64,000 nucleotides of DNA from Bacteroidota bacterium (GTDB taxonomy: Bacteria > Bacteroidota > Bacteroidia > SXHM01), in assembly GCA_947479755.1 (NCBI GenBank), contig CANKAM010000013.1:1-64000 (forward strand), given 5' to 3'. Position numbers and translations under genes: made by a program. Positions 1-64,000 of the stretch are shown here, in pieces (positions within the stretch are counted from its first letter, which is position 1; each line of letters begins with the position of its first letter). The notes beneath the pieces are model-generated. The model was given only the letters and a program-made list of their open reading frames with translations. It was not told the origin of the DNA and searched no databases.

Positions 1-55
1 CAGTGAACCAAATCACTTTATCGCCTTTCAGATATTTCAGAAGTGTTGTTGTCAT
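1..55 (-). CDS. ftsW: Cell division protein FtsW, N-terminal fragment (cut by window edge)
   Basis: Only the first 18 codons are inside the window. They read MTTTLLKYLKGDKVIWFT. A short N-terminal segment with LKGDxxIW before the first membrane helix is typical of Bacteroidota FtsW, the SEDS glycosyltransferase that polymerises septal peptidoglycan with FtsI. The position also fits, because ftsW follows murD in dcw clusters and the strand agrees. The start ATG lies at 55, 20 bases after the stop of the MurD-like half-gene. The call rests on synteny plus a very short match. Confidence 0.7.
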   Translation of the reverse strand, partial: MTTTLLKYLKGDKVIWFT

Positions 56-74
56 TTTGTTAAACAGATTTCAA

Positions 75-641
75 TTATCCTTTCAATGAATTTTTCAAAT
101 TCATTACAGCAGTTTTAAATTTATTTCCGCGGTCTTCGTAGCTTGTAAAAAGGTCGTAACTGGCGCAAGCTGGAGAAAGCAACACGGTATCACCTTTCAA
201 TGCAAGACTGTTGGATTGACGAACTGCTTCATCGGCATCAGCTGCAGCAACAATCAAATCCACATCACTCATAAAAGTTTTGAAAACTTTTCGGTTTTCT
301 TTTCCGAGACAGATAATCACTTTCACTTTGTCGCGTACAATTTCTTTCAGCATGGAGTAATCGCTGCGATCATCAACACCGCCAACAATCCAGATAAGAG
401 AACGGTCAATGCTTTCCAGTGAATACCAGGAGAGGTCAACCGTAGTTGCTTTTGAATCGTTGATGTAATCAACTCCATTTATTTCTGTTATGAATTCAAG
501 ACGATGCTCCGTGCTTTCAATGTCATTCAAACTTTCACGAATGATGTCATTTCTCAGTTCAAGCAACTTGTTGTACTCGTCAATCCTTTTTGCAGCTTCA
601 TTCCTGATTATGGTTTCGCGGTTTTTTTGGTTTTCTTGCAT
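75..641 (-). CDS. Stand-alone MurD C-terminal (glutamate ligase) domain paralog
   Basis: This encodes 188 residues if translation starts at the ATG at 641, 31 bases after the murD stop. An upstream in-frame start at 758 would overlap murD heavily and is less likely. Residues 25-188 match the last third of the neighbouring MurD. Over the first 66 aligned positions I count 34 identities. Substrate-site signatures are kept: NDSKAT at 61-66 and SPACASYDLF near the end. There is no N-terminal UDP-binding domain and no central ATPase domain with a P-loop, so it cannot be a complete ligase. It sits between murD and ftsW in the operon, so co-expression is likely. It may be a structural partner or regulator of MurD or the divisome, or a relic. 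Its function is unknown. Confidence 0.8.
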   Translation of the reverse strand: MQENQKNRETIIRNEAAKRIDEYNKLLELRNDIIRESLNDIESTEHRLEFITEINGVDYINDSKATTVDLSWYSLESIDRSLIWIVGGVDDRSDYSMLKEIVRDKVKVIICLGKENRKVFKTFMSDVDLIVAAADADEAVRQSNSLALKGDTVLLSPACASYDLFTSYEDRGNKFKTAVMNLKNSLKG

Positions 642-672
642 GGTTTTCAGGTTTGGTTGGTTGTGGTTTATA

Positions 673-2010
673 TTAGAGTTGCTGAACGGCTTTTTTAAAC
701 TGACGTCCACGGTCTTCATAATTTTCGAAGAGATCAAAACTTGCGCAGGCAGGAGCAAGCAGAACGGTATCGCCTTTTTTGCCGAGGCGGTAAGATGCTT
801 TTACAGCTTCGGATGCGCTGGTTGTGTCAACAATAGTTTGCACCACATTTTTAAAAGTGTCGTGAATTTTTTTGTTGTCAACACCAAGACAAACAATCGC
901 TTTTACTTTAAGGCGAACAAGGTCCATTACCATCTCATAATTGTTGCCTTTGTCAACACCACCCATAATCCATATGATAGGTGTGTTAATACTTTCCAGA
1001 GCATACCAGGCAGAGTTGATGTTGGTTGCTTTTGAGTCATTGATGAATTCAATTCCATGAACTTTAGATACTTTTTCAAGACGGTGTTCTACATTTTGAA
1101 AATCGCTCAGACTTTCGCGGATGCTTTCTTTGCGCAGGTCAAGCAGTCGTCCTACAATGCCTGCTGCCATGGTGTTGTAGATGTTGTGTTTTCCCTGTAA
1201 TGCTAGTTCGTGTATTGACATAATGAAGGTTTGGTTATTGATGGTTAGGTTTAAATTCTCGTTTTCTAAGTAAGCTCCGGGCACTTTTTTTTCTTTGATA
1301 CTGAAAGGAAAGGGCTGCGCCTGAAGTTTTTTTTTTGATACCTGTGCGGCTATAATTTCGTCATCATAACAATAGATGAATGCATCATCAGGTTGTTGAT
1401 TTTGTGTAATTCTGAATTTTGAATCAACGTATTTCTCCATCTTGTAATCGTAGCTGTCAAGGTGGTCTTCAGTGATATTCAGTAATACAGCAATATTGAT
1501 TCTTGACTGATACATATCGTCTAACTGGTAGTTGCTCAGTTCCAAAACACAATACTCAAAATCTCTGTCTGCTAATTGCAGCGCCAGACTTTTTCCAACA
1601 TTTCCGGCAAGACAAACATCCACACCTGCTTTTTTCAGAATGTGATAGGTGAGAAGTGTAGTAGTTGTTTTTCCATTAGTTCCGGTGATGCCGATAATTG
1701 TTGCTTTTGTATAGCGCAGTGCAAATTCTATTTCCGAAACCATTGAGATTTTTCGGTTTCTCAGTTCTTTAATCAATGGAGCTTTTTCAGGAATACCCGG
1801 ACTTTTGATCACTTCCGAAGCATTCAGAATTAATTCTTCTGTGTGCTTTTCTTCTTCCCAGTTTATGCCATGATGATTTAAAACGTCCTTATATTTCTGT
1901 TGAATTTTTCCTTTGTCAGAAACAAAAACATCAAAACCTATTTTCTGAGCAAGCACAGCTGCGCCTGTTCCGCTTTCTCCTGCACCGAGTATGACTATTC
2001 TGTTGTTCAT
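673..2010 (-). CDS. murD: UDP-N-acetylmuramoylalanine--D-glutamate ligase
   Basis: This 445-residue cytoplasmic enzyme adds D-Glu to UDP-MurNAc-L-Ala. An N-terminal nucleotide-sugar fold begins VILGAGESGTG. The ATPase P-loop is GTNGKT at 110-115. The C-terminal domain carries NDSKATN at 324-330 and APACASFD near 419-426. The length is usual for the family. Its start overlaps the mraY stop by one base (ATGA-type junction), which suggests translational coupling. It is followed by a second copy of its own C-terminal domain. Confidence 0.97.
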   Translation of the reverse strand: MNNRIVILGAGESGTGAAVLAQKIGFDVFVSDKGKIQQKYKDVLNHHGINWEEEKHTEELILNASEVIKSPGIPEKAPLIKELRNRKISMVSEIEFALRYTKATIIGITGTNGKTTTTLLTYHILKKAGVDVCLAGNVGKSLALQLADRDFEYCVLELSNYQLDDMYQSRINIAVLLNITEDHLDSYDYKMEKYVDSKFRITQNQQPDDAFIYCYDDEIIAAQVSKKKLQAQPFPFSIKEKKVPGAYLENENLNLTINNQTFIMSIHELALQGKHNIYNTMAAGIVGRLLDLRKESIRESLSDFQNVEHRLEKVSKVHGIEFINDSKATNINSAWYALESINTPIIWIMGGVDKGNNYEMVMDLVRLKVKAIVCLGVDNKKIHDTFKNVVQTIVDTTSASEAVKASYRLGKKGDTVLLAPACASFDLFENYEDRGRQFKKAVQQL

Positions 2011-3260
2011 TATCTCAGTTTCAGCGTTACGATGGTTACTACAGCCAGCATTATTCCTACAATCCAGAAGCGTGTTACAATTTTTGATTCGTGGTAACCC
2101 AGTTTCTGGTAATGGTGATGCAGCGGAGCCATTTTGAAAATTCTTCTTCCTTCACCGTATTTTTTCTTAGTGTATTTAAACCAACTCACCTGCATCATTA
2201 CACTCAAGTTTTCTATCAGGAAAATCCCACATAAAACAGGAATGAGTAATTCCTTTCTGATACAAAGCGCAAACACAGCGATGATTCCGCCCAGAGAAAG
2301 ACTTCCTGTATCGCCCATGAACACTTGCGCAGGAAAAGAATTGTACCACAGAAAACCGATGCAGGCACCAACAAATGCAGAGATGAAAACCACCAGCTCG
2401 CCCGTACTGGGGATATACATGATGTTGAGATAATCAGCAAAAACACTGTTACCCGAAACGTATGCGAAGATGGCAAGTGCAACTCCAATAATTGCGGAAG
2501 TTCCGGTGGCTAGTCCGTCCAATCCATCCGTCATGTTGGCACCGTTCGAGACTGCTGTAACAATGAGTATTACAATCGGAATAAAAATCAGCCATGCCCA
2601 ATCCATGTAGTTCTCTCCCATGAATTTTGCAAGTGATGAGTAATTAAACTCATTGTTTTTGAAAAATGGAATAGTTGTTTTTAATGATTTTTCAGGAGCT
2701 GAATAAGTTGGAACTTTCTGCATCAGTTCACCTTCCTGAGTCAATGACGCATAGCTTGCTGATTTTTCGCTCACTATTTTTTCCTTGATTACAACATTTT
2801 GATTGAAATACAGTGTTGCACCTACAATCAGCCCGATTCCAATCTGTCCGATTATCTTAAAACGCCCGGCAAGACCTTCTTTATTCTTTTTAAAAACTTT
2901 GATGTAATCATCTAAGAAGCCAATTGCGCCTAGCCATATTGTGCTGATAATCATCAGCAGGATATACACATTGTCTAATCGAGCGAACAATAAAGTCGGA
3001 ATCAGAATTGCAGACAGAATAATTAAGCCGCCCATGGTTGGGGTTCCTTTTTTCTGCAATTGTCCTTCTAATCCAAGGTCGCGAACTATTTCTCCAACTT
3101 GTTTCAGTTGCAGGTATTGGATAATTCTTTTGCCAAATACCATGGAGATAACAAGCGAGAAAATGATGGACATAGCCGCGCGAAACGAAATGTATTTAAA
3201 CACTCCCGCTCCCGGAAAATCAAACACTTTATCTAAATATTCAAAAAGGTAATACAGCAT
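2010..3260 (-). CDS. mraY: Phospho-N-acetylmuramoyl-pentapeptide transferase
   Basis: This polytopic membrane enzyme transfers phospho-MurNAc-pentapeptide to undecaprenyl phosphate, making lipid I. Key motifs are DDY at 117-119, NMTDGLDG at 242-249, [12 protein letters not shown] and the HHHYQKLG motif. At 416 residues it is longer than the roughly 360 of Proteobacterial MraY. The extra length is a polar stretch at about 155-220, between membrane helices, which is typical of this phylum. It lies between murE (one-base gap) and murD (one-base overlap). Confidence 0.97.
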
Positions 3261-3261
3261 T

Positions 3262-4722
3262 TTAAATCGCTTGTTTTAAACTTTCAGTTAAAATTTTCAT
3301 ATCATCAAACGGATGTTTTACTCCGCATATTTCCTGGTATTTCTCGTGTCCTTTTCCCGCTAACAAAATGATATCTCCTGGTTTTGCCATGATGCAGGCA
3401 GTGCGGATTGCTTCTTTTCTGTCAGTGATAGAAACCGTTTTGCGAGCATCAGACGGGTCAACACCTTTTTTCATTTCATCAATAATATCTTCGGCTTTTT
3501 CGGAACGAGGATTATCAGAAGTAAGAATCACTTTATCGCTCATCGTACATGCAATTTTTGCCATCAGCGGACGTTTTGCACGATCTCTGTCCCCACCGCA
3601 ACCAACAATCGTAATGAGTGTTTCATTGCCTGTGCGGATATCGCGAATGCTTCTTAAAACATTTTCCAAAGCATCGGGAGTGTGAGCATAATCAACAACT
3701 CCAATAATATTGTTTCCTGTTTTTATATATTGAAATCGACCTTCAACTGCCTCCAATGCACTTATACCTGTGAGGACATCTAATTTATTCTCGCCCAGCA
3801 AAACTGCCGTTGCATATACAGCCAGCAGGTTGTAAGCATTAAATGAACCAATGAGTCGGGTTAGAACTTCTTTGTTATCAATGTTCATCAATAAACCACT
3901 CAATTGATTTTCTATGATTTTTCCTTTGAAATCAGCAAGTCCTTTTAAACCGTAGGTCCACTTTTTTGCTTTGGAATTCTGAACCATTATTTTTCCATTC
4001 TTATCATCTGCATTTACCACTGCAAAAGCATTTGAAGGAAGTCCGGAAAACAAATCCTGTTTGGCTTTCAGGTAATTATCAAATGTTTTGTGGTAGTCTA
4101 AATGGTCGTGTGTGATATTGGTGAAAACTGCTCCTGCAAAGCGTAAACCTGATATTCTGTTTTGGTCAATAGCATGAGAACTTACTTCCATGAAACAGTA
4201 TTTGCAATCTGCTTCCACCATCTGGCTCAACAAACTGTTTAGGTTTATGGCATCAGGTGTAGTATGTGTTGCAGGCAGACTAACGGTGTTGATTTTGTTT
4301 ACAACAGTTGAAAGCAAACCTGCTTTAAACCCGAAATTCTGATACAAACGATAAAGTAAAGTGGCAACTGTTGTTTTTCCGTTTGTTCCGGTAACGCCTA
4401 CCAACTTTAGCTTTTCAGAAGGGTTGTCATAAAAGTTGGAAGCAATAATTCCAAGTGCATAAGATGGATTTTTAACCTTTACATAAGTTACTTTTTTATC
4501 GCGCTCCTCAGGAAGTGTTTCGCAAACAACCGCGATAGCGCCATTCTCAACAGCCTGTTTGATGAAGAGATGGCCATCAATATTGCTTCCCTTTACCGCT
4601 ACAAAAAGTGAATAATTTTTTGCCTGACGCGAATCAGTAGTCAGCATCGTTATGGCAATGTTTGTTGATCCTGAAACATCCTCCAGTCCTGCTTTATACA
4701 ATATGTCTTTAAGCAACTTCAT
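3262..4722 (-). CDS. murE: UDP-N-acetylmuramoyl-tripeptide synthetase (meso-DAP adding)
   Basis: This 486-residue Mur ligase adds the third amino acid of the stem peptide. The P-loop GTNGKT is at 112-117. The C-terminal domain has DNPR at 403-406, the motif that marks meso-diaminopimelate rather than lysine specificity in MurE. The wall is therefore predicted to be DAP type, as expected for Bacteroidota. Its first base is shared with the last base of ftsI, and the mraY start follows after one base, so the operon is tightly coupled. Confidence 0.97.
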
Positions 4723-6836
4723 TACGATAACTTCAGTATTATTTCACGTTGTAGCGTTATTGCTGTTCCTGCGTTGATACTTTGTTGAACAACTGTTCCT
4801 CGCCCTTCAATTATTACGCGCAAGCCAAGATTTTCCAGAATGTAGATTGCATCGCGTGCGCCCATACCGAGCACTTTCGGAACAATTCCATTGGTTTCTG
4901 CACTTTCTTTCAGTTCAATTTTGTTGCCTTTGTTTTCAGCGGTAACCCAACGAGAAGTGTTTAATGTAGCGTTGTTAAGCGGAACATTTAATTTCTGAAG
5001 TGAGGTAACCAGATCATTCTTGTTTCCACGCTGTGCATAAGGAATTTTGTTTTCAGCAAGAATTTCAGTTGCCTCTAATTCTTTATGAATATCAAGGCGG
5101 CTGGAATAAACCTTATCAGCAATTTCTTTGAAAATAGGTCCGGCAACAAGGTTTCCGTAATAAACAGAATTGGAAGGAGCATTCACGATTACAATGCAGG
5201 AATACTTTGGATTGTCTGCCGGAAAGTAACCTACAAATGATGCCTGATAAGTTATTTTCTGACCTTTGTAAATTCCTTCTTTTGCTATTTGTGCTGTTCC
5301 GGTTTTGCCTGCGATTTTAAAGTCGGCATGTTTCAAATTCTTAGCAGTGCCGCTGTCCACAACACCTTCCATCATTCGTTTAACTTTATCAATTGTCTCT
5401 TGCGAACATATTTTTGGATTGATGATTTGCGTTTGAAATTCTTTCTCAACTATTCCGTTTTTTGTAATCTCTTTCACAAATTTTGGCTTCACCATGTTCC
5501 CATTATTTGCAACGGCATTGTAGAAAGTCAAAATTTGCATGGGTGTCATCAGCAACTCGTAACCAATAGACATCCAGGGCAATGAAACTCCGCTCCAGTC
5601 TTTGTCTTTAGGGTTTTTTATTTTCGGTTTTCCTTCACCAGGAATTTCTAAGTCCAGCGGATTTTGTAGGTTCATTGCATAAATTCTATCAATGAATTTT
5701 TGCGGATTTTTAGAATAGTATTTATCCACCATTCTTGAAATTCCAATGTTGGATGAAACCTCAAATGTTTCATGCAGTGTGATTTTTCCGTGACCACCTT
5801 TATCGTGATTAGAATCTTTCATCGGCTGCCCGTAGAAATAAATCACGCCTTTTTCTGTGTCAACTATTTCACTGGTGGAAGCTCCGTCTTCAAGCAATGC
5901 AATAACCGAAGCGAGTTTAAAAGTTGAACCGGGTTCGGTAGCTTCACCGATTGCATAGTTGTAATACTCACCGTATTCTTCTGAGTTCTTGCTTTTGCTC
6001 AGGTTTGCGATCGCTCGGATTTCACCGGTTTCTACTTCCATTAAAATGGTGCAACCGTGGTCGGCACCATGTTTTTGAAGTTGAGTGAGCAATGCATGTT
6101 CTGCCACATCCTGAATGTTGATGTCAATGGTGGTAACCAAATCCATTCCATCTTGTGGCTCTATTTCATTGTCATCGTTGAGCGGTTTCCAAACACCGCC
6201 AGCAATTTTTTGCATTAATCTTTTTCCGCCAACTCCCGTGAGGTAACTGTTGTAAGCGCCTTCCAAACCGATAGGCTGAATGCCCGGTCTTTCATAGCCA
6301 ATGGTTCTAGCAGCAAGCTCACGGAAAGGTCTGGAGCGTTTGCTTTGCTGAAGTGTAATTAATCCGCCTTTGTATTTTCCATTTTTAAAAATGGGGAACT
6401 TCTTTAGTTTTTGTAAGTCAACGTAGCTCACGTTTCTTTGGATAAGTAAATAGCTGTTATTTTTTTTCCTTGCTTCAGTCAATTCTGCTTTATATGATGC
6501 TTTTGACTTATCGTTAAAAAGTTGATAAAGACAAAGTGCGAGAGAATCAAGGTTGGCATAAAAAATTTTGTCTGTTATCGGATCTGCGCAAACATCCATG
6601 CGCACTTCATAAATTGGAAATGAGGTGGCTAACAAACTACCGTCTGTTGCAAAAATATTTCCGCGTGCAGCTTCAATTTCGCGGTATTCGGTAGTCAAGG
6701 CTTCTGCTTTCGCTCTCCATTTTTCGCCCTGAATAAATTGCACGTTAACCACCTGTGCGATAATGGCAATGCCGAATACGCACATCATTGCATACAAAAG
6801 ATACACACGCCACAATATGTCTTTCTTAGTTTCCAC
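4722..6836 (-). CDS. ftsI: Septal peptidoglycan transpeptidase (PBP3) with C-terminal PASTA domain
   Basis: This 704-residue class B penicillin-binding protein crosslinks septal peptidoglycan in the periplasm. A short cytoplasmic N-terminus is followed by one membrane helix at about 10-31. The dimerisation domain spans about 45-220. The transpeptidase motifs are STFK at 304-307 (catalytic Ser304), SSN at 361-363 and KTGT at 511-514. A single PASTA domain fills about 647-704 (starts VPKVLGMGARDAI). It lies between the FtsL-like gene and murE, the usual dcw order. Confidence 0.96.
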   Translation of the reverse strand: METKKDILWRVYLLYAMMCVFGIAIIAQVVNVQFIQGEKWRAKAEALTTEYREIEAARGNIFATDGSLLATSFPIYEVRMDVCADPITDKIFYANLDSLALCLYQLFNDKSKASYKAELTEARKKNNSYLLIQRNVSYVDLQKLKKFPIFKNGKYKGGLITLQQSKRSRPFRELAARTIGYERPGIQPIGLEGAYNSYLTGVGGKRLMQKIAGGVWKPLNDDNEIEPQDGMDLVTTIDINIQDVAEHALLTQLQKHGADHGCTILMEVETGEIRAIANLSKSKNSEEYGEYYNYAIGEATEPGSTFKLASVIALLEDGASTSEIVDTEKGVIYFYGQPMKDSNHDKGGHGKITLHETFEVSSNIGISRMVDKYYSKNPQKFIDRIYAMNLQNPLDLEIPGEGKPKIKNPKDKDWSGVSLPWMSIGYELLMTPMQILTFYNAVANNGNMVKPKFVKEITKNGIVEKEFQTQIINPKICSQETIDKVKRMMEGVVDSGTAKNLKHADFKIAGKTGTAQIAKEGIYKGQKITYQASFVGYFPADNPKYSCIVIVNAPSNSVYYGNLVAGPIFKEIADKVYSSRLDIHKELEATEILAENKIPYAQRGNKNDLVTSLQKLNVPLNNATLNTSRWVTAENKGNKIELKESAETNGIVPKVLGMGARDAIYILENLGLRVIIEGRGTVVQQSINAGTAITLQREIILKLS

Positions 6837-7246
6837 TATTTAGTATTCAATTCTTCTTTTGTAACAACAATCTTTTTGGGCGGAACAACCGATTCTTTCA
6901 AACCTGTTTCTGCTATTGCCTTCGCCACTTCACTTTGTTTTGATTTAAACATCAACTCCGATTTTGTGTTGATGTATTCAGAACGTAATTCTTTTAACTC
7001 GTTGCTGATTGCATTCATCTTGAAAACATTCTTTTCAGAGTAGTAGCGAATGGAGATGTAGAAAATACCAATCAGAGAAATGAAAAGCAGGAAAGGAAGC
7101 ATATCAGCAACATTTTCTTTTGCCATAAAACTGCCATCAAGAAAGCGCATAACCTTTTTCGCAGAAGGCGCATTTGCCGAAGCTTTATCCTTAATTTCAG
7201 GAATTGGCTCTGCAGGAATTTCTATATCTTCTTTAATCTTATTCAT
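6836..7246 (-). CDS. FtsL-like division protein
   Basis: This is a 136-residue bitopic protein. A polar proline-rich cytoplasmic stretch of about 45 residues is followed by a membrane helix (MLPFLLFISLIGIFYISIRY) and then a heptad-like helical segment rich in Glu, Lys and Leu. That layout is FtsL's. The position between rsmH and ftsI is the classic ftsL locus. Sequence similarity between FtsL proteins is weak, so the call relies on architecture and synteny. It would bridge FtsI/FtsW to FtsB-type partners. Its first base is shared with the rsmH stop. Confidence 0.8.
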   Translation of the reverse strand: MNKIKEDIEIPAEPIPEIKDKASANAPSAKKVMRFLDGSFMAKENVADMLPFLLFISLIGIFYISIRYYSEKNVFKMNAISNELKELRSEYINTKSELMFKSKQSEVAKAIAETGLKESVVPPKKIVVTKEELNTK

Positions 7247-8169
7247 TATGCAACTTCGCGTTTCAATGGATTTACACGTTCAGCAATTCGTAATACAGCA
7301 CTGCGTGAGCGGCTATTTTCGGCTAATTCCTTTTCCGAAGCAGTTATAGGTTTAGAGTTCAATGCACGAAAGGGCAATTGCTGATTTCCGAAAAAATCTT
7401 TTTCAAGTTCACCTTCTATGTTTCCTTTCTTAATCAGTTTTTTTACCAATCCGTCTTCCAGCGAGTGGTAAGACATAACAACCAACCTTCCACCTTCACG
7501 AATGATGTCGGTACATTGAGAAAGAAACTCTTCCAGTGCTTCGGTTTCTTTGTTTACTTCAATGCGTAGTGCCTGATAAATTTTTGCGAGGAACTTGTTT
7601 TCTTTTCCGCGCGGAGCTAAAGGCATTACCAGTTTTTTAAGATTCTCCGTAGTTTTTATTTCTTTTTGTGCCCGCTTTTCTTCTATGGTTTTTGCAAGCT
7701 TCCAGGCTTCTTTCAAATCACCGTATTCAGCAAATATTTTCTTCAGTTGTTCGGTCGAATAGGTATTCAGAATAAATGCAGCAGTTAACGGAGAGGTAGT
7801 ATCCATGCGCATATCCAGCGGTCCTTCAAAGCGGGTAGAGAAACCTCTTTCTGGTGTATCAAACTGGTGGGAAGAGACTCCGAGGTCGGCAAGAATGCCG
7901 TCAACCGGTAAGGCATTATGGTATTTCAAAAAATTCCGGGCGAACCTGAAATTTTGTTGTATCAGCATAAATCGGTTATCATTTATGTTGTTAGCGGCTG
8001 CGTCCGCATCCTGGTCAAATGCGTAGAGTTTGCCTGTTGTCAGTCTTTTCAAAATTTCCTTCGAGTGCCCGCCACCACCGAATGTTACATCAACGTAGGT
8101 TCCTTCCGGTTTTATGTTTAGCCCCTCAAGGCATTCGTTTAACATAACCGGTTTGTGATAATCTGTCAT
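7246..8169 (-). CDS. rsmH: 16S rRNA (cytosine1402-N4)-methyltransferase
   Basis: This 307-residue SAM-dependent enzyme (formerly MraW) methylates C1402 of 16S rRNA. The SAM-binding motif VDVTFGGGGHS is at 26-36. Further signatures are LADLGVSSHQFD and the C-terminal VMSYHSLED. It is the second gene of the dcw operon, ten bases after mraZ. The length and N-terminus (HKPVMLNECLEGL) are usual for the family. Confidence 0.97.
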   Translation of the reverse strand: MTDYHKPVMLNECLEGLNIKPEGTYVDVTFGGGGHSKEILKRLTTGKLYAFDQDADAAANNINDNRFMLIQQNFRFARNFLKYHNALPVDGILADLGVSSHQFDTPERGFSTRFEGPLDMRMDTTSPLTAAFILNTYSTEQLKKIFAEYGDLKEAWKLAKTIEEKRAQKEIKTTENLKKLVMPLAPRGKENKFLAKIYQALRIEVNKETEALEEFLSQCTDIIREGGRLVVMSYHSLEDGLVKKLIKKGNIEGELEKDFFGNQQLPFRALNSKPITASEKELAENSRSRSAVLRIAERVNPLKREVA

Positions 8170-8179
8170 CCCAAACCTG

Positions 8180-8641
8180 TTAGCTGTTGGTGTTTTGCTT
8201 GCCCATTACTTTGCCGGCAAGCGCTGCAAATTTGTCTGCATCCAACTGCTGCACTTTTTGTGCTTCGTTGTCTGTATTCCATAATTCCATGAAACCACCG
8301 AGTGATTTCAAAACAATGTCTTTGTCAATCTGTGCGTGTTGCAAGAGTATTTTAGGAAGTAGTATTCTATTGCTGGCATCAATCTCCAGTTCAGTGGCTC
8401 CGTTGATGAAGAAGCGGATGAAATCAAGATTCTCCCTTTCGTAGGTATTGATTTCATTGAGCGCTTTCATTTTTTCGTCCCACACATTTTTAGGATACAA
8501 CTCCAGACATTTTTCATATACGCTGCGCTTAAGCACTATGGTGGTAGTGCCTTTCGGGAACTGCCTCAACAGTCCAGAAGGCAGTATTAATCTGCCTTTT
8601 GCATCCATCTTACATCTGTAATCACCTGTTATGAGCGACAT
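8180..8641 (-). CDS. mraZ: Transcriptional regulator MraZ
   Basis: The start is placed at the ATG at 8641 (MSLITGDYRCKMDAKGR), giving 153 residues, the usual MraZ size. The longer frame reaching 8740 would add 33 residues with no family match and would cover the operator-like repeats. MraZ is built of two SpoVT/AbrB-like half-barrels (DAKGRLILP and DASNRILLPK segments) and forms rings that bind tandem short boxes to control the dcw operon. Decameric GTGG boxes lie just upstream, supporting autoregulation. Confidence 0.93.
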   Translation of the reverse strand: MSLITGDYRCKMDAKGRLILPSGLLRQFPKGTTTIVLKRSVYEKCLELYPKNVWDEKMKALNEINTYERENLDFIRFFINGATELEIDASNRILLPKILLQHAQIDKDIVLKSLGGFMELWNTDNEAQKVQQLDADKFAALAGKVMGKQNTNS

Positions 8642-8678
8642 GTCTTTTATTAGAAAGTCCAAAAATAGAGTAAAGTTT

Positions 8679-8702
8679 TCACAATTCCCCACTTTTCGCC
8701 AC
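8679..8702 (-). promoter_or_regulatory. Decameric MraZ-type boxes upstream of mraZ
   Basis: On the minus strand three boxes occur at an exact 10-base pitch: GTGGCGAAAA, GTGGGGAATT, GTGAAAAC. MraZ operators in other bacteria are GTGG or TGGG boxes repeated every 10 bases. The cluster ends 37 bases before the mraZ start codon. The repeats are visible in the sequence. Binding by MraZ is inferred. Confidence 0.65.
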
Positions 8703-8796
8703 AAAATGTTGAAAACTTTTAAATTTCGATGTATTTTCAATATTTTGTCAATACTACAACGCTTGCTAATAAAGGAAAATATGAGTTATTAAGAGT

Positions 8797-8810
8797 GTGG
8801 GGAATTGTGG
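8797..8810 (+). promoter_or_regulatory. Second, oppositely oriented pair of MraZ-type boxes
   Basis: GTGGGGAATTGTGG on the plus strand repeats the 10-base spaced GTGG boxes. The 13-mer GTGGGGAATTGTG is identical to the one in the mraZ-proximal cluster (8680-8692, minus), so the two sites form an inverted pair about 117 bases apart. This pair lies between the divergent mraZ operon and the hydrolase gene. It could serve either gene or a looped complex. Confidence 0.45.
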
Positions 8811-8907
8811 ATGTAAAATTCAACAAAATTGAAAAATTGACATCTTTTCAACCGAAAAGACTTGATATCACTTTTAGTAGTCGGGGTTTTTCGTAGGCTT
8901 TAATTCC

Positions 8908-8915
8908 TATTTTTG
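8908..8915 (+). promoter_or_regulatory. Probable -7 promoter element of the hydrolase gene
   Basis: TATTTTTG matches the Bacteroidota -7 consensus TAnnTTTG and lies 24 bases before the ATG at 8940. No clear TTG -33 element is seen at the expected distance, so this is a partial match. Confidence 0.45.
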
Positions 8916-8939
8916 CCAACATTGATTTTTTAAGCGCAG

Positions 8940-9701
8940 ATGGATTACGAGATAAAGAAAGAAGGAAGGTTTCAATACGTTGAATGTGGTGCTGGACCCG
9001 TAATTGTGGTGCTGCACGGACTTTTTGGTGCATTGAGTAATTTTAAAGATGTGTTGGATTATTTCTCGGGAAAGTACAGAGTTGTAATTCCTATTATGCC
9101 GATTTATGACTTGCCGGTGGCGGAAACCAATGTGCAGGCGCTGGCAGATTTTATCCGAGATTTTATTGACTACAAAGGCTATGAAAAGGTAACTCTGCTT
9201 GGCAATTCATTAGGAGGACACGTTTCGTTGGTTTATGTGCAGCATTATCCTGCAAAGGTTCATTCGGTGATACTTACCGGAAGTTCGGGGCTTTACGAAA
9301 ATGCTTTTGGCGGAACGTTTCCGCGCAGGGGTGATTATAATTTCATCAAAGAAAAAGTAGAGCTTACTTTTTACGACCCTGCCACTGCTACTTCAGAATT
9401 AGTGGATGAAGTGTTTGCTATTATCAAGGATAAAGAAAAAGTAATTCGTACCCTGGCACTTGCCAAATCAGCAATCCGCCACAACATGGCGGCAGAGCTG
9501 AAAAATTTCAATGTTCCGTTTTGCCTGATTTGGGGACGCAACGATATTGTTACTCCTCCCGATGTTGCTGAAGAATTTCATAAGTTGCTTCCGCAATCTG
9601 ATTTATTCTGGATTGATAAATGCGGACATGCTGCGATGATGGAGCGGCCGCAGGAGTTCAATGAGATATTGAGTAAGTGGCTGGATAAGTTATTTGCTTA
9701 G
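8940..9701 (+). CDS. Alpha/beta-fold hydrolase
   Basis: This 253-residue cytoplasmic protein has the full hydrolase layout. The oxyanion HG motif is VVLHGLFG near residue 23, the nucleophile elbow is GNSLGGH (Ser near 98), the acid lies in WGRNDIVTPP, and the catalytic His is in KCGHAAMMERP near the C-terminus. The overall pattern resembles small esterases and C-C hydrolases of the MhpC/BioH type. The substrate cannot be read from sequence. It lies divergent from mraZ, with engB 43 bases downstream on the same strand. Confidence 0.88.
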   Translation: MDYEIKKEGRFQYVECGAGPVIVVLHGLFGALSNFKDVLDYFSGKYRVVIPIMPIYDLPVAETNVQALADFIRDFIDYKGYEKVTLLGNSLGGHVSLVYVQHYPAKVHSVILTGSSGLYENAFGGTFPRRGDYNFIKEKVELTFYDPATATSELVDEVFAIIKDKEKVIRTLALAKSAIRHNMAAELKNFNVPFCLIWGRNDIVTPPDVAEEFHKLLPQSDLFWIDKCGHAAMMERPQEFNEILSKWLDKLFA

Positions 9702-9744
9702 AAGAGAAGCAAGAATAAGGACACAAGACTAATTTCCTAACAGT

Positions 9745-10350
9745 ATGCTGATAAAAAGTGCGCGTTTTGCTGTCAGCAGTCCTGAAGTAAAAAATTGCCC
9801 GAAACCTGTTTTTCCTGAATACGCTTTTATAGGGCGCAGCAACGTTGGTAAATCTTCGTTGATTAATATGCTGGTGCAACATAAGGGCATGGCAAAAACT
9901 TCTTCCACACCCGGAAAAACGCAGCTCATTAATCATTTTATAGTGAATGATAACTGGTATCTGGTGGATTTGCCAGGTTACGGCTATGCAAAAACCAGCA
10001 AAGCAAAATCTGAAGCTTTCGGACAGATGATAGCTGATTATATTGCACATCGCGAAAACCTGCTTAATGTTTTTGTATTGATTGATTCGCGTTTGCCCAT
10101 GCAGAAAGCTGACGAAAGTTTTTTTATGTGGTTGGGCGAAAATCATGTTCCATTTTCTATTGTATTTACCAAAGCAGATAAATCAGGAAGCTCAACACTG
10201 AACTCCAATCTGGCTAATTATAGAAAGAAACTGCTCGACTACTGGGAAGAGCTTCCTCCGATTTTTATTACCTCAGTTATTAACCAATCCGGGCGGGAGG
10301 AATTGCTTAATTCAATTGAGGAGATGAATAAGGATTTTAAAGCCTATTAA
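9745..10350 (+). CDS. engB: Ribosome biogenesis GTP-binding protein EngB (YihA/YsxC)
   Basis: This 201-residue TRAFAC GTPase is needed for large ribosomal subunit assembly. The G1 loop GRSNVGKS is at 30-37, the switch region has TSSTPGKTQ, G3 is DLPGYG at 75-80 and G4 is FTKAD. All key nucleotide-binding residues are present and the length is normal. It is followed by a bidirectional terminator and faces the T9SS type B gene. Confidence 0.96.
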   Translation: MLIKSARFAVSSPEVKNCPKPVFPEYAFIGRSNVGKSSLINMLVQHKGMAKTSSTPGKTQLINHFIVNDNWYLVDLPGYGYAKTSKAKSEAFGQMIADYIAHRENLLNVFVLIDSRLPMQKADESFFMWLGENHVPFSIVFTKADKSGSSTLNSNLANYRKKLLDYWEELPPIFITSVINQSGREELLNSIEEMNKDFKAY

Positions 10351-10353
10351 ACA

Positions 10354-10385
10354 AAAAAGCCCCTCGTTTCAGAGAGGCTTTTCTT
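10354..10385. terminator. Bidirectional terminator between engB and the T9SS type B gene
   Basis: A GC-rich stem (AAGCCCCTC, loop GTTTCA, GAGAGGCTT) is flanked by an A-run on the left and a T-rich run on the right, so it can terminate both converging genes. Confidence 0.8.
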
Positions 10386-10398
10386 AATCAATTTCTTT

Positions 10399-12327
10399 TT
10401 ATCGTATCAATGTTATATTTCCTTTGTCAAGGGTTTCTTTATCCTGAAAGATCGCTATATCATTTCCTGAAGCTAATTTTGCTTTCAGCGTGTAGAAGTA
10501 AGTTCCGCCAGGAGCTGGTGAGCCGGCTTGTGTTTTTCCATCCCATGCAATTTCAGGTGCTGTGGTTTCGTAAATCTGAGTTCCCCAACGGTTGAAAACG
10601 CGGAAAGTAAATTCACTTACAGCGCTGTTGCGGATTTTAAATACATCATTGAAGCCATCACCGTTTGGAGTAAATACGTTAGGAACAATCAAACCTTCTA
10701 CAACATTAATAGGTGTGTAAGCAGTATCCAAGCAACCGTCAGGGCTTGTAGCAACCATCATCACATTGTATGTTCCGAGGTCGCTATAAGTATGATAAGG
10801 ATTTTGATTCACAGAAGTTACGCCATCATTAAAATCCCACGCCCATGAAATAGTGTTAGTACTTGAATCGTGGAATGAAATCAAATCGTTTATGAACACG
10901 TCATTAGGGTTATTGTAATTATAAGTCCCGTTTGGATTTGGGTTTGGATACTCATAAGTTGTACCAAAAATAGCTGAAGGAAGAGAAAGGATATCAACCA
11001 AGAAATTTCCAACCAATGAAGGACATGCAACATATCCATTTTGGTTATCAATTGTTTCAATTACATAAACATTACCCCACCCCATATCATTCCAGATAAT
11101 GGTTGCTGAATTAGCTGTAGTGCTGATAATCTCACCTGTTGGAACACCGTTTACGGTATCAACATAAAATTCGTATGTGCCATTTGTGTTAGGAATAATG
11201 GAATAAGTAGTTACCACATCAGCGCAGATTATGCTATCGCCAAACAGTGGAGGTGCAGGAGGAATTTGATAAGAAAGTGTGAAAGGCTCTGGAGAAAAAG
11301 AGTTTACTGCATTTTTCCTTACAAAGGTTAATGTAGGTGGGTCGTTAGGATCTGTTGTAGTAGTTACAGATGCAGTAATTCCGATATTTTCCCATTGGTT
11401 GTCTGTTATGTTATCCCACTCAACAATTCCATTATATGCCCCTTGATCATCTGTAAAAGCTGCATCATAAGAAAGAGCAAGATCGGCATTGTCACTTCCT
11501 ACAGGGTGATTGATTTTATACCAATAATTATCGTTTACATAACATGTAGGTATATCATGGTCAGAAACAGGTTTAGTATAATCATTCGGATCGTTAGGGT
11601 CATCAGTTCCAGGATCTGCGTTAACCAAACGAACAGTGAATGTATTGGGCAATGAAGTAGTTGGTCTTATAACTGCTGGCCTGTATCTTGGAGTATTTTG
11701 AGTTGAACCAACAGGGAAAAGATAATCAGCATTGTTCTGGGTTTTGCGTGAAAGACTTCCCGACTCAAGGCTGCTTACAAAACCTGTTGAACGGGTAATG
11801 GCGCCAGCGTTAGTGTTCTCAACGTGCATGGTATATTGATCAGTCCATAATTCGCGGTCGTTCAAAATAAGTGTGTTGGTTACATATTGGTCTGTAAACT
11901 GAATTTCTTTTCTGTCAGTTCCTGCCAATTCAAGATCATAAAAATAAGATGGAACAATACCAGTTATACCTTGAATAGGACCATCAAGCAGTACTCTTCC
12001 TGTTCCTGCAAAGAAAACGTTGTTGTTTCTCCAATTACCGGCAACTTGAAAAAGTCCGTTGCTTCCCGGAAGCGGGCTTCCATTTCCGCCTAATTGTGCA
12101 CCGTTAACAATATCACCATTGATGTCCATAGTGCCAAGGTTAACAATAGTGCCCGCCAGATTATCAACATGTCCATCTACAAGCACAGTTGCTCCATTTA
12201 CATAGAACATAGCGCCATCGTTTGTCAGAAGTGCTTGCTGTGAAAATGTTGGTAATGAAAAGGAAAAAACACTCGCGGTGACTAAACTAATTCCTTTGAT
12301 TGCTTTGGTAAAGCTTTTAACTATCAT
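10399..12327 (-). CDS. T9SS type B sorting-domain surface protein with PKD domain
   Basis: This 642-residue exported protein has a Sec signal peptide at about 1-30 (ends FSFSLPTFSQQA). A long beta-rich region follows. At about 475-545 there is a PKD-like domain with WAWDFNDG and the YHTYSDLGTYNV motif. The last 90 residues are the gliding-motility-associated C-terminal (CHU_C / T9SS type B) domain, with VFTPNGDGFNDVF, VFNRWG and WDGKTQAG. It should be secreted by T9SS and attached at or released from the surface. It lies downstream of gldBC but has its own strong promoter. Confidence 0.92.
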   Translation of the reverse strand: MIVKSFTKAIKGISLVTASVFSFSLPTFSQQALLTNDGAMFYVNGATVLVDGHVDNLAGTIVNLGTMDINGDIVNGAQLGGNGSPLPGSNGLFQVAGNWRNNNVFFAGTGRVLLDGPIQGITGIVPSYFYDLELAGTDRKEIQFTDQYVTNTLILNDRELWTDQYTMHVENTNAGAITRSTGFVSSLESGSLSRKTQNNADYLFPVGSTQNTPRYRPAVIRPTTSLPNTFTVRLVNADPGTDDPNDPNDYTKPVSDHDIPTCYVNDNYWYKINHPVGSDNADLALSYDAAFTDDQGAYNGIVEWDNITDNQWENIGITASVTTTTDPNDPPTLTFVRKNAVNSFSPEPFTLSYQIPPAPPLFGDSIICADVVTTYSIIPNTNGTYEFYVDTVNGVPTGEIISTTANSATIIWNDMGWGNVYVIETIDNQNGYVACPSLVGNFLVDILSLPSAIFGTTYEYPNPNPNGTYNYNNPNDVFINDLISFHDSSTNTISWAWDFNDGVTSVNQNPYHTYSDLGTYNVMMVATSPDGCLDTAYTPINVVEGLIVPNVFTPNGDGFNDVFKIRNSAVSEFTFRVFNRWGTQIYETTAPEIAWDGKTQAGSPAPGGTYFYTLKAKLASGNDIAIFQDKETLDKGNITLIR

Positions 12328-12367
12328 ATTATATTATTGGTCGGTTATTTCATTGTGGTAAAGCCTA

Positions 12368-12399
12368 CAAATATAAACTAACCTGATTCAGAATTCCAA
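12368..12399 (-). promoter_or_regulatory. Bacteroidota-type promoter of the T9SS type B gene
   Basis: On the minus strand, TTG (12399-12397) is followed after 21 bases by TATATTTG (12375-12368). This is an excellent match to TTG-N17-23-TAnnTTTG. It lies 41 bases before the start codon. Confidence 0.75.
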
Positions 12400-12444
12400 A
12401 TTTAATTGTAATTATTCTGAAAACTAGCTATTTGTAGCTTTAAA

Positions 12445-12783
12445 TCAGGGCTTTTTTTGAAGTATTTCCAGTTTTTCGGCAAAATGTTCGCAAAAATCTT
12501 TCAGGTCGGCAGCCATTTTATCTTCGGATATGGAACGTTTCAATGTATCTGACATAGAAAGCAAAGTTTGATGAAAAAATTTCTTCATCTCATCCACCTG
12601 CATGTCTTTGGTCCAGAGATCAATTTTCAGAGTCGATTCTGTTGCCGGATCCCACACAGAAATCATAATTGCTTTACAGCTTACCTCTCTTTCCATGTCA
12701 GAATCTTCGGCAACCCAGGTTATTTTTTCAGGGAGTTTGTTGTCGTCAAGGGTGATGTTGAATTTTATTTCGGATGTTGTCAT
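12445..12783 (-). CDS. gldC: Gliding motility protein GldC
   Basis: The start is set at the ATG at 12783 (MTTSEIKFNITLDDNK), giving 112 residues, the family size. A longer frame to 12852 would run into gldB and adds unmatched sequence. Signatures recalled from GldC are PEKITWVAEDSD, MISVWDP, DLWTKDMQVDEMKKFFHQTL and DFCEHFAEKLE. GldC has no signal peptide and acts with GldB in Flavobacterium gliding. It is 22 bases downstream of gldB, the conserved gldBC arrangement. Confidence 0.9.
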   Translation of the reverse strand: MTTSEIKFNITLDDNKLPEKITWVAEDSDMEREVSCKAIMISVWDPATESTLKIDLWTKDMQVDEMKKFFHQTLLSMSDTLKRSISEDKMAADLKDFCEHFAEKLEILQKKP

Positions 12784-12805
12784 AACGTGATAAATTAAAA
12801 TGCTT

Positions 12806-13831
12806 TTACTTCTTTGGTTTATATTTTGAGGCTGCCAGAATTTTCTGTGCATCTTTTTCAGCCATCAGTTGTGCTATCGTTAATTGAGAATTTTCGGACA
12901 TGTATTTTTTTACAATCATCCAGCCGGTAAATTCGCCAATGCGGGCAGGTGATTCGCGGGGAAGCCCGGGAGTAAAAGGACCTTCGCTGGTGTATTTATT
13001 CAACACATTATGGTCTGTTGAGTAAAGTAATTTGTTTTCCAACAGATGTCCCCATACAAATGACTCGTTGGTTTTGCACCATTCCAGTTGTGAGTTTTTA
13101 TAAGCAATAATAAGGCTGTCGTGTGTTTCAGGAAGCAGGGCATCCAACAGGTAAAGAATTTTTCCGTTGAAAATCATGTTGTCTAACAGCGTTTTTTGTT
13201 CTTCTTTGTTTTCAAATTTATTCAGCGCCCAGCCTTTTAACGCAGTTGCAGGAAGACTTGCTTTATTCATATTGCGCACCACATACTTTGGCCAAGCGAG
13301 CATCTCGTAGTAAATGCTTTTTTCGCCAAGAAAAAATTCAAGTCCTATGGCAAGTGTGCTGTCGTGTGTAAAAACTGCATAGTTGAATCCCGAAAAATCG
13401 GCAACAACTGTTGGCGGATTGCTGTCAGGAAAATGATGTTTGTAGCGTTTGAATGCATTGGTTAAATCTTTTTCAAGGAAAGAAAGCTCGGGATAAATCT
13501 TTTGTGTTTCCTTATAGATTTCGCTGATATCGGGATTGGTGACAAAGTTTTTTAAACCTACCGACAATGCAGTGTCGTTCATACTTTGCATATTAATTAT
13601 GTCACGACAATACACTTCAAAAAAAGCACCGTATTTTTTTCGCAGTGCAGGAATTTCTTGCAACAGGCTGTCAGGATTTTTTTCAAATACATCTTTATCC
13701 AACCGCTGAATTTTTACTTCAAAAGGAATTTCAGAAATATCTATATCAATGCGCGGATCGTTGTTGCAGGATTTGCAGCCTCCTATCAACATTATTATTG
13801 TAATAACTTTAAGTGCTTGAAAAAATCGCAT
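12806..13831 (-). CDS. gldB: Gliding motility lipoprotein GldB
   Basis: This 341-residue predicted lipoprotein has N-terminus MRFFQALKVITIIMLIGGCK, with a lipobox ending in Cys19. The body (DISEIPFEVKIQRLDKDVF, FDxxLxxL-like segments and WGHLLENKLLYSTD) matches the GldB family. It is a membrane-associated component needed for gliding in Flavobacterium. Presence of gldB with T9SS cargo suggests a functional secretion/gliding apparatus encoded elsewhere. It starts 46 bases from the divergent PorT-like gene. Confidence 0.9.
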   Translation of the reverse strand: MRFFQALKVITIIMLIGGCKSCNNDPRIDIDISEIPFEVKIQRLDKDVFEKNPDSLLQEIPALRKKYGAFFEVYCRDIINMQSMNDTALSVGLKNFVTNPDISEIYKETQKIYPELSFLEKDLTNAFKRYKHHFPDSNPPTVVADFSGFNYAVFTHDSTLAIGLEFFLGEKSIYYEMLAWPKYVVRNMNKASLPATALKGWALNKFENKEEQKTLLDNMIFNGKILYLLDALLPETHDSLIIAYKNSQLEWCKTNESFVWGHLLENKLLYSTDHNVLNKYTSEGPFTPGLPRESPARIGEFTGWMIVKKYMSENSQLTIAQLMAEKDAQKILAASKYKPKK

Positions 13832-13877
13832 TATAAAAAATACCTAATATTGCTCTTGAAAATTAAAACGCAAAACT

Positions 13878-14687
13878 ATGAAAAAGAGTATATCGACATT
13901 TTTAATATTATTTAGTGTACTAACTGTAATGGCGCAGGAAGGCGAGAAACAGCCTAAATTCCGTTTCGGGTTAAAAGTATCACCATCGGTGGCTTGGTTG
14001 GGTCTGGACAAAACCAGATTTAATGATTTGGATGTGGAGAACGGAGGAGCAAAAATTAAATTCGGTTACGGGCTCATCACTGAATTTATACTGGCCAAAA
14101 ATTATTCGTTTCTTACCGGTGTTGAGGTAAATTATTTTGGCGGAAGCATTAATTATAAAGATGTCAATAAGGTAAATTACCAATTAAACGACAGCACTGC
14201 TTTATTCCTTTCATCGCGTACATTTAAGCAGCAATACATTACAATTCCGTTGGCTTTGAAATTAAAAACCAACGAAATCGGTTACATGACTTATTTCGGG
14301 CAAATCGGGGTTGATTTATCTTTTCAGATAAAAGGCAGAGCAAATGATGCCGGAACATTATACTACAAAGCCAATCCCGATACCACAGCTTTTTCCGTTC
14401 AGGGAGCGGAGTATAGCGAGGAGGATGTTAATGTTTATAAACAAACTGGAATTTTTGGCTTTATGCGTGTTGCTTTAAATGTGGGTGCAGGAGTTGAATG
14501 GAACATTGCGGGAAACACATCGCTTTTGTTTGCTTTAAACTATAATAACGGGTTCACAAATTTTTTTAATAAAGACACTAAAGACGAAAATAAACTATTG
14601 GACAATAACAACCATGCTACAGCTAAAACATTGGATCAAAAAGCGAGTTCTAACTATGTTGCTTTAACGGTTGGGGTATTGTTTTAG
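13878..14687 (+). CDS. PorT-like outer-membrane beta-barrel protein
   Basis: This 269-residue protein has a signal peptide (MKKSISTFLILFSVLTVMAQ, cut after the AQ). Alternating amphipathic strands, a glycine-rich start (FRFGLKVSPSVAWLGLD) and a final strand ending in the aromatic-rich YVALTVGVLF are typical of 8-stranded barrels of the PorT family. PorT is needed for T9SS function in Porphyromonas, but Bacteroidota encode many paralogs, so an orthologous role is not shown. The next gene follows three bases later. Confidence 0.8.
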   Translation: MKKSISTFLILFSVLTVMAQEGEKQPKFRFGLKVSPSVAWLGLDKTRFNDLDVENGGAKIKFGYGLITEFILAKNYSFLTGVEVNYFGGSINYKDVNKVNYQLNDSTALFLSSRTFKQQYITIPLALKLKTNEIGYMTYFGQIGVDLSFQIKGRANDAGTLYYKANPDTTAFSVQGAEYSEEDVNVYKQTGIFGFMRVALNVGAGVEWNIAGNTSLLFALNYNNGFTNFFNKDTKDENKLLDNNNHATAKTLDQKASSNYVALTVGVLF

Positions 14688-14690
14688 CAA

Positions 14691-15191
14691 ATGAGATATA
14701 GTGTATTATTCTTTTTACTTTCAATAATCTTATTCCATAAAAATACGAAGGCTCAAACTGAAATGCAGGAAAAAAAAGGCAGAGTAACTGGCATTGGCGG
14801 AATATTTTTTAAAACAGTTGACCCTAAAAAAACCAAAGAGTGGTACTCAAAAAATTTCGGCATGAAAACCGATGACTACGGAACCATGTTTGAATTTCGT
14901 ACTTCAGAAAATCCGGAACAGAAAGCTTATTTACAATGGAGTCCGTTTTCTGAAAAGACCAACTACTTTGAGCCTTCGCAAAAGGAGTTTATGATTAACT
15001 ACCGCGTTGAAAATATGGAAGCGTTGGTAGAAGAATTAAAAGCTAATGGAGTAACCGTACTTGATTCAATTCAAACTTTTGACTACGGTAAATTTGTCCA
15101 CATCCTTGACCCCGAAAACAATAAAATAGAATTGTGGGAACCGATAGATAATGAGTTTGACAAAACGGAAGAGGGGAAGACATCGAAGTAA
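14691..15191 (+). CDS. Secreted VOC/glyoxalase-superfamily protein
   Basis: This 166-residue protein has a hydrophobic N-terminus (YSVLFFLLSIILFHKNTKAQ) that looks like a signal peptide. It contains a single vicinal-oxygen-chelate domain: GIGGIFFKTVDPKKTKEWY at the start, then EFRTSE, and the closing HILDPENNKIELWEP motif. The metal ligands of glyoxalases can be placed only roughly. Most VOC relatives are cytoplasmic, so the apparent export signal is unusual. It sits three bases after the PorT-like gene and is probably co-transcribed with it. Confidence 0.8.
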   Translation: MRYSVLFFLLSIILFHKNTKAQTEMQEKKGRVTGIGGIFFKTVDPKKTKEWYSKNFGMKTDDYGTMFEFRTSENPEQKAYLQWSPFSEKTNYFEPSQKEFMINYRVENMEALVEELKANGVTVLDSIQTFDYGKFVHILDPENNKIELWEPIDNEFDKTEEGKTSK

Positions 15192-15241
15192 TTTCTATTT
15201 TACATATTCCATTACCTTAGCGCGGCTTTTCAAAAAATGCA

Positions 15242-16936
15242 ATGAAGGTTTGGAGATTTTTTAAACGTCTTTTTCTTGGATTACTTATTTTCATTGTTCT
15301 GCTTATAGCAGCGGGAATGACCTATCTTATTATGGTCTCTAAAATTGACGAGCCTGTTGTAAAAGACACTGCAATTTTAAAAACAGAGCGCACACAATTA
15401 GCCACCAATTTTTACTCACTCGGCAACAACCGTCTTAAAAAAGCTGAGTCGGGTTTATGGGAAATGTACCTGGAAGGCGATGGCTTTGAACGAGGAGTAG
15501 CACACGGAAAACTTGCAAAAGAATTAGTACAACAGCAGGAAAGCTATTTTGTGGCTTCCATCAAAAAAATAATTCCATCTGAGTTTTATCTGCATTTTTT
15601 GAAATATTTTATTGGTTGGTTTAACCGTGATTTGCCCAATTACGTGAACGAAGAATATAAGCAGGAGATTTTTGGTGTTTCGCAATCAGCATCTGAGGAG
15701 TTTGATTACATCGGCAGCAATTACCAACGCATGTTGAATTATCATGCTGCCCATGATATTGGACATGCGTTGCAGGACAAAAATATGGTGGTGGGCTGCA
15801 GTTCTTTTGCCGTTTGGAATGGCGATGCGGAAGACAGCATTTTAACCATCGGACGTAACTTTGATTTTTATGTGGGAGATGATTTTGCGAAAGACAAAAT
15901 CGTTTGCTTTTATAATCCCGACAGTGGCTATAAGTTTATGACCATCACCTGGGCAGGCTTTACTGGTGGAGTTTCCGGGATGAACATGGAAGGTTTAACA
16001 GTAACGATTAATGCTGCAAAATCACAACCGCCTTTAGCTTCAGCAACTCCTATTTCATTGGTGGCACGTGAAATTCTGCAATATGCGACAACAATTGAAG
16101 AAGCATTTGTCATTGCAAAAAAGCGCCAAATCTTTGTTTCGGAATCCATTTTGATCGGCTCTGCAAAAGATAATCGCGCTGCGTTGATTGAAAAATCACC
16201 TACAAAAACTGTTTTATTTAAGCCTGAAGGAAACCGTTTAATTTGTACCAATCATTTTCAATCACCTGATTTTGCTTCTGACGAATTGAATCAGAAACAA
16301 ATAAGAGAAAGCGCTTCGGCATATCGCTACAAACGCATGGAAGAATTGCTGAATGAATCACCCGAAATGGATGTGCAGGAAGCAGCGGATATTCTGCGCG
16401 ACCGCTCCGGACTTGGCGATTCAGATATCGGAATGGGTAACGAGAAAGCAGTAAATCAGCTACTCGCACACCACAGTGTTATTTTTCAACCAACAAAAAA
16501 ACTCGTGTGGGTTTCTTCTGCGCCTTTTCAGTTGGGCGATTATGTGTGTTATAATTTAGACAGTGTATTTTCGGTGTTTCCTAAACTGAATGAAATAAAA
16601 GAACTGACTGTTGATTCGCTGTTAATATGGGAAGATGATTTTGTGGATTCTAAATCATTTGAGGACTTTTTATTTTTTAAAGACATAAAAAATCAGATGC
16701 AGGAAGGATTGCGCATGGATGAGTTTACCATGAATTATGATGCAACCTATGCCTTTGAAAAATCAAATCCTGAATATTATCTTACCTATTGGCTGCTTGG
16801 TGATTACTACTCAAAAAACAAACAACCGCATGAAGCGGAGATATGCTATGAAATTGCATTAACCAAGGAAATTGCGACAGAACCAGAGAAAGCGATAATA
16901 GAAAATAGCTTGAAGGAAATCCGAGAAGAAGATTAA
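15242..16936 (+). CDS. Membrane-anchored C45-family autoproteolytic hydrolase/acyltransferase
   Basis: This 564-residue protein has an N-terminal membrane helix at about 9-32 and an Ntn-hydrolase region of the C45 (acyl-CoA:6-APA acyltransferase-like, phospholipase B-like) family. The expected N-terminal nucleophile after self-cleavage is Cys186 in VVGCSSFAVWN, followed by TIGRNFDFYVGDD and the glycine-rich TWAGFTGGVSGMN. Known members cleave between Gly and Cys and act on amide bonds. The anchor would hold the precursor at the membrane with the enzyme in the periplasm. The substrate is unknown. Confidence 0.85.
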   Translation: MKVWRFFKRLFLGLLIFIVLLIAAGMTYLIMVSKIDEPVVKDTAILKTERTQLATNFYSLGNNRLKKAESGLWEMYLEGDGFERGVAHGKLAKELVQQQESYFVASIKKIIPSEFYLHFLKYFIGWFNRDLPNYVNEEYKQEIFGVSQSASEEFDYIGSNYQRMLNYHAAHDIGHALQDKNMVVGCSSFAVWNGDAEDSILTIGRNFDFYVGDDFAKDKIVCFYNPDSGYKFMTITWAGFTGGVSGMNMEGLTVTINAAKSQPPLASATPISLVAREILQYATTIEEAFVIAKKRQIFVSESILIGSAKDNRAALIEKSPTKTVLFKPEGNRLICTNHFQSPDFASDELNQKQIRESASAYRYKRMEELLNESPEMDVQEAADILRDRSGLGDSDIGMGNEKAVNQLLAHHSVIFQPTKKLVWVSSAPFQLGDYVCYNLDSVFSVFPKLNEIKELTVDSLLIWEDDFVDSKSFEDFLFFKDIKNQMQEGLRMDEFTMNYDATYAFEKSNPEYYLTYWLLGDYYSKNKQPHEAEICYEIALTKEIATEPEKAIIENSLKEIREED

Positions 16937-16960
16937 CCAAAGAGGCGCTGAGAGAGAAAG

Positions 16961-18250
16961 ATGTTACCGGAAATAGAAACCAAATCATTTATTGAAATAA
17001 AATCCTTCCAGGAAAAACTTCTGCAGCAACAACTTGCGTATATTTCAAGGAATTCAAAATACTATCAGCGAATTTTTGAGCAAAACAAAATAGATGTGTC
17101 CAGAATAAAAACGTTAGAAGACCTTCAGGAAATACCGATTACAACAAAAGATGATTTGCAGCAATACAATGATGATTTTATCTGCGTTCCTAAAAATAAA
17201 ATAATTGATTATGTAACTACATCCGGCACATTGGGCGACCCGGTAACTTTTGCCATGACGGAAAAAGATTTAGAACGTTTGGCATATAACGAAGCTATTT
17301 CGTTTGCTTGTGCAGGTGGTTCTGAAAATGAAGTCTATCAATTAATGACCACTATTGACAGGCGTTTTATGGCAGGCCTTGCTTATTTTCTGGGCGCCCG
17401 AAAATTAGGTGCGGGAATAATTCGTGTTGGCGCTGGTATGCCCGAATTGCAATGGGATACAATTAAAAAAATGTCGCCAACTGCATTGATAACTGTTCCG
17501 TCATTTATTCTCAAACTAATTGACTTTGCTGAGAAAAATAATATTGATAACCGCAGCACTTCCATAAAAAAAGCCATCTGCATTGGCGAACCCATCCGCA
17601 ATTCAGACTTTACTCTGAATACACTCGGAGAAAAAATAAAAGAAAAATGGGATATTGAATTATTCAGCACCTATGCCTCTACCGAAATGGCAACTGCTTT
17701 CACCGAATGTGAAGCGGGGAGGGGAGGACATCACCATCCCGAATTAATTATTGTTGAATTTTTAGATGACAATGACAAACCCATAAAAGAAGGAGAAGCC
17801 GGTGAAGTAACCATTACAACGCTAGGTGTGGAAGGTACGCCCTTGCTGCGTTTTAAAACAGGAGATATCTGTTTTCATTTTACCGAAAAATGCTCGTGCG
17901 GAAGAAATACGATGAGGCTTGGTCCTGTTATTGGCCGCAAAAAACAGATGATAAAATACAAAGGCACCACGCTTTATCCGCCAGCTTTGTATGATATTCT
18001 CAATAATATTGAGCAGGTTGAAAATTATGTAGTGGAAGTTTTTACCAATGAAATAGGAACGGACGAAATTCTGATTCATCTTGCTGCGAAAGAGAAGTCA
18101 GAAACACTTATAAAAAATATCAGCGACCATTTTCGTGCAAAATTAAGGGTGACACCAACTATAAAATTTGTTACTTCTGCGGAAATTAACATCATGCAAA
18201 ATCCTGAAATGAGCCGCAAGCCTGTCAAGTTTATTGATAAACGTGAATAA
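16961..18250 (+). CDS. Phenylacetate-CoA ligase-like (PaaK family) AMP-forming enzyme
   Basis: This 429-residue adenylate-forming enzyme has the ATP-binding loop YVTTSGTLGDPVTF near residue 85, STYASTEMA, a Cys-rich ECSCGR-type segment (EKCSCGRNTMRLG) and the C-terminal hinge GRKKQMIKYKG. That pattern is PaaK-like. No other phenylacetate catabolism genes are present, and related proteins act on varied aryl or fatty acids, so the substrate is open. The 25-base gap upstream resembles half of the dispersed GCAGAGGCGC repeat and supplies the purine-rich sequence before the ATG. Confidence 0.85.
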   Translation: MLPEIETKSFIEIKSFQEKLLQQQLAYISRNSKYYQRIFEQNKIDVSRIKTLEDLQEIPITTKDDLQQYNDDFICVPKNKIIDYVTTSGTLGDPVTFAMTEKDLERLAYNEAISFACAGGSENEVYQLMTTIDRRFMAGLAYFLGARKLGAGIIRVGAGMPELQWDTIKKMSPTALITVPSFILKLIDFAEKNNIDNRSTSIKKAICIGEPIRNSDFTLNTLGEKIKEKWDIELFSTYASTEMATAFTECEAGRGGHHHPELIIVEFLDDNDKPIKEGEAGEVTITTLGVEGTPLLRFKTGDICFHFTEKCSCGRNTMRLGPVIGRKKQMIKYKGTTLYPPALYDILNNIEQVENYVVEVFTNEIGTDEILIHLAAKEKSETLIKNISDHFRAKLRVTPTIKFVTSAEINIMQNPEMSRKPVKFIDKRE

Positions 18251-18292
18251 TTTTTATTTGCTGAATTATTTCATGTAAGTTTGCACTCCGAA

Positions 18293-18835
18293 ATGTCAAC
18301 GCAGCCACGGTTAATATTAGACAGCAAAAGTTTCGGCCTCACCATTAACCGTCTTTGCTGCCAGTTAATAGAAAATCACAACGACTTTAAACAATCTGCC
18401 ATCATTGGTTTGCAGCCGCGCGGAATATTTCTGGCGCAGCGAATTCACAAGTTGATTGCCGAAAAAACGGGTAATAAAAATATCCCTTGCGGAAATCTTG
18501 ACATCACTTTTTACCGCGATGATTTCCGCAGAGGCGAGCAGCACCTGGCAAAGCCAACCGAAATTGATTTTGTAATTGAGGATAAAAAAGTAATTCTGGT
18601 GGACGATGTGCTTTTTACCGGAAGAACAATCCGTGCAGGCTTAGATGCCATGATGGCTTTCGGCAGGCCGCAGTTGGTGGAATTGCTAGTGCTGATTGAC
18701 CGCAGATACAGTCGCCACCTTCCCATCATGCCTAATTATGTTGGAAAAACAGTGGACACCATTTCAACCGAAAAAGTATCGGTAGAATGGAAAGAAACAG
18801 ACGGAGAAGACAAAGTATTACTTTTTCAAAAATGA
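18293..18835 (+). CDS. pyrR: PyrR: pyrimidine operon regulator / uracil phosphoribosyltransferase
   Basis: The ATG at 18293 gives 180 residues. An earlier TTG at 18281 would add four residues and is less likely. The type I PRTase motif VILVDDVLFTGRTIRAG binds PRPP. Other family signatures are LQPRGIFLAQRI and DITFYRDDFRR. PyrR can bind RNA to attenuate pyr operons and can form UMP. Only 42 bases separate it from the previous gene and no anti-terminator hairpin is visible there, so the RNA target, if any, is elsewhere. pyrB follows ten bases later. Confidence 0.95.
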   Translation: MSTQPRLILDSKSFGLTINRLCCQLIENHNDFKQSAIIGLQPRGIFLAQRIHKLIAEKTGNKNIPCGNLDITFYRDDFRRGEQHLAKPTEIDFVIEDKKVILVDDVLFTGRTIRAGLDAMMAFGRPQLVELLVLIDRRYSRHLPIMPNYVGKTVDTISTEKVSVEWKETDGEDKVLLFQK

Positions 18836-18845
18836 GCAATAAACT

Positions 18846-19763
18846 ATGAGTCAACTGAGTGTTCAACATCTTCTTGGAATAAAATACATCACCAAAAAGG
18901 ATATTGAACTCATTTTTTCTCAGGCTGATCAGTTTAAAGAAGTCATCAACCGTCCGATTAAAAAGGTTCCTTCACTCCGCGATATTACGATTGCTAATAT
19001 TTTTTTCGAAAACTCGACCCGTACTCGACTTTCATTTGAGCTTGCCGAGAAAAGATTGTCAGCCGATGTGGTGAACTTTGCTGCATCATCTTCATCAGTC
19101 AGCAAGGGCGAAACACTGATTGATACGGTTAATAATATCCTTGCAATGAAAGTAGATATTGTGGTAATGCGCCATCCGAAACCGGGTGCACCTCTTTTCC
19201 TTTCAAAACATGTAAAAGCACAAATTGTGAATGCAGGTGATGGAGCACACGAGCACCCAACTCAAGGCTTGCTGGATGCTTTTTCAATCCGGGAAAAATT
19301 AGGAGACCTGAAAGGTGTGAAAGTTGCCATTGTCGGTGATATTCTTCACTCGCGGGTGGCAATTTCAAATATCTATTGCCTGCAAAAAATGGGAGCAGAA
19401 GTGATGGTTTGCGGACCAACAACACTTATTCCCAAATACATCAGTGCATTAAATGTAAAAGTAGAACACGATATGAAAAAAGCCCTGCAGTGGTGTGATG
19501 TTGCGAATATGCTGCGCATCCAGTTGGAAAGGCAGGATATTCAATATTTTCCTTCTCTGCGAGAATATGTGATGATGTATGGATTGAATAAACAGATTTT
19601 GGACTCGCTGAAAAAAGAAATCATCATTATGCACCCAGGGCCAATCAACCGTGGAGTGGAGATAACAAGCGATGTTGCAGACTCAAAACACTCTGTGATC
19701 CTTCAGCAGGTTGAAAACGGTGTGGCAATCCGTATGGCGGTTCTGTATCTTCTGGCATCTTAA
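18846..19763 (+). CDS. pyrB: Aspartate carbamoyltransferase, catalytic subunit
   Basis: This 305-residue enzyme forms N-carbamoyl-L-aspartate in pyrimidine synthesis. Motifs are NSTRTRLSFE (carbamoyl phosphate), MRHPKPGAP, HEHPTQGLLD and HPGPINRGVEI. All are intact and the length is normal. It lies in an apparent pyrR-pyrB operon. No pyrI regulatory subunit is next to it. Confidence 0.97.
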   Translation: MSQLSVQHLLGIKYITKKDIELIFSQADQFKEVINRPIKKVPSLRDITIANIFFENSTRTRLSFELAEKRLSADVVNFAASSSSVSKGETLIDTVNNILAMKVDIVVMRHPKPGAPLFLSKHVKAQIVNAGDGAHEHPTQGLLDAFSIREKLGDLKGVKVAIVGDILHSRVAISNIYCLQKMGAEVMVCGPTTLIPKYISALNVKVEHDMKKALQWCDVANMLRIQLERQDIQYFPSLREYVMMYGLNKQILDSLKKEIIIMHPGPINRGVEITSDVADSKHSVILQQVENGVAIRMAVLYLLAS

Positions 19764-19812
19764 ATTATTTTTTCTGAAAAAATGTTTTTTTACTTTGGTA
19801 AATAAATTTTTC

Positions 19813-19820
19813 TACTTTTG
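19813..19820 (+). promoter_or_regulatory. Probable -7 promoter element of the STAS gene
   Basis: TACTTTTG matches TAnnTTTG and lies 21 bases before the ATG. A TTTG occurs 15 bases upstream, slightly closer than the usual spacing. Confidence 0.5.
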
Positions 19821-19840
19821 CTTTTAAACAAAATGCCCCT

Positions 19841-20224
19841 ATGAGCAACAACAGCTACACAATTGAAAAAAAAGAAAAATATGCCCAAATCAATCTCAAA
19901 GACGAGAAATTGGATAGTCATATTTCTCCTTCATTGAAATCGGAACTGGTAGTTTTGAATTCTGAAGGTTTTAAAAATATTATTATTGACCTGACCGACA
20001 CCCGCTATTGCGATTCTTCGGGGTTGAGCGCAATTTTGGTTGCGAACCGTCTTTGCAAAAATTCAGGTGGAACCTTTGTTCTCACCTGCTTGCAGCGTTC
20101 TGTAATGAAATTGATTTCAATTTCACAGTTGGACACCATCTTAAATATAGCGCCTACAGTAAGCGAAGCTGTTGATCTTCTTTTTATGGAAGAAATTGAA
20201 CGCGATAGCGATAAACAAGCATAA
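19841..20224 (+). CDS. STAS-domain anti-sigma factor antagonist
   Basis: This 127-residue single-domain STAS protein has the phosphorylatable serine region TRYCDSSGLSAILVANR near 59-75, followed by CKNSGGTFVLTCL. SpoIIAA-type proteins of this kind switch partners between an anti-sigma kinase and release of a sigma factor, or control other outputs. No kinase or phosphatase is adjacent. A SpoIIE/PP2C protein is encoded 30 kb away in the same window. The gene has its own promoter-like element and precedes three T9SS cargo genes. Confidence 0.88.
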   Translation: MSNNSYTIEKKEKYAQINLKDEKLDSHISPSLKSELVVLNSEGFKNIIIDLTDTRYCDSSGLSAILVANRLCKNSGGTFVLTCLQRSVMKLISISQLDTILNIAPTVSEAVDLLFMEEIERDSDKQA

Positions 20225-20265
20225 ACTTTAACTTTAAATTTTATTAAAACCACTAACAATTAATT

Positions 20266-21021
20266 ATGAAAAAAACGCTACTCTCATTAATTTCAATTAC
20301 CGCATTTGCAGCAAGCAGTTTTGCGCAGGTATGTACGCCTGATCCCAATGCAACAGGATTGCTTTACCCAATGACTCCAGACAGCACTACCAATGTATGG
20401 CAAGACTACACTCAGACAGTTACTATTTCCGTTCCTACTGATACTACAGTTTCTGTTATTACAGTATATGTTGACAGCATTCAGCTTGACTCGGTAAGAG
20501 GACTTCCTAACGGATTAACATATGGTTGTAACAGCAGTTTAGGTAATTGCACTTACCTTGGCGGAACTGAAGGATGTTTTATTATTTCAGGCAATGTAAA
20601 TGATTCGGCAGGAACCTACCCTATTACATTTGATGTTGTCATCTATGGCGTATTAGATAGCACCGGTACAGGCGGAGATCCACTTGTTCTCCCTTATTCA
20701 ATTGAGGTGTATAATTTATTTGTTGGCGAGCCTTTGGGAGTTCAAACACTAAGCACATCTAAATTTGATGTAATCCAAAACGTTCCAAACCCTTTCAATG
20801 GAAGCACAATTATTAAGTTTAACAACCCAGTTGCAGAAACTGTTAATTTTTATGTTTATGACATGATTGGAAGACAGGTTCACAACAGCAAAATCAATGC
20901 TGTAACGGGAGTTAATACTATAAACTATACTTCTGAAAAGCTGGCACCGGGTGCATACTTCTATACTATTGCAAACGGCAAGAACAGCATTACCAAGCGT
21001 ATGATTGTTACTGGCAAGTAA
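20266..21021 (+). CDS. Small T9SS type A cargo protein (first of three paralogs)
   Basis: This 251-residue exported protein has a signal peptide MKKTLLSLISITAFAASSFA. A middle beta domain contains the segment LPNGLTYGCNSS...GNCTYLGGTEGCFIISG, an Ig/He_PIG-like pattern with closely spaced cysteines. The last 75 residues are a T9SS type A sorting domain (VIQNVPNPFNGSTIIKF, YDMIGRQV, LAPGAYFYTI, KRMIVTGK). The two following genes share the same plan. The role is unknown and the protein is likely surface-exposed or released. Confidence 0.9.
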   Translation: MKKTLLSLISITAFAASSFAQVCTPDPNATGLLYPMTPDSTTNVWQDYTQTVTISVPTDTTVSVITVYVDSIQLDSVRGLPNGLTYGCNSSLGNCTYLGGTEGCFIISGNVNDSAGTYPITFDVVIYGVLDSTGTGGDPLVLPYSIEVYNLFVGEPLGVQTLSTSKFDVIQNVPNPFNGSTIIKFNNPVAETVNFYVYDMIGRQVHNSKINAVTGVNTINYTSEKLAPGAYFYTIANGKNSITKRMIVTGK

Positions 21022-21040
21022 AAATCAATTTATATTAATG

Positions 21041-21082
21041 AGAAAGCCGCTTCTGTCTTTACAGAGCGGCTTTCTTGTTTTT
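21041..21082 (+). terminator. Terminator after the first T9SS cargo gene
   Basis: A long stem, AGAAAGCCGCTTCTGT paired with ACAGAGCGGCTTTCT around a CTTT loop, is followed by a T-rich tail. Confidence 0.8.
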
Positions 21083-21138
21083 ATTAAAATATTAAGTGTT
21101 AAAATTCCAACATTTTTCATACAAGATAAGATAATTTC

Positions 21139-21146
21139 TATATTTG
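21139..21146 (+). promoter_or_regulatory. -7 promoter element of the second T9SS cargo gene
   Basis: TATATTTG is an exact TAnnTTTG match, 49 bases before the ATG at 21196 and after a terminator. This cargo gene is therefore transcribed separately. No TTG is seen at the -33 position. Confidence 0.6.
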
Positions 21147-21195
21147 CACAGTTAATTAAAAACTCAAATAAATTAAAAACCTTAAAACAAAGCAA

Positions 21196-22014
21196 ATGAT
21201 GAAAAAATTACTCTCTATTTTAATGATTGGTACTTGCGCAATTTTTGCTGCTCAAAATGCCAATGCACAAGCTTGCACCCCTGATCCTCAGTTTGCAGGA
21301 GACCCTGGAATTTATCCTGACAGTGCAATGGGCTATCTTCCTGCTGCATGCTCTGGTGATCCTTATGCAGAAACAATTACTGTTGTTTTGCCTACTGACA
21401 CAACTGTTAATTTCCCAGGAGTTGGTGTTGTTACCTTGGTAATGAATTACATTAAAGTTGACTCTGCTAAAGTTATTGTTGCAGCTGGTGATACTTCAGG
21501 CGTTCCTGCAGATATTGGATTTACATTTGAATGTTCTCCATCAAACTGTCAGTTTCCTGGCGGAGCAAGCGGATGTCTTCAATTGAATGGTAGCCCAACT
21601 TCAGCAGATGAAGGAACATGGCCATTAATTGTTTATGTTACTGCAAACGTAACACACCCGCTTCTTGGTACTTTTGATGCTCCTCAGTCAATTATTGCTA
21701 ACTACATTATCACAATTGAAAATTGTGGTGCTGTTGAAACTCTGAATAATTCTAAATTTGAAGTAGGTCAGAACATTCCTAATCCTGCGAATGGTTCAAC
21801 TACTATCAATTTCACATCACCTGCTCCATCAAGTGTTGACTTCAAAGTTTACAACATGCTTGGAATGGTTGTGAAAAACAACAAAATTGATGCAGTTAGC
21901 GGTTTGAACAAAATTAACTTCAACACTAATGAGCTAGCTCAAGGTGTTTATGTTTATTCAATCACTAACGGAAACACTACTATCACAAAAAGAATGGTTG
22001 TTTCAGGTAAATAA
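21196..22014 (+). CDS. Small T9SS type A cargo protein (second paralog)
   Basis: This 272-residue protein has a signal peptide ending ANAQA and starts its mature part ACTPDPQFAG, close to VCTPDPNATG of the first paralog. The Ig-like core carries FECSPSNCQFPGGASGCLQL, repeating the C-x-C...GGxxGC pattern. A type A sorting domain ends the protein (GQNIPNPANGSTTINF, VYNMLGMVV, KRMVVSGK). It is a separate unit between two terminators. The function is unknown. Confidence 0.9.
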   Translation: MMKKLLSILMIGTCAIFAAQNANAQACTPDPQFAGDPGIYPDSAMGYLPAACSGDPYAETITVVLPTDTTVNFPGVGVVTLVMNYIKVDSAKVIVAAGDTSGVPADIGFTFECSPSNCQFPGGASGCLQLNGSPTSADEGTWPLIVYVTANVTHPLLGTFDAPQSIIANYIITIENCGAVETLNNSKFEVGQNIPNPANGSTTINFTSPAPSSVDFKVYNMLGMVVKNNKIDAVSGLNKINFNTNELAQGVYVYSITNGNTTITKRMVVSGK

Positions 22015-22037
22015 TCTGATAATAATCATTATAAAAA

Positions 22038-22068
22038 ATGCCTCGCAGATTTGCGGGGCATTTTTTTG
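22038..22068 (+). terminator. Terminator after the second T9SS cargo gene
   Basis: The stem ATGCCTCGC / GCGGGGCAT around a short loop is followed by seven or more T residues. Confidence 0.85.
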
Positions 22069-22080
22069 TCAGAAAATTCT

Positions 22081-22088
22081 TATTTTTG
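22081..22088 (+). promoter_or_regulatory. -7 promoter element of the third T9SS cargo gene
   Basis: TATTTTTG matches TAnnTTTG, 30 bases before the ATG at 22119 and directly after the preceding terminator. Confidence 0.55.
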
Positions 22089-22118
22089 CACGCATACAAA
22101 TACTAAAAAACAAAAAAA

Positions 22119-22946
22119 ATGAAAAAATTCTTACTCTTTATCACCTTATTATCCATTAACATCAGTGCATTTGCGCAAGCTAATCCATTTACCCCCGCAT
22201 TAGGAGCATTGCCTAATTACACTGTTGGGTCTGCTTACTCAACAAATATTGCAATGTCAGCTATACCATCAAGTTTAACTGTCAACACTGCAGACTTAGC
22301 AGCTTCTGTTCCAGCTCTTCAGCAATTTATTTCTTTTCTGCCAGCAACTCTTGACATTACGATTACCAGTGTTACTTTTAATGTAACCGGTCTTTTGTCA
22401 GGTCTTGATGCAACTTGCAACCCTTCAGGATGCACCTATAATGCTGGTGCTTCCGGATCAATTGATATTTCTGGAACTACAACTGATGCAGCGGGAACAG
22501 ACACATTAAGAATAAGATCACTTACAACAGGAAGTACCGTTGTAACTATTCCTGTTATTGGAGATTTGCCAGTAAATTTTCCTGGAACAGTTCAAGGTCA
22601 GGCTGTACCTGAATTACCTACCCTTTTCGATGGAGGTCCTTACACTTTGCATACTACTAATGCAGTTGAGCAACTAGAAGCGACTTCATTTGATGTAATC
22701 CAAAATATCCCAAATCCGTTCACAGGAAATACCACAATCAAGTTTTCTACTCCAATTGCAGGAAATGTTGATTTTACAGTATTTGACATGATTGGCAAAC
22801 GCGTTTATTCAGAAAAAATACAGGCACAAGCTAAAACCAATTCTATTGTTTTCAGTTCTGAAAAAATTAATGCAGGAACTTATTTCTATTCTTTAAGTAA
22901 CGGTACAAAAACAATCACCAAAAAGATGATTGTTGCCGGAAAATAA
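22119..22946 (+). CDS. Small T9SS type A cargo protein (third paralog)
   Basis: This 275-residue protein has a signal peptide (ends ISAFAQA). It contains a Thr/Ser/Ala-rich beta domain with TCNPSGCTYNAGASGSIDISG. This retains the first two cysteines of the paralogs' motif but has Ser where they have the third Cys. The type A sorting domain is VIQNIPNPFTGNTTIKF, FDMIGKRV, KKMIVAGK. The rnz start codon follows its stop without a gap, so it may be co-transcribed with rnz. Confidence 0.9.
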   Translation: MKKFLLFITLLSINISAFAQANPFTPALGALPNYTVGSAYSTNIAMSAIPSSLTVNTADLAASVPALQQFISFLPATLDITITSVTFNVTGLLSGLDATCNPSGCTYNAGASGSIDISGTTTDAAGTDTLRIRSLTTGSTVVTIPVIGDLPVNFPGTVQGQAVPELPTLFDGGPYTLHTTNAVEQLEATSFDVIQNIPNPFTGNTTIKFSTPIAGNVDFTVFDMIGKRVYSEKIQAQAKTNSIVFSSEKINAGTYFYSLSNGTKTITKKMIVAGK

Positions 22947-23861
22947 ATGAGTTTAAAGCTGACCATACTCGGTTGTGGTTCTGCTACACCAACAATTGAC
23001 CGAAATCCTACCGCTCAAGTACTGCAAGTGCTTGAGCGTTTTTTTTTGATAGACTGTGGAGAAGGAACGCAATTACAAATGAGGCGAAATAAAATCCGTC
23101 CTCGCCATTTTGATCATATCTTCATCAGCCACCTGCATGGCGACCATTATCTTGGTTTGTTCGGGTTGCTTTCAAGCCTGCATTTATACAGCAGAAATAA
23201 ACCAATGTATGTATTTTGTCCGCCTAAACTAAAAGAGATAATAGACCTGCAACTCACAGCCTCAGGCACCCGATTGAGTTACGAATTACACTTTCACGAA
23301 TTAGTAGAAAACGGAGAACAATTAATTATAGAAACCAATGAAGCAGCGGTTTATTCATTTCCTATGAATCATCGCATTCCCTGCTGGGGCTTTAAGTTTG
23401 TTGAAAAGCCCCGTCCAAAGAGCATGAAAGGGGAGAAGATTCGTGAATACAATATCTCGTTTTCTAAAATTGATGAAATCAGAAATGGAAACAATTTCGT
23501 TAACGAGAATGGGAAAATAATTCCGAATGATGAATTAACTTTTCCAGCAAAAGAAACCAGAACGTATGCTTTTTGTTCCGATACAATTTATGATGAAAGT
23601 ATAATTCCGTATGTGAAAGGTGTTGATTTGCTTTATCACGAGGCAACCTTTGCACACGAATTACTGGACAAGGCTACAAACAGGTATCATACAACAGCAT
23701 TGCAGGCAGCAACATTTGCGCTAAAAGCTGAAGCAAAAACATTGATTATCGGACATTATTCTTCACGCTATGGCGAGGTATCTGCATTGCTTAATGAAGC
23801 CAGAACGGTGTTTGAAAACACAATCGCTGCCAGCGATAATCTGGTGATTGAAATTTCTTAA
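22947..23861 (+). CDS. rnz: Ribonuclease Z
   Basis: This 304-residue metallo-beta-lactamase-fold endonuclease processes tRNA 3' ends. The zinc motif HLHGDH is at 62-67, the N-terminus LTILGCGSATPT is typical, and downstream ligands lie in NHRIPCWGF, FCSDT and IIGHYSSRY. The length fits the short bacterial form. Its ATG directly abuts the stop of the third T9SS cargo gene, an unusual pairing of a housekeeping and a secreted gene. Confidence 0.95.
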   Translation: MSLKLTILGCGSATPTIDRNPTAQVLQVLERFFLIDCGEGTQLQMRRNKIRPRHFDHIFISHLHGDHYLGLFGLLSSLHLYSRNKPMYVFCPPKLKEIIDLQLTASGTRLSYELHFHELVENGEQLIIETNEAAVYSFPMNHRIPCWGFKFVEKPRPKSMKGEKIREYNISFSKIDEIRNGNNFVNENGKIIPNDELTFPAKETRTYAFCSDTIYDESIIPYVKGVDLLYHEATFAHELLDKATNRYHTTALQAATFALKAEAKTLIIGHYSSRYGEVSALLNEARTVFENTIAASDNLVIEIS

Positions 23862-23870
23862 AACTTTTCA

Positions 23871-23900
23871 TTGTATTGTGTAAGATTGAGGCTATATTTG
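23871..23900 (+). promoter_or_regulatory. Bacteroidota-type promoter of the response regulator gene
   Basis: TTG at 23871-23873 is followed after 19 bases by TATATTTG at 23893-23900, an excellent TTG-N17-23-TAnnTTTG match. It lies 34 bases before the ATG at 23935. Confidence 0.75.
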
Positions 23901-23934
23901 TGCATTATTTAAAATCATTCTAAATAATTTATTA

Positions 23935-24594
23935 ATGAATAAGATTAACGTTTTTCTTGCCGATGGAAATTACCTTGTAAGAGAAGGACTGAAGTCTATT
24001 TTATCGGTTGATAAAACTGTTTCTGTTGCAGGCGAAGCCAATGACAGCGAGGAATTACATTCTCAGGTAAAGAAGAAAAAAATTGACCTGTTGGTAATTG
24101 ATTTCAGTTCACAGAATTTTGAGTTAAAAGACATACAAAAAGCCTTACTTACAAATCCTGATTTGAAAGTGCTTGCAATCACAACATATTACAGCCAGAG
24201 TTCGGTTCTTAAAGCTATAGAAAGCGGAGTTACTGGCTATATTTTGAAAGACTGCGGCAAAGAAGAAGTGATTGATGCTATTAAAGCCACAGGAAAAGGA
24301 ACCAATTTTTTCTGCGGAAAAATTATTGAATCAATTGTAAAAGAAAATACCTCCTACATTGATGTAAACAAAGTAGCTAGTTGCTGCGAACCTGTGAACC
24401 TGAGTAACAGAGAAATTGAAATCGTAAAACTGATTGCTCAAGGTTTTACCAACAAAGAAATTGCAGATAAATTATTTCTCAGCAATCACACCATTATCAC
24501 GCACCGCAAAAATATAATGGCAAAAATTGGCGTAAAAAACACTGCAGGAATTGTGGTGTATGCAGTTAAAGAAAGTCTTGTTCTTCCTGCCTGA
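23935..24594 (+). CDS. Orphan LuxR-family response regulator (NarL/FixJ type)
   Basis: This 219-residue protein has a receiver domain at 1-120. The phosphoacceptor is Asp56 in LLVIDFSS and the conserved Lys is in YILKDCG. The usual DD pair near residue 10 is reduced to a single Asp (ADG), so phosphorylation may be altered. A LuxR helix-turn-helix follows at about 155-215 (LSNREIEIVKLIAQGFTNKEIA). No histidine kinase is adjacent. A small membrane-protein frame starts six bases after its stop. Confidence 0.9.
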   Translation: MNKINVFLADGNYLVREGLKSILSVDKTVSVAGEANDSEELHSQVKKKKIDLLVIDFSSQNFELKDIQKALLTNPDLKVLAITTYYSQSSVLKAIESGVTGYILKDCGKEEVIDAIKATGKGTNFFCGKIIESIVKENTSYIDVNKVASCCEPVNLSNREIEIVKLIAQGFTNKEIADKLFLSNHTIITHRKNIMAKIGVKNTAGIVVYAVKESLVLPA

Positions 24595-24599
24595 TTTCT

Positions 24600-24764
24600 T
24601 TGAATTATTTTCTCCTTCTGATTTTCGTTTTGCTTGTGTTTGTTCCCGTTATGGGACACATACGTAATCGCCCGGGAACTCCGCGTTGGCTGAATATTTT
24701 GTTGCTTGTTATTCTTATGGCAACTGTTTTCTCAGCAATTCTTTTTGGACTTATCTTTAAATAA
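24600..24764 (+). CDS. 54-residue two-helix membrane peptide
   Basis: An open frame starts at TTG 24600 and stops at TAA 24764. It reads MNYFLLLIFVLLVFVPVMGH, then IRNRPGTPRW, then a second hydrophobic run (LNILLLVILMATVFSAILFG) and LIFK. Two membrane segments of about 18-20 residues are joined by a short basic loop. It starts six bases after the response-regulator stop and ends right at a terminator, so it fills the transcript exactly. There is no ATG at its start, and the only internal ATG would remove the first helix. The function is unknown. Confidence 0.55.
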   Translation: MNYFLLLIFVLLVFVPVMGHIRNRPGTPRWLNILLLVILMATVFSAILFGLIFK

Positions 24765-24791
24765 AAAAGGGGCTTTAAGCCCCTTTTTTAT
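24765..24791. terminator. Bidirectional terminator between the regulator unit and korB
   Basis: AAAAAAGGGGCTTTAAGCCCCTTTTTT is a near-perfect palindrome with A and T runs on each side. It serves the converging units. Confidence 0.9.
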
Positions 24792-25820
24792 TTATGCAAT
24801 TGTCCAGGTATTGCCGCCTTTGAGCAACTTATTCAAATCGCCCTTGCCGGATTTTGCAATTGTGGTTGTTATCTGATCAACCAATGCATCTTCATAGCAG
24901 TAACGCGCTTCGGTATAGAATACTCCAAACGGACGTGGTAAATGTCCTTCCGTTGAAGGGTTGTCAAAAAAGCGGCTAAGTAATCCTGCTTTTACGCGAT
25001 CAGTTTCATCGTGTATCCACAAATCGCTGGCAGCAGTGCCGTCTGTCAAGTCAACAATCACAGGTTTAAATCCGTCAAGTTTTATTCCTTTTGTTTTTCC
25101 TTCTCCGAAAATTAATGGTTTCCCTTGTTCTAAGAAAAGAGTTTCAACTGCTTTGGTTTCTTTATCGGTATAAATAAAGAAAGCACCATCATTAAACACG
25201 TTGCAGTTCTGATAAATCTCAACCATTGAAGTTCCTTTATGGTCGTTGGCTCTTTTAATCACCTCACGTAAATGTGTTGGATCTCTGTCCATAGTTCGGG
25301 CAATAAAAGTAGAATCTGCACCAAGGCAAAGTGCCAAAGGATTGAATGGGTGGTCAATTGAACCCATCGGTGAAGATTTGGTGATTTTCCCTTCTTCAGA
25401 GGCAGGTGAATATTGTCCTTTTGTTAAACCATAAATCTGGTTATTGAAAAGCAGAATATTTACGTTGAAATTTTTTCTAAGAATATGAATCAGGTGATTT
25501 CCACCAATAGATAAAGCATCACCGTCACCGGTAACAATCCAAACACTAAGTTCTGGTCTTGCAGCTTTCAGTCCGCTGGCAATGGCAGTAGCGCGACCGT
25601 GAATACTGTGCATCCCAAATGTTTCCATGTAATATGGAAAACGTGAAGAACATCCGATACCGGAAACAAAAACAAGATTTTCGCGCTTTATTCCCAACTC
25701 AGGAACAACTTTTTGAACTTGTTTTAAAATAGAGTAATCTCCGCAACCTGGGCACCAACGCACATCCTGATCGGTTTCAAGGTCTTTTGCTGTATAAGGT
25801 TTTTCGATAGTTTCTGACAT
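24792..25820 (-). CDS. korB: 2-oxoacid:ferredoxin oxidoreductase, beta (TPP) subunit
   Basis: This 342-residue subunit binds thiamine pyrophosphate and the [4Fe-4S] cluster. The N-terminus has RWCPGCGDYSIL with the first cluster cysteines. The TPP motif is GDGDALSIGGNHLIH followed by NNQIYGLTKGQYSP. With the alpha subunit it forms CoA, CO2 and reduced ferredoxin, probably from 2-oxoglutarate (KorAB type). The substrate is inferred from overall similarity. It lies ten bases after korA. Confidence 0.92.
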   Translation of the reverse strand: MSETIEKPYTAKDLETDQDVRWCPGCGDYSILKQVQKVVPELGIKRENLVFVSGIGCSSRFPYYMETFGMHSIHGRATAIASGLKAARPELSVWIVTGDGDALSIGGNHLIHILRKNFNVNILLFNNQIYGLTKGQYSPASEEGKITKSSPMGSIDHPFNPLALCLGADSTFIARTMDRDPTHLREVIKRANDHKGTSMVEIYQNCNVFNDGAFFIYTDKETKAVETLFLEQGKPLIFGEGKTKGIKLDGFKPVIVDLTDGTAASDLWIHDETDRVKAGLLSRFFDNPSTEGHLPRPFGVFYTEARYCYEDALVDQITTTIAKSGKGDLNKLLKGGNTWTIA

Positions 25821-25829
25821 AATTTTAAA

Positions 25830-27680
25830 TTATTTTTTCAGCGTTTCAACAATTTTTTCTTTTATCTCTGCGGCACTAAATGGCATACCTTTTATTTTAT
25901 TGAAAGGAACGGCAGGTACTAAATATTTGTCGCGCAAAACTTTTACAAGTTGGCCGTTGTTCATTTCAGGAACAATGATATTCTCAAAATTATAGAGTAT
26001 TTCTCCTAAATTTTTAGGCAGCGGATTTAAATACTTAATGTGAGCATGTGAAACATCATAACCCTCTTCAATGGCTTCGCGCACGGCAGCTTTGATGGAA
26101 CCATAGGTTGAACCCCAACCAACAATCAGCAATTTGCCTTTTTCTTTCCCGTTATCAATCTGTTGCAGTGGAATTGAATCTGCAATATTTTCCACTTTTT
26201 TAGCTCTGGTTTTTACCATGTGCTCGTGGTTGTCAGGATCATAAGAAATATTTCCGGTAATATCTTCTTTCTCAATTCCTCCAACACGGTGCTCCAGTCC
26301 CTTTGTTCCGGGAATAGCCCATTTGCGCACTAATTTTTCATCACGTTTATAAGGCATGTATTTTTCATCACCTTCATTTCTTGGTTCTGCAAAAACAGCT
26401 TTAATAGTTGGTAGAGAATCGGCAGTAGGGAATTTCCAAGGCTCAGAACCGTTAGCAATATATCCATCAGACATAAAGAAAACAGGTGTCATGTGTTCAA
26501 CTGCAATTCTGCAAGCTTCAAAAACAGTAGTAAAACAGTCGGAAGGTGAATAGGCAGCAACTACCGGAACAGGGGCTTCACCATTTCTTCCATAAAGTGC
26601 CTGAAGCAAATCTGATTGTTCAGTTTTTGTTGGTAAGCCTGTTGAAGGTCCTCCGCGTTGAATATTGATAATTACTAAAGGTATTTCGAGCATCAGAGCA
26701 AGTCCAATGGCTTCGCCTTTCAACGCAATTCCGGGACCTGAAGAAGCTGTAACAGCCAAAGCTCCTCCAAAAGAAGCACCAATGGTAGAGCCAATAGCAG
26801 CAATTTCGTCCTCTGCCTGAAAAGTTTTTACACCAAAATTTTTGTAGCGTGCAAGTTCATGCAAAATGTCAGTTGCTGGAGTTATAGGATATGTTCCGTA
26901 GAATAATGTTAACCCTGAGCGTTCTGCTGCAGCAATCAATCCAATCGCAGCAGCTTGGTTACCCATGATGTTGCGGTATTCACCTTTTTCAAGCTGTGCT
27001 TTTTCAACCTGAAAACGGGTTGTAAAAGTTTCGCTTGTATCACCAAAGTGATAACCTGCTTTCAACGTTTTTATGTTGGCATCCATTACCGCAGGATTTT
27101 TCTTGAATTTATCCTGAATGTATTTGATGGTATTATCCATATCACGGTTGAACATCCAAAGTATAAAGCCCAACACAAACATGTTTTTTGTGCGGTCAAT
27201 TTCTTTGATACCCAATCCTGATTCTTTCAAACATTCTTTGGTAAGTTTAGTAACATCAACTTCGTGAACTTTATATTTCTCGAGAGAGTTATCTTTTAAC
27301 GGATTTACACTGGCAGGATATTTTGCAAGTCCAAGGTTTTTAGGGTCGAAGCCATCGCTATTGGCAATGATAATTCCGCCTGTTTTTAACTGTTTTAAAT
27401 TAGCCTTCAAAGCAGCTGCGTTCATCACTACAAGCACATCACAAATGTCGCCCGGAGTAAAAATTTCGATACTGCTGAAGCGCAATTGAAAACCCGAAAC
27501 ACCTGCCAGAGTGCCTTGCGGGGCGCGTATCTCAGCCGGGAAGTTAGGGAATGTGCTCAGATCGTTTCCGAACAAAGCAGTTGTGTTGGTGAATTGTGTT
27601 CCTGCAAGTTGAATTCCGTCACCGGAATCGCCTGCAAAAAGAATGGTAATGTCTTTTGTTACTTCTGTTGTTTTGCTCAT
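25830..27680 (-). CDS. korA: 2-oxoacid:ferredoxin oxidoreductase, fused gamma-alpha subunit
   Basis: This 616-residue protein joins a gamma domain (about 1-190, starting ITILFAGDSGDGIQLAG) to the pyrimidine-binding alpha domain (about 215-500, with GNQAAAIGLIAAA, YPITPATDILHEL and QAEDEIAAIG) and a C-terminal domain. This fusion is the common KorA form in Bacteroidota. It feeds or draws from the TCA cycle with ferredoxin. No ferredoxin gene is adjacent. The neighbouring Nfu-like and Mrp genes could supply its Fe-S clusters. Confidence 0.92.
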   Translation of the reverse strand: MSKTTEVTKDITILFAGDSGDGIQLAGTQFTNTTALFGNDLSTFPNFPAEIRAPQGTLAGVSGFQLRFSSIEIFTPGDICDVLVVMNAAALKANLKQLKTGGIIIANSDGFDPKNLGLAKYPASVNPLKDNSLEKYKVHEVDVTKLTKECLKESGLGIKEIDRTKNMFVLGFILWMFNRDMDNTIKYIQDKFKKNPAVMDANIKTLKAGYHFGDTSETFTTRFQVEKAQLEKGEYRNIMGNQAAAIGLIAAAERSGLTLFYGTYPITPATDILHELARYKNFGVKTFQAEDEIAAIGSTIGASFGGALAVTASSGPGIALKGEAIGLALMLEIPLVIINIQRGGPSTGLPTKTEQSDLLQALYGRNGEAPVPVVAAYSPSDCFTTVFEACRIAVEHMTPVFFMSDGYIANGSEPWKFPTADSLPTIKAVFAEPRNEGDEKYMPYKRDEKLVRKWAIPGTKGLEHRVGGIEKEDITGNISYDPDNHEHMVKTRAKKVENIADSIPLQQIDNGKEKGKLLIVGWGSTYGSIKAAVREAIEEGYDVSHAHIKYLNPLPKNLGEILYNFENIIVPEMNNGQLVKVLRDKYLVPAVPFNKIKGMPFSAAEIKEKIVETLKK

Positions 27681-27725
27681 CGTATGTTGAAAAAATTTGC
27701 CAAAAATAATTTTTTTTGCTGCTTG

Positions 27726-27974
27726 TTATTCAATATTTATTGCTTCTACAGCAATAATTTCGGGAACAGCCCTTTTTACTGCTTCTTCAATCCCGGCTTT
27801 TAAGGTCATTGTACTCATGTGGCAACTGCTACAGGCGCCTAATAATTTCACCTTTGCAATATAGTTGTCGGTTACTTCTACTAATTCCATGTCACCACCA
27901 TCAGCTTCCAAAAAAGGACGCATGGTTTGCAACGCACTTTCAATTTTGGATAATAAAATTTTGTCGTTTATCAT
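27726..27974 (-). CDS. NifU-like C-terminal domain Fe-S scaffold protein
   Basis: This 82-residue protein consists of one Nfu domain with the cluster-binding CxxC in LGACSSCHMSTMTLKAGIE and the entry motif RPFLEADGGDMELV. Stand-alone Nfu domains carry or transfer [4Fe-4S] clusters. It is six bases downstream of the Mrp-type ATPase gene and upstream of korAB, all on one strand. This suggests an Fe-S assembly unit serving the ferredoxin oxidoreductase. Confidence 0.92.
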   Translation of the reverse strand: MINDKILLSKIESALQTMRPFLEADGGDMELVEVTDNYIAKVKLLGACSSCHMSTMTLKAGIEEAVKRAVPEIIAVEAINIE

Positions 27975-27980
27975 TTTGAA

Positions 27981-29081
27981 TTAACTGCGTGCAATTTCCA
28001 CCTTTTCAGTAGGAGCCATTGTTGCATTTCTTATAGCTACCTGTTGTGCAACATTTTTTGCCATATCCATCAGAGCTTTTGCGATTGGTGAATTTTCCTG
28101 CAAAACAGCAGGCCTTCCGGCATCTCCGGCTTCGCGTACACTTTGCACTAAAGGTATTTGTCCGAGCAATGGAATATTGAGTTGTTCTGCCAATTTTTTT
28201 GCACCATCTTTTCCAAAGATGTAGTATTTGTTTTCAGGTAATTCTTCGGGAGTAAACCAAGCCATGTTTTCTATCAATCCAAGAACGGGAACATTAATAG
28301 CCGGCATCTGAAACATTGCTATTCCCTTACGTGCATCAGCTAAAGCTACATCCTGAGGTGTGCTTACAACTACTGCACCTGCAAGCGGAACAGCCTGAAT
28401 AAGCGAAAGATGAATATCACCTGTTCCGGGCGGAAGATCAATAATCATATAATCCAGTTCACCCCAATCGGCATCGAAGAACATTTGCGTCAGGGCTTTG
28501 GTAGCCATAGGTCCGCGCCACGCAACTGCCTGATTTGTTTCAGCAAAAAATCCAATGGAAAGAATTTTTACACCATAGCTTTCAACCGGAACCATCATGC
28601 TTTTTTCTCCAACTTTCCTTACTCCGGGTTTTTCGTTCTGCACATCAAACATGATCGGGACAGATGGTCCGTAAATATCGGCATCCAGTATTCCCACTTT
28701 TGCACCTTGCATTGTGAGTGCCACCGCAAGATTAGCGGCAATGGTTGATTTGCCAACACCACCTTTTCCGGAAGCAACAGCAATAAAATTTCTAACTCCT
28801 GCAATGGATGCTTTGCTGCTTTGTTTTGTGGTTACGTTGGAAGTCATGTGCGCATTTACAATCGCTTCTTTATCCACAAAATGCTTGATTGCATTTACGC
28901 AGGCGTTGTGAATCAATTCTTTTAAAGGGCAGGCAGGAGTAGTGAGTACAACCGAAAAACTGACGTTCTTGCCATCAATTTCTATATCCTTAATCATGTT
29001 GAGCGTAACAAGGTCTTTCCCTAAATCGGGATCAATAACGTTGCTCAACGCGTCTAAAACTTTTTCTTTTGTTATTTCCAT
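27981..29081 (-). CDS. Mrp/ApbC-type P-loop ATPase, Fe-S cluster carrier
   Basis: This 366-residue protein has an N-terminal MIP18/DUF59 domain (about 1-90, VIDPDLGKDLVTL and CPLKELI). The ATPase domain carries the deviant Walker A GKGGVGKSTIAANLA near 108-122, plus DADIYGPSVP and DYMIIDLPPGTGD. The CxxC that many Mrp proteins carry after the ENM motif is absent (ENMAWFTPEELPENKYY), which appears to be a lineage trait. The role is Fe-S cluster delivery. Confidence 0.92.
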   Translation of the reverse strand: MEITKEKVLDALSNVIDPDLGKDLVTLNMIKDIEIDGKNVSFSVVLTTPACPLKELIHNACVNAIKHFVDKEAIVNAHMTSNVTTKQSSKASIAGVRNFIAVASGKGGVGKSTIAANLAVALTMQGAKVGILDADIYGPSVPIMFDVQNEKPGVRKVGEKSMMVPVESYGVKILSIGFFAETNQAVAWRGPMATKALTQMFFDADWGELDYMIIDLPPGTGDIHLSLIQAVPLAGAVVVSTPQDVALADARKGIAMFQMPAINVPVLGLIENMAWFTPEELPENKYYIFGKDGAKKLAEQLNIPLLGQIPLVQSVREAGDAGRPAVLQENSPIAKALMDMAKNVAQQVAIRNATMAPTEKVEIARS

Positions 29082-29180
29082 TTTTTCTAAAAAAACTCAG
29101 CGAAATTAGTAATTCTGCATTAATTTGGAATGTTTCTAAACAACTAATTTGAAATCTATATTTTCAGCTATTATTGCACT

Positions 29181-30845
29181 ATGACTAACAAGGAAATAGC
29201 GGGAATGTTTAAGCTGGCAGGAAAGCTGACCGAGCTACATGACGGCAATGAGTTTAAGGTAAAGTCTTTTATGGGAAATGCCTTTAAAATTGAGCGTTTG
29301 CCGTTGCCGTTGGAAAATATGAGCGTGGAAGAAATTGCGAAAATTGAAGGCATCGGAAAAGGAACAGTTGCAAAAATCAATGAAATATTTTCTACTGGAA
29401 CGATTAAAGACCTTGACGAATTGATCGTACAAACACCCGTTGGCGTTTTAGGAATTCTTTCAGTTAAAGGGCTTGGGCCAAAAAAAGCACGCACTATTTG
29501 GAAAGAACTTGAAGTAGAATCTGTTGGTGAATTGCTTTATGCCTGTCATGAAAATCGTTTAATAACACTGAAAGGTTTTGGCGAAAAAACACAGGAAGAA
29601 GTCATAAAAAGTATTGAGTTTATTCAGGCAAATTCTTCTAAATTTCTGTATGCGAAATTAGAACCTGTCGCGCTGCAATTGTTGGAAATATTAGAGAAGT
29701 CAGGAATTGTGCAGCAAGTTTCTTTGACGGGTGAAATCAGAAGAAGGAATACAGAACTAGAAAAAATTGAATTTGTAGCAGCGGTTTCAGACAAAGATAC
29801 GTTGTTGAGTTTGCTTGAGCCTTTGAAACAACATGAATCTATATTTTCAATTTCAGAAGAAAGCATTTCTTTTAAACTGACTAATTCAATTCCTGTTGAA
29901 ATTTTCACATGCAGCAATTCTGATTTCTACTCTACTTTATTTAAAACTACTTCAACTCCTGAACATATTGAATTGCTTGGCAATCCTAAACGAAGTTCTG
30001 TCTCTTCCGAAGAAGAAATATACAAAAATGCAGGCTGGAATTTTATTATACCCGAATTGCGTGAAGGGAAATTTGAAAAACAATTAAATGAACAAAACAA
30101 GCTAAACGATATTGTTCAACTCAACGACTTGCGTGGAGTTTTGCATAACCACACCACATACAGTGATGGCGTAAATACGCTGGAGCAAATGGCGTATTAC
30201 TGCAAAAAATTGGGTTATGAATATCTGGGAATCAGTGATCATTCTCAGTATGCCGTTTATGCAAAAGGTTTGAAGCCCGAACAAATTACCCAGCAACACA
30301 AAGAGATTGATGAACTGAATGAAAAATTAAAACCATTCAAAATTTTCAAAAGTATAGAAGCAGATATATTGCCCGATGGCTCATTGGATTATAATGATGA
30401 AATTCTTGCTTCCTTTGATTTTGTTGTTGCCTCCATTCATTCGGCAATGAAAATGGATGAAGTCAAAGCCACTGCAAGATTAATCCGTGCTATAGAAAAC
30501 CCGCATACAACTATTCTCGGTCATCCGACAGGCAGACTTTTATTGTCGCGCCCCGGCTACCCGATTGACCACAAAAAAATTATTAATGCTTGCGCAGCAA
30601 ACAAAGTAGTAATTGAACTGAATGCTAATCCGAATCGCTTGGATATTGATTGGACATGGATTCCCTATTGCATGGAAAAAGGTGTAATGATTTCCATCAA
30701 TCCCGATGCCCATAAAATGGAAGGCTATCACGATATGCATTACGGAACATTGGCTGCACGTAAAGGTGGATTGACCAAGCAAATGACCTTTAATGCTCTT
30801 TCGCTGGAAGAAATTGAAAAATGGTTTTTAAAAAAGAAAAAATAA
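29181..30845 (+). CDS. PolX/PHP family protein with degenerate polymerase active site
   Basis: This 554-residue protein has helix-hairpin-helix segments at about 50-140, a family X polymerase fold at about 150-300 and a PHP phosphoesterase domain from about 320. The PHP metal motifs look intact: HNHTTYSDG at 322-330, ISDHSQ, SIEADIL, ASIHSAM, GHPTGR and NPDAH. In the polymerase part, the catalytic DxD appears as KIE at 195-197, the third Asp is Glu at about 240, and the GSK turn is lost. DNA synthesis is therefore unlikely. A phosphoesterase or 3'-end repair role is more likely. Confidence 0.88.
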   Translation: MTNKEIAGMFKLAGKLTELHDGNEFKVKSFMGNAFKIERLPLPLENMSVEEIAKIEGIGKGTVAKINEIFSTGTIKDLDELIVQTPVGVLGILSVKGLGPKKARTIWKELEVESVGELLYACHENRLITLKGFGEKTQEEVIKSIEFIQANSSKFLYAKLEPVALQLLEILEKSGIVQQVSLTGEIRRRNTELEKIEFVAAVSDKDTLLSLLEPLKQHESIFSISEESISFKLTNSIPVEIFTCSNSDFYSTLFKTTSTPEHIELLGNPKRSSVSSEEEIYKNAGWNFIIPELREGKFEKQLNEQNKLNDIVQLNDLRGVLHNHTTYSDGVNTLEQMAYYCKKLGYEYLGISDHSQYAVYAKGLKPEQITQQHKEIDELNEKLKPFKIFKSIEADILPDGSLDYNDEILASFDFVVASIHSAMKMDEVKATARLIRAIENPHTTILGHPTGRLLLSRPGYPIDHKKIINACAANKVVIELNANPNRLDIDWTWIPYCMEKGVMISINPDAHKMEGYHDMHYGTLAARKGGLTKQMTFNALSLEEIEKWFLKKKK

Positions 30846-30849
30846 AGTC

Positions 30850-32385
30850 ATGATTATCAATTCACTTGTATCGTGGCTCATGAAAAAGCGGATGCACCAA
30901 ATCGAGCTTTTTATGAAATATCCGCATGATGTGCAGGCTGAGTGGCTGATGAAATTAATTAATGCAGCACAAAATACGGAGTGGGGAAAAAGCTACGATT
31001 ACAAAAGTATTCGCAACCGCGAAACATTCCGCAAGCGTGTACCGGTGCAGGATTATGAGAGTATAAAACCTTTTGTTCAGCGACTGATGGCAGGTGAACA
31101 AAATCTGTTGTGGAACACCGAAATAAAATGGTTCGCCAAATCATCGGGCACTACAAGTGATAAAAGCAAGTTCATTCCTGTTAGCTTGGAGTCGTTGGAA
31201 CAATGTCACTACAGAGGAGGTAAAGACATGCTTTCCCTTTATTGCAGTAATTATCCTGAAACGGAATTATTCAGCGGCAAAGGTTTGGCAATGGGCGGAA
31301 GTCACAGTGTTATTTCCGTAGATAATGAATCATATTACGGTGATGTATCCGCTATCATCATGCAGAATTTACCTTACTGGGCTGAGTTTATCCGTACACC
31401 CAATCTGGAGATTGCACTGATGAACGAGTGGGAAGAAAAAATAAAAAAAATGGCAGATGCCACCATGAGCGAGAATGTAACCAGTCTTTCAGGTGTGCCT
31501 TCATGGACATTGGTTTTATTGCGTTACATTCTTGAAAAAACCGGTAAGAAAAACATTCACGAAGTATGGCCTAACCTTGAAGTTTTTTTTCATGGTGCTG
31601 TAAGTTTTACGCCTTATCGTGAACAGTTTAAAGCAATCATTCCTTCTTCAAAAATGCATTATCTGGAAACCTACACGGCATCAGAAGGTTTCTTTGGAAT
31701 ACAAGATCAAAAGAATTCGCAGGAATTACTGTTGATGCTGGATTACGGAATTTATTACGAGTTTATGCCGATGGAAGAAGAAGGCAAAGAAGACCCGGAA
31801 ACTCTCTCTCTTTCTGAAGTAAAAATAGGCGTTAACTACGCGCTAATAATTTCTACCAATGCAGGTTTGTGGCGCTACAAAATTGGTGACACGGTTCAAT
31901 TTACTTCGCTCAATCCGTATCGAATAAAAATTTCAGGTCGTACCAAGCATTTTATCAATGCCTTTGGTGAGGAATTGATTATTGATAATGCAGATAAGGC
32001 ATTGAAAGTTGCTTGTGAGAAATCGGATGCAGTAATAAAGGAATATACTGCTGCACCTGTCTATTTCACCGGAAATGAAACAGGAGCACACGAGTGGCTG
32101 ATTGAATTTGAAAAAGCGCCGGATAATTTGGATTACTTTACTGAAGCACTTGACAACGCTCTGAAGTCATTGAATTCAGACTATGAAGCCAAGCGTTATA
32201 AAAACATGGCATTACGAATGCCGCTTGTAAAACCAATGCCGCAGGGCACTTTTTACAATTGGTTAAAATCCAAAAATAAACTGGGAGGTCAGTATAAAGT
32301 TCCGCGGCTGAGCAATGAACGAAAATATGTTGAAGAGATTATTTCTTTAACAAACGGAAACGAAATTCATTCCACAAAAAGCTGA
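30850..32385 (+). CDS. GH3 auxin-responsive promoter family protein
   Basis: This 511-residue protein matches the GH3 superfamily of acyl-adenylating amide synthetases, named for plant auxin-conjugating enzymes but common in Bacteroidota. Features are FAKSSGTTSDKSKFIPVS (nucleotide loop), YTASEGFFGIQD and the C-terminal ISGRTKHFINAFGEELI. Bacterial substrates are unknown. It begins four bases after the PolX gene. Its last 47 bases overlap the convergent glycosyltransferase-like gene. Confidence 0.9.
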   Translation: MIINSLVSWLMKKRMHQIELFMKYPHDVQAEWLMKLINAAQNTEWGKSYDYKSIRNRETFRKRVPVQDYESIKPFVQRLMAGEQNLLWNTEIKWFAKSSGTTSDKSKFIPVSLESLEQCHYRGGKDMLSLYCSNYPETELFSGKGLAMGGSHSVISVDNESYYGDVSAIIMQNLPYWAEFIRTPNLEIALMNEWEEKIKKMADATMSENVTSLSGVPSWTLVLLRYILEKTGKKNIHEVWPNLEVFFHGAVSFTPYREQFKAIIPSSKMHYLETYTASEGFFGIQDQKNSQELLLMLDYGIYYEFMPMEEEGKEDPETLSLSEVKIGVNYALIISTNAGLWRYKIGDTVQFTSLNPYRIKISGRTKHFINAFGEELIIDNADKALKVACEKSDAVIKEYTAAPVYFTGNETGAHEWLIEFEKAPDNLDYFTEALDNALKSLNSDYEAKRYKNMALRMPLVKPMPQGTFYNWLKSKNKLGGQYKVPRLSNERKYVEEIISLTNGNEIHSTKS

Positions 32386-33226
32386 TTTTTTCTCCAACTG
32401 ATTTTGTTTCTAATTCTAAATTCATCATTGTGAAAACGGCAGGGTTTAAAGCCTTTTTATATATGCGTGCAGGGAAAGAGTATTTGGCATAAGGCATTTT
32501 CTTTATGCTCAGCAAAGGCTGTAATTCTTTCTTTATTTTTTCAAATTCTTTCCGGTTGTGGCTGTAATATTCTTCATCGCGTTTGGGCATTACATCCATT
32601 CCAATGTGAGTAGTGAGATGTAAATTATCAAACAACTTACACTTCTGTGCATGAGCAAAAAGATTGTGCATCAATGTTGCTTCCACAAAAGGAATTCCGA
32701 CACAGATTTCACCAAGAATAAATTTTGGAAACAGTTCGCGCTTAAAAACAAAGCAATCAAAGCCCGGATGCGATTTTCCGATGTCGGAATAAATAAAAGG
32801 TAAGTCATTTACACTATTATAAATCTTCGGAATCCTACGCCTGTTAATGATGAATGAATCATAACCTTGTTCAATAATTTTTGCAACAGTTTCATAAAAC
32901 TGCGGCAAAACAATAATGTCAGTATTGGTGTAAATAAAATATTCAGAAGTTGATGATTGATATAATCGCTGAAGAATATCTTTTATTAACGGAAGTTTTT
33001 TCTTTCCGTTGATTTCAATTGCGTTTTCAAGATTTGTTGTTTTCTGAAAATGATCAGGAACAATTTCAGCATCTTCCGCATACTGTGAAGAAAATAATTT
33101 CACACCAACTCCACCTGCAAACTCTTTTGCTTTCCGTATTGCCTCAAATACAATGGGCTGCGCAACAAAAAGCTCTGAGCCTTCTTTTGCTTTTACAGGA
33201 TTAATAATATGAGCTATAGAGAGCAA
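32339..33226 (-). CDS. Glycosyltransferase-like protein (GT-A type, uncertain)
   Basis: This 295-residue cytoplasmic protein starts at a TTG (33226), since no ATG is available near the conserved-looking start LLSIAHIINPVKA. A DxD-like motif in YFIYTNTDIIVLPQFYE, early beta-alpha pattern and late SDIGKSHPGFDCFVFKRELF suggest a GT-A glycosyltransferase fold. I do not recognise the exact family. It is convergent with the GH3 gene (47-base overlap) and divergent from hutH. Confidence 0.6.
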   Translation of the reverse strand: MLSIAHIINPVKAKEGSELFVAQPIVFEAIRKAKEFAGGVGVKLFSSQYAEDAEIVPDHFQKTTNLENAIEINGKKKLPLIKDILQRLYQSSTSEYFIYTNTDIIVLPQFYETVAKIIEQGYDSFIINRRRIPKIYNSVNDLPFIYSDIGKSHPGFDCFVFKRELFPKFILGEICVGIPFVEATLMHNLFAHAQKCKLFDNLHLTTHIGMDVMPKRDEEYYSHNRKEFEKIKKELQPLLSIKKMPYAKYSFPARIYKKALNPAVFTMMNLELETKSVGEKISFLWNEFRFRLLKK

Positions 33227-33327
33227 TTTAATTTTGCTTAGTGAAACTTAGTGTTCTTAGTGCATTAGTGGTAAAATTCATTTCGCCCGAAAGTAGAAAA
33301 ATAAATTCTTTCCTTTGTGCGAATAAA

Positions 33328-34815
33328 ATGAATACTATGTTTCTTATCGGAAAAAAATCACTTACGCTTGACGAAATAAAACACCTGCAGGAAAGCGGTG
33401 AAAAAATAGGCTTACACAAAAATGCAATTGCTGAAATTGAAAAATCGCGAAGATACTTAGACAAAAAAATTGCGTCCTCAGTTGAATCGGTGTATGGGGT
33501 TACCACAGGTTTTGGCTCACTTTACGACAAAAAAATTTCACCAAAAGATCTAGGGACATTGCAGGAGAACCTGGTGATGTCGCATGCCTGCGGAACGGGG
33601 GATGAAGTCCCTGCAGAAATTTCAAAACTGATATTATTACTGAAAATTGTTTCGCTTTCGTTGGGTAAATCAGGAGTACAATTAGTAACCGTTCAGCGCT
33701 TGGTTGATTTTTACAACAACGATATACTGCCTGTGATATATGAGCAGGGGTCATTAGGAGCATCGGGTGATTTAGCACCACTTGCGCACCTTTCATTGCC
33801 ATTGATTGGTAAAGGCGAAGTGTATTTTAAAGGCAAAAAAATCTCCACCGAAAAATTGTATTCAGAGTTGAAATGGAAACCCATCATACTGAAATCTAAA
33901 GAAGGATTGGCATTGTTGAACGGCACACAATTTATGGCAGCCTTTGGTGTTGCTTGTGCAATTAATGCTGAGAAACTTTGGAACTGGGCAAATACGATTA
34001 GCGCCCTTTCATTGGATGCTTTTGATGGAAGATTAGAACCGTTTGATAAACTTGCTCAGGATGTTCGTCCGCACAAAGGGCAAATTGATACTGCTGCTGA
34101 AATCAGAAAAATTCTGAACGGAAGTCAGTTGATTAACCAATTTAAAAAGCATATTCAGGATCCGTATTCATTTCGTTGTATTCCACAGGTGCATGGGGCT
34201 TCCAAAGATGTGATTGATTATGCAAAGCAGGTTTTTTCGGTAGAGATAAATTCGGTTACTGATAATCCAACCATTTTTCCTGATGAAGATAAAATCATTT
34301 CAGCAGGTAATTTTCACGGACAAAATTTAGCACTTGCACACGATTTTCTTGCCATCGCTTTGGCTGAATTGGGAAGCATTTCAGAGCGCAGAACGTTTCA
34401 ATTAATTTCAGGTTCGCGCAATCTTCCGAGTTATCTTATTGTTAATGCAGGTATCAATTCAGGACTGATGATTCCGCAATACACCGCAGCATCTATTGTA
34501 AGCCGCAACAAACAATTGTGCACACCATCTTCCGTTGATTCCATTCCATCATCCAACGGGCAGGAAGACCATGTGAGCATGGGAGCAAATGCTGCCGTGA
34601 AAGGTTATAAAGTGATGAAAAGCACTTACACTATTCTCGCTATTGAATTACTGACTGCAGCTCAGGCTATGGATTTCCGCAGGCCTAAGAAAACATCTCC
34701 CGTTCTTGAAAAAGTATTTTCTGCCTACCGCAAAAAAGTGAAATTCATGAACAATGACAGAGTATTGCGTGATGATATTATTGCTTCGGAAAAGTTTTTG
34801 AAGGAGTATAAATAG
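33328..34815 (+). CDS. hutH: Histidine ammonia-lyase (HAL/PAL family)
   Basis: Starting at the ATG at 33328 gives 495 residues, the usual HutH size. The longer frame from 33241 adds an unmatched N-terminus. The MIO cofactor tripeptide ASG is at 145-147 in GSLGASGDLAPLAHL. The selectivity pair Ser85-His86 (NLVMSHACG) and the motif NGQEDHVSMGANA favour histidine over tyrosine or phenylalanine. It would release ammonia from histidine to form urocanate. No hutU, hutI or hutG is adjacent, so the rest of the pathway must lie elsewhere. Confidence 0.9.
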   Translation: MNTMFLIGKKSLTLDEIKHLQESGEKIGLHKNAIAEIEKSRRYLDKKIASSVESVYGVTTGFGSLYDKKISPKDLGTLQENLVMSHACGTGDEVPAEISKLILLLKIVSLSLGKSGVQLVTVQRLVDFYNNDILPVIYEQGSLGASGDLAPLAHLSLPLIGKGEVYFKGKKISTEKLYSELKWKPIILKSKEGLALLNGTQFMAAFGVACAINAEKLWNWANTISALSLDAFDGRLEPFDKLAQDVRPHKGQIDTAAEIRKILNGSQLINQFKKHIQDPYSFRCIPQVHGASKDVIDYAKQVFSVEINSVTDNPTIFPDEDKIISAGNFHGQNLALAHDFLAIALAELGSISERRTFQLISGSRNLPSYLIVNAGINSGLMIPQYTAASIVSRNKQLCTPSSVDSIPSSNGQEDHVSMGANAAVKGYKVMKSTYTILAIELLTAAQAMDFRRPKKTSPVLEKVFSAYRKKVKFMNNDRVLRDDIIASEKFLKEYK

Positions 34816-35481
34816 CTATTGCGGGTCGTCAGCCATAAGCGCAAACTGAACAAGATTAGCACCCATCTTCAGCGCTTTGTCTCTTGCATCGGGTGAGTCG
34901 CCATGAACTTCAGGGCTTTCCCAACCATCACCTAAATCGGTTTCAACAGAGTAGTAGCAAACCAAGCGACCTTCGTAAATCAATCCAAAACCTTGTGCAG
35001 CTTTATCATCGTGCTCGTGAACTTTCGGCAAGCCGTTTTTGAAATCAAATTTCTGGTGATAGACAGGATGTGAGAAAGGCAGTTCTATCAACTCCAGTTC
35101 CGGAAACACTTTTTTCATCTGAGGGCGAATAAATTTATCCATCCCGTAGTTGTCGTCAATATGCAGGAAACCACCAGCAATTAGGTAATTGCGAAGGTTC
35201 TGCGCTTCCTGATCAGAGAAAACAACATTGCCATGACCTGTCATGTGCACAAAAGGATAATTGAAAATTTCAGGGCTTCCTGCATCTACTACTGCCTGCT
35301 CTGGGTTGATATTGGTTCCAAGGTTTTCGTTACAGAATTTAATCAGGTTAGGAAGGGAAGTGGCAAGGTTAGCATACCAATCACCACCGCCATTGTATTT
35401 TAAAAGTGCAATCTGAAAAGAGGGCGCAGGAGCAAAAGAGGTTAAGGCAAAAAATAAAATTACAACTGCTATCTTTTTCAT
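34816..35481 (-). CDS. Secreted DUF4159-family protein
   Basis: This 221-residue protein has a signal peptide (MKKIAVVILFFALTSFAPAPS). The rest matches the DUF4159 pattern: LKYNGGGDWYANLATSLPNL, FVHMTGHGNVVFSD, LIAGGFLHIDDNYG and the His-rich HEHDDKAAQG. The fold resembles glutamine amidotransferase-like domains found in surface or periplasmic proteins, but no enzymatic role is established. Its stop codon abuts the hutH stop with no gap and no terminator. Confidence 0.85.
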   Translation of the reverse strand: MKKIAVVILFFALTSFAPAPSFQIALLKYNGGGDWYANLATSLPNLIKFCNENLGTNINPEQAVVDAGSPEIFNYPFVHMTGHGNVVFSDQEAQNLRNYLIAGGFLHIDDNYGMDKFIRPQMKKVFPELELIELPFSHPVYHQKFDFKNGLPKVHEHDDKAAQGFGLIYEGRLVCYYSVETDLGDGWESPEVHGDSPDARDKALKMGANLVQFALMADDPQ

Positions 35482-35482
35482 T

Positions 35483-36184
35483 TTATCCGTTCAATATATT
35501 TACGGTGTGGCACGCCACAACACCTGCTGTTTCTGTTCTTAATCTGCTTTCTCCAAGGCTTACTGAAGTATATCCGTTCTCGCTTGCTAACTTCACTTCT
35601 GCATCAGAAAAGTCACCTTCAGCGCCAATCAAAATTAAGATATTATTATGGTTGCTGATGCAATCTTTCAGATTTTGTTTTTCACCATCGCGGCAATGCG
35701 CAATAAATTTTGCTTCTGCATTTTGTGATTTGATGAACTTTTTGAAGTCAACCATTTCGTTCACTTTCGGCAGAAATGCTTTTACGCTCTGTTTCATGGC
35801 AGAGATAACAATTTTTTCAGCACGCTCCAATTTAACAACCCTACGTTCTGATTTTTCACAGTTGAGAAACGTGATCTCATCAATTCCTATTTCGGTGGCT
35901 TTTTCCAGAAACCATTCTGTGCGGTCGAAGTTTTTGGTGGGCGCTATTGCAATGTGCAGGTAGAAATTCCGCTTGCCGTAGTTTTCTTTTTTCTCTATAA
36001 TCTCAAATCCACATTGGTTGGGATTTGCATTACTGACCTTTGCTTTGTAGAAACCACCTTTCCCGTCAACAATAATTAAATCATCTCCTTCTTTCATGCG
36101 CAGCACACGAACAGCGTGACCGGATTCTTCTTTGTCAAGAATAGTTTGTCCGTTTAATAGTTCAGGGCAATAAAAGAGGTTCAT
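35483..36184 (-). CDS. rsmE: 16S rRNA (uracil1498-N3)-methyltransferase
   Basis: This 233-residue SPOUT methyltransferase has an N-terminal PUA-like domain (HAVRVLRMKEGDDLIIVDGKG) and a C-terminal trefoil-knot domain with LIGAEGDFSDAEVKLA and LGESRLRTETAGVVA, the SAM-binding knot motifs of RsmE. It ends one base before the DUF4159 start, so the two probably share a transcript. A terminator separates it from pckA. Confidence 0.95.
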   Translation of the reverse strand: MNLFYCPELLNGQTILDKEESGHAVRVLRMKEGDDLIIVDGKGGFYKAKVSNANPNQCGFEIIEKKENYGKRNFYLHIAIAPTKNFDRTEWFLEKATEIGIDEITFLNCEKSERRVVKLERAEKIVISAMKQSVKAFLPKVNEMVDFKKFIKSQNAEAKFIAHCRDGEKQNLKDCISNHNNILILIGAEGDFSDAEVKLASENGYTSVSLGESRLRTETAGVVACHTVNILNG

Positions 36185-36198
36185 TATTTCTCAAAAAT

Positions 36199-36232
36199 AA
36201 AAAAACCTTCCCGTTTTATGAGAAGGTTTTTT
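36199..36232 (-). terminator. Terminator downstream of pckA
   Basis: The inverted repeat AACCTTC / GAAGGTT around an 11-base loop has A-rich flank on the left and T-run on the right. It lies between the pckA stop and the rsmE start, both on the minus strand. Confidence 0.75.
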
Positions 36233-36249
36233 CGGTTTACTATTTGCAA

Positions 36250-37863
36250 TTAAGCATTAACAGTAGTTTTAGGAGCTGCAGCAAGAATTTCTTCGTTGGC
36301 AGCGCTTGCATATTTGCTGAAGTTTTTCACGAATGATTCGGCAAGACTGTTTGCTTTTGTATCATAAGCAGCTTTGTCTTTCCATGTGTTGCGCGGGTTC
36401 AGTATTTCTGCATCCACATTAGGACAAGATTTAGGCATTGCCAAACCAAACACTGCATGGTTTTCAAATTCTACTTTATCCAGTTCGCCTTTCAACGCAG
36501 CAGTAATCATGGAGCGGGTGAATTTCAGTTTTATACGTTCGCCTGTTCCGTAGCTTCCGCCTGACCAACCTGTGTTGATGAGCCAAACATTTACTTTATT
36601 TTTTTTCAGTTTCTCGCCTAAAAGTTCAGCGTATTTTGTTGGATGCAACGGTAAAAATGCTGCACCAAAGCAAGCTGAGAATGTCAGTTGTGGTTCAGTA
36701 ACACCTACTTCAGTTCCTGCAACTTTTGCAGTGTAGCCCGAAATAAAATGATACATCGCCTGACCAACCGTTAGCTTTGAAATAGGGGGCAACACACCAA
36801 AGGCATCTGCCGTGAGGAAGAAAATGTTTTTTGGAATTCCACCTACCGATGGCTTCACTGCGTTCGCGATAAAATCAATCGGGTAGCTTACGCGCGTGTT
36901 CTCGGTTTTGGTGATGTTTTTGTAATCAACAGTTGAAGTGTTGTCGTAAAATTCGATGTTCTCTAACAACGAACCGAATTTAACGGCATCAAAAATCTGA
37001 GGTTCTTTTTCGCGGGAGAGGTCAACGCATTTTGCATAGCAGCCGCCTTCAAAGTTGAAGACTTCTTTTTCGGCCCAGCCATGTTCGTCATCGCCAATCA
37101 ATCCTCTTTCAGGGTCTGCCGACAAAGTTGTTTTTCCTGTTCCTGACAAGCCAAAGAAAACAGCAGTGTCACCTTCTTTGCCAATGTTGGCAGAGCAGTG
37201 CATGGACAATACATTTTTATCGTGGGGCAACACAAAGTTGAGCACCGAGAAAATTCCTTTTTTGATTTCGCCCGTGTAGGCAGTTCCTCCGATGAGGATT
37301 ACTTTTTTGGTAAAATTGAGAACCGCAAAATTTTCCTGACGCGTTCCGTCAGTTTTTGGATTTGCGTGAAAACCCGGAGCGCAGATGATAGTCCACTCGG
37401 GAGCAAAGTTTTGTATCTCGTCAAACGTTGGGCGCAAGAACAGATTGCTTGCAAACAGGTTTGCCCAAGGTGTTTCAGTTACCACACGCACATTCAAGCG
37501 GTAAGCAGGGTCGGCACAGGCATAGCTGTCGCGCACATATACTTCTTTGCCTTGCAGGTAAGAAGTTACTTTATCATAAAGATGGTCGAAATTTTCTGGA
37601 GTAAATTTGATGTTGATATCGCCCCACCACACCGAGTTTTCGGTAATGGCATCAGCAACAATAAATTTATCTTTTGGTGAACGGCCGGTGAATTTTCCGG
37701 TGTCAACCGCCAGGGCACCTGTATCGGTTAACATGCCTTGACCCGTTACGATGGTTTCTTCCACCAGTTCAGCAGGGTTCAGGTTCCAGTAAGCTACTGC
37801 AACATTCTTTAATCCGAGGCTTGCAACGGTAGCGTCTTTACTCTTAATTCCGTATTCGTTCAT
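36250..37863 (-). CDS. pckA: Phosphoenolpyruvate carboxykinase (ATP)
   Basis: This 537-residue enzyme interconverts oxaloacetate plus ATP with PEP. The kinase-1a loop is GLSGTGKTTLSADPERG, followed by the metal motif IGDDEHGW. Other signatures are TGRSPKDKFIV and NTGWSGGSYGTGERIKL. The length is typical of the ATP form. A strong promoter precedes it, and the terminator after it makes it monocistronic. Confidence 0.97.
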   Translation of the reverse strand: MNEYGIKSKDATVASLGLKNVAVAYWNLNPAELVEETIVTGQGMLTDTGALAVDTGKFTGRSPKDKFIVADAITENSVWWGDINIKFTPENFDHLYDKVTSYLQGKEVYVRDSYACADPAYRLNVRVVTETPWANLFASNLFLRPTFDEIQNFAPEWTIICAPGFHANPKTDGTRQENFAVLNFTKKVILIGGTAYTGEIKKGIFSVLNFVLPHDKNVLSMHCSANIGKEGDTAVFFGLSGTGKTTLSADPERGLIGDDEHGWAEKEVFNFEGGCYAKCVDLSREKEPQIFDAVKFGSLLENIEFYDNTSTVDYKNITKTENTRVSYPIDFIANAVKPSVGGIPKNIFFLTADAFGVLPPISKLTVGQAMYHFISGYTAKVAGTEVGVTEPQLTFSACFGAAFLPLHPTKYAELLGEKLKKNKVNVWLINTGWSGGSYGTGERIKLKFTRSMITAALKGELDKVEFENHAVFGLAMPKSCPNVDAEILNPRNTWKDKAAYDTKANSLAESFVKNFSKYASAANEEILAAAPKTTVNA

Positions 37864-37913
37864 TCTTAATTTATTGATTGATACTCTTTATGCTTTTTGC
37901 CCTAAAAGGGGAG

Positions 37914-37945
37914 CAAATGTAAATCAATTTCGGACAAATAAACAA
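37914..37945 (-). promoter_or_regulatory. Bacteroidota-type promoter of pckA
   Basis: On the minus strand TTG (37945-37943) is followed after 21 bases by TACATTTG (37921-37914), a good TTG-N-TAnnTTTG match. It lies 50 bases before the start codon. Confidence 0.7.
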
Positions 37946-37976
37946 GAAATTAAGGGGTGATTAAAATCAAGAATTT

Positions 37977-38363
37977 TCACTTCCTCACCGCGCTCACCGC
38001 CACCACCACCCAACCTGCCATAAACAGCAGTCCGCCAATGGGGGTAACAGGCCCAAGGAAAGAAATATTGACTAAACCCGTAACGGGTTTAGTAGAGAGA
38101 AAATAAACCGAACCCGAGAAGCAAATAATACCCGCCACAAACAACCACCCTGCGGTGCGCAACAATTTACTGTTGTTATGTTGTTGCCACAGTGCAATAA
38201 AAAGCAACGCCAGCGTATGATAAAACTGGTAGCGCACTGCTGTTTCGTAGCTAACCAGTGCATCGGGCGGCAGGTAGGGTTTTAAAGAGTGTGCGCCTAA
38301 CGCGCCAATAGCTACAACCAAGGCGCCTGATATGCCGGCAATGAAGAGGAAGGGGTTTTTCAT
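37977..38363 (-). CDS. DUF423 family membrane protein
   Basis: The ATG at 38363 (MKNPFLFIAGISGALVVAIG) gives 128 residues with four predicted membrane segments. A frame extending to 38450 would run through an intergenic inverted repeat and is rejected. Family motifs are GALGAHSLKP near the N-terminus, YQFYHTLALL and GSVYFLS. It is a small inner-membrane protein of the YgdD/DUF423 family. The function is unknown. Confidence 0.88.
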   Translation of the reverse strand: MKNPFLFIAGISGALVVAIGALGAHSLKPYLPPDALVSYETAVRYQFYHTLALLFIALWQQHNNSKLLRTAGWLFVAGIICFSGSVYFLSTKPVTGLVNISFLGPVTPIGGLLFMAGWVVVAVSAVRK

Positions 38364-38383
38364 GGAGGCGAAATTAATTGATG

Positions 38384-38464
38384 GAACGCTGATTATTGTG
38401 ATTATTATGATTTGAGCAGATTTTAAATCATAATTTACCATAACCATCATAATAATCTGCGTTC
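38384..38464. repeat. Imperfect palindromic intergenic repeat (GAACGC...GCGTTC)
   Basis: GAACGCTGATTATTGTGATT on the left pairs imperfectly with AATAATCTGCGTTC on the right, with inner ATTATTATGATT / AATCATAAT elements. The 81-base element fills the divergent gap between the DUF423 and saccharopine dehydrogenase-like genes. It looks like a dispersed AT-rich repeat rather than an operator. Confidence 0.6.
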
Positions 38465-38467
38465 TAT

Positions 38468-38475
38468 TACCTTTG
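38468..38475 (+). promoter_or_regulatory. -7 element adjoining a GTG start
   Basis: TACCTTTG fits TAnnTTTG and ends only four bases before the GTG at 38480. Transcription would begin at or next to the start codon, implying a leaderless message. No TTG -33 element is seen. Confidence 0.4.
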
Positions 38476-38479
38476 ACAC

Positions 38480-39814
38480 GTGAAAAAAATTCTTCTCATT
38501 GGTGCCGGGCGTTCTTCGGTAAGTCTTATCAATTACCTCTTGCAGAATGCCGCTTCGCATGATTGGCAGATACGTGTTGGTGATATTTCAATAGAACATG
38601 CACAGGAAAAAGTGCATGGGCATACTCATGCATCCGCTTTTATTTTTGATATTAAAAATGAGGAGCAGCGCGCCAAAGAAATCAGCGAAAGCGATATTGT
38701 TATCTCCCTGCTTCCCCCGTTTTTGCATGCGCTGGCGGCAAAAGATTGTTTGCACTACAAGAAGAGTTTGGTTACCGCATCCTATGTAACCGAAGACATG
38801 CAGGCAATGGACAAAGAGGTGCGCGAAGCCGGAATTCTTTTCCTCAACGAAATTGGTTTGGACCCGGGCCTGGACCATCTTTCGGCCATGAAGATATTAG
38901 ACGAGATACGCGGTGAAGGCGCAAAAATGATTGGCTTTGAATCATTCTGTGGTGGGTTGGTGGCACCCGAAAACGACAACAATCCCTGGAACTATAAATT
39001 TACATGGAACCCACGCAATGTAGTGCTGGCAGGGCAGGGCGGGGCGGTGAAGTTTATTCAGGAAGGCATGTATAAATACATTCCCTACCAAAAGGTTTTT
39101 CGCAGAACAGAGATAATTGAAATAGAAAATTATGGTCGCTTTGAAGGCTATGCCAACCGCGATTCATTAAAATATCGCAGCGTTTACGGGTTGGAGAATA
39201 TTCCTACCATCTATCGCGGAACGCTGCGCAGGGTAGGGTTTTGTCGTGCATGGGATGTGTTTGTGCAGTTGGGCGCAACCGATGATTCATACATCATGGA
39301 AGGCAGTGAGAACATGACGCACCGCCAGTTCATCAATTCCTTCCTTGCCTATAATCTGCATGACTCAGTGGAGATAAAACTCATGCACTACCTGCACATT
39401 GACCAGGACAGCGAGTTGATGGATAAACTCAGATGGCTCGGCATCTTCGACACTACCAAAGTAGGCCTGAAAGATGCAACGCCCGCCCAGATATTGCAAA
39501 GCATTTTAGAAAAGAAATGGAGCCTTGACGAAGGCGACAGGGATATGATTGTGATGTGGCACAAGTTCAATTTCGAGTTGAATGGCAAACAACATCAGCG
39601 CGAGAGTTCGCTAGTTGTGTTGGGCGATGATGCACACCACACCGCCATGGCAAAAACAGTTGGTCTGCCCTTGGGCATTGCAACCAAACTAATTCTGGAA
39701 GGCAAAATAAACCTGACGGGTGTTGTTATTCCTATTCATAAACAGATTTATGAGCCGGTGCTGCAGGAGTTGAAGCAATACGGTATAAACTTTAAAGAGA
39801 AAACAACAGTATAA
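38480..39814 (+). CDS. Saccharopine dehydrogenase family protein
   Basis: This 444-residue enzyme starts at GTG. It has an N-terminal Rossmann motif KKILLIGAGRSSVSLINYLL, the segment DIVISLLPPFLHALAAK, and a C-terminal substrate domain with LNEIGLDPGLDHLSAMK and ESFCGGLVAPENDNNPWNYKF. These are typical of lysine-catabolic saccharopine dehydrogenase (glutamate-forming, LYS9-like). The reaction would yield aminoadipate semialdehyde and glutamate from saccharopine. No lysine-ketoglutarate reductase gene is nearby, so the pathway is unconfirmed. Confidence 0.85.
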   Translation: MKKILLIGAGRSSVSLINYLLQNAASHDWQIRVGDISIEHAQEKVHGHTHASAFIFDIKNEEQRAKEISESDIVISLLPPFLHALAAKDCLHYKKSLVTASYVTEDMQAMDKEVREAGILFLNEIGLDPGLDHLSAMKILDEIRGEGAKMIGFESFCGGLVAPENDNNPWNYKFTWNPRNVVLAGQGGAVKFIQEGMYKYIPYQKVFRRTEIIEIENYGRFEGYANRDSLKYRSVYGLENIPTIYRGTLRRVGFCRAWDVFVQLGATDDSYIMEGSENMTHRQFINSFLAYNLHDSVEIKLMHYLHIDQDSELMDKLRWLGIFDTTKVGLKDATPAQILQSILEKKWSLDEGDRDMIVMWHKFNFELNGKQHQRESSLVVLGDDAHHTAMAKTVGLPLGIATKLILEGKINLTGVVIPIHKQIYEPVLQELKQYGINFKEKTTV

Positions 39815-39818
39815 ATTC

Positions 39819-39883
39819 ACCGCAGAGGCGCAAAGACGCAGAGAAAGTAAAGTTAAATCTTAGCGCCTCAGCGTCTCTGCGGT
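39819..39883. repeat. Dispersed palindromic repeat, GCAGAGGCGC family
   Basis: ACCGCAGAGGCGCAAAGACGCAGAGAAAG is mirrored by CTTAGCGCCTCAGCGTCTCTGCGGT, making a long imperfect hairpin. It lies between two genes on the same strand. A similar half copy occurs at about 16936-16960. Repeats of this style are scattered through many Bacteroidota genomes. Confidence 0.75.
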
Positions 39884-39895
39884 AAAATAAACACC

Positions 39896-40360
39896 ATGAA
39901 AATAGCCATCTTCCCCGGTTCATTCGACCCCATCACCAAAGGTCATCAGGATATTATTCTGCGTGCACTTCCGCTCTTTGACAAGATCATTGTTGCGGTG
40001 GGAAAAAACACCAGCAAGAAATACATGTACTCGCAGGAGCAACGTGTTAAATGTATTAAAGCCGTGTTTGCCAGACACAAAAAAGTAAGTGTTGATTCGT
40101 TTGACGGGCTTACGGTTGACTACTGCAAAAAGGTAAAAGCAAATTACATTCTCCGCGGGTTGCGCACTGCTGCCGACTTTGAGTTTGAGCGCAGCATCGG
40201 ACAAATAAATAAAGCCATGCAGCCCGGTATTGAAACCATCTTTCTTCTTACTTCTCCTGAACTCAGCGCAATAAATTCAACAATTGTGCGTGATATAGTT
40301 ATAAACCATGGCGATGCCAGCCAGTTTGTTCCTAAAGAAGTAAACCTGAAAGCGAAGTAG
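39896..40360 (+). CDS. coaD: Pantetheine-phosphate adenylyltransferase
   Basis: This 154-residue nucleotidyltransferase makes dephospho-CoA from 4'-phosphopantetheine and ATP. The signature is GSFDPITKGHQDII at 8-21, with YILRGLRTAADFEFE and the C-terminal NSTIVRDI. The length is normal. The next gene's ATG directly follows its stop, suggesting translational coupling. Confidence 0.97.
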   Translation: MKIAIFPGSFDPITKGHQDIILRALPLFDKIIVAVGKNTSKKYMYSQEQRVKCIKAVFARHKKVSVDSFDGLTVDYCKKVKANYILRGLRTAADFEFERSIGQINKAMQPGIETIFLLTSPELSAINSTIVRDIVINHGDASQFVPKEVNLKAK

Positions 40361-41755
40361 ATGCGCGCAACTATTTTCTATTTTCTATTTTCTATCATCT
40401 CTTTTCTATCCTTTGCCGGCCAATCCCTCATTCAAGGTACTGCACCCGACTACAAAGGCAAGTTTGCCCGTCTCTATGTCTATGACGATTACCTTACCTA
40501 CACCGAGAAAGAACTGAGCGAAACCCGCGTTGGTCTTGACGGCAAGTTTGAGCTTTGGTTCACCATTGCCGAAACGCAATATGCCTTTATCCGCATCGAC
40601 AATGAGATCATGGATATTTATGTGGAGAAAGACAAGAAGTACAAGCTTGATTTTCCTCCGCCCACCAAGAACAAGGGTGCTACCAATCCGCTGAGTGAGC
40701 GCAACTACCGCAAGCTCCGTATGCTGGATGCCGACAGCACCTCGCTTAACCTTGCCATCCTGAAGTTCAACAAACTGTATGACGATTTTCTGGTTGATAA
40801 CCAGGAGGCGCTCGTGCGCAGAGGTATGAACGATAAGAAGCTGCTGCACGACCGCCTTGCTACGTTCCGCGATAATGTGGGTGAGGAGTTTTCGTTTTCT
40901 TCCAGTGATTATTTGCGGGCGCATATTCTTTATTCCATTGCGCAGCTGGAGCAGACCACCATGACCAGTGATGAAAAACTCTTTACAGACTACCTTGAAA
41001 AGCCTTTGCTGGAAAAGAATTATGAATACATGCGTTTCTTCCACCAGTATTTTGAACGGTATTTACAGCTATTTCGACTTACAGAAAAGGGCAGAGGTTT
41101 GTTGGATGCCATTAATAACTTCAGCGTACTTGAGAAAGTAAACGATGTATTGAATGCCGATGAAAAACTGCGCAACAAAATTACCCGCGAGGCGGTGCTG
41201 ATTGACGGCATCATTCAACTTTATAACAATCCCGATTTCAAAAAGGATAAGATGGTAAAGGTGCTGGATGCGCTTACTCAGCAGGCCTCAACTCCTTACC
41301 TGAAAACGGCTGCTGCTAACGCCAAGGCGTTACTCACCCGCAACCAGCCGGGCACCATGGCTCCCGAGTTTGAAATCCGCAGTCATAATAATCTGCTGAC
41401 AAGGCTTAAGGATTTTGAGGGCAAATATGTTTACCTCCAGTTTACTGATGTCAGTTGTTTGCAGTGCAATTCAGAAACCAAAACAGTTGCCGACCTGCAA
41501 AAGAAGTATGGCGACAAGGTTCAGTTTGTGACCATCACCATCAACAATGATTTTGAAGAAACCCGCGACTTTGTAAAACGCAACAGCTATAACTGGACCT
41601 TTCTTATTGCCGGTGACAACCACAAAGCGCTGGAAGATTACAACGTAAAATCAGTGCCCGAGTATTTCTTTATTGGTCCAACGGGTAAGTTTGTGCAATC
41701 GCCCGCCACCCGCCCCGACAGGGGAATTGACAGGACTTTCTTTGATTTGAAGTAG
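40361..41755 (+). CDS. Exported thioredoxin-fold (TlpA-like) protein
   Basis: This 464-residue protein has a signal peptide (ATIFYFLFSIISFLSFAGQ). A beta-rich N-terminal region with DUF4369-like pattern (about 20-110) and a helical middle region are followed by a thioredoxin-like domain from about 330. The redox motif is CLQC in FTDVSCLQCNSETK, with the cis-Pro loop YNVKSVPEYFFIGP. It is probably a periplasmic or outer-membrane associated thiol reductase or oxidase, as in the TlpA/ResA group. The partner is unknown. Confidence 0.85.
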   Translation: MRATIFYFLFSIISFLSFAGQSLIQGTAPDYKGKFARLYVYDDYLTYTEKELSETRVGLDGKFELWFTIAETQYAFIRIDNEIMDIYVEKDKKYKLDFPPPTKNKGATNPLSERNYRKLRMLDADSTSLNLAILKFNKLYDDFLVDNQEALVRRGMNDKKLLHDRLATFRDNVGEEFSFSSSDYLRAHILYSIAQLEQTTMTSDEKLFTDYLEKPLLEKNYEYMRFFHQYFERYLQLFRLTEKGRGLLDAINNFSVLEKVNDVLNADEKLRNKITREAVLIDGIIQLYNNPDFKKDKMVKVLDALTQQASTPYLKTAAANAKALLTRNQPGTMAPEFEIRSHNNLLTRLKDFEGKYVYLQFTDVSCLQCNSETKTVADLQKKYGDKVQFVTITINNDFEETRDFVKRNSYNWTFLIAGDNHKALEDYNVKSVPEYFFIGPTGKFVQSPATRPDRGIDRTFFDLK

Positions 41756-41759
41756 GCAA

Positions 41760-41849
41760 CAAGCCACATAGTCAAGTAGGGAAGTAGCCAATTAGCAAAC
41801 AAGCTATCTGCCTATTCTGCTATTTCCCTATTTACCTGCTTGGCTATTT
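41760..41849. repeat. Dispersed repeat rich in TAGCCAATTAGC / GCTATTTCCCTATTT
   Basis: A region of short quasi-repeats (AAGTAGGGAAGTAGCCAATT then GCTATTTCCCTATTTACCTG) forms a loose inverted repeat with about 7-8 base periodicity. It covers the convergent ends of the thioredoxin-like gene and gtrA, and enters the gtrA 3' end. It may act as a terminator. Confidence 0.5.
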
Positions 41850-42316
41850 GGCTGATTTCTGAACACCCAAATCTTTTGCCCGGTAAAGTTCAGCACGGCA
41901 CTCATGCCGGTAGCACCTACAAAAGCAATCAGGTATTTGTTGGGAAGGTCAATAATGTGACTGTAATTATGCAGCACAAAAAGAAGAAAGGTATTGGTAG
42001 CCACATTCACCAGCATAGAAGTGCCGTACAGCAGCATAAACTTGGCAAAGCGTGAGTGGTTCTTGTCGCGCTTGCGCCAGGTCCACAGCTTGTTAAGGTT
42101 ATAGGTAACAAAGGTGCCGCACATAAACGAAATGGTTTTTGAAACCACTTCGGGGGCAATCATCTCTTTAAAAGTTTCGGGAAAAGAGTTGAGCAGCACA
42201 TAGTAAATAGCCATATCCACAAACACGGCAAGAAAACCAATCAAGCCGAACTTGATGATTTGCTTCTTGAACTCGGATATGTTTTTTACCTGCTTATACA
42301 CGGAGGTTGCAAACAT
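41828..42316 (-). CDS. GtrA-family membrane protein
   Basis: This 162-residue protein has four predicted membrane helices. It starts IIKFGLIGFLAVFVDMAIYYVLL and carries the GtrA motifs FMCGTFVTYNLNKLWTW and FVGATGMSAVLNFTGQKIWVF. GtrA proteins are thought to flip undecaprenyl-linked sugars for O-antigen or teichoic acid glycosylation. No partner glycosyltransferase is adjacent. A terminator lies just upstream. Confidence 0.9.
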   Translation of the reverse strand: MFATSVYKQVKNISEFKKQIIKFGLIGFLAVFVDMAIYYVLLNSFPETFKEMIAPEVVSKTISFMCGTFVTYNLNKLWTWRKRDKNHSRFAKFMLLYGTSMLVNVATNTFLLFVLHNYSHIIDLPNKYLIAFVGATGMSAVLNFTGQKIWVFRNQPNSQAGK

Positions 42317-42322
42317 AGAAAT

Positions 42323-42359
42323 AAAAACCCTCAGCAGTGCAACAGTGCTGAGGGTTTTT
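42323..42359 (-). terminator. Terminator downstream of the unknown protein gene
   Basis: AAAAACCCTCAGCA and TGCTGAGGGTTTTT form a strong stem around GTGCAACAG. The T-run on the minus strand places it after the gene at 42380-43096. Its right side also has a T-run. Confidence 0.85.
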
Positions 42360-42379
42360 GGTTTGGCTAATCTGCTCTT

Positions 42380-43096
42380 CTACCAGTTCACCCTCGCGCT
42401 CACCTCATCGCTCCAGGGACCGCTTTTAGTATCGTCAACCGTGTTTTTCCAGCGGGTGGTTATGGTAAGCAGTTTGCCTCCATCGGTATCGGCAAGCAGA
42501 ATAGTATAACGGGCTTTGCCGCTTAGCAAAGGACCAATCCAGCTGGCAGCAGGGCCGGGAGTAGGCGAGGGGCTACCCGGAGTAGGAGGGGCAGGTGTAC
42601 CCGAAGCAACCTCAGCTACTTTATATTTATATTCCACCACATCGCAGTCAGCATGTTTGCTGGGGCGTGTGCTGTCGGCAATTACACGGTTCTCCACCAT
42701 GATGCGGAAACCGTTTTGCGAGTTAAGTATAACATTAGGCTTGGTGGTGATGGCAGGACGGGGACTGCCTGCTGTACGTTCGTGCAGGTTCAGTGTGTTG
42801 CGGTCACCGGTGGTGAGTGCACTTTTAGGTGTATCGTCATAGATATCGCGCAGCAATTCTTCTATATCAGCGCGCAGAATATTTTTGTTGTCGATAATGG
42901 TTTTGGTAGCCGTGTTGGTGTTTTGGCTCTGAGGATACAGCGTATCCCAACTCATTTTATAGGTACTGAGCTGTGCCATATTTGATGCCGAAATAAGAAA
43001 CCGTGCTAAATTGGCGGGGTCAGTAAGGTAAGCATATACAATACCGAAATAATCATTGAAGTCTGCGTCTTTGGGTGGAAAAATTCCTTGTGCCAT
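42380..43096 (-). CDS. Protein of unknown function with proline-rich linker and Fn3-like C-terminus
   Basis: This 238-residue protein has no signal peptide. Its helical N-terminal half (MAQGIFPPKDADFNDYFGIV) is followed by a beta segment, a Pro/Gly/Ser linker at about 168-185 (TPAPPTPGSPSPTPGPA) and a C-terminal segment with ITTRWKNTVDDTKSGPWSDEV that resembles a fibronectin type III edge. I do not recognise the family. An 11-copy 21-base repeat array lies 59 bases upstream of its start. Its GC content seems higher than that of the dcw genes. Confidence 0.7.
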   Translation of the reverse strand: MAQGIFPPKDADFNDYFGIVYAYLTDPANLARFLISASNMAQLSTYKMSWDTLYPQSQNTNTATKTIIDNKNILRADIEELLRDIYDDTPKSALTTGDRNTLNLHERTAGSPRPAITTKPNVILNSQNGFRIMVENRVIADSTRPSKHADCDVVEYKYKVAEVASGTPAPPTPGSPSPTPGPAASWIGPLLSGKARYTILLADTDGGKLLTITTRWKNTVDDTKSGPWSDEVSARVNW

Positions 43097-43154
43097 GTTG
43101 TTTGTTTTTTAGAGTTTGTATTTAGTGAATTGATTGATTTTAATGATGCTGTTT

Positions 43155-43385
43155 ATTTTGTCCTTAGTGCTCTGCTCTTGCTCACGAGTGCTCGTCTTGT
43201 TGTGGCGAGCGCTCTTCTAACCTTCGCGAGTGCTCGTCTGACTGTCACGAGTGCTCTGCTTGTTGTGGCGAGGGCTCTTCTAACCTTCGCGAGTGCTCGT
43301 CTGACTGTCACGAGTGCTCTGCTTGTTGTGGCGAGGGCTCTTCTAACCTTCGCGAGTGCTCCTCTAACCTTCGCGAGTGCTCTGC
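43155..43385. repeat. Minisatellite: 11 units of 21 bp, 63 bp higher-order repeat
   Basis: Eleven in-register 21-base units fill 231 bases. Three subtypes alternate: TTGTTGTGGCGAGNGCTCTTC, TAACCTTCGCGAGTGCTCGTC and TGACTGTCACGAGTGCTCTGC, giving a 63-base period (start points 43201, 43264, 43327 of TGTGGCG). Each unit centres on GAGNGCTC, a near-palindrome. The first units are degenerate. There is no unique spacer, so it is not CRISPR. It occupies most of the 422-base gap 43097-43518. The remaining 43386-43518 shows nothing recognisable. Confidence 0.9.
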
Positions 43386-43518
43386 ATTATTCAAAGAACG
43401 ATAGAACTAAAAACTGAAGCTAAATTATCCTGGTTATTACCCTTTTGGAAATTTATGTAACAAATGCCCGGAATTATGCAGTAAATAACCTGTTAAGTGC
43501 AGTAAACGGAAAACGTCT

Positions 43519-43983
43519 TCAGGGCTTGCGGTAAATGCTTTCTGCCATTTCCACCAGCTGGCGGTAGCTTCTGCTGACGGTGATATCAACGTCAAGCTTA
43601 GGACTGAGAATAAGTGTATTACCATCTCTGCCTTCCAGGTAATGGATATTGATTATGTAACTGTCGTGCACCCGAAGAAAGCCGAATTTAAACAGCCATT
43701 CATCATAATATTTAAGGCAGTTGCGTACCAGCAGCTTTTCATACTTCAGTTGCCCGCTTTCTGCTGTCTTATAGATGAAGACATATTCGCCATAGGCTGT
43801 TATGGCTGTAATTTCGTTGGTTTTTTGTAACGTGAGGTACTTGCCGCTATGCACATCAATTTTTTCAGGAGAGGGCAGCGGCCAGTTAAGCCTGCCGGTT
43901 TGGGTATCGGTAAAGGGCAAAAAGCGCCTCACATCGTTTCCCGATGCCGGTATTTCTGATAAGGTGTTTCCCCGCTCCTGCAT
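43519..43983 (-). CDS. LytTR-domain DNA-binding protein without receiver
   Basis: The ATG at 43983 gives 154 residues. A TTG at 44079 could extend it by 32 residues but would overlap the divergent promoter. The C-terminal LytTR domain runs about 55-150: GKYLTLQKTNEITAITAYGEYVFIY, LKYYDEWLFKFGFLRVHDSYIIN and ISRSY-like VSRSYRQLVEMA. There is no receiver domain, so it is a one-domain regulator of unknown signal. It is divergent from the collagen-like protein gene, a plausible target. Confidence 0.85.
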   Translation of the reverse strand: MQERGNTLSEIPASGNDVRRFLPFTDTQTGRLNWPLPSPEKIDVHSGKYLTLQKTNEITAITAYGEYVFIYKTAESGQLKYEKLLVRNCLKYYDEWLFKFGFLRVHDSYIINIHYLEGRDGNTLILSPKLDVDITVSRSYRQLVEMAESIYRKP

Positions 43984-44063
43984 AAAGCGAAAAAAGGTTT
44001 TGGTTAAGTATTCTGCAGATGCAACGCTTTTTGTTATTCCATAAAAAAGATTTCTTCCAATCC

Positions 44064-44094
44064 TTGCTTGGTGTTGCAAAATTGATTTCTTTTG
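44064..44094 (+). promoter_or_regulatory. Promoter of the collagen-like protein gene
   Basis: TTG (44064-44066, within TTGCTTGGTGTT) is followed after 20 bases by TTCTTTTG, one mismatch from TAnnTTTG. The same TTGCTTGGTGTT string occurs at 49055, also 20 bases before a -7 element. Confidence 0.5.
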
Positions 44095-44131
44095 TGCGCC
44101 TTCTAATCAAATCAACCTAAAACCTAACACC

Positions 44132-45796
44132 ATGCAAAAACTACTTCTCTTGCCTCTTGCCTCTTGCTTCTTGTTTCTTGCTTCTCGGGCCCAGGCTCCC
44201 GAAAAAATGAATTACCAGGGTGTAGCCCGCGACCTGAGCGGCAACGTAATTGCTAGTCAGCCGATAGGCCTGCAGGTAATACTGCACAGCGGCTCAGGCA
44301 GCGGGCCTGTAGTTTATCAGGAAACACAAACAGCAACTACCAACGCATTCGGTTTATTTAATGTTCAGATAGGTGCAGGCACCGTTCAGTCAGGAACCTT
44401 TGCAGGCATTAACTGGGGCGGAAACTCCTATTATGTAGAAGTAGCAATGGATGCTACAGGCGGAACATCGTACACCAGCATGGGCAATCAGCAGCTGATT
44501 TCAGTACCCTATGCTTTGTATGCCAAAACAGCCGGAACCAGCGGCCCTCAGGGCCCAACAGGCCCGGCAGGTGCAACGGGATCTACAGGTGCTGCCGGTG
44601 CAACAGGGAGTGTGGGCGCAACAGGTGCTGCCGGTGTAACAGGCCCAACAGGCGTGGGAGTTGTCGGAGCAACCGGACCTACCGGTGCTGCCAACGCCAG
44701 CGGAACGGTGGACTATGTAGCCAAATTTACGCCTGACGGAACCACCCTTGGTAACTCAGTAATCTTTGATGATGGATCGTATGTTGGAATAGGTACCAAC
44801 TCCCCGGCTGCTGCATTGCACGTGGAGCATGTTGCCGGTGCCGGTATCCTTAACAGATCTACTGCCGGTTTCAGCTCAATAGATATTGATGCTTCCAATG
44901 GTGATGCTGCCTTGCGTTTTGCACGTGCAGGAGTTAATCAATGGAATACCCGTAACCGCCCGGCCGATGATTATTATGAGATCTTTGAACTGGGTGGCGG
45001 AGGTAGCAGGTTTATTATACAGGATGGTACCGGAAATGTTGGTATTGCAAACAGCTCGCCTGCCAGCAAGCTGTCCGTTACAGGCGGTGCCGATTTCAGC
45101 AGCAATGTGGGTATAGGAACTACAGCACCTGCGCAACTCTTTCAGCTGAACGGAACCACTTCCATGGGTGCCGACCTTGCCAATGCAGTTTTCTACGGAA
45201 ATATCAGTGGGCAATCGGTAGCTGTCAACATTACCGGTAACTCAACCGGAACCCCCGCAGGAACAGCCATTACAAGAACACTGATAGGCGCACACAACCC
45301 AACTCCTCCTGGAATAACACAAGGTTCAGACTACTACTATGCAGTGTGGGGCCATGCTTACTCAGGCGGTTCAAGCGCACATGGTCTTATTGCCTCTTAC
45401 GGAGCCGATCCCAATAACTCAACTAACTCAGCCTTTCTTGCCAATTCAATCTATGCAGCTTATTTTAATGGTAATGTTGGTGTCGGAACCAGTAACCCAA
45501 AGAGCATTCTTGACGTGAATGGTGCGCTGGGAACCAAAATATCAACACAAACGGGCTCTGCCGATGTTACCCTTGATAACACTGCCACCGTTTGGTATTT
45601 TACCGGAACGGCCAACGTGCTACTTCCTGCCGCCAATACCTGCACCAACAGGCGCTATATGATTGCAAACCGCAGTGCGTCTGTACGCACCATTTCTGCC
45701 TTCATAAGCCTCTCAGGCGTTTCAAGCACCAGCATAGCAGGCAATGTAAGCATTGAGATTATTTCGGATGGTACCAACTGGTTAAGGCTGGATTAA
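44132..45796 (+). CDS. Exported collagen-like repeat protein
   Basis: This 554-residue protein has a signal peptide ending SRAQA and an N-terminal domain beginning PEKMNYQGVARDLSG. A Gly-X-Y triple-helix stretch of about 17 triplets at about 135-190 follows (GPQGPTGPAGATGSTGAAG). A fibre-like tail has recurring VGIGT-type turns (YVGIGTNSPAAALHV, NVGIGTTAPAQLFQL, NVGVGTSNPKSILDV) and ends DGTNWLRLD. It resembles surface fibres and phage tail-like proteins. No type A or B sorting domain is seen. Codons 6-20 consist of a heptanucleotide repeat, so expression may be phase-variable. Confidence 0.85.
   Translation: MQKLLLLPLASCFLFLASRAQAPEKMNYQGVARDLSGNVIASQPIGLQVILHSGSGSGPVVYQETQTATTNAFGLFNVQIGAGTVQSGTFAGINWGGNSYYVEVAMDATGGTSYTSMGNQQLISVPYALYAKTAGTSGPQGPTGPAGATGSTGAAGATGSVGATGAAGVTGPTGVGVVGATGPTGAANASGTVDYVAKFTPDGTTLGNSVIFDDGSYVGIGTNSPAAALHVEHVAGAGILNRSTAGFSSIDIDASNGDAALRFARAGVNQWNTRNRPADDYYEIFELGGGGSRFIIQDGTGNVGIANSSPASKLSVTGGADFSSNVGIGTTAPAQLFQLNGTTSMGADLANAVFYGNISGQSVAVNITGNSTGTPAGTAITRTLIGAHNPTPPGITQGSDYYYAVWGHAYSGGSSAHGLIASYGADPNNSTNSAFLANSIYAAYFNGNVGVGTSNPKSILDVNGALGTKISTQTGSADVTLDNTATVWYFTGTANVLLPAANTCTNRRYMIANRSASVRTISAFISLSGVSSTSIAGNVSIEIISDGTNWLRLD
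44148..44189 (+). repeat. Heptanucleotide tandem repeat TCTTGCY in the signal-peptide codons
   Basis: Units are TCTTGCC, TCTTGCC, TCTTGCT, TCTTGTT, TCTTGCT, then a degenerate TCTCGGG. Because seven is not a multiple of three, gain or loss of one unit would shift the reading frame. A similar run on the opposite strand occurs at 9701-9730. Confidence 0.8.
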
Positions 45797-45812
45797 ATTC
45801 TCACTACCTCCT

Positions 45813-45850
45813 AACCCCTGACAGGATTCTTTATCCTTTCAGGGGTTTTA
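45813..45850 (+). terminator. Terminator of the collagen-like protein gene
   Basis: AACCCCTGACAGGA and TCCTTTCAGGGGTT form a long stem with an ATTCTTTA-type loop and T-rich tail, 16 bases after the stop codon. Confidence 0.85.
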
Positions 45851-45970
45851 TTTTCCGCAACACTTGCTTGGCGTTCTATCCTTATTTCGGGTCATTTATC
45901 GAATACCCGTAACCCCCGGCCAACACTTCCGTTTCATGTCAGGCGCATAAAATCTGCGCGTTAATTTTTC

Positions 45971-47233
45971 ATGAAGCGAAGCCTACTCCTGTTTATTATC
46001 TCCTTTATCATCAGCGTTCAGGCGTTTGCGCTTTCCAGTTTTCCGCCCGATATGCTGGCAAACAAAACCTTTGCAGAGCGTTACTTTTACCTTGACCTGA
46101 TTTACGTAAAGTTTATGCCTGTCGAAGACAGCATCCGCTTTTTTGCCCGTGCCGAAGAAATACGTCAGTTGGGCAAACAAACCAACGACCGCGACCTGGA
46201 ACTGGAAGCCGACCTGCTTGAACTGAACTTCATAACCCAAAACACATTTAACAACAGCAAACAATGCGTAAACGGACTAAACAGATTGTTTGCTATTGCC
46301 GAAAAAGAAAACAACACCATACTGCTTGCCCGCCTCCACAACCTTGCCGCTGATTTCTACTGGAGAACCAATTACGAAAAAGCCTTTGAGCACTATCATG
46401 CCGAGTATGAAATTATAAAAGACATGAGCGTTGATGAATACCCCGCCAAGCAGAAGTCAATCTATGAACTGGGTAACAGCTATTGGTTTTTCCGCGATTA
46501 TGAAAATGCCATGGGCTACATGACCGAGGCTGCCGGCACTGATATTTTCAGCGATAATCTTTACTACACCCTGCAGTCAACCAACACCGTGGGTTTGTGT
46601 CATCAACAATTAGGCAATCTTGACTCGGCCGATTATTATTTCCACCGCGCCAATTCCATAGCCGTTACCGTTGGCAACGATGCCTGGGATGGCATTACCT
46701 CCGGCAACATCGGTTATGATTTATACCAGCGTCAGCAATATGATAATGCCTTGCCCCTGCTGCAAAAAGACCTTGATTTAAGCGTAAAGCGCTCAGACTA
46801 TGGCTGTGCCAGCGGAAGCCTTATTATTATTGCCGAAATAAATCTTGCAAAAGGTGATATTGCCCTTGCCGAAAAACAGGCAAAGCAGGCGCGTGAATGG
46901 GTGCATAACACAGGCGAATACGGCAGATTAAAAACCCTGTATGCGCTGATAAGCAGGATAAATCAGGAGAAAGGTAATGAAGCAGTTGCCTCGGTTTATC
47001 GCGACTCATCGCTAATGGTAAAAGACAGCCTTGAAGCTAAACTGGAAGCACTTTATGCACTGCGTGTGCAACAAAAAACAGCTTTACAAAAAGAACGCGA
47101 AGCCGCTGAGAGCAGCGAAAAAGCAATCGCTTTCTTTACCGCCTTTTTGGCGGTTATTGCAATAGCACTAATTGTTTTCTCTGTAATCCGGCTTGTACTT
47201 CAGTTGAAGAACAACAATACCGTTGGTGCTTAA
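45971..47233 (+). CDS. Exported TPR protein with C-terminal membrane helix
   Basis: This 420-residue protein has a signal peptide (SLLLFIISFIISVQAFAL) and several TPR-like helical repeats over about 40-340 (for example LADFYWRTNYEKAFEHYHAE and ALPLLQKDLDLSVKRSDY). A short coiled coil (QQKTALQKEREAAESSEKA) and a membrane helix at about 388-412 end the protein. This matches the input half of Bacteroidota TPR sensor kinases, but the protein stops eight residues after the helix, with no kinase domain. Its role may be signal input or complex scaffolding. Confidence 0.8.
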   Translation: MKRSLLLFIISFIISVQAFALSSFPPDMLANKTFAERYFYLDLIYVKFMPVEDSIRFFARAEEIRQLGKQTNDRDLELEADLLELNFITQNTFNNSKQCVNGLNRLFAIAEKENNTILLARLHNLAADFYWRTNYEKAFEHYHAEYEIIKDMSVDEYPAKQKSIYELGNSYWFFRDYENAMGYMTEAAGTDIFSDNLYYTLQSTNTVGLCHQQLGNLDSADYYFHRANSIAVTVGNDAWDGITSGNIGYDLYQRQQYDNALPLLQKDLDLSVKRSDYGCASGSLIIIAEINLAKGDIALAEKQAKQAREWVHNTGEYGRLKTLYALISRINQEKGNEAVASVYRDSSLMVKDSLEAKLEALYALRVQQKTALQKEREAAESSEKAIAFFTAFLAVIAIALIVFSVIRLVLQLKNNNTVGA

Positions 47234-47236
47234 TTA

Positions 47237-48106
47237 TCAGCTGATCCTCTCCAAAACGGTGTCAACCAATTTCTCAATCGCCTTCTTATAATCTTTGCTG
47301 AACTGCAAGGTAACGCGGTTGCCTATAATAGCGCAAACCGTTGCGCAATTATGTCCAAGCGCAGAGCCTAAGCCAAACAGGGCAGAGGTCTCCATTTCAA
47401 AGTTGGTAATGCGTTGTCCGTTATAATTGAATGAAGTCAGTTGTTCGTTCAGGCTCTTCATGGAGGCATTCAGTCGCAGCTCACGCCCCTGCGGAGCATA
47501 GAAACCCGGAGCGGTGGCAGTAATGCCTTTGTACATTCCCTTTTCCAGTTGACTGATAAGTTTTGCCGAGCCTTCAAAAAGATAAGGTCTCGGCAGATTG
47601 CTTTTCCAGTTGGTGTGTTGAATAAAGGCATCAACCAGCGCCTCATTTTCATCTGTATTTGCAACATCGTAATAATTCAGCAGCCCGTCAAAACCCAACC
47701 CGTGTGTGGATAGCAGAAAGCCGTCTACAGGAATATCGGCTTGCAGAGAGCCCGAAGTTCCTATGCGGATAATGTTGAGCGCAGTATGTTCTTTTTTAGC
47801 AACGCGTTCCTTCAAATCAATGTTTACGGCAGCGTCCAGTTCATTCACAACTATATCAATGTTGTCTGTGCCTATGCCGGTTGAAAGCGCGGTTATTTTT
47901 TTACTCCCAATATAACCCGTGTGGGTAACAAACTCGCGGTTCTGCATTTTAAACTCCACCTTATCAAAGCGATTTGAAATAGCGGCAACCCTTTCCTGGT
48001 CACCAACTACAAGTATCGTCTCAGCAATATTTTCGTGCAGAAGGTGAAGGTGATAAACACTGCCATCAGGGTTAAGAATTAATTCTGTTTCCGCTATTTT
48101 GTTCAT
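47237..48106 (-). CDS. Nucleoside (uridine) phosphorylase
   Basis: The ATG at 48106 gives 289 residues. A frame to 48139 adds unmatched residues. The family I phosphorylase core shows AETILVVGDQERV, STGIGTDNIDIVVNEL, IRIGTSGSLQADIP and the nucleoside-site motif TNFEMETSALFGL. It cleaves a nucleoside with phosphate, most likely uridine. It is convergent with the TPR gene with a three-base gap. Confidence 0.92.
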   Translation of the reverse strand: MNKIAETELILNPDGSVYHLHLLHENIAETILVVGDQERVAAISNRFDKVEFKMQNREFVTHTGYIGSKKITALSTGIGTDNIDIVVNELDAAVNIDLKERVAKKEHTALNIIRIGTSGSLQADIPVDGFLLSTHGLGFDGLLNYYDVANTDENEALVDAFIQHTNWKSNLPRPYLFEGSAKLISQLEKGMYKGITATAPGFYAPQGRELRLNASMKSLNEQLTSFNYNGQRITNFEMETSALFGLGSALGHNCATVCAIIGNRVTLQFSKDYKKAIEKLVDTVLERIS

Positions 48107-48160
48107 ATTACAGTATAATGTGTTAAATTCGCGCCTCAAAATTCAAAGCTAACCAAAAAC

Positions 48161-49036
48161 ATGAGCGAGCACAATAGAATACTAGTTCCGGTTGATTACT
48201 CACCACAATCTCTGATTGCACTTGAACAGGCTGCAAACTTAGCCAAAGTCTTCAATGCAGAATTGACTATCCTCAAAATAGCAGAAACCAGCAGCGTGAC
48301 CAGTTTCTTATCCTCAAAGCATATGGATGAGTTTTCTGCAGCACTTGAAGTGCAGCTGAAAGATTTTACTGCAGATCAGGTGAAAAAGTATGGTGTTGCA
48401 ATGACTCCTCTATTGAAAAAAGGAAAAGTATATGAAGCGGTTGTTGAAACTGCCGAAGAAATAAAAGCAACCTTTATTGTAATGGGAACCAGCGGCAGCG
48501 AAAGCGGAATGAAACGCTTTATTGGTTCTAATGCATTGCGCGTAGTTCGCGAATCTAAAATTCCGGTTATAACAATCAAAGGTTTAAGTCACCGCAAAGG
48601 CTGTCAGAATATTATTCTGCCGCTTGATTTAACAAAAGAAACCAAAGAAAAAGTAGGCAAAGCATTGGAATTTGCAAAACGTTTTGGTTCTACTATTCGT
48701 GTGGTATCGGTATTGTTTACCAGTGACGAGTTTATTGTAAACCGTCTTACCCGTCAGCTTGACCAGGTTAAAAAATTCATTGAAAAAGCAGGTGTTGAGT
48801 GCAGTGCCGAGATTATTAAAAGCACCAAAGGCAACGAATCGCTGGCGGAGGTAATTATTGATTACGGCAATAAAGCAAAAGGTGATCTGGTAATTATCAT
48901 GACCCAGCAGGAGAATGATTACACCGAGTATTTTATCGGCTCATCAGCACAGGGAATCATTAACCATTCTGATATTCCTGTGTTGAGCATCATTCCTCAG
49001 CCTTCAAAAGACACAACGGTTTTCACACCGTACTAA
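48161..49036 (+). CDS. Universal stress protein, two UspA domains
   Basis: This 291-residue cytoplasmic protein has two Usp domains, about 1-145 and 150-285. The first keeps the ATP-binding pattern G-x2-G-x9-GS (MGTSGSESGMKRFIGSNA). The second has the last part (YFIGSSAQGIINHSDIPVL) but lacks the first glycine pair, so only one domain is likely to bind ATP. A second such gene follows, pointing to a stress-response pair formed by duplication. Confidence 0.92.
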   Translation: MSEHNRILVPVDYSPQSLIALEQAANLAKVFNAELTILKIAETSSVTSFLSSKHMDEFSAALEVQLKDFTADQVKKYGVAMTPLLKKGKVYEAVVETAEEIKATFIVMGTSGSESGMKRFIGSNALRVVRESKIPVITIKGLSHRKGCQNIILPLDLTKETKEKVGKALEFAKRFGSTIRVVSVLFTSDEFIVNRLTRQLDQVKKFIEKAGVECSAEIIKSTKGNESLAEVIIDYGNKAKGDLVIIMTQQENDYTEYFIGSSAQGIINHSDIPVLSIIPQPSKDTTVFTPY

Positions 49037-49054
49037 TTTTTTAAAAGCACGTTG

Positions 49055-49085
49055 TTGCTTGGTGTTATTTTTTGCCGTATCTTTA
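49055..49085 (+). promoter_or_regulatory. Promoter of the second universal stress protein gene
   Basis: TTG (49055-49057, start of TTGCTTGGTGTT) is followed after 20 bases by TATCTTTA, one mismatch from TAnnTTTG. The predicted transcript starts near 49089, which favours the ATG at 49108 over the upstream GTG. Confidence 0.55.
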
Positions 49086-49107
49086 AGTGCGAAAAAACAC
49101 TACTGCT

Positions 49108-49977
49108 ATGAGCTTTAAAATCACACAAATTCTCACTCCTGTTGATTTCTCTGAAACCTCACAGGAAGCCTTGGAACACGCCATCTTTATGGCTAAAATA
49201 TTTAAGGCAAAATTGTTTTTTGTTCACGTAATTGAGCCCTCAAGCTACCAGTTTGAGATGAGCGAAATGGTTACGCTCAATGATAAAATCAAGAAGCTGG
49301 CCTACGATAAATTAGATGAACTGGCAGCAGCTGTTCATGTAGAACATGGCATTTACAAGCCCGAAATTTTAATTGAGTCAGGCAATATTTCTACTCAGAT
49401 TGTAGAGGCTGCAGATAAAATAAAAGCAAGCATTATTGTAATGGGAACGCATGGCGTTTCAGGCTTTGCTGAGTTTTTTATCGGAAGCAATGCTTACAAA
49501 GTAGTTACCCAGGCAGCATGTCCGGTACTTACGGTGCAAAGGCATGCATCAAAAAGTGGTTTCCGTAATATTGTGTTGCCAATTGACGGGTCTCATGCAT
49601 CGCGTCAGAAGGTGAAATATGCCGTTGAATTTGCAAAACATTATGGCTCAGTAGTGCATGTGGTAGAACTTATTCCTGATAAGGAACCGGGAACGCTTCA
49701 TAAATTTGAAGTGATAAAAAAACAGGTAAACGAGTATTTAGATGCTGCAGAAATTCCTAAAAAGAATAAGTTACTTGTTGGCGAAAACTTTGCAAAACTG
49801 GCAATGAAATATGCCAACGACAACGATGCTGATTTAATTATGATTATGACCGAACAGGATGAAAGCCTTACCGGTTTTATCATGGGACCTTCGGCACAGC
49901 AGATTGTAAATCATTCGCAGGTGCCGGTGCTGAGTATTACCCCTGAGGAAACGTATATTCCGATTGGAGGAATGTAA
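49108..49977 (+). CDS. Universal stress protein, two UspA domains (second copy)
   Basis: Starting at the ATG at 49108 (MSFKITQILTPVDFSE) gives 289 residues. Domain 1 has the intact nucleotide pattern MGTHGVSGFAEFFIGSNA. Domain 2 ends FIMGPSAQQIVNHSQVPVLS and lacks the GxxG. The layout and domain asymmetry mirror the preceding gene, so the two are tandem paralogs, each probably with its own promoter. Confidence 0.92.
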   Translation: MSFKITQILTPVDFSETSQEALEHAIFMAKIFKAKLFFVHVIEPSSYQFEMSEMVTLNDKIKKLAYDKLDELAAAVHVEHGIYKPEILIESGNISTQIVEAADKIKASIIVMGTHGVSGFAEFFIGSNAYKVVTQAACPVLTVQRHASKSGFRNIVLPIDGSHASRQKVKYAVEFAKHYGSVVHVVELIPDKEPGTLHKFEVIKKQVNEYLDAAEIPKKNKLLVGENFAKLAMKYANDNDADLIMIMTEQDESLTGFIMGPSAQQIVNHSQVPVLSITPEETYIPIGGM

Positions 49978-49983
49978 TTTCTG

Positions 49984-52101
49984 TTAAAGCCTGATTCCAA
50001 TCATCAGTACATCGTCCACCTGATCCAGTTTGCCTTTCCAGCTTTCGAACGTATTTACTAATGCTGTTTTCTGATCTTTCATTTCAAGCAGATGTATTTT
50101 CAGAAGCAATTCACGTAGCTGACTGTATTTAAATTTCTTTCCATCTGCTCCACCAAACTGGTCAGCAAAACCATCAGTAAAAATATAGATACAATCATTC
50201 GGCTGAATTTTTTCTGAATGGTTGGCAAAGGGTTGTAATTCATCTTTACTATAAACACCAACCGGAAACCGGTCGGCTTTTACTTCAATCAATTCGTTGT
50301 TACGAATAATGTATAGAGGATTTTTTGCGCCTGCATATTCCAGCATGGAAGTGCTTTTGTCGAAGCTGATAAGTGCTATATCCATCCCGTCTTTGGTATC
50401 GCTGCTTGCATTGCCTTGTTTAAGCGAGTTGATGATTCCGTTGCGCAGCGCATTAAGAATTTCACTCGGCTGCGTTATTCCTTTTTCAGAAACAATTTCG
50501 TTCAGCAATGTGCTGCCAAGCATTGCCATAAAAGCACCCGGAACTCCATGTCCTGTGCAGTCGGCAGAAGCAACAATGATTTTATCATTGCGTTTTGTGA
50601 ACCAATAGAAGTCACCGCTTACAATATCTTTTGGATGATAATAAATAAATGAATTTTGAAAATGCGTTTCAAACAAGCCGGGTGCAGCCAGCACCGCATC
50701 TTGTATTCTGCGGGTATAAATGATGCTATCGGTAATGTCTTTGTTTTTTGCTTCAATAATTTCTTTTTGCGCAACAATTTCCGCTGTGCGCTCTATCACT
50801 TGTTTCTCTAACTGAACATTTATCTGGTCGGTCAGGCGGTTCATTTCCTGCAACTGTTTCAGTGTTTCGGCCTGTGCTTTTTCTTTCTCTTCCTGCAACT
50901 CGCGGAAACGTTTTACCATAGAGAACGACAGAAAAATAACTTCCATTCCGTTACCCAGTTTCAAACTGTTTTCGGTAAGAAAATTATTGGGAATAAGGCT
51001 GAGGTTGTTGAGAATAAAAACAATTGCGCCAATAGTTAGAAATATAAATGCAATTGTAAAAAGTCGCGTTACCGGAGCTCCTTTTTTATGACGAAGCCAG
51101 ACAGTATAAAGAAAAATAAGTGTTGCTAAAAGACTAAAAATATTTACCAGCGGAAACACTAGTTCATAGATAAATCCATTGAACATACTCATGCCAAAAA
51201 ACAAAAATGCCAGTATAATGATGATGTTATAAACGTAGGTAGTCAGTTTTGGAAAATGCGTTGCTGTATCTAAGAACTCTTTAGCGTAGTTGGTAACAAA
51301 AAACAAAGTCATACTGGCACTAAATAGCACAATATGACTCGCCATCCACGGATTGTTGGGAAAGAAATATTGTGCTGAGAGTCCATCAAGTGAGAATTGC
51401 AGCAAAGCAATACTAAGCACATAAAATACGTAGTAAAAAAATACGCGTTGCCGCATAACCCAGAAGAAATAGAAATAGAGCAGGAAAACAAACAGCAACA
51501 TGCCATAATAAATGCCCATAAAATATTGTTCGGCATAATCACGTTCACGAAACTTCTCTGTTGTGCTTATTTCTAAAGGCAGGTTTATTACTTCACCATC
51601 GCTGCCCAACAACATATAAAACTGACTTTCCATTCCCGGGTAAAGTCTGATTTGAAAAACAGTGTTACGGTGCGGCACATCTTTTTCTTCAAACGGAATT
51701 CCGTCACCTGAAATTTTTATTGTATAGACGCCATTTGTATCAGGCAAATAAAGCTGGGCAAGATTGGTAATCGGTCGTGCCGTTCGAATGAAGAAATTTT
51801 TAGCTGCATTGCCTTCATAACGTATGTTAAACTTTACCCAATAGTTGGAATTGGTAAATTGAAGATTGGTATTGTCAAGAGTAATGGGTGAAAAAGAAAA
51901 ACTGTCTGGATTATTTTTCAGTTCGTCAAACGTGAGTTTGTGTGACTTGTCTTCGAGAATCCATGCACTTTTTGCAATGGAGCGACAGCCTTCAAAATCA
52001 TGATTAATAACAACAACAGGGTTTTCCTGCGCAAGCAGAAAAAGAGAAAAGATAATTAAAAGAGTTGTTAACGTAAATCTGTGCACCATAAAACCTATCA
52101 T
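49984..52101 (-). CDS. 7TMR-DISM sensor with SpoIIE/PP2C serine phosphatase
   Basis: This 705-residue membrane protein has a signal peptide, then a periplasmic 7TMR-DISMED2 carbohydrate-binding-like domain (about 35-170), seven membrane helices (about 190-395), a coiled coil (about 400-460) and a PP2C/SpoIIE phosphatase (about 480-705). The metal-binding motifs are DIVSGDFYW, ASADCTGHGVPGAFMAM and IFTDGFADQ. Such proteins dephosphorylate STAS anti-sigma antagonists. A second ATG at 52089 is an equally possible start. Confidence 0.92.
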   Translation of the reverse strand: MIGFMVHRFTLTTLLIIFSLFLLAQENPVVVINHDFEGCRSIAKSAWILEDKSHKLTFDELKNNPDSFSFSPITLDNTNLQFTNSNYWVKFNIRYEGNAAKNFFIRTARPITNLAQLYLPDTNGVYTIKISGDGIPFEEKDVPHRNTVFQIRLYPGMESQFYMLLGSDGEVINLPLEISTTEKFRERDYAEQYFMGIYYGMLLFVFLLYFYFFWVMRQRVFFYYVFYVLSIALLQFSLDGLSAQYFFPNNPWMASHIVLFSASMTLFFVTNYAKEFLDTATHFPKLTTYVYNIIIILAFLFFGMSMFNGFIYELVFPLVNIFSLLATLIFLYTVWLRHKKGAPVTRLFTIAFIFLTIGAIVFILNNLSLIPNNFLTENSLKLGNGMEVIFLSFSMVKRFRELQEEKEKAQAETLKQLQEMNRLTDQINVQLEKQVIERTAEIVAQKEIIEAKNKDITDSIIYTRRIQDAVLAAPGLFETHFQNSFIYYHPKDIVSGDFYWFTKRNDKIIVASADCTGHGVPGAFMAMLGSTLLNEIVSEKGITQPSEILNALRNGIINSLKQGNASSDTKDGMDIALISFDKSTSMLEYAGAKNPLYIIRNNELIEVKADRFPVGVYSKDELQPFANHSEKIQPNDCIYIFTDGFADQFGGADGKKFKYSQLRELLLKIHLLEMKDQKTALVNTFESWKGKLDQVDDVLMIGIRL

Positions 52102-52128
52102 TGAACGTAAACCGTTGGATTAGGTTTA

Positions 52129-53031
52129 TTATTTCGAACGCGGGTGGAATTGTATAATGGCATCTCTCAGATAGCTTCGGTCAAGATGCGTGTAAATCTC
52201 AGTGGTGGTAATGCTTTCGTGTCCCAGCATTTCCTGTACGGCACGTAAATCCGCACCGCCTTCAACCAGGTGCGTTGCAAAAGAATGGCGGAAGGTATGC
52301 GGACTGATACTCTTTTTTATTCCCGCTTTTTCAGCTAATGTTTTCAAAAACAGAAAAACATACACCCGGGAAAATTTTGTACCCCGTTTATTCAGAAACA
52401 AAATGTCTTCGCTACCTTTTTTAATCTGAATGTGGCAGCGTACATTATCCATATAAGTTTTTACCTGCTTGGCAGCCATACCTCCCAGCGGAACAAGCCT
52501 TTCTTTATTGCCTTTTCCGAGTACACGGATAAAACCAATATCAAAATGAATGGAACTTATTTTCAAATTTACCAGCTCCGAAACACGCAGGCCCGAACCA
52601 TACAACACTTCAAGCATGGCCTTGTTGCGCTCGCCTTCAGGTTTGCTTAAATCAATCGTGTTTATCAGTAATTCTATTTCTTCAATGTTGAGTGTATCGG
52701 GTAGTTTACGACCTGTCTTTGGTGATTCAAGCAGTTCAGTCGGGTTGTCTTTAATCAGGTCTTCAATTAAAAGATACTTGTAAAATGCTTTCATGCCCGA
52801 GATGATGCGTGCCTGACTAGTGGCACTCATTCCGATATCGTTTATCTCACCGATAAATTCGCGCAGTTGTTTTAAGGTAATTTTTTCGGGTGGAAGTTCC
52901 CAGCCTTTTGTCTCGCCAAAACCATAAAGCTGGGTAACATCGCGCACATAACTTTCAACCGTATTGGGCGACATGGAGCGTTCCAGTTTCAGGTAATTCT
53001 TAAATCCGCTGATAGCCGCTTTCCAATCCAT
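52129..53031 (-). CDS. xerD: Site-specific tyrosine recombinase XerD
   Basis: The ATG at 53031 (MDWKAAISGFKNYLK) gives 300 residues, the usual Xer length. The longer frame to 53097 adds an unmatched extension. Catalytic residues are all present: Arg149 (GSGLRVSEL), Lys173 (GKGNKERLVP), His245 and Arg248 (SPHTFRHSFATHL), His271 (LGHESI) and nucleophile Tyr280 (EIYTHL). It resolves chromosome dimers at dif. No attachment site or mobile element is next to it, so it looks like the housekeeping copy. Confidence 0.93.
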   Translation of the reverse strand: MDWKAAISGFKNYLKLERSMSPNTVESYVRDVTQLYGFGETKGWELPPEKITLKQLREFIGEINDIGMSATSQARIISGMKAFYKYLLIEDLIKDNPTELLESPKTGRKLPDTLNIEEIELLINTIDLSKPEGERNKAMLEVLYGSGLRVSELVNLKISSIHFDIGFIRVLGKGNKERLVPLGGMAAKQVKTYMDNVRCHIQIKKGSEDILFLNKRGTKFSRVYVFLFLKTLAEKAGIKKSISPHTFRHSFATHLVEGGADLRAVQEMLGHESITTTEIYTHLDRSYLRDAIIQFHPRSK

Positions 53032-53086
53032 ACCTGCGAAATTAAAAACATTTACTCGAAACGGCTGAGTCAACGCTAATTCGTAA

Positions 53087-53094
53087 TATATTTG
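53087..53094 (+). promoter_or_regulatory. -7 promoter element of the lipase-like gene
   Basis: TATATTTG is an exact TAnnTTTG match 26 bases before the ATG at 53121. No TTG is visible at the -33 position. Confidence 0.55.
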
Positions 53095-53120
53095 CACCTC
53101 ATTCCCAACCCCTTATTATC

Positions 53121-54419
53121 ATGAAATACATTTTTTCGCTTATCGCGCTCTTGATTTCGATTGAATCATTCAGCGTTACTCCCGACCCTGATGCACCTTA
53201 TCTGGTAAGCTACAACCTTGTAAAATCGCATACAAAGCAAACGCTTAATGCGATGTGGAAAGACAAAAAAGTTCCCAAAATTGCACTACCTGTTCACTAT
53301 GGTGTTGATATCTACGAAATCATTTACCGTGTAAAATGGATTGACGGAACATGGAGAAATGCATCCGGAATTTATTTTGTTCCTAATACAGAAAAAGAAG
53401 TTCCGTATATGATGTTTGGTCACGGCACTCAAATTCAAAAAGGAAGAGATATTTCGGATGGCGATTCACAACAGTTTATTTGTCTGGCACACGCTACAGA
53501 TGGCTACGCAGCTATGTTTCCCGATTACTACGGAATAGGAAAAGGCGAAGGAAAACATTTGTATCAGCATGCATGGAGTGAGGCACACGCTTTTATTTAC
53601 ATGCTGTATGCAATAGATGAATTGAACAAAAAATTGAGCGTAGAACACAACGGTCAGTTGTTTCTTACCGGCTATTCACAAGGTGGACATGCTTCCTTTG
53701 CCGCTCACAAATATTTGCAGGAATTGAATGACCCGCGCTTTCAGGTTACTGCTTCTTCACCTATGTCGGGAGCGTATGATATGACCGGTGAGCAGGAGAA
53801 ATATATGTTTCAGGAATATCCCCGTCCTTTCTATCTTCCGTATCTTATTTTGTCTTATCAGGAAGCTTATAAAATTCTTCCAACTGCTGATATTTACACT
53901 GCATTCAGACCGCCTTTTGATTCATTGTTCCAACCTTTCTTTGAGCATAATGATAACCGTACGCTGGATGAACTAAATCGTCTGATGCCAAAAATTCCGA
54001 AAGATGTAATGACCGACACTATGATTAATGAATACCTGAACAATCCTCAGTTTGCATTTAAAAAGCGTTTGCAGGAAAATAATCTTACCGATTGGGTTCC
54101 AACAGCTCCTGTTCAGCTTTGCTTTTGCGAAGGCGACCGTGAGGTGAACTATAAAAACTCAATAGTTGCCTATGAAAAAATGACGGCATTGGGAGCAAAA
54201 CATGTTAAGCTCAATAACCTGAGCCCGTATTTAGATCATAATACTTGTGCCGGTTTTGCAGTGTTGGCTACTAAATATTATTTCGACCGTTTTAAGAAAC
54301 ACGGCAAAAACCCTAAGATGAAAGAAATGCCGCCATTTAAAAAATGGGTGCGCAACATCATCATGAAAAAAGTAGAAAAGGAATACAAAGCGAACGGAAG
54401 CGATCATTCGTATTTGTAG
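53121..54419 (+). CDS. Secreted alpha/beta hydrolase (lipase-like)
   Basis: This 432-residue protein has a signal peptide (MKYIFSLIALLISIESFS). The oxyanion region MMFGHGTQIQKGRD and nucleophile elbow GYSQGGHASFAAHK (Ser near 188) precede a helical lid, the acid in FCEGDREVNYKNS and the His in LDHNTCAGFAV. The pattern is close to secretory lipases and large feruloyl-esterase-like hydrolases. The C-terminus is basic and lacks a T9SS sorting domain. The substrate is unknown. A 700-base non-coding region with a repeat array follows. Confidence 0.85.
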   Translation: MKYIFSLIALLISIESFSVTPDPDAPYLVSYNLVKSHTKQTLNAMWKDKKVPKIALPVHYGVDIYEIIYRVKWIDGTWRNASGIYFVPNTEKEVPYMMFGHGTQIQKGRDISDGDSQQFICLAHATDGYAAMFPDYYGIGKGEGKHLYQHAWSEAHAFIYMLYAIDELNKKLSVEHNGQLFLTGYSQGGHASFAAHKYLQELNDPRFQVTASSPMSGAYDMTGEQEKYMFQEYPRPFYLPYLILSYQEAYKILPTADIYTAFRPPFDSLFQPFFEHNDNRTLDELNRLMPKIPKDVMTDTMINEYLNNPQFAFKKRLQENNLTDWVPTAPVQLCFCEGDREVNYKNSIVAYEKMTALGAKHVKLNNLSPYLDHNTCAGFAVLATKYYFDRFKKHGKNPKMKEMPPFKKWVRNIIMKKVEKEYKANGSDHSYL

Positions 54420-54563
54420 ATTTTAATCCACTCCAAAATAATAAGCGGTCTTACCTTCGGTTAGGCCACTTTTTACTTTTTCATCAGTCTTAGCGAAAGG
54501 TCATTGACTAAACGCTTACTGTAAACAATTGGTAAGCAACATGCATTTCGGTTAAATTAAAAG

Positions 54564-55013
54564 ACAACTTAATCAAATGAAACCAACAATGAGTTAAATG
54601 TTGCCACCACTTAATCAAATGCTATTCAACTATTGGTTAACAGTTAGCACCACTTAATCGAATTGCACCCAACTATGGGTTAAGTTACGCCACGACTTAA
54701 CCAAGTTGCACTCAACTATTAGTTAAGTGTTAGCACCACATAACCAAATTGCACTCAACTATTGATTAAGTGTTAGCACCACATAACCAAAGTGCACTCA
54801 ACTATTGGTTAAGTGTTAGCACCACATAACCAAATTGCACCCAACTATTGGTTAAGTGTTAGCACCACATAACCCAATTGCACTCAACTATTAACCAAGT
54901 GCTAGCCAACTATTAATCATGTGGCGGGTAACTATGAGTTAAGTGGTGATAGCTATTAACCAAATGCTGACCAACTATGAATTAAGGTGCGCCACGACTT
55001 AACCCAATTGAAA
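54564..55013. repeat. Tandem array of 43 bp units built from 21-22 bp half units
   Basis: The word CAAC recurs at exact 43-base steps (54627, 54670, 54713, 54756, 54799, 54842, 54885). Each unit has two half units, CAACTATTGGTTAAGTGTTAG and CACCACATAACCAAATTGCACT-like, centred on TTAA. The halves are near inverse complements (GGTTAAGTG / CACATAACC), so each unit can form a hairpin. Outer copies decay and the last five are 21-22 base half units. It has no spacers and no open frame. It fills most of the 702-base gap 54420-55121. The flanks 54420-54563 and 55014-55121 show nothing recognisable. Confidence 0.9.
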
Positions 55014-55121
55014 TTTTTCTTAATTTTTTAACAGTTGTTGTTGTTTGAATACTAGTTAGTTGGGAGTAAATTGTCAGCGTTTAAGACGAAAGAAGGTTTA
55101 ACCTCGTATGGGGTGGATTGC

Positions 55122-55778
55122 CTATTCAATCACAACCGCAACCCCGATATGGTCGCTTAATGATTTATCGGTGTTCCATGTTTCACACCGAAATTTGTGT
55201 CCGTAATAATAAGAATCCGAAACAACAATATGGTCAATGTTTTGAGGAATTTTTGCCGTTAAATTGCGCATACATTCGTTTTTAAAAAGTGCGTTTAGCT
55301 TTTTTCGACCCTCTTTTGTGAAGTAATAATTGTCTGAGAAGGACATATTCAAATCACCTGCTATACACAGGCGAGTTAATGCTGCCATTCGTTCAATATC
55401 TTTTAATTGTTGGTCAAGATCTTCATCAAAACTCCTTTGACGGTTGCCATAAATACCTATAACTGTTCCGTAAACTGCCAACTCTCCAAATGGTGTTTCA
55501 AATTGAACACAAATGCTTGTATCATTTCTGAATGTTTCAAAAGCTTTAACGGGTTTGTATTTTGAATAAATGCTAACCCTGCGTTCTCCTTCTTTATAGT
55601 AAGTTGCCGGTAGCTTTGCCGAATGAAAAAAATGATAGTCTTCTCCCAAATCAATAAACTCCGTTGTTTCGGTAAGCACTAAAATATCAGGATTGATTTT
55701 TTTAATGCAATCAATAATAGCCGGAATTCGTTTGCTTGTTTTTTGCGGGCGCTCGAGGTTCCAGGTGGCGATGGTCAT
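55122..55778 (-). CDS. Endonuclease/exonuclease/phosphatase family protein
   Basis: The ATG at 55778 (MTIATWNLERPQKTSKR) gives 218 residues and starts on the family's N-terminal TWNL motif. The longer frame to 55814 lacks support. Other EEP motifs are DILVLTETTEF (metal Glu), AGDLNMSF (GDxN) and the C-terminal SDHIGVAV (catalytic His). The protein has no signal peptide. Targets could be nucleic acid or phospho-compounds and cannot be told from sequence. Confidence 0.87.
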   Translation of the reverse strand: MTIATWNLERPQKTSKRIPAIIDCIKKINPDILVLTETTEFIDLGEDYHFFHSAKLPATYYKEGERRVSIYSKYKPVKAFETFRNDTSICVQFETPFGELAVYGTVIGIYGNRQRSFDEDLDQQLKDIERMAALTRLCIAGDLNMSFSDNYYFTKEGRKKLNALFKNECMRNLTAKIPQNIDHIVVSDSYYYGHKFRCETWNTDKSLSDHIGVAVVIE

Positions 55779-55830
55779 GATTATTTTTTGTTCAGTCCGA
55801 TAAAATAAGTCCACTAAATTATAAATTTTC

Positions 55831-55846
55831 CCTGACCTCTGTCAGG
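55831..55846. other. Perfect short palindrome CCTGAC-CTCT-GTCAGG
   Basis: A 6-base perfect stem with a 4-base loop lies between the divergent EEP nuclease and nrdJ genes. It could be an operator or a relic of a dispersed repeat. It lacks a T-run, so it is not a terminator. Confidence 0.4.
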
Positions 55847-55995
55847 TTGAAAACTCTTGCTTTTTGTTCAAAACTGAATTAAATCTACGGTTCAATTGTT
55901 TCTATAATTGCACATCCCATTTTTCGGGAAACCAAACTAAACTTTAACGGAAATTATCCGCAAGGTCAACCAAACCTTAATAAACTTGTCGTCTT

Positions 55996-58605
55996 ATGTC
56001 AACAGAAACATTAACCGAAACCACATTGAAAACAACCACAGCCACACCATCAGCACCTAAACCCGAACAAAAAAAATACACCTACGAAGAAGCACTGAAA
56101 AGCTCGGTGGATTATTTCAAAGGTGATGAGCTGGCGGCACAGGTATGGTTGAATAAATATGCACTCAAAGATTCATACGGTAACATTTATGAACTGAACC
56201 CCGACCACATGCACCGCAGACTTGCAAAAGAGATTGCCCGTGTGGAAGCAAAATATCCGAAAGCCTACTGCGAAGACGAAATTTATCAGGTGCTGAAAAA
56301 CTTTAAATTCATTGTTCCCCAGGGTGGTCCTATGACCGGTATCGGAAATGATTTTCAGATTGTTTCGCTTTCTAATTGCTTTGTAATTGGTAATAATGGT
56401 GCATCTGATTCCTACGGTTCTATTATGAAGATAGACCAGGAACAAGTGCAACTGATGAAACGCAGAGGAGGTGTTGGTCACGACCTTACCAACCTGCGCC
56501 CAACCGGTGCGCCTGTGTTGAACAGCGCTTTGACTTCAACAGGCGTTGTTCCGTTTATGGAGCGTTATTCCAACTCAACCCGTGAAGTAGCACAGGACGG
56601 AAGAAGAGGTGCGCTCATGCTCAGCATCTCTATCAAACACCCCGATGCCGAAAAATTTATTGACGCTAAAATGGATGGCACCAAAGTAACAGGTGCTAAC
56701 GTGTCGGTAAAAATTGACGATGATTTTATGAGGGCAGCTATTAACAAAACACCGTATGTGCAGCAGTTTCCCGTTGATGCAAAAACACCGAAAGTAAAAC
56801 AGGAAATTGATGCAACAGCATTGTGGAATAAAATCGTTCACAACGCATGGAAATCAGCAGAACCGGGAATTTTGTTCTGGGATACTGTTATCCGCGAATC
56901 AATTCCTGACTGTTATTCTGATTTGGGTTTCAAAACCGTTTCTACAAATCCATGCGGTGAAATTCCATTATGTCCTTATGATAGCTGCCGCCTGATAGCA
57001 CTCAATCTTTACAGTTATGTTGATGAGCCGTTTACTAAAGACGCAAAGTTCAACTACCCGCTCTTTAAACAACATACCCGCATGGCACAGCGCATGATGG
57101 ATGATATCATTGATTTGGAACTGGAAAAAATTGATGCCATCCTTCTTAAAATTGAGAAAGACCCTGAAGAAAAAGAAATTAAAGCGGTTGAATACAACCT
57201 CTGGAAAAATATACAAACGAAATGCATTGAAGGTCGCAGAACAGGCGTTGGCGTTACTGCCGAAGGCGATATGCTGGCAGCCTTAAACATCCGCTACGGT
57301 TCTGATGAATCAATAAAAACCTGCGAGAAAGTTCACAAAACATTAGCATTGGAAGCATACCGTTCCAGCGTTGATATGGCGCACGCACGCGGTGCTTTCC
57401 CTATTTATGATTCAGAGCGCGAAAAAAATAATCCGATGATTCAGCGCATCAAACATGCAGATCCTTTGCTGTATGAAGACATGCTGAAATGGGGAAGAAG
57501 AAACATTGCATTGCTTACCGTTGCTCCTACAGGCAGCGTGAGTTTAATGACACAAACCACTTCAGGAATTGAGCCGGTGTTTATGCCTGCTTACAAACGC
57601 AGACGCAAAGTAAATCCCAACGACAAGAATGTTACCGTTAGCTTTATTGATGAGGTAGGTGATTCGTGGGAAGAGTATCACGTGTTTCACCACAAACTGA
57701 TTGTGTGGTTGCAGGCAAACGGCTACGATGTGGACAAAGTAAAATTGTTGGACGATACAGAACTGAATAAACTGATTGAGAAATCACCTTTCCATAAAGC
57801 ATCTGCTAATGATGTGGATTGGGTAAGCAAAGTAAAATTGCAGGGAGCAGTTCAGAAATGGGTTGACCACAGCATCAGCGTTACGGTGAATGTTCCCAAC
57901 AATGTTACCGAAGAATTAGTAGGACAGATTTATCAGACAGGGTGGGAGAGTGGCTGCAAAGGAATTACCGTTTACCGCGATGGTTCGCGCAGCGGTGTTC
58001 TGGTAAGCAACGAAAAGAAACATGAAAAGAACTCAGACATTCAAGACGACATCATTGAATCAAGAGCACCCAAACGCCCTACAGAATTAGGTGCAGAAAT
58101 CGTACGCTTCCAGAACAATCACGATAAATGGATTGCAGTTGTGGGCTTGCTGAATGGAAAACCCTATGAGATTTTTACCGGAAAGGCAGAGGAGTCATTT
58201 GTCATTCCAAACTGGGTTGAAAAAGGTGTTGTTATTAAAGTTAAAAACGGCAACGGCAAAACCCGTTACGATTTCAGCTACACCGACAAAGAAGGTTACG
58301 TCACTACTATTGGAGGTCTGTCTCGTTCATTTGATAAAGAGTACTGGAACTATGCGAAATTGATTTCAGGAATTCTGCGTCACGGAATGCCATTGCCTTT
58401 TGTGGTAGATGTGGTGAACAATCTTAACCTGAATGATGAAACATTGACCACCTGGAAAAACGGTGTGGCACGTGCTTTAAAGAAATTCATTCCTGACGGA
58501 ACAAAACCGGTTGAGAATATGTGTCCGAATTGTTCACAGCCATCTTTAGTTTATGAAGAGGGTTGCCTGAACTGCAAAAGCTGCGGACACAGTAAGTGCG
58601 GGTAG
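55996..58605 (+). CDS. nrdJ: Adenosylcobalamin-dependent (class II) ribonucleotide reductase
   Basis: This 869-residue enzyme makes deoxyribonucleotides using a B12 radical. Core motifs are VSLSNCFVIGNN (first active-site Cys), STNPCGEIPLCPYDSC (radical Cys and Glu), APTGSVSLMT and GCKGITVYRDGSR. The C-terminal 30 residues hold a Cys-rich tail (MCPNCSQPSL, CLNCKSCGHSKCG) for thiol exchange or zinc binding. The N-terminal 30 residues are Thr/Pro-rich and disordered. No B12 riboswitch was found in the 217-base leader region. Confidence 0.95.
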   Translation: MSTETLTETTLKTTTATPSAPKPEQKKYTYEEALKSSVDYFKGDELAAQVWLNKYALKDSYGNIYELNPDHMHRRLAKEIARVEAKYPKAYCEDEIYQVLKNFKFIVPQGGPMTGIGNDFQIVSLSNCFVIGNNGASDSYGSIMKIDQEQVQLMKRRGGVGHDLTNLRPTGAPVLNSALTSTGVVPFMERYSNSTREVAQDGRRGALMLSISIKHPDAEKFIDAKMDGTKVTGANVSVKIDDDFMRAAINKTPYVQQFPVDAKTPKVKQEIDATALWNKIVHNAWKSAEPGILFWDTVIRESIPDCYSDLGFKTVSTNPCGEIPLCPYDSCRLIALNLYSYVDEPFTKDAKFNYPLFKQHTRMAQRMMDDIIDLELEKIDAILLKIEKDPEEKEIKAVEYNLWKNIQTKCIEGRRTGVGVTAEGDMLAALNIRYGSDESIKTCEKVHKTLALEAYRSSVDMAHARGAFPIYDSEREKNNPMIQRIKHADPLLYEDMLKWGRRNIALLTVAPTGSVSLMTQTTSGIEPVFMPAYKRRRKVNPNDKNVTVSFIDEVGDSWEEYHVFHHKLIVWLQANGYDVDKVKLLDDTELNKLIEKSPFHKASANDVDWVSKVKLQGAVQKWVDHSISVTVNVPNNVTEELVGQIYQTGWESGCKGITVYRDGSRSGVLVSNEKKHEKNSDIQDDIIESRAPKRPTELGAEIVRFQNNHDKWIAVVGLLNGKPYEIFTGKAEESFVIPNWVEKGVVIKVKNGNGKTRYDFSYTDKEGYVTTIGGLSRSFDKEYWNYAKLISGILRHGMPLPFVVDVVNNLNLNDETLTTWKNGVARALKKFIPDGTKPVENMCPNCSQPSLVYEEGCLNCKSCGHSKCG

Positions 58606-58610
58606 AATAA

Positions 58611-58673
58611 CGTCATGCTGAACTTGTTTCAGCATCTCAACAATTAAGACCCTGAAACAAGTTCAGGGTGACG
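58611..58673. repeat. Dispersed double-hairpin repeat (GCTGAACTTGTTTCAGC family), copy 1
   Basis: Two small palindromes, ATGCTGAACTTGTTTCAGCAT and CCCTGAAACAAGTTCAGGG, lie nine bases apart and pair with each other. The unit sits between the convergent nrdJ and lipoprotein genes. An inverted copy lies at 61035-61086. Confidence 0.85.
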
Positions 58674-58677
58674 GAGA

Positions 58678-59226
58678 CTACTTCACCTTCACTCCCTCCG
58701 CCACTCTGGTCTTGCGTTCTTCTTTCACAAGAACGCTTTTGTCAATAAGCAGCGCAGCATTGCTTCCGTAAACGATGCTGTATTTCTTATCGTCATAATT
58801 TACAATAGCCATGCGTGATCCTCCACTGTTCACACGGTCGAGGTAACCCAACTGAAAAATATTTTTCTTTCCGGTATAATCTTTTGCAGGGACAAAAGGG
58901 AGAAATTTAGTATCACCTCTTTCAAATTGAATCATCATCGCATCGCTGGTGTTGGCAGCAGAAAACACACCCGGTGTTTTGCGTTTGATGATTATTTCTT
59001 CCACGTTTTTACCGTTTTCAATGCGCACTTTTCCTTCTGCTACTTTTATTTCTTCGTCTTTTATTTCGCGCAGCAACACAATGGCTTCGGAGTTATAGTA
59101 TTGTATTTTTTTAAGGTCAACACCTTTGGCTTCCAGTTTCTCTTTGGTTTCTTTGGTGAAGAAAACTTTTTGTGAGCACGAAGAAAGGGCAACGGCTATT
59201 ATCAATAACAGGAATGAGTCTTTCAT
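58678..59226 (-). CDS. Lipoprotein of unknown function
   Basis: The ATG at 59226 (MKDSFLLLIIAVALSSCSQK) gives 182 residues and places a lipobox cysteine at residue 17. The longer frame to 59322 would bury the signal peptide and overlaps the small lipoprotein gene. The mature part is a Lys/Glu-rich beta protein (VKKIQYYNSEAIVLLRE-like start, FSAANTSDAMMIQFERGD). I do not recognise a family. It probably faces the periplasm or surface. A 39-residue lipoprotein is encoded 50 bases upstream on the same strand. Confidence 0.8.
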   Translation of the reverse strand: MKDSFLLLIIAVALSSCSQKVFFTKETKEKLEAKGVDLKKIQYYNSEAIVLLREIKDEEIKVAEGKVRIENGKNVEEIIIKRKTPGVFSAANTSDAMMIQFERGDTKFLPFVPAKDYTGKKNIFQLGYLDRVNSGGSRMAIVNYDDKKYSIVYGSNAALLIDKSVLVKEERKTRVAEGVKVK

Positions 59227-59276
59227 AAAAAGTTGAAATAGTTTTCTGCTGTTTGGCAAGAACTGTGCCATTGGCT

Positions 59277-59396
59277 TTACAAAACCCCCATCGGCACTTT
59301 TGTTCCTCTGCCGCCACCGCATTTTCTTACATGATTGGAAGATGCACAGGAAGAAGCAACAAAGGCGATGATGATGATGGCAATTAGCTTACGCAT
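59277..59396 (-). CDS. 39-residue small lipoprotein
   Basis: A short frame from ATG 59396 to TAA 59277 reads MRKLIAIIIIAFVASSC, then ASSNHVRKCGGG and RGTKVPMGVL. The signal peptide ends in a clear lipobox (VASSC, Cys17). The 22-residue mature peptide has a second cysteine (Cys26) and a Gly/Arg-rich tail. Similar tiny lipoproteins are widespread in Bacteroidota. The gene lies between an SGNH hydrolase and a larger lipoprotein on the same strand, 39 bases from the former. Its function is unknown. Confidence 0.7.
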   Translation of the reverse strand: MRKLIAIIIIAFVASSCASSNHVRKCGGGRGTKVPMGVL

Positions 59397-59435
59397 GATA
59401 GATGTCTTTATTATAGTAACGGAAATGAACTGCTA

Positions 59436-60116
59436 TTATTGTGCCGAAGTCAGTATTTTTTTAACCAACGGAAAAATAATCTTCTCCCATTCCGCATATT
59501 CTTTGCCTGAAGGATGAAGTCCGTCAGCGGCAACCAGAGTTGCATCACCTTTTACCTGTTGAGAGATTTCAAAAATATCGGCAAACAATAAATTTTTTGC
59601 TGCAGCTTCTTCTTCTATAATTTGATTGAATTCAGCTAATCCTTTGGTAATATCTCTTCCGCGACTGTACTTTGGTCCTTCTGGAGTAGCCGAAAAATCA
59701 GGAATGGTTACCAATAAAAGGTGTTGTTTGTTCTTTAATTCCTTCTGCATTTCAGAAATAATAAAGCGTAGATTTTCTCTGAACTTTTCAGGTGTTACAT
59801 CTTGTACCCAATCGTTCACACCAATTAATAGCGTTGCAAAGTCGGGCTTCGAATTACGGTAAACCGGCAATTCATTATCTATTACCTGTTGTGTAGTCCA
59901 GCCTGTTACAGATGGATTACAGACTATTTCCAAATGAATTTCTTGCTGTTTTAAATGTTCAACAAGAATGTTCGACCAGCGTTCGTTTTCATTTACACCT
60001 TCGCCAATGGTGTATGAATCACCAATAGCTGCGTAACGTATTTTACTTTGTGCTGACAAGTTTAGCGTTGTAAAAATTAGAGACAGCGAAAGTAAGAGGT
60101 ACAGCGTTTTGTTCAT
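59436..60116 (-). CDS. Secreted SGNH/GDSL hydrolase
   Basis: The ATG at 60116 (MNKTLYLLLSLSLIFTTLNL) gives 226 residues with a signal peptide ending SAQS. Block I is AAIGDSYTIGEGVN (catalytic Ser), block III is LIGVNDWVQD (Asn) and block V is DGLHPSGKEYAEW (Asp and His). This is a complete SGNH esterase/lysophospholipase pattern. The substrate may be a lipid or an acetylated sugar. A frame extended to 60161 is rejected because it would hide the signal peptide. Confidence 0.92.
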   Translation of the reverse strand: MNKTLYLLLSLSLIFTTLNLSAQSKIRYAAIGDSYTIGEGVNENERWSNILVEHLKQQEIHLEIVCNPSVTGWTTQQVIDNELPVYRNSKPDFATLLIGVNDWVQDVTPEKFRENLRFIISEMQKELKNKQHLLLVTIPDFSATPEGPKYSRGRDITKGLAEFNQIIEEEAAAKNLLFADIFEISQQVKGDATLVAADGLHPSGKEYAEWEKIIFPLVKKILTSAQ

Positions 60117-60218
60117 TCTTTTGTGAGGTGATAGGAAGAGAAAGTTTTCATGTTTTTTCAACAGGTATAATTATTGAACCTTAACAGAATAAATTTGAAC
60201 CAAAATTATAAATTCACC

Positions 60219-61028
60219 ATGGGCATTTACATCAACAACAGAATTGATTTTCTTGTAAAGTTTTTCTGTTTGCTGTTTATCATTACTGCTATTGCACTCA
60301 CTGCAAAATCGCAGACAACAAAGGTAGTCAGCAATCGCAAATCATCGTTGGTTCTTAAACCGGACCTTGCCTGCACCATAAATATTGACGGCAAAAAAGT
60401 TGCCGACATGAAAGCCGACAGCACCAAAAGTTTTATTCTTCTTTTTGGAGAACATACTATTGATGCAACCATGACTGGCGGAAAAGAAAAGTGGACACAG
60501 AAAGTTACCATTGACAGTCCCGACCGCAAACAAGTGGAAATTAATTTTCTCGGAAAGGATAAGTTTATGACCTACCTCCGTTCAGGAAATGTGGATATGA
60601 TGAAAGCAATCATGAAAAAATTCCCGGAAGTGGTAAATGCACAAACCGAAACAGACTGGGCTCCTTTAATTATTGCTTTGCAAATGAATAAACCTGTTCT
60701 CGCAAAACTATTACTTGAAAATGGTGCTGATGTAAATTCTACAACAGAACCAACTCCGCTTTATACCGCTATCATGTCTGGCAATTCAGATATTGCTTTG
60801 CAGTTGATTGAAAAGGGCGCTGCCATCCATTTTGCCAATGGTGATGGCTGGACTGCCTTACATGCCGCCAGTTATCAGGGTAAAGAAGATGTTGTAAAAG
60901 TGTTGATTGAAAAAGGTGCTGTCGTTAACCTTATGAGTAATACAGGTGATACGCCTCTTTCCCTTGCCAACAAACAAGGCAAAACATCTGTTGCCCTGCT
61001 CTTACAGGCAAATTCTGCGAAAGAGTAA
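60219..61028 (+). CDS. Exported ankyrin-repeat protein
   Basis: The ATG at 60219 (MGIYINNRIDFLVKFFCLLF) gives 269 residues. A TTG at 60174 is an alternative with a poorer start. A signal peptide or membrane anchor at about 10-32 is followed by a PEGA-like beta domain (about 45-115) and at least four ankyrin repeats (about 125-265), with ADVNSTTEPTPLYTAIMSGN and DGWTALHAASYQGKEDVVKV. It is probably a periplasmic binding protein. The dispersed repeat copy 2 follows directly. Confidence 0.85.
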   Translation: MGIYINNRIDFLVKFFCLLFIITAIALTAKSQTTKVVSNRKSSLVLKPDLACTINIDGKKVADMKADSTKSFILLFGEHTIDATMTGGKEKWTQKVTIDSPDRKQVEINFLGKDKFMTYLRSGNVDMMKAIMKKFPEVVNAQTETDWAPLIIALQMNKPVLAKLLLENGADVNSTTEPTPLYTAIMSGNSDIALQLIEKGAAIHFANGDGWTALHAASYQGKEDVVKVLIEKGAVVNLMSNTGDTPLSLANKQGKTSVALLLQANSAKE

Positions 61029-61034
61029 TGCCGT

Positions 61035-61086
61035 AACCCTGAACTTGTTTCAGGGTCTTAGATGCTGAAACAAGTTCAGCATGACG
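61035..61086. repeat. Dispersed double-hairpin repeat, copy 2 (inverted relative to copy 1)
   Basis: ACCCTGAACTTGTTTCAGGGT followed by ATGCTGAAACAAGTTCAGCAT is the reverse complement of the element at 58611-58673 with a shorter spacer. The pair flanks a 2.4 kb block in opposite orientation. Confidence 0.85.
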
Positions 61087-61147
61087 CTTCCCAAAGTCAT
61101 TTTGTCAGTTATTTTCGCTTGGCACAGCTATTGAGTTGCGGCAGGCT

Positions 61148-61171
61148 GTCACCCTGAGCGTAGTCGAAGGG
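61148..61171. repeat. Dispersed repeat CCCTGAGCGTAGTCGAAGGG
   Basis: GTCACCCTGAGCGTAGTCGAAGGG is a short imperfect palindrome of a family common in intergenic DNA of many bacteria. It lies 43 bases before the htpG start. Confidence 0.65.
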
Positions 61172-61214
61172 CTTTATTTTTATAGGATATTCTAAACGTA
61201 TTTAATAAATCATC

Positions 61215-63119
61215 ATGTCAGAAACAGCCACTGAAAAAAACACAACCAAAGGAAAAATAAACGTTCAGACCGAGAACATTTTCCCTATCATCAAAAAATT
61301 CCTTTACAGCGACCATGAAATATTTTTACGCGAATTAGTTTCTAACGCTGTTGATGCCGTTCAGAAATTAAAAACGCTCAAAACGCTTGGAAAATTCACT
61401 GAAGAAGAAACCAATTGGCAGGTAGAAGTTATTCATGACGAAAAAGCAAAAACCATTACCATTAAAGACAATGGTATAGGCATGAGCGAAGAAGAAGTAG
61501 AAAAATACATTAATCAGGTTGCCTTTTCAGGTGCCGAGGAGTTTCTGAAAAAATACAAAGACAAGGCGAAAGAAAACACCATCATCGGGCATTTTGGTTT
61601 GGGTTTTTACTCTTCATTCATGGTTTCGAAAGAAGTGGAGATCAATACCAAGTCTTACATGAAAACCAAACCCGCAATTAAATGGGTTTGTGACGGAAGT
61701 CCTGAATACACGCTTTCTAAAAGTGATAAAAAAGACAGAGGAACAGAGATCATTCTTCACCTCGCTGATGACTCCTTAGAGTTCAATGATAAAAACAGGA
61801 TCGAAACCGTTCTCAATAAATACTGCAAGTTTCTTCCCGTTCACATTAAATTCGGAACAAAAGAAATAACCGAAAAAGTTGGCGAAGGAGAAAATGCAAA
61901 AGACGAGAAGAAAACCGTTGATAACATCATCAATAACCCAACTCCGGCATGGACGAAAAAGCCTGTTGATTTAAAAGATGAAGATTACAACACGTTCTAT
62001 CGCGAACTTTATCCTTACACGTTTGAAGATCCGTTGTTCAACATTCACCTGAATGTTGATTACCCGTTTAACCTTACAGGCATTCTGTATTTCCCGCGTT
62101 TGAAACAGAACATGGAAGTGCAGAAAAACAAAATTCAGTTGTACAGCAATCAGGTTTTTGTAACCGATTCGGTGGAAGGAATTGTTCCTGAATTCTTAAC
62201 CTTGTTACATGGCGTTTTAGACTCGCCTGATATTCCGTTGAACGTTTCGCGCAGCTATTTACAAAGCGACAGCAACGTGAAAAAAATCAGCAGTCACATC
62301 ACTAAAAAGGTTGCCGATAAATTAGAAGACCTTTTCAAAAAAGACAGAGCAGACTTCGAGAAAAAATGGGATGATATTCGTGTGTTCATCCAATACGGAA
62401 TGCTCACCGATGAGAAGTTTTACGAGCGTGCTGCTAAGTTTTATTTATTCAAAAATACAGAAGGAAAATGCTTCACGTTTGATGAATACAAAGAGCACAT
62501 AACCGCTGCACAAACGGATAAGGAAAAACAACTGATTTACCTCTATACTTCAGATAAGACAGGTCAGCACACCTTTGTTGCTTCGGCAAAAGACAGAGGT
62601 TATGATGTGCTGGAAATGGACGGACAATTAGATAGCCATTTTATCAATCTGGTTGAGCGTAAATTTGAAAACTCACACTTCACCCGTGTGGATGGTGATA
62701 CTATTGACAAGCTGATAAAGAAAGAGGGAGCACAGGTTTCTAAACTGAGCAAAGAACAGGAAGATGCATTAAAACCTGTTTTTGAATCACAAGTTGCGAA
62801 AGAGAAATTTACAGTGATGTTTGAAAGCCTGACTGAGAAAGACAATCCTATTATCATTACGCAAAATGAATTCATGCGCAGAATGATGGAGATGCAGAAA
62901 ATGCAGCCCGGAGGTTTTATGGGCAATATGCCTGAGATGTATAATCTCGTGGTGAATTCAAATCATCCGCTTGTTTCAAAAATTCTGGAAGAGAAGGATG
63001 AGCAAAAGAAAAACCAGACTGCAAAGCAGTTGGCTGATCTAGCATTGCTCTCACAAAACCTTTTGAAAGGTGAGGAGTTGGCAGCGTTCATCAAACGTTC
63101 GTTGGAGATAATAAAATAA
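61215..63119 (+). CDS. htpG: Molecular chaperone HtpG (Hsp90)
   Basis: This 634-residue chaperone has the GHKL ATPase domain at about 1-220, with FLRELVSNAVDAVQKL, IKDNGIGMSEEEV and GHFGLGFYSSFMV. The middle domain contains NVSRSYLQSD. The C-terminal dimerisation domain follows and ends without MEEVD, as in bacteria. All ATP-site motifs are intact. It is a stand-alone gene. Confidence 0.97.
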   Translation: MSETATEKNTTKGKINVQTENIFPIIKKFLYSDHEIFLRELVSNAVDAVQKLKTLKTLGKFTEEETNWQVEVIHDEKAKTITIKDNGIGMSEEEVEKYINQVAFSGAEEFLKKYKDKAKENTIIGHFGLGFYSSFMVSKEVEINTKSYMKTKPAIKWVCDGSPEYTLSKSDKKDRGTEIILHLADDSLEFNDKNRIETVLNKYCKFLPVHIKFGTKEITEKVGEGENAKDEKKTVDNIINNPTPAWTKKPVDLKDEDYNTFYRELYPYTFEDPLFNIHLNVDYPFNLTGILYFPRLKQNMEVQKNKIQLYSNQVFVTDSVEGIVPEFLTLLHGVLDSPDIPLNVSRSYLQSDSNVKKISSHITKKVADKLEDLFKKDRADFEKKWDDIRVFIQYGMLTDEKFYERAAKFYLFKNTEGKCFTFDEYKEHITAAQTDKEKQLIYLYTSDKTGQHTFVASAKDRGYDVLEMDGQLDSHFINLVERKFENSHFTRVDGDTIDKLIKKEGAQVSKLSKEQEDALKPVFESQVAKEKFTVMFESLTEKDNPIIITQNEFMRRMMEMQKMQPGGFMGNMPEMYNLVVNSNHPLVSKILEEKDEQKKNQTAKQLADLALLSQNLLKGEELAAFIKRSLEIIK

Positions 63120-63127
63120 GGCCTAGT

Positions 63128-63200
63128 CGTCATTGCGAGGGTTTTCACCCGAAGCAATCTCGCTTCAAAATGAGATTGCTACGCTACGCTCGCAATGACG
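63128..63200. repeat. Dispersed palindromic repeat CGTCATTGCGAGG...CGCAATGACG
   Basis: CGTCATTGCGAGG on the left is mirrored by CGCAATGACG on the right, with inner GAAGCAATCTCG / GAGATTGCT arms. It fills the convergent gap between htpG and the CoA-binding protein gene. This element type is widespread in diverse bacteria. Confidence 0.8.
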
Positions 63201-63202
63201 AT

Positions 63203-63562
63203 TTAATATTGCCCCGCTGAAAGCATAACCAGCGTACAGGCTTCCAAAGCCTCAATGCCTTTATCTTCTGCCATCTTTTCAAATTCAGGGTTTTCAGTTC
63301 CCGGATTAAAGATGATACGTTTGGGTTTCAGCGATAAAATATAATCGTAGTAAGGTTGCTGGTTCTTCGGGTTTACATACAATGTAACGGTGTCAATATT
63401 TTCAATTGCAGGTTGTCCTGTTTGTATTTTCAATCCAAGAACTTCTGCTTCTCTTTGCCCAACAGGAACAACTTCATGTCCATAACGCAACAATTTTTCA
63501 ACAGCAAGATAAGCGTATCGTGCAGGGTTATCAGTTGCTCCAAGAACTAATGTTTTTTTCAT
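63203..63562 (-). CDS. CoA-binding-domain (Rossmann) protein
   Basis: This 119-residue single-domain protein starts KKTLVLGATDNPARYAYLAV, the nucleotide/CoA-binding loop of the CoA_binding_2 family. It continues VVPVGQREAEVLGLKIQTG and IIFNPGTENPEFEKMAE, and ends EACTLVMLSAGQY. Homologues of the YccU type bind CoA, but their physiological role is unclear. It is convergent with htpG and divergent from the helicase gene. Confidence 0.88.
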   Translation of the reverse strand: MKKTLVLGATDNPARYAYLAVEKLLRYGHEVVPVGQREAEVLGLKIQTGQPAIENIDTVTLYVNPKNQQPYYDYILSLKPKRIIFNPGTENPEFEKMAEDKGIEALEACTLVMLSAGQY

Positions 63563-63652
63563 AGCACAATTATAACAGTACAGAAACTAAAATGTTTTGT
63601 TTCTCTGACTTGCCAAATTTCGTATTTTTCGCAACATAGTTTTAGAGTAACG

Positions 63653-64000
63653 ATGACAGAAATAAAACATACCGAAGCCTTTGACCTTGCTTTCAGGTTT
63701 GTAACCGAAACCAACCTGAATATTTTCCTAACGGGAAAAGCAGGAACCGGGAAGACTACCTTTCTCAAATACCTGCGTCAAAACAGTTTCAAGAAAATGG
63801 TGGTGGCTGCGCCTACAGGTGTTGCTGCGATTAATGCCGGTGGCGTTACGCTGCATTCATTGTTTCAATTGCCGTTTGCTCCTTTTGTTCCTTCCAAAAA
63901 TGCGAGTGATGGAATAAACAGTCATTCGCTGCTTTCACAAATCCGTTATAACAAAGAAAAGCTTAATCTTTTCCGCAATCTTGAATTGCTGGTGATTGAC
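63653..64000 (+). CDS. PIF1-like helicase, N-terminal part (cut by window edge)
   Basis: The first 116 residues are visible. The Walker A motif is LTGKAGTGKTTFLKYLR, followed by motif Ia AAPTGVAAINAGGVTLHSLF and the beginning of the Walker B strand LELLVID at the window edge. This is the RecD/PIF1-type superfamily 1B arrangement. Full-length Bacteroidota proteins of this kind often carry extra C-terminal nucleic-acid-binding domains, which are not visible here. The start ATG is at 63653. Confidence 0.85.
   Translation, partial: MTEIKHTEAFDLAFRFVTETNLNIFLTGKAGTGKTTFLKYLRQNSFKKMVVAAPTGVAAINAGGVTLHSLFQLPFAPFVPSKNASDGINSHSLLSQIRYNKEKLNLFRNLELLVID

Follow-up and report, generated by a model that had tools for sequence, protein, structure and literature searches.

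Is a seven-base tandem repeat inside the coding sequence of a signal peptide a switch that turns the protein on and off, or is it the signal peptide itself, built from repetitive DNA? This question is raised by a gene for a collagen-like protein in a window (the whole 64,000-nucleotide stretch of DNA analyzed here) that is part of contig 13 of a 3.9-Mb assembly, with 112 contigs and 99.6% completeness. We refer to the genome of the window as G000, and to six further genomes of the same genus as G001-G006. We find that the array probably provides the hydrophobic core of the export signal and belongs to a genus-wide class of signal peptides derived from repeats.

The array at the start of the collagen-like gene

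The features at the locus are the following.

44132..45796, + strand: gene for a collagen-like exported protein of 554 aa, ATG at 44132 (ORF, Pfam; predicted export)
44132..44191, + strand: signal peptide MQKLLLLPLASCFLFLASRA, 20 residues, followed by QAPEKMNYQG
44147..44185, + strand: degenerate heptanucleotide array, 5.6 copies of CTCTTGC, forming the signal-peptide core (Tandem Repeats Finder)
44534..44704, + strand: short Gly-X-Y (collagen) tract, residues 135-191 (Pfam Collagen PF01391, 28.4 bits, cut-off 27.2)

The initial annotation described a heptanucleotide repeat that encodes the signal peptide, and both the sequence and Tandem Repeats Finder (period 7, 5.6 copies, 90% matches) confirm it. 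The array begins with base 16 of the gene (44147) and encodes the core of the signal peptide; its units are three perfect copies of CTCTTGC (21 bases), followed by TTCTTGT, TTCTTGC, and TTCT. By eye and by simple rules, the N-terminus has the features of a Sec-type signal, with a charged start, a hydrophobic core, and small residues before the mature part, and homologues suggest that the protein is cleaved before QAPEKMNYQG. The collagen label given to the product is a fair one, with PF01391 above its cut-off, but the tract is short.

Homologues of the protein within the genus (L177, L178, L182, and L183) have a signal peptide of similar length that by eye is not repetitive, and the same is true of homologues in other taxa (Phaeodactylibacter, L077; a Bacteroidales MAG, L088). 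In G001, a more distantly related homologue (L181) carries TCTTGCC-type units at the position of the signal peptide, over a shorter stretch. The N-termini of the homologues within the genus were read by tblastn.

The array has a lag-7 segment score of 24.5, and 11.5 is the maximum reached in six sequences of 464 kb simulated with a third-order Markov model. The 464 kb sampled from this genome contain 18 segments with a score of at least 11, versus a mean of 0.67 per simulation. When the 20 residues are recoded synonymously, using codon usage drawn from sampled genes, the score of 24.5 is reached in 0 of 40,000 draws, which places the repetition at the level of the DNA.

A hairpin role for the array was considered and rejected. 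The array lacks a complementary partner up to 120 nt away, its best score being 5.5 versus a control median of 7, and a repeat search found no inverted copy. The heptamer arrays of G000 and G002 together do not exceed random intergenic stretches in pairing at a score of at least 9 (7/35 versus 28/164); at a score of at least 11 they do so to some extent (6/35 versus 7/164), where two of the six are the arms of one pair. As separate observations, CTATTTG/CTATTTT arrays elsewhere in the genus form close pairs on opposite strands that are perhaps hairpins, and in the window a degenerate GCTATTTG repeat lies between convergent genes (41803-41858).

Heptanucleotide arrays across the genus

Searching with four TCTTGCN units and allowing up to 3 mismatches, we find 15 matches in this genome; over the seven genomes of the genus, this one included, the counts are 15, 26, 6, 12, 19, 31, and 4. 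Several of the genomes are incomplete (68-99.6%). The reversed-pattern control gives 0 in each genome. An order-wide search returns matches from these seven genomes only, all of one genus.

Merging overlapping matches leaves 86 places, of which 69, in 33 protein groups, are in-frame signal peptides as assigned by simple rules and by eye rather than by a trained predictor. The 69 comprise 67 assigned by rule (the 70 reported by our script, minus two places in L123 and one in L133) and two added by hand, L150, which is cut by the contig end, and L152, which has an internal start. The proteins include TonB-dependent receptors, S8 proteases, an outer-membrane barrel, a secretory-lipase-like protein, BamA, and TamL. 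Dozens of unrelated proteins use a heptanucleotide array as the core of their signal peptide. The other 17 places fall between genes, antisense to genes, or ahead of genes whose products look cytoplasmic.

The arrays are not restricted to one unit. Lag-7 arrays of any unit scoring at least 11 number 18 across the 464 kb sampled from this genome and 17 across 400 kb from G002, and lag 7 is the commonest among lags 4-17 in both samples. For comparison, lag 14, which is twice 7, gives 11 arrays in this genome; the remaining lags give 8 (lag 8), 6 (lag 16), 3-9 (lags 6, 9, 12, and 15), or 0-2 (lags 4, 5, 10, 11, 13, and 17). Tandem arrays of 7 nt therefore exceed both chance and the other unit lengths, as expected of dispersed heptanucleotide repeats, and this excess of degenerate arrays in the genomes of the genus is found both between genes and at gene starts. 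Five of the 18 arrays in this genome are in signal peptides (one of them, L023, doubtful), ten are intergenic, and three are internal to genes; in G002, four of the 17 are in signal peptides and 10 are intergenic. The intergenic share for all units is 10/18 and 10/17; for the TCTTGCN type, 69/86 are classed as signal peptides.

Strongly repetitive signal peptides are a minority, 4/129 in the sample from this genome and 4/97 in G002. Shuffling the codons of the signal peptides predicts 0.02 and 0.0 strong lag-7 cases, versus the 4 and 4 seen. In twenty stretches from other members of the Bacteroidia (332 kb) there are 4 lag-7 arrays and none among 88 signal peptides; with numbers this small, 0/88 is not clearly different from 4/129 and 4/97, and the lag-7 samples by themselves are too small to mark the signal-peptide use as special to the genus. 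Averaged lag-7 identity was discarded as evidence. Its mean over all signal peptides (0.290) is similar to those at lags 4 and 14, and at least one sequence in the outside group (L066) itself belongs to the genus, which leaves the measure uninformative.

Searches with CTATTTT and TTACTGN units give matches in all seven genomes of the genus, versus 0 and 3 matches, respectively, in the controls. Among the 60 loci inspected, many of them overlapping, many are in-frame N-termini. A pure array of TCTTGCT encodes SCFLLLA, one of CTATTTT encodes LFSIFYF, and one of TTACTGC encodes LLLTAYC, all hydrophobic. Of the 16,384 possible heptamers, 1,149 are stop-free and have a mean hydropathy of at least 1.5. 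Because 7 mod 3 = 1, the cyclic heptapeptide encoded by a stop-free heptamer array does not depend on which of the three frames is read.

Some orthologues in sister species carry different heptamers

A second gene in the window has an array of another unit in its signal peptide.

40361..41755, + strand: gene for an AhpC/TSA (thioredoxin-like) protein, with a CTATTTT array in its signal peptide (ORF, Pfam)
40371..40409, + strand: CTATTTT heptamer array in that signal peptide (Tandem Repeats Finder, period 7, 5.6 copies)

G000 and G003 both carry CTATTTT units in this gene, and its relative in G002 has TTACTGC-type units. Across the species, the leader is similar, the first residues are the same (MRA), and the mature part is conserved.

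BamA, which is essential in E. coli, provides another case. Each of six genomes yields a single strong match, G004 yields two overlapping pieces, and the proteins of G000 and G001 pass the TIGR03303 model. Four genomes (G001, G002, G003, and G005) have TCTTGCT-type units in the core of the BamA signal peptide, two (G000 and G004) have TTACTG-type units, and in G006 the core is non-repetitive. For TamL, the units are TCTTGC-type in G002, G004, and G005, and TTACTG-type in G006 (L278). One further protein group combines CTATTTT in G003 and G004, TTACTGC in G001, and a TCTTGCT-type unit in G006. Under synonymous recoding with 40,000 draws, the observed score is reached 7 times for the 40361 gene, and 2 and 6 times for two BamA genes.

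We compared 108 array genes, which form 61 groups, by script; unit differences are flagged in 9 of the 23 groups that span at least two genomes. About 7 of the 9 are clear; the less clear ones are a composite array (L014/L120/L135) and the family of the collagen-like protein, where the comparison is between paralogues. There is also one difference in length: the array in L051 is six units longer than that of its relative L016, an in-frame gain or loss. Orthologues in sister species can have signal-peptide cores made from different heptamers even though the mature protein is conserved, as is the 5′ leader in several of them, and different states of one gene are visible across sister species.

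Switching, copying, and the source of signal peptides

How could such a pattern arise? A process resembling slippage or recombination may keep seeding, extending, and replacing arrays, and selection would retain those that yield a stop-free, in-frame hydrophobic stretch. The array at 44147 would then be coding sequence held in frame, and not primarily a switch. In its general form, in this genus and sporadically in other members of the class, a process acting on the DNA would overwrite the cores of exported proteins, even that of BamA, with whichever stop-free hydrophobic heptamer array is available; we consider the chances of this to be about even. The frame-independence of 7-nt repeats would make such a replacement tolerable, and signal peptides would then turn over by replacement of arrays, besides by point mutation. 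This gives a testable route for the origin and replacement of targeting sequences, from microsatellite-like DNA to signal peptide. In the journal literature that we consulted, most of it open-access, we found heptamer arrays nowhere described as a general source of signal peptides.

The initial annotation had proposed phase variation instead. In that reading the array would be a phase-variable contingency locus at which slipped-strand mispairing toggles the collagen-like protein, comparable to the pentameric CTCTT coding repeats in the leader peptide of Neisseria opa (PMC3960869). Part of that proposal stands, namely the location and the frameshift arithmetic. Adding or removing one or two units shifts the frame and truncates the product at a stop after 43, 23, 30, or 36 codons, while a change of three units keeps the frame. 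As in opa, the repeat is short, it is within the coding sequence of a signal peptide, and its unit length is not divisible by three (PMC3960869), and the opa leader is the nearest functional likeness to our array. But opa is a fast switch of one adhesin family (PMC3960869), whereas the arrays of this genus are degenerate 7-nt repeats of several units that serve a wide range of unrelated genes and among which we saw no out-of-frame allele.

It is the switching that finds no support. The only near-identical copy of the gene that we found, a full-length identical one in G004 (record L063), has the same number of units, and no out-of-frame allele was seen among the 86 TCTTGCN-type places of the genus. 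One near-identical copy plus the arrays of the genus is a weak test for unit-number variation with OFF alleles, of which none was seen. In addition, none of the 17 arrays outside signal peptides lies, by eye, just before an exported ORF that lacks a signal peptide. Arrays of this kind also make up the signal peptides of the outer-membrane assembly genes BamA and TamL. Only three units of the array are perfect, and we accept the earlier remark that the imperfect later units lower the slippage rate. These results weaken phase variation as the main role of the array; it is unlikely in that capacity, and possible but secondary at this locus, where any switching could be slow or occasional. More generally, a frame-shifting repeat within a signal peptide is not on its own evidence of phase variation.

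The G004 copy is part of a longer identity. From 41309 to 47540, 6.2 kb of the window match G004 without a substitution, the sole difference being one 63-bp unit. That unit belongs to a tandem repeat at 43182-43385, about 0.8 kb upstream of the array and with a periodicity of ~21 bp, which has one unit more in the window than in G004. The flanks of the region differ from the G004 contig by many changes. Recent exchange between species, strong relatedness, and a binning artefact are alternative explanations for the identity.

Another possibility is that ready-made signal-peptide cassettes are copied between the genes of a genome by recombination or gene conversion. A few families of units do recur over many genes, and two unrelated genes of G005, BamA (L167) and L166, share 33 identical array bases. 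Moreover, the four genus homologues of the collagen-like gene listed above, from three genomes, combine a near-identical leader with an ordinary signal peptide. On average, however, pairs of unrelated genes are no more alike within genomes than between them (label shuffling, p = 0.30), and the tail of shared arrays of at least 22 nt, compared within versus between genomes, is marginal (label shuffling, p = 0.048). We regard cassette copying as rather improbable. Convergence at the protein level, by which selection for cores rich in Leu, Ala, Ser, Cys, and Phe happens to yield repetitive DNA, agrees with the hydrophobic peptides encoded by all three common units, as a signal peptide needs, but it is very unlikely and we disfavor it, since neither synonymous recoding nor codon shuffling reproduces the 7-nt period, a 7-residue peptide repeat would give a period of 21 nt, and the same kind of array occurs between genes.

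Signal peptides overwritten by heptamer arrays, the reading that we prefer, can also be compared with other heptanucleotide repeats. The ATCTTTC repeats of Haemophilus influenzae hmw1A and hmw2A are likewise 7-nt tandem repeats, there at surface-protein genes, but they lie between promoters and tune transcription (PMC8262952), whereas the repeat described here is coding. Heptamers are reported to be over-represented among bacterial repeats, with TAACTGA dispersed in Beggiatoaceae, Cyanobacteria, and some Bacteroidetes, and G-rich heptamers in Xanthomonas and Nostoc (PMC4679880; PMC4692102). These resemble the arrays of the genus in their many copies per genome, often near start codons, but they are mainly intergenic and TAACTGA contains stops (PMC4679880; PMC4692102), whereas in this genus in-frame, hydrophobic arrays form signal peptides. 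The main text of PMC4679880 does not contain the term "signal peptide."

Beyond the genus, the TCTTGCN pattern with up to 2 mismatches is present in 18 of 296 genomes of the class (4/5 of this genus and 14/291 others), and the reversed control is present in 5 genomes. An inspection of 23 loci outside the genus finds in-frame use as a signal peptide in at least four of those 14 genomes (L093; L106; L096 and L108; L103). The window also contains, at 54593-54892, a tandem repeat with a much longer unit, 43 bp in 7 copies with 85% matches.
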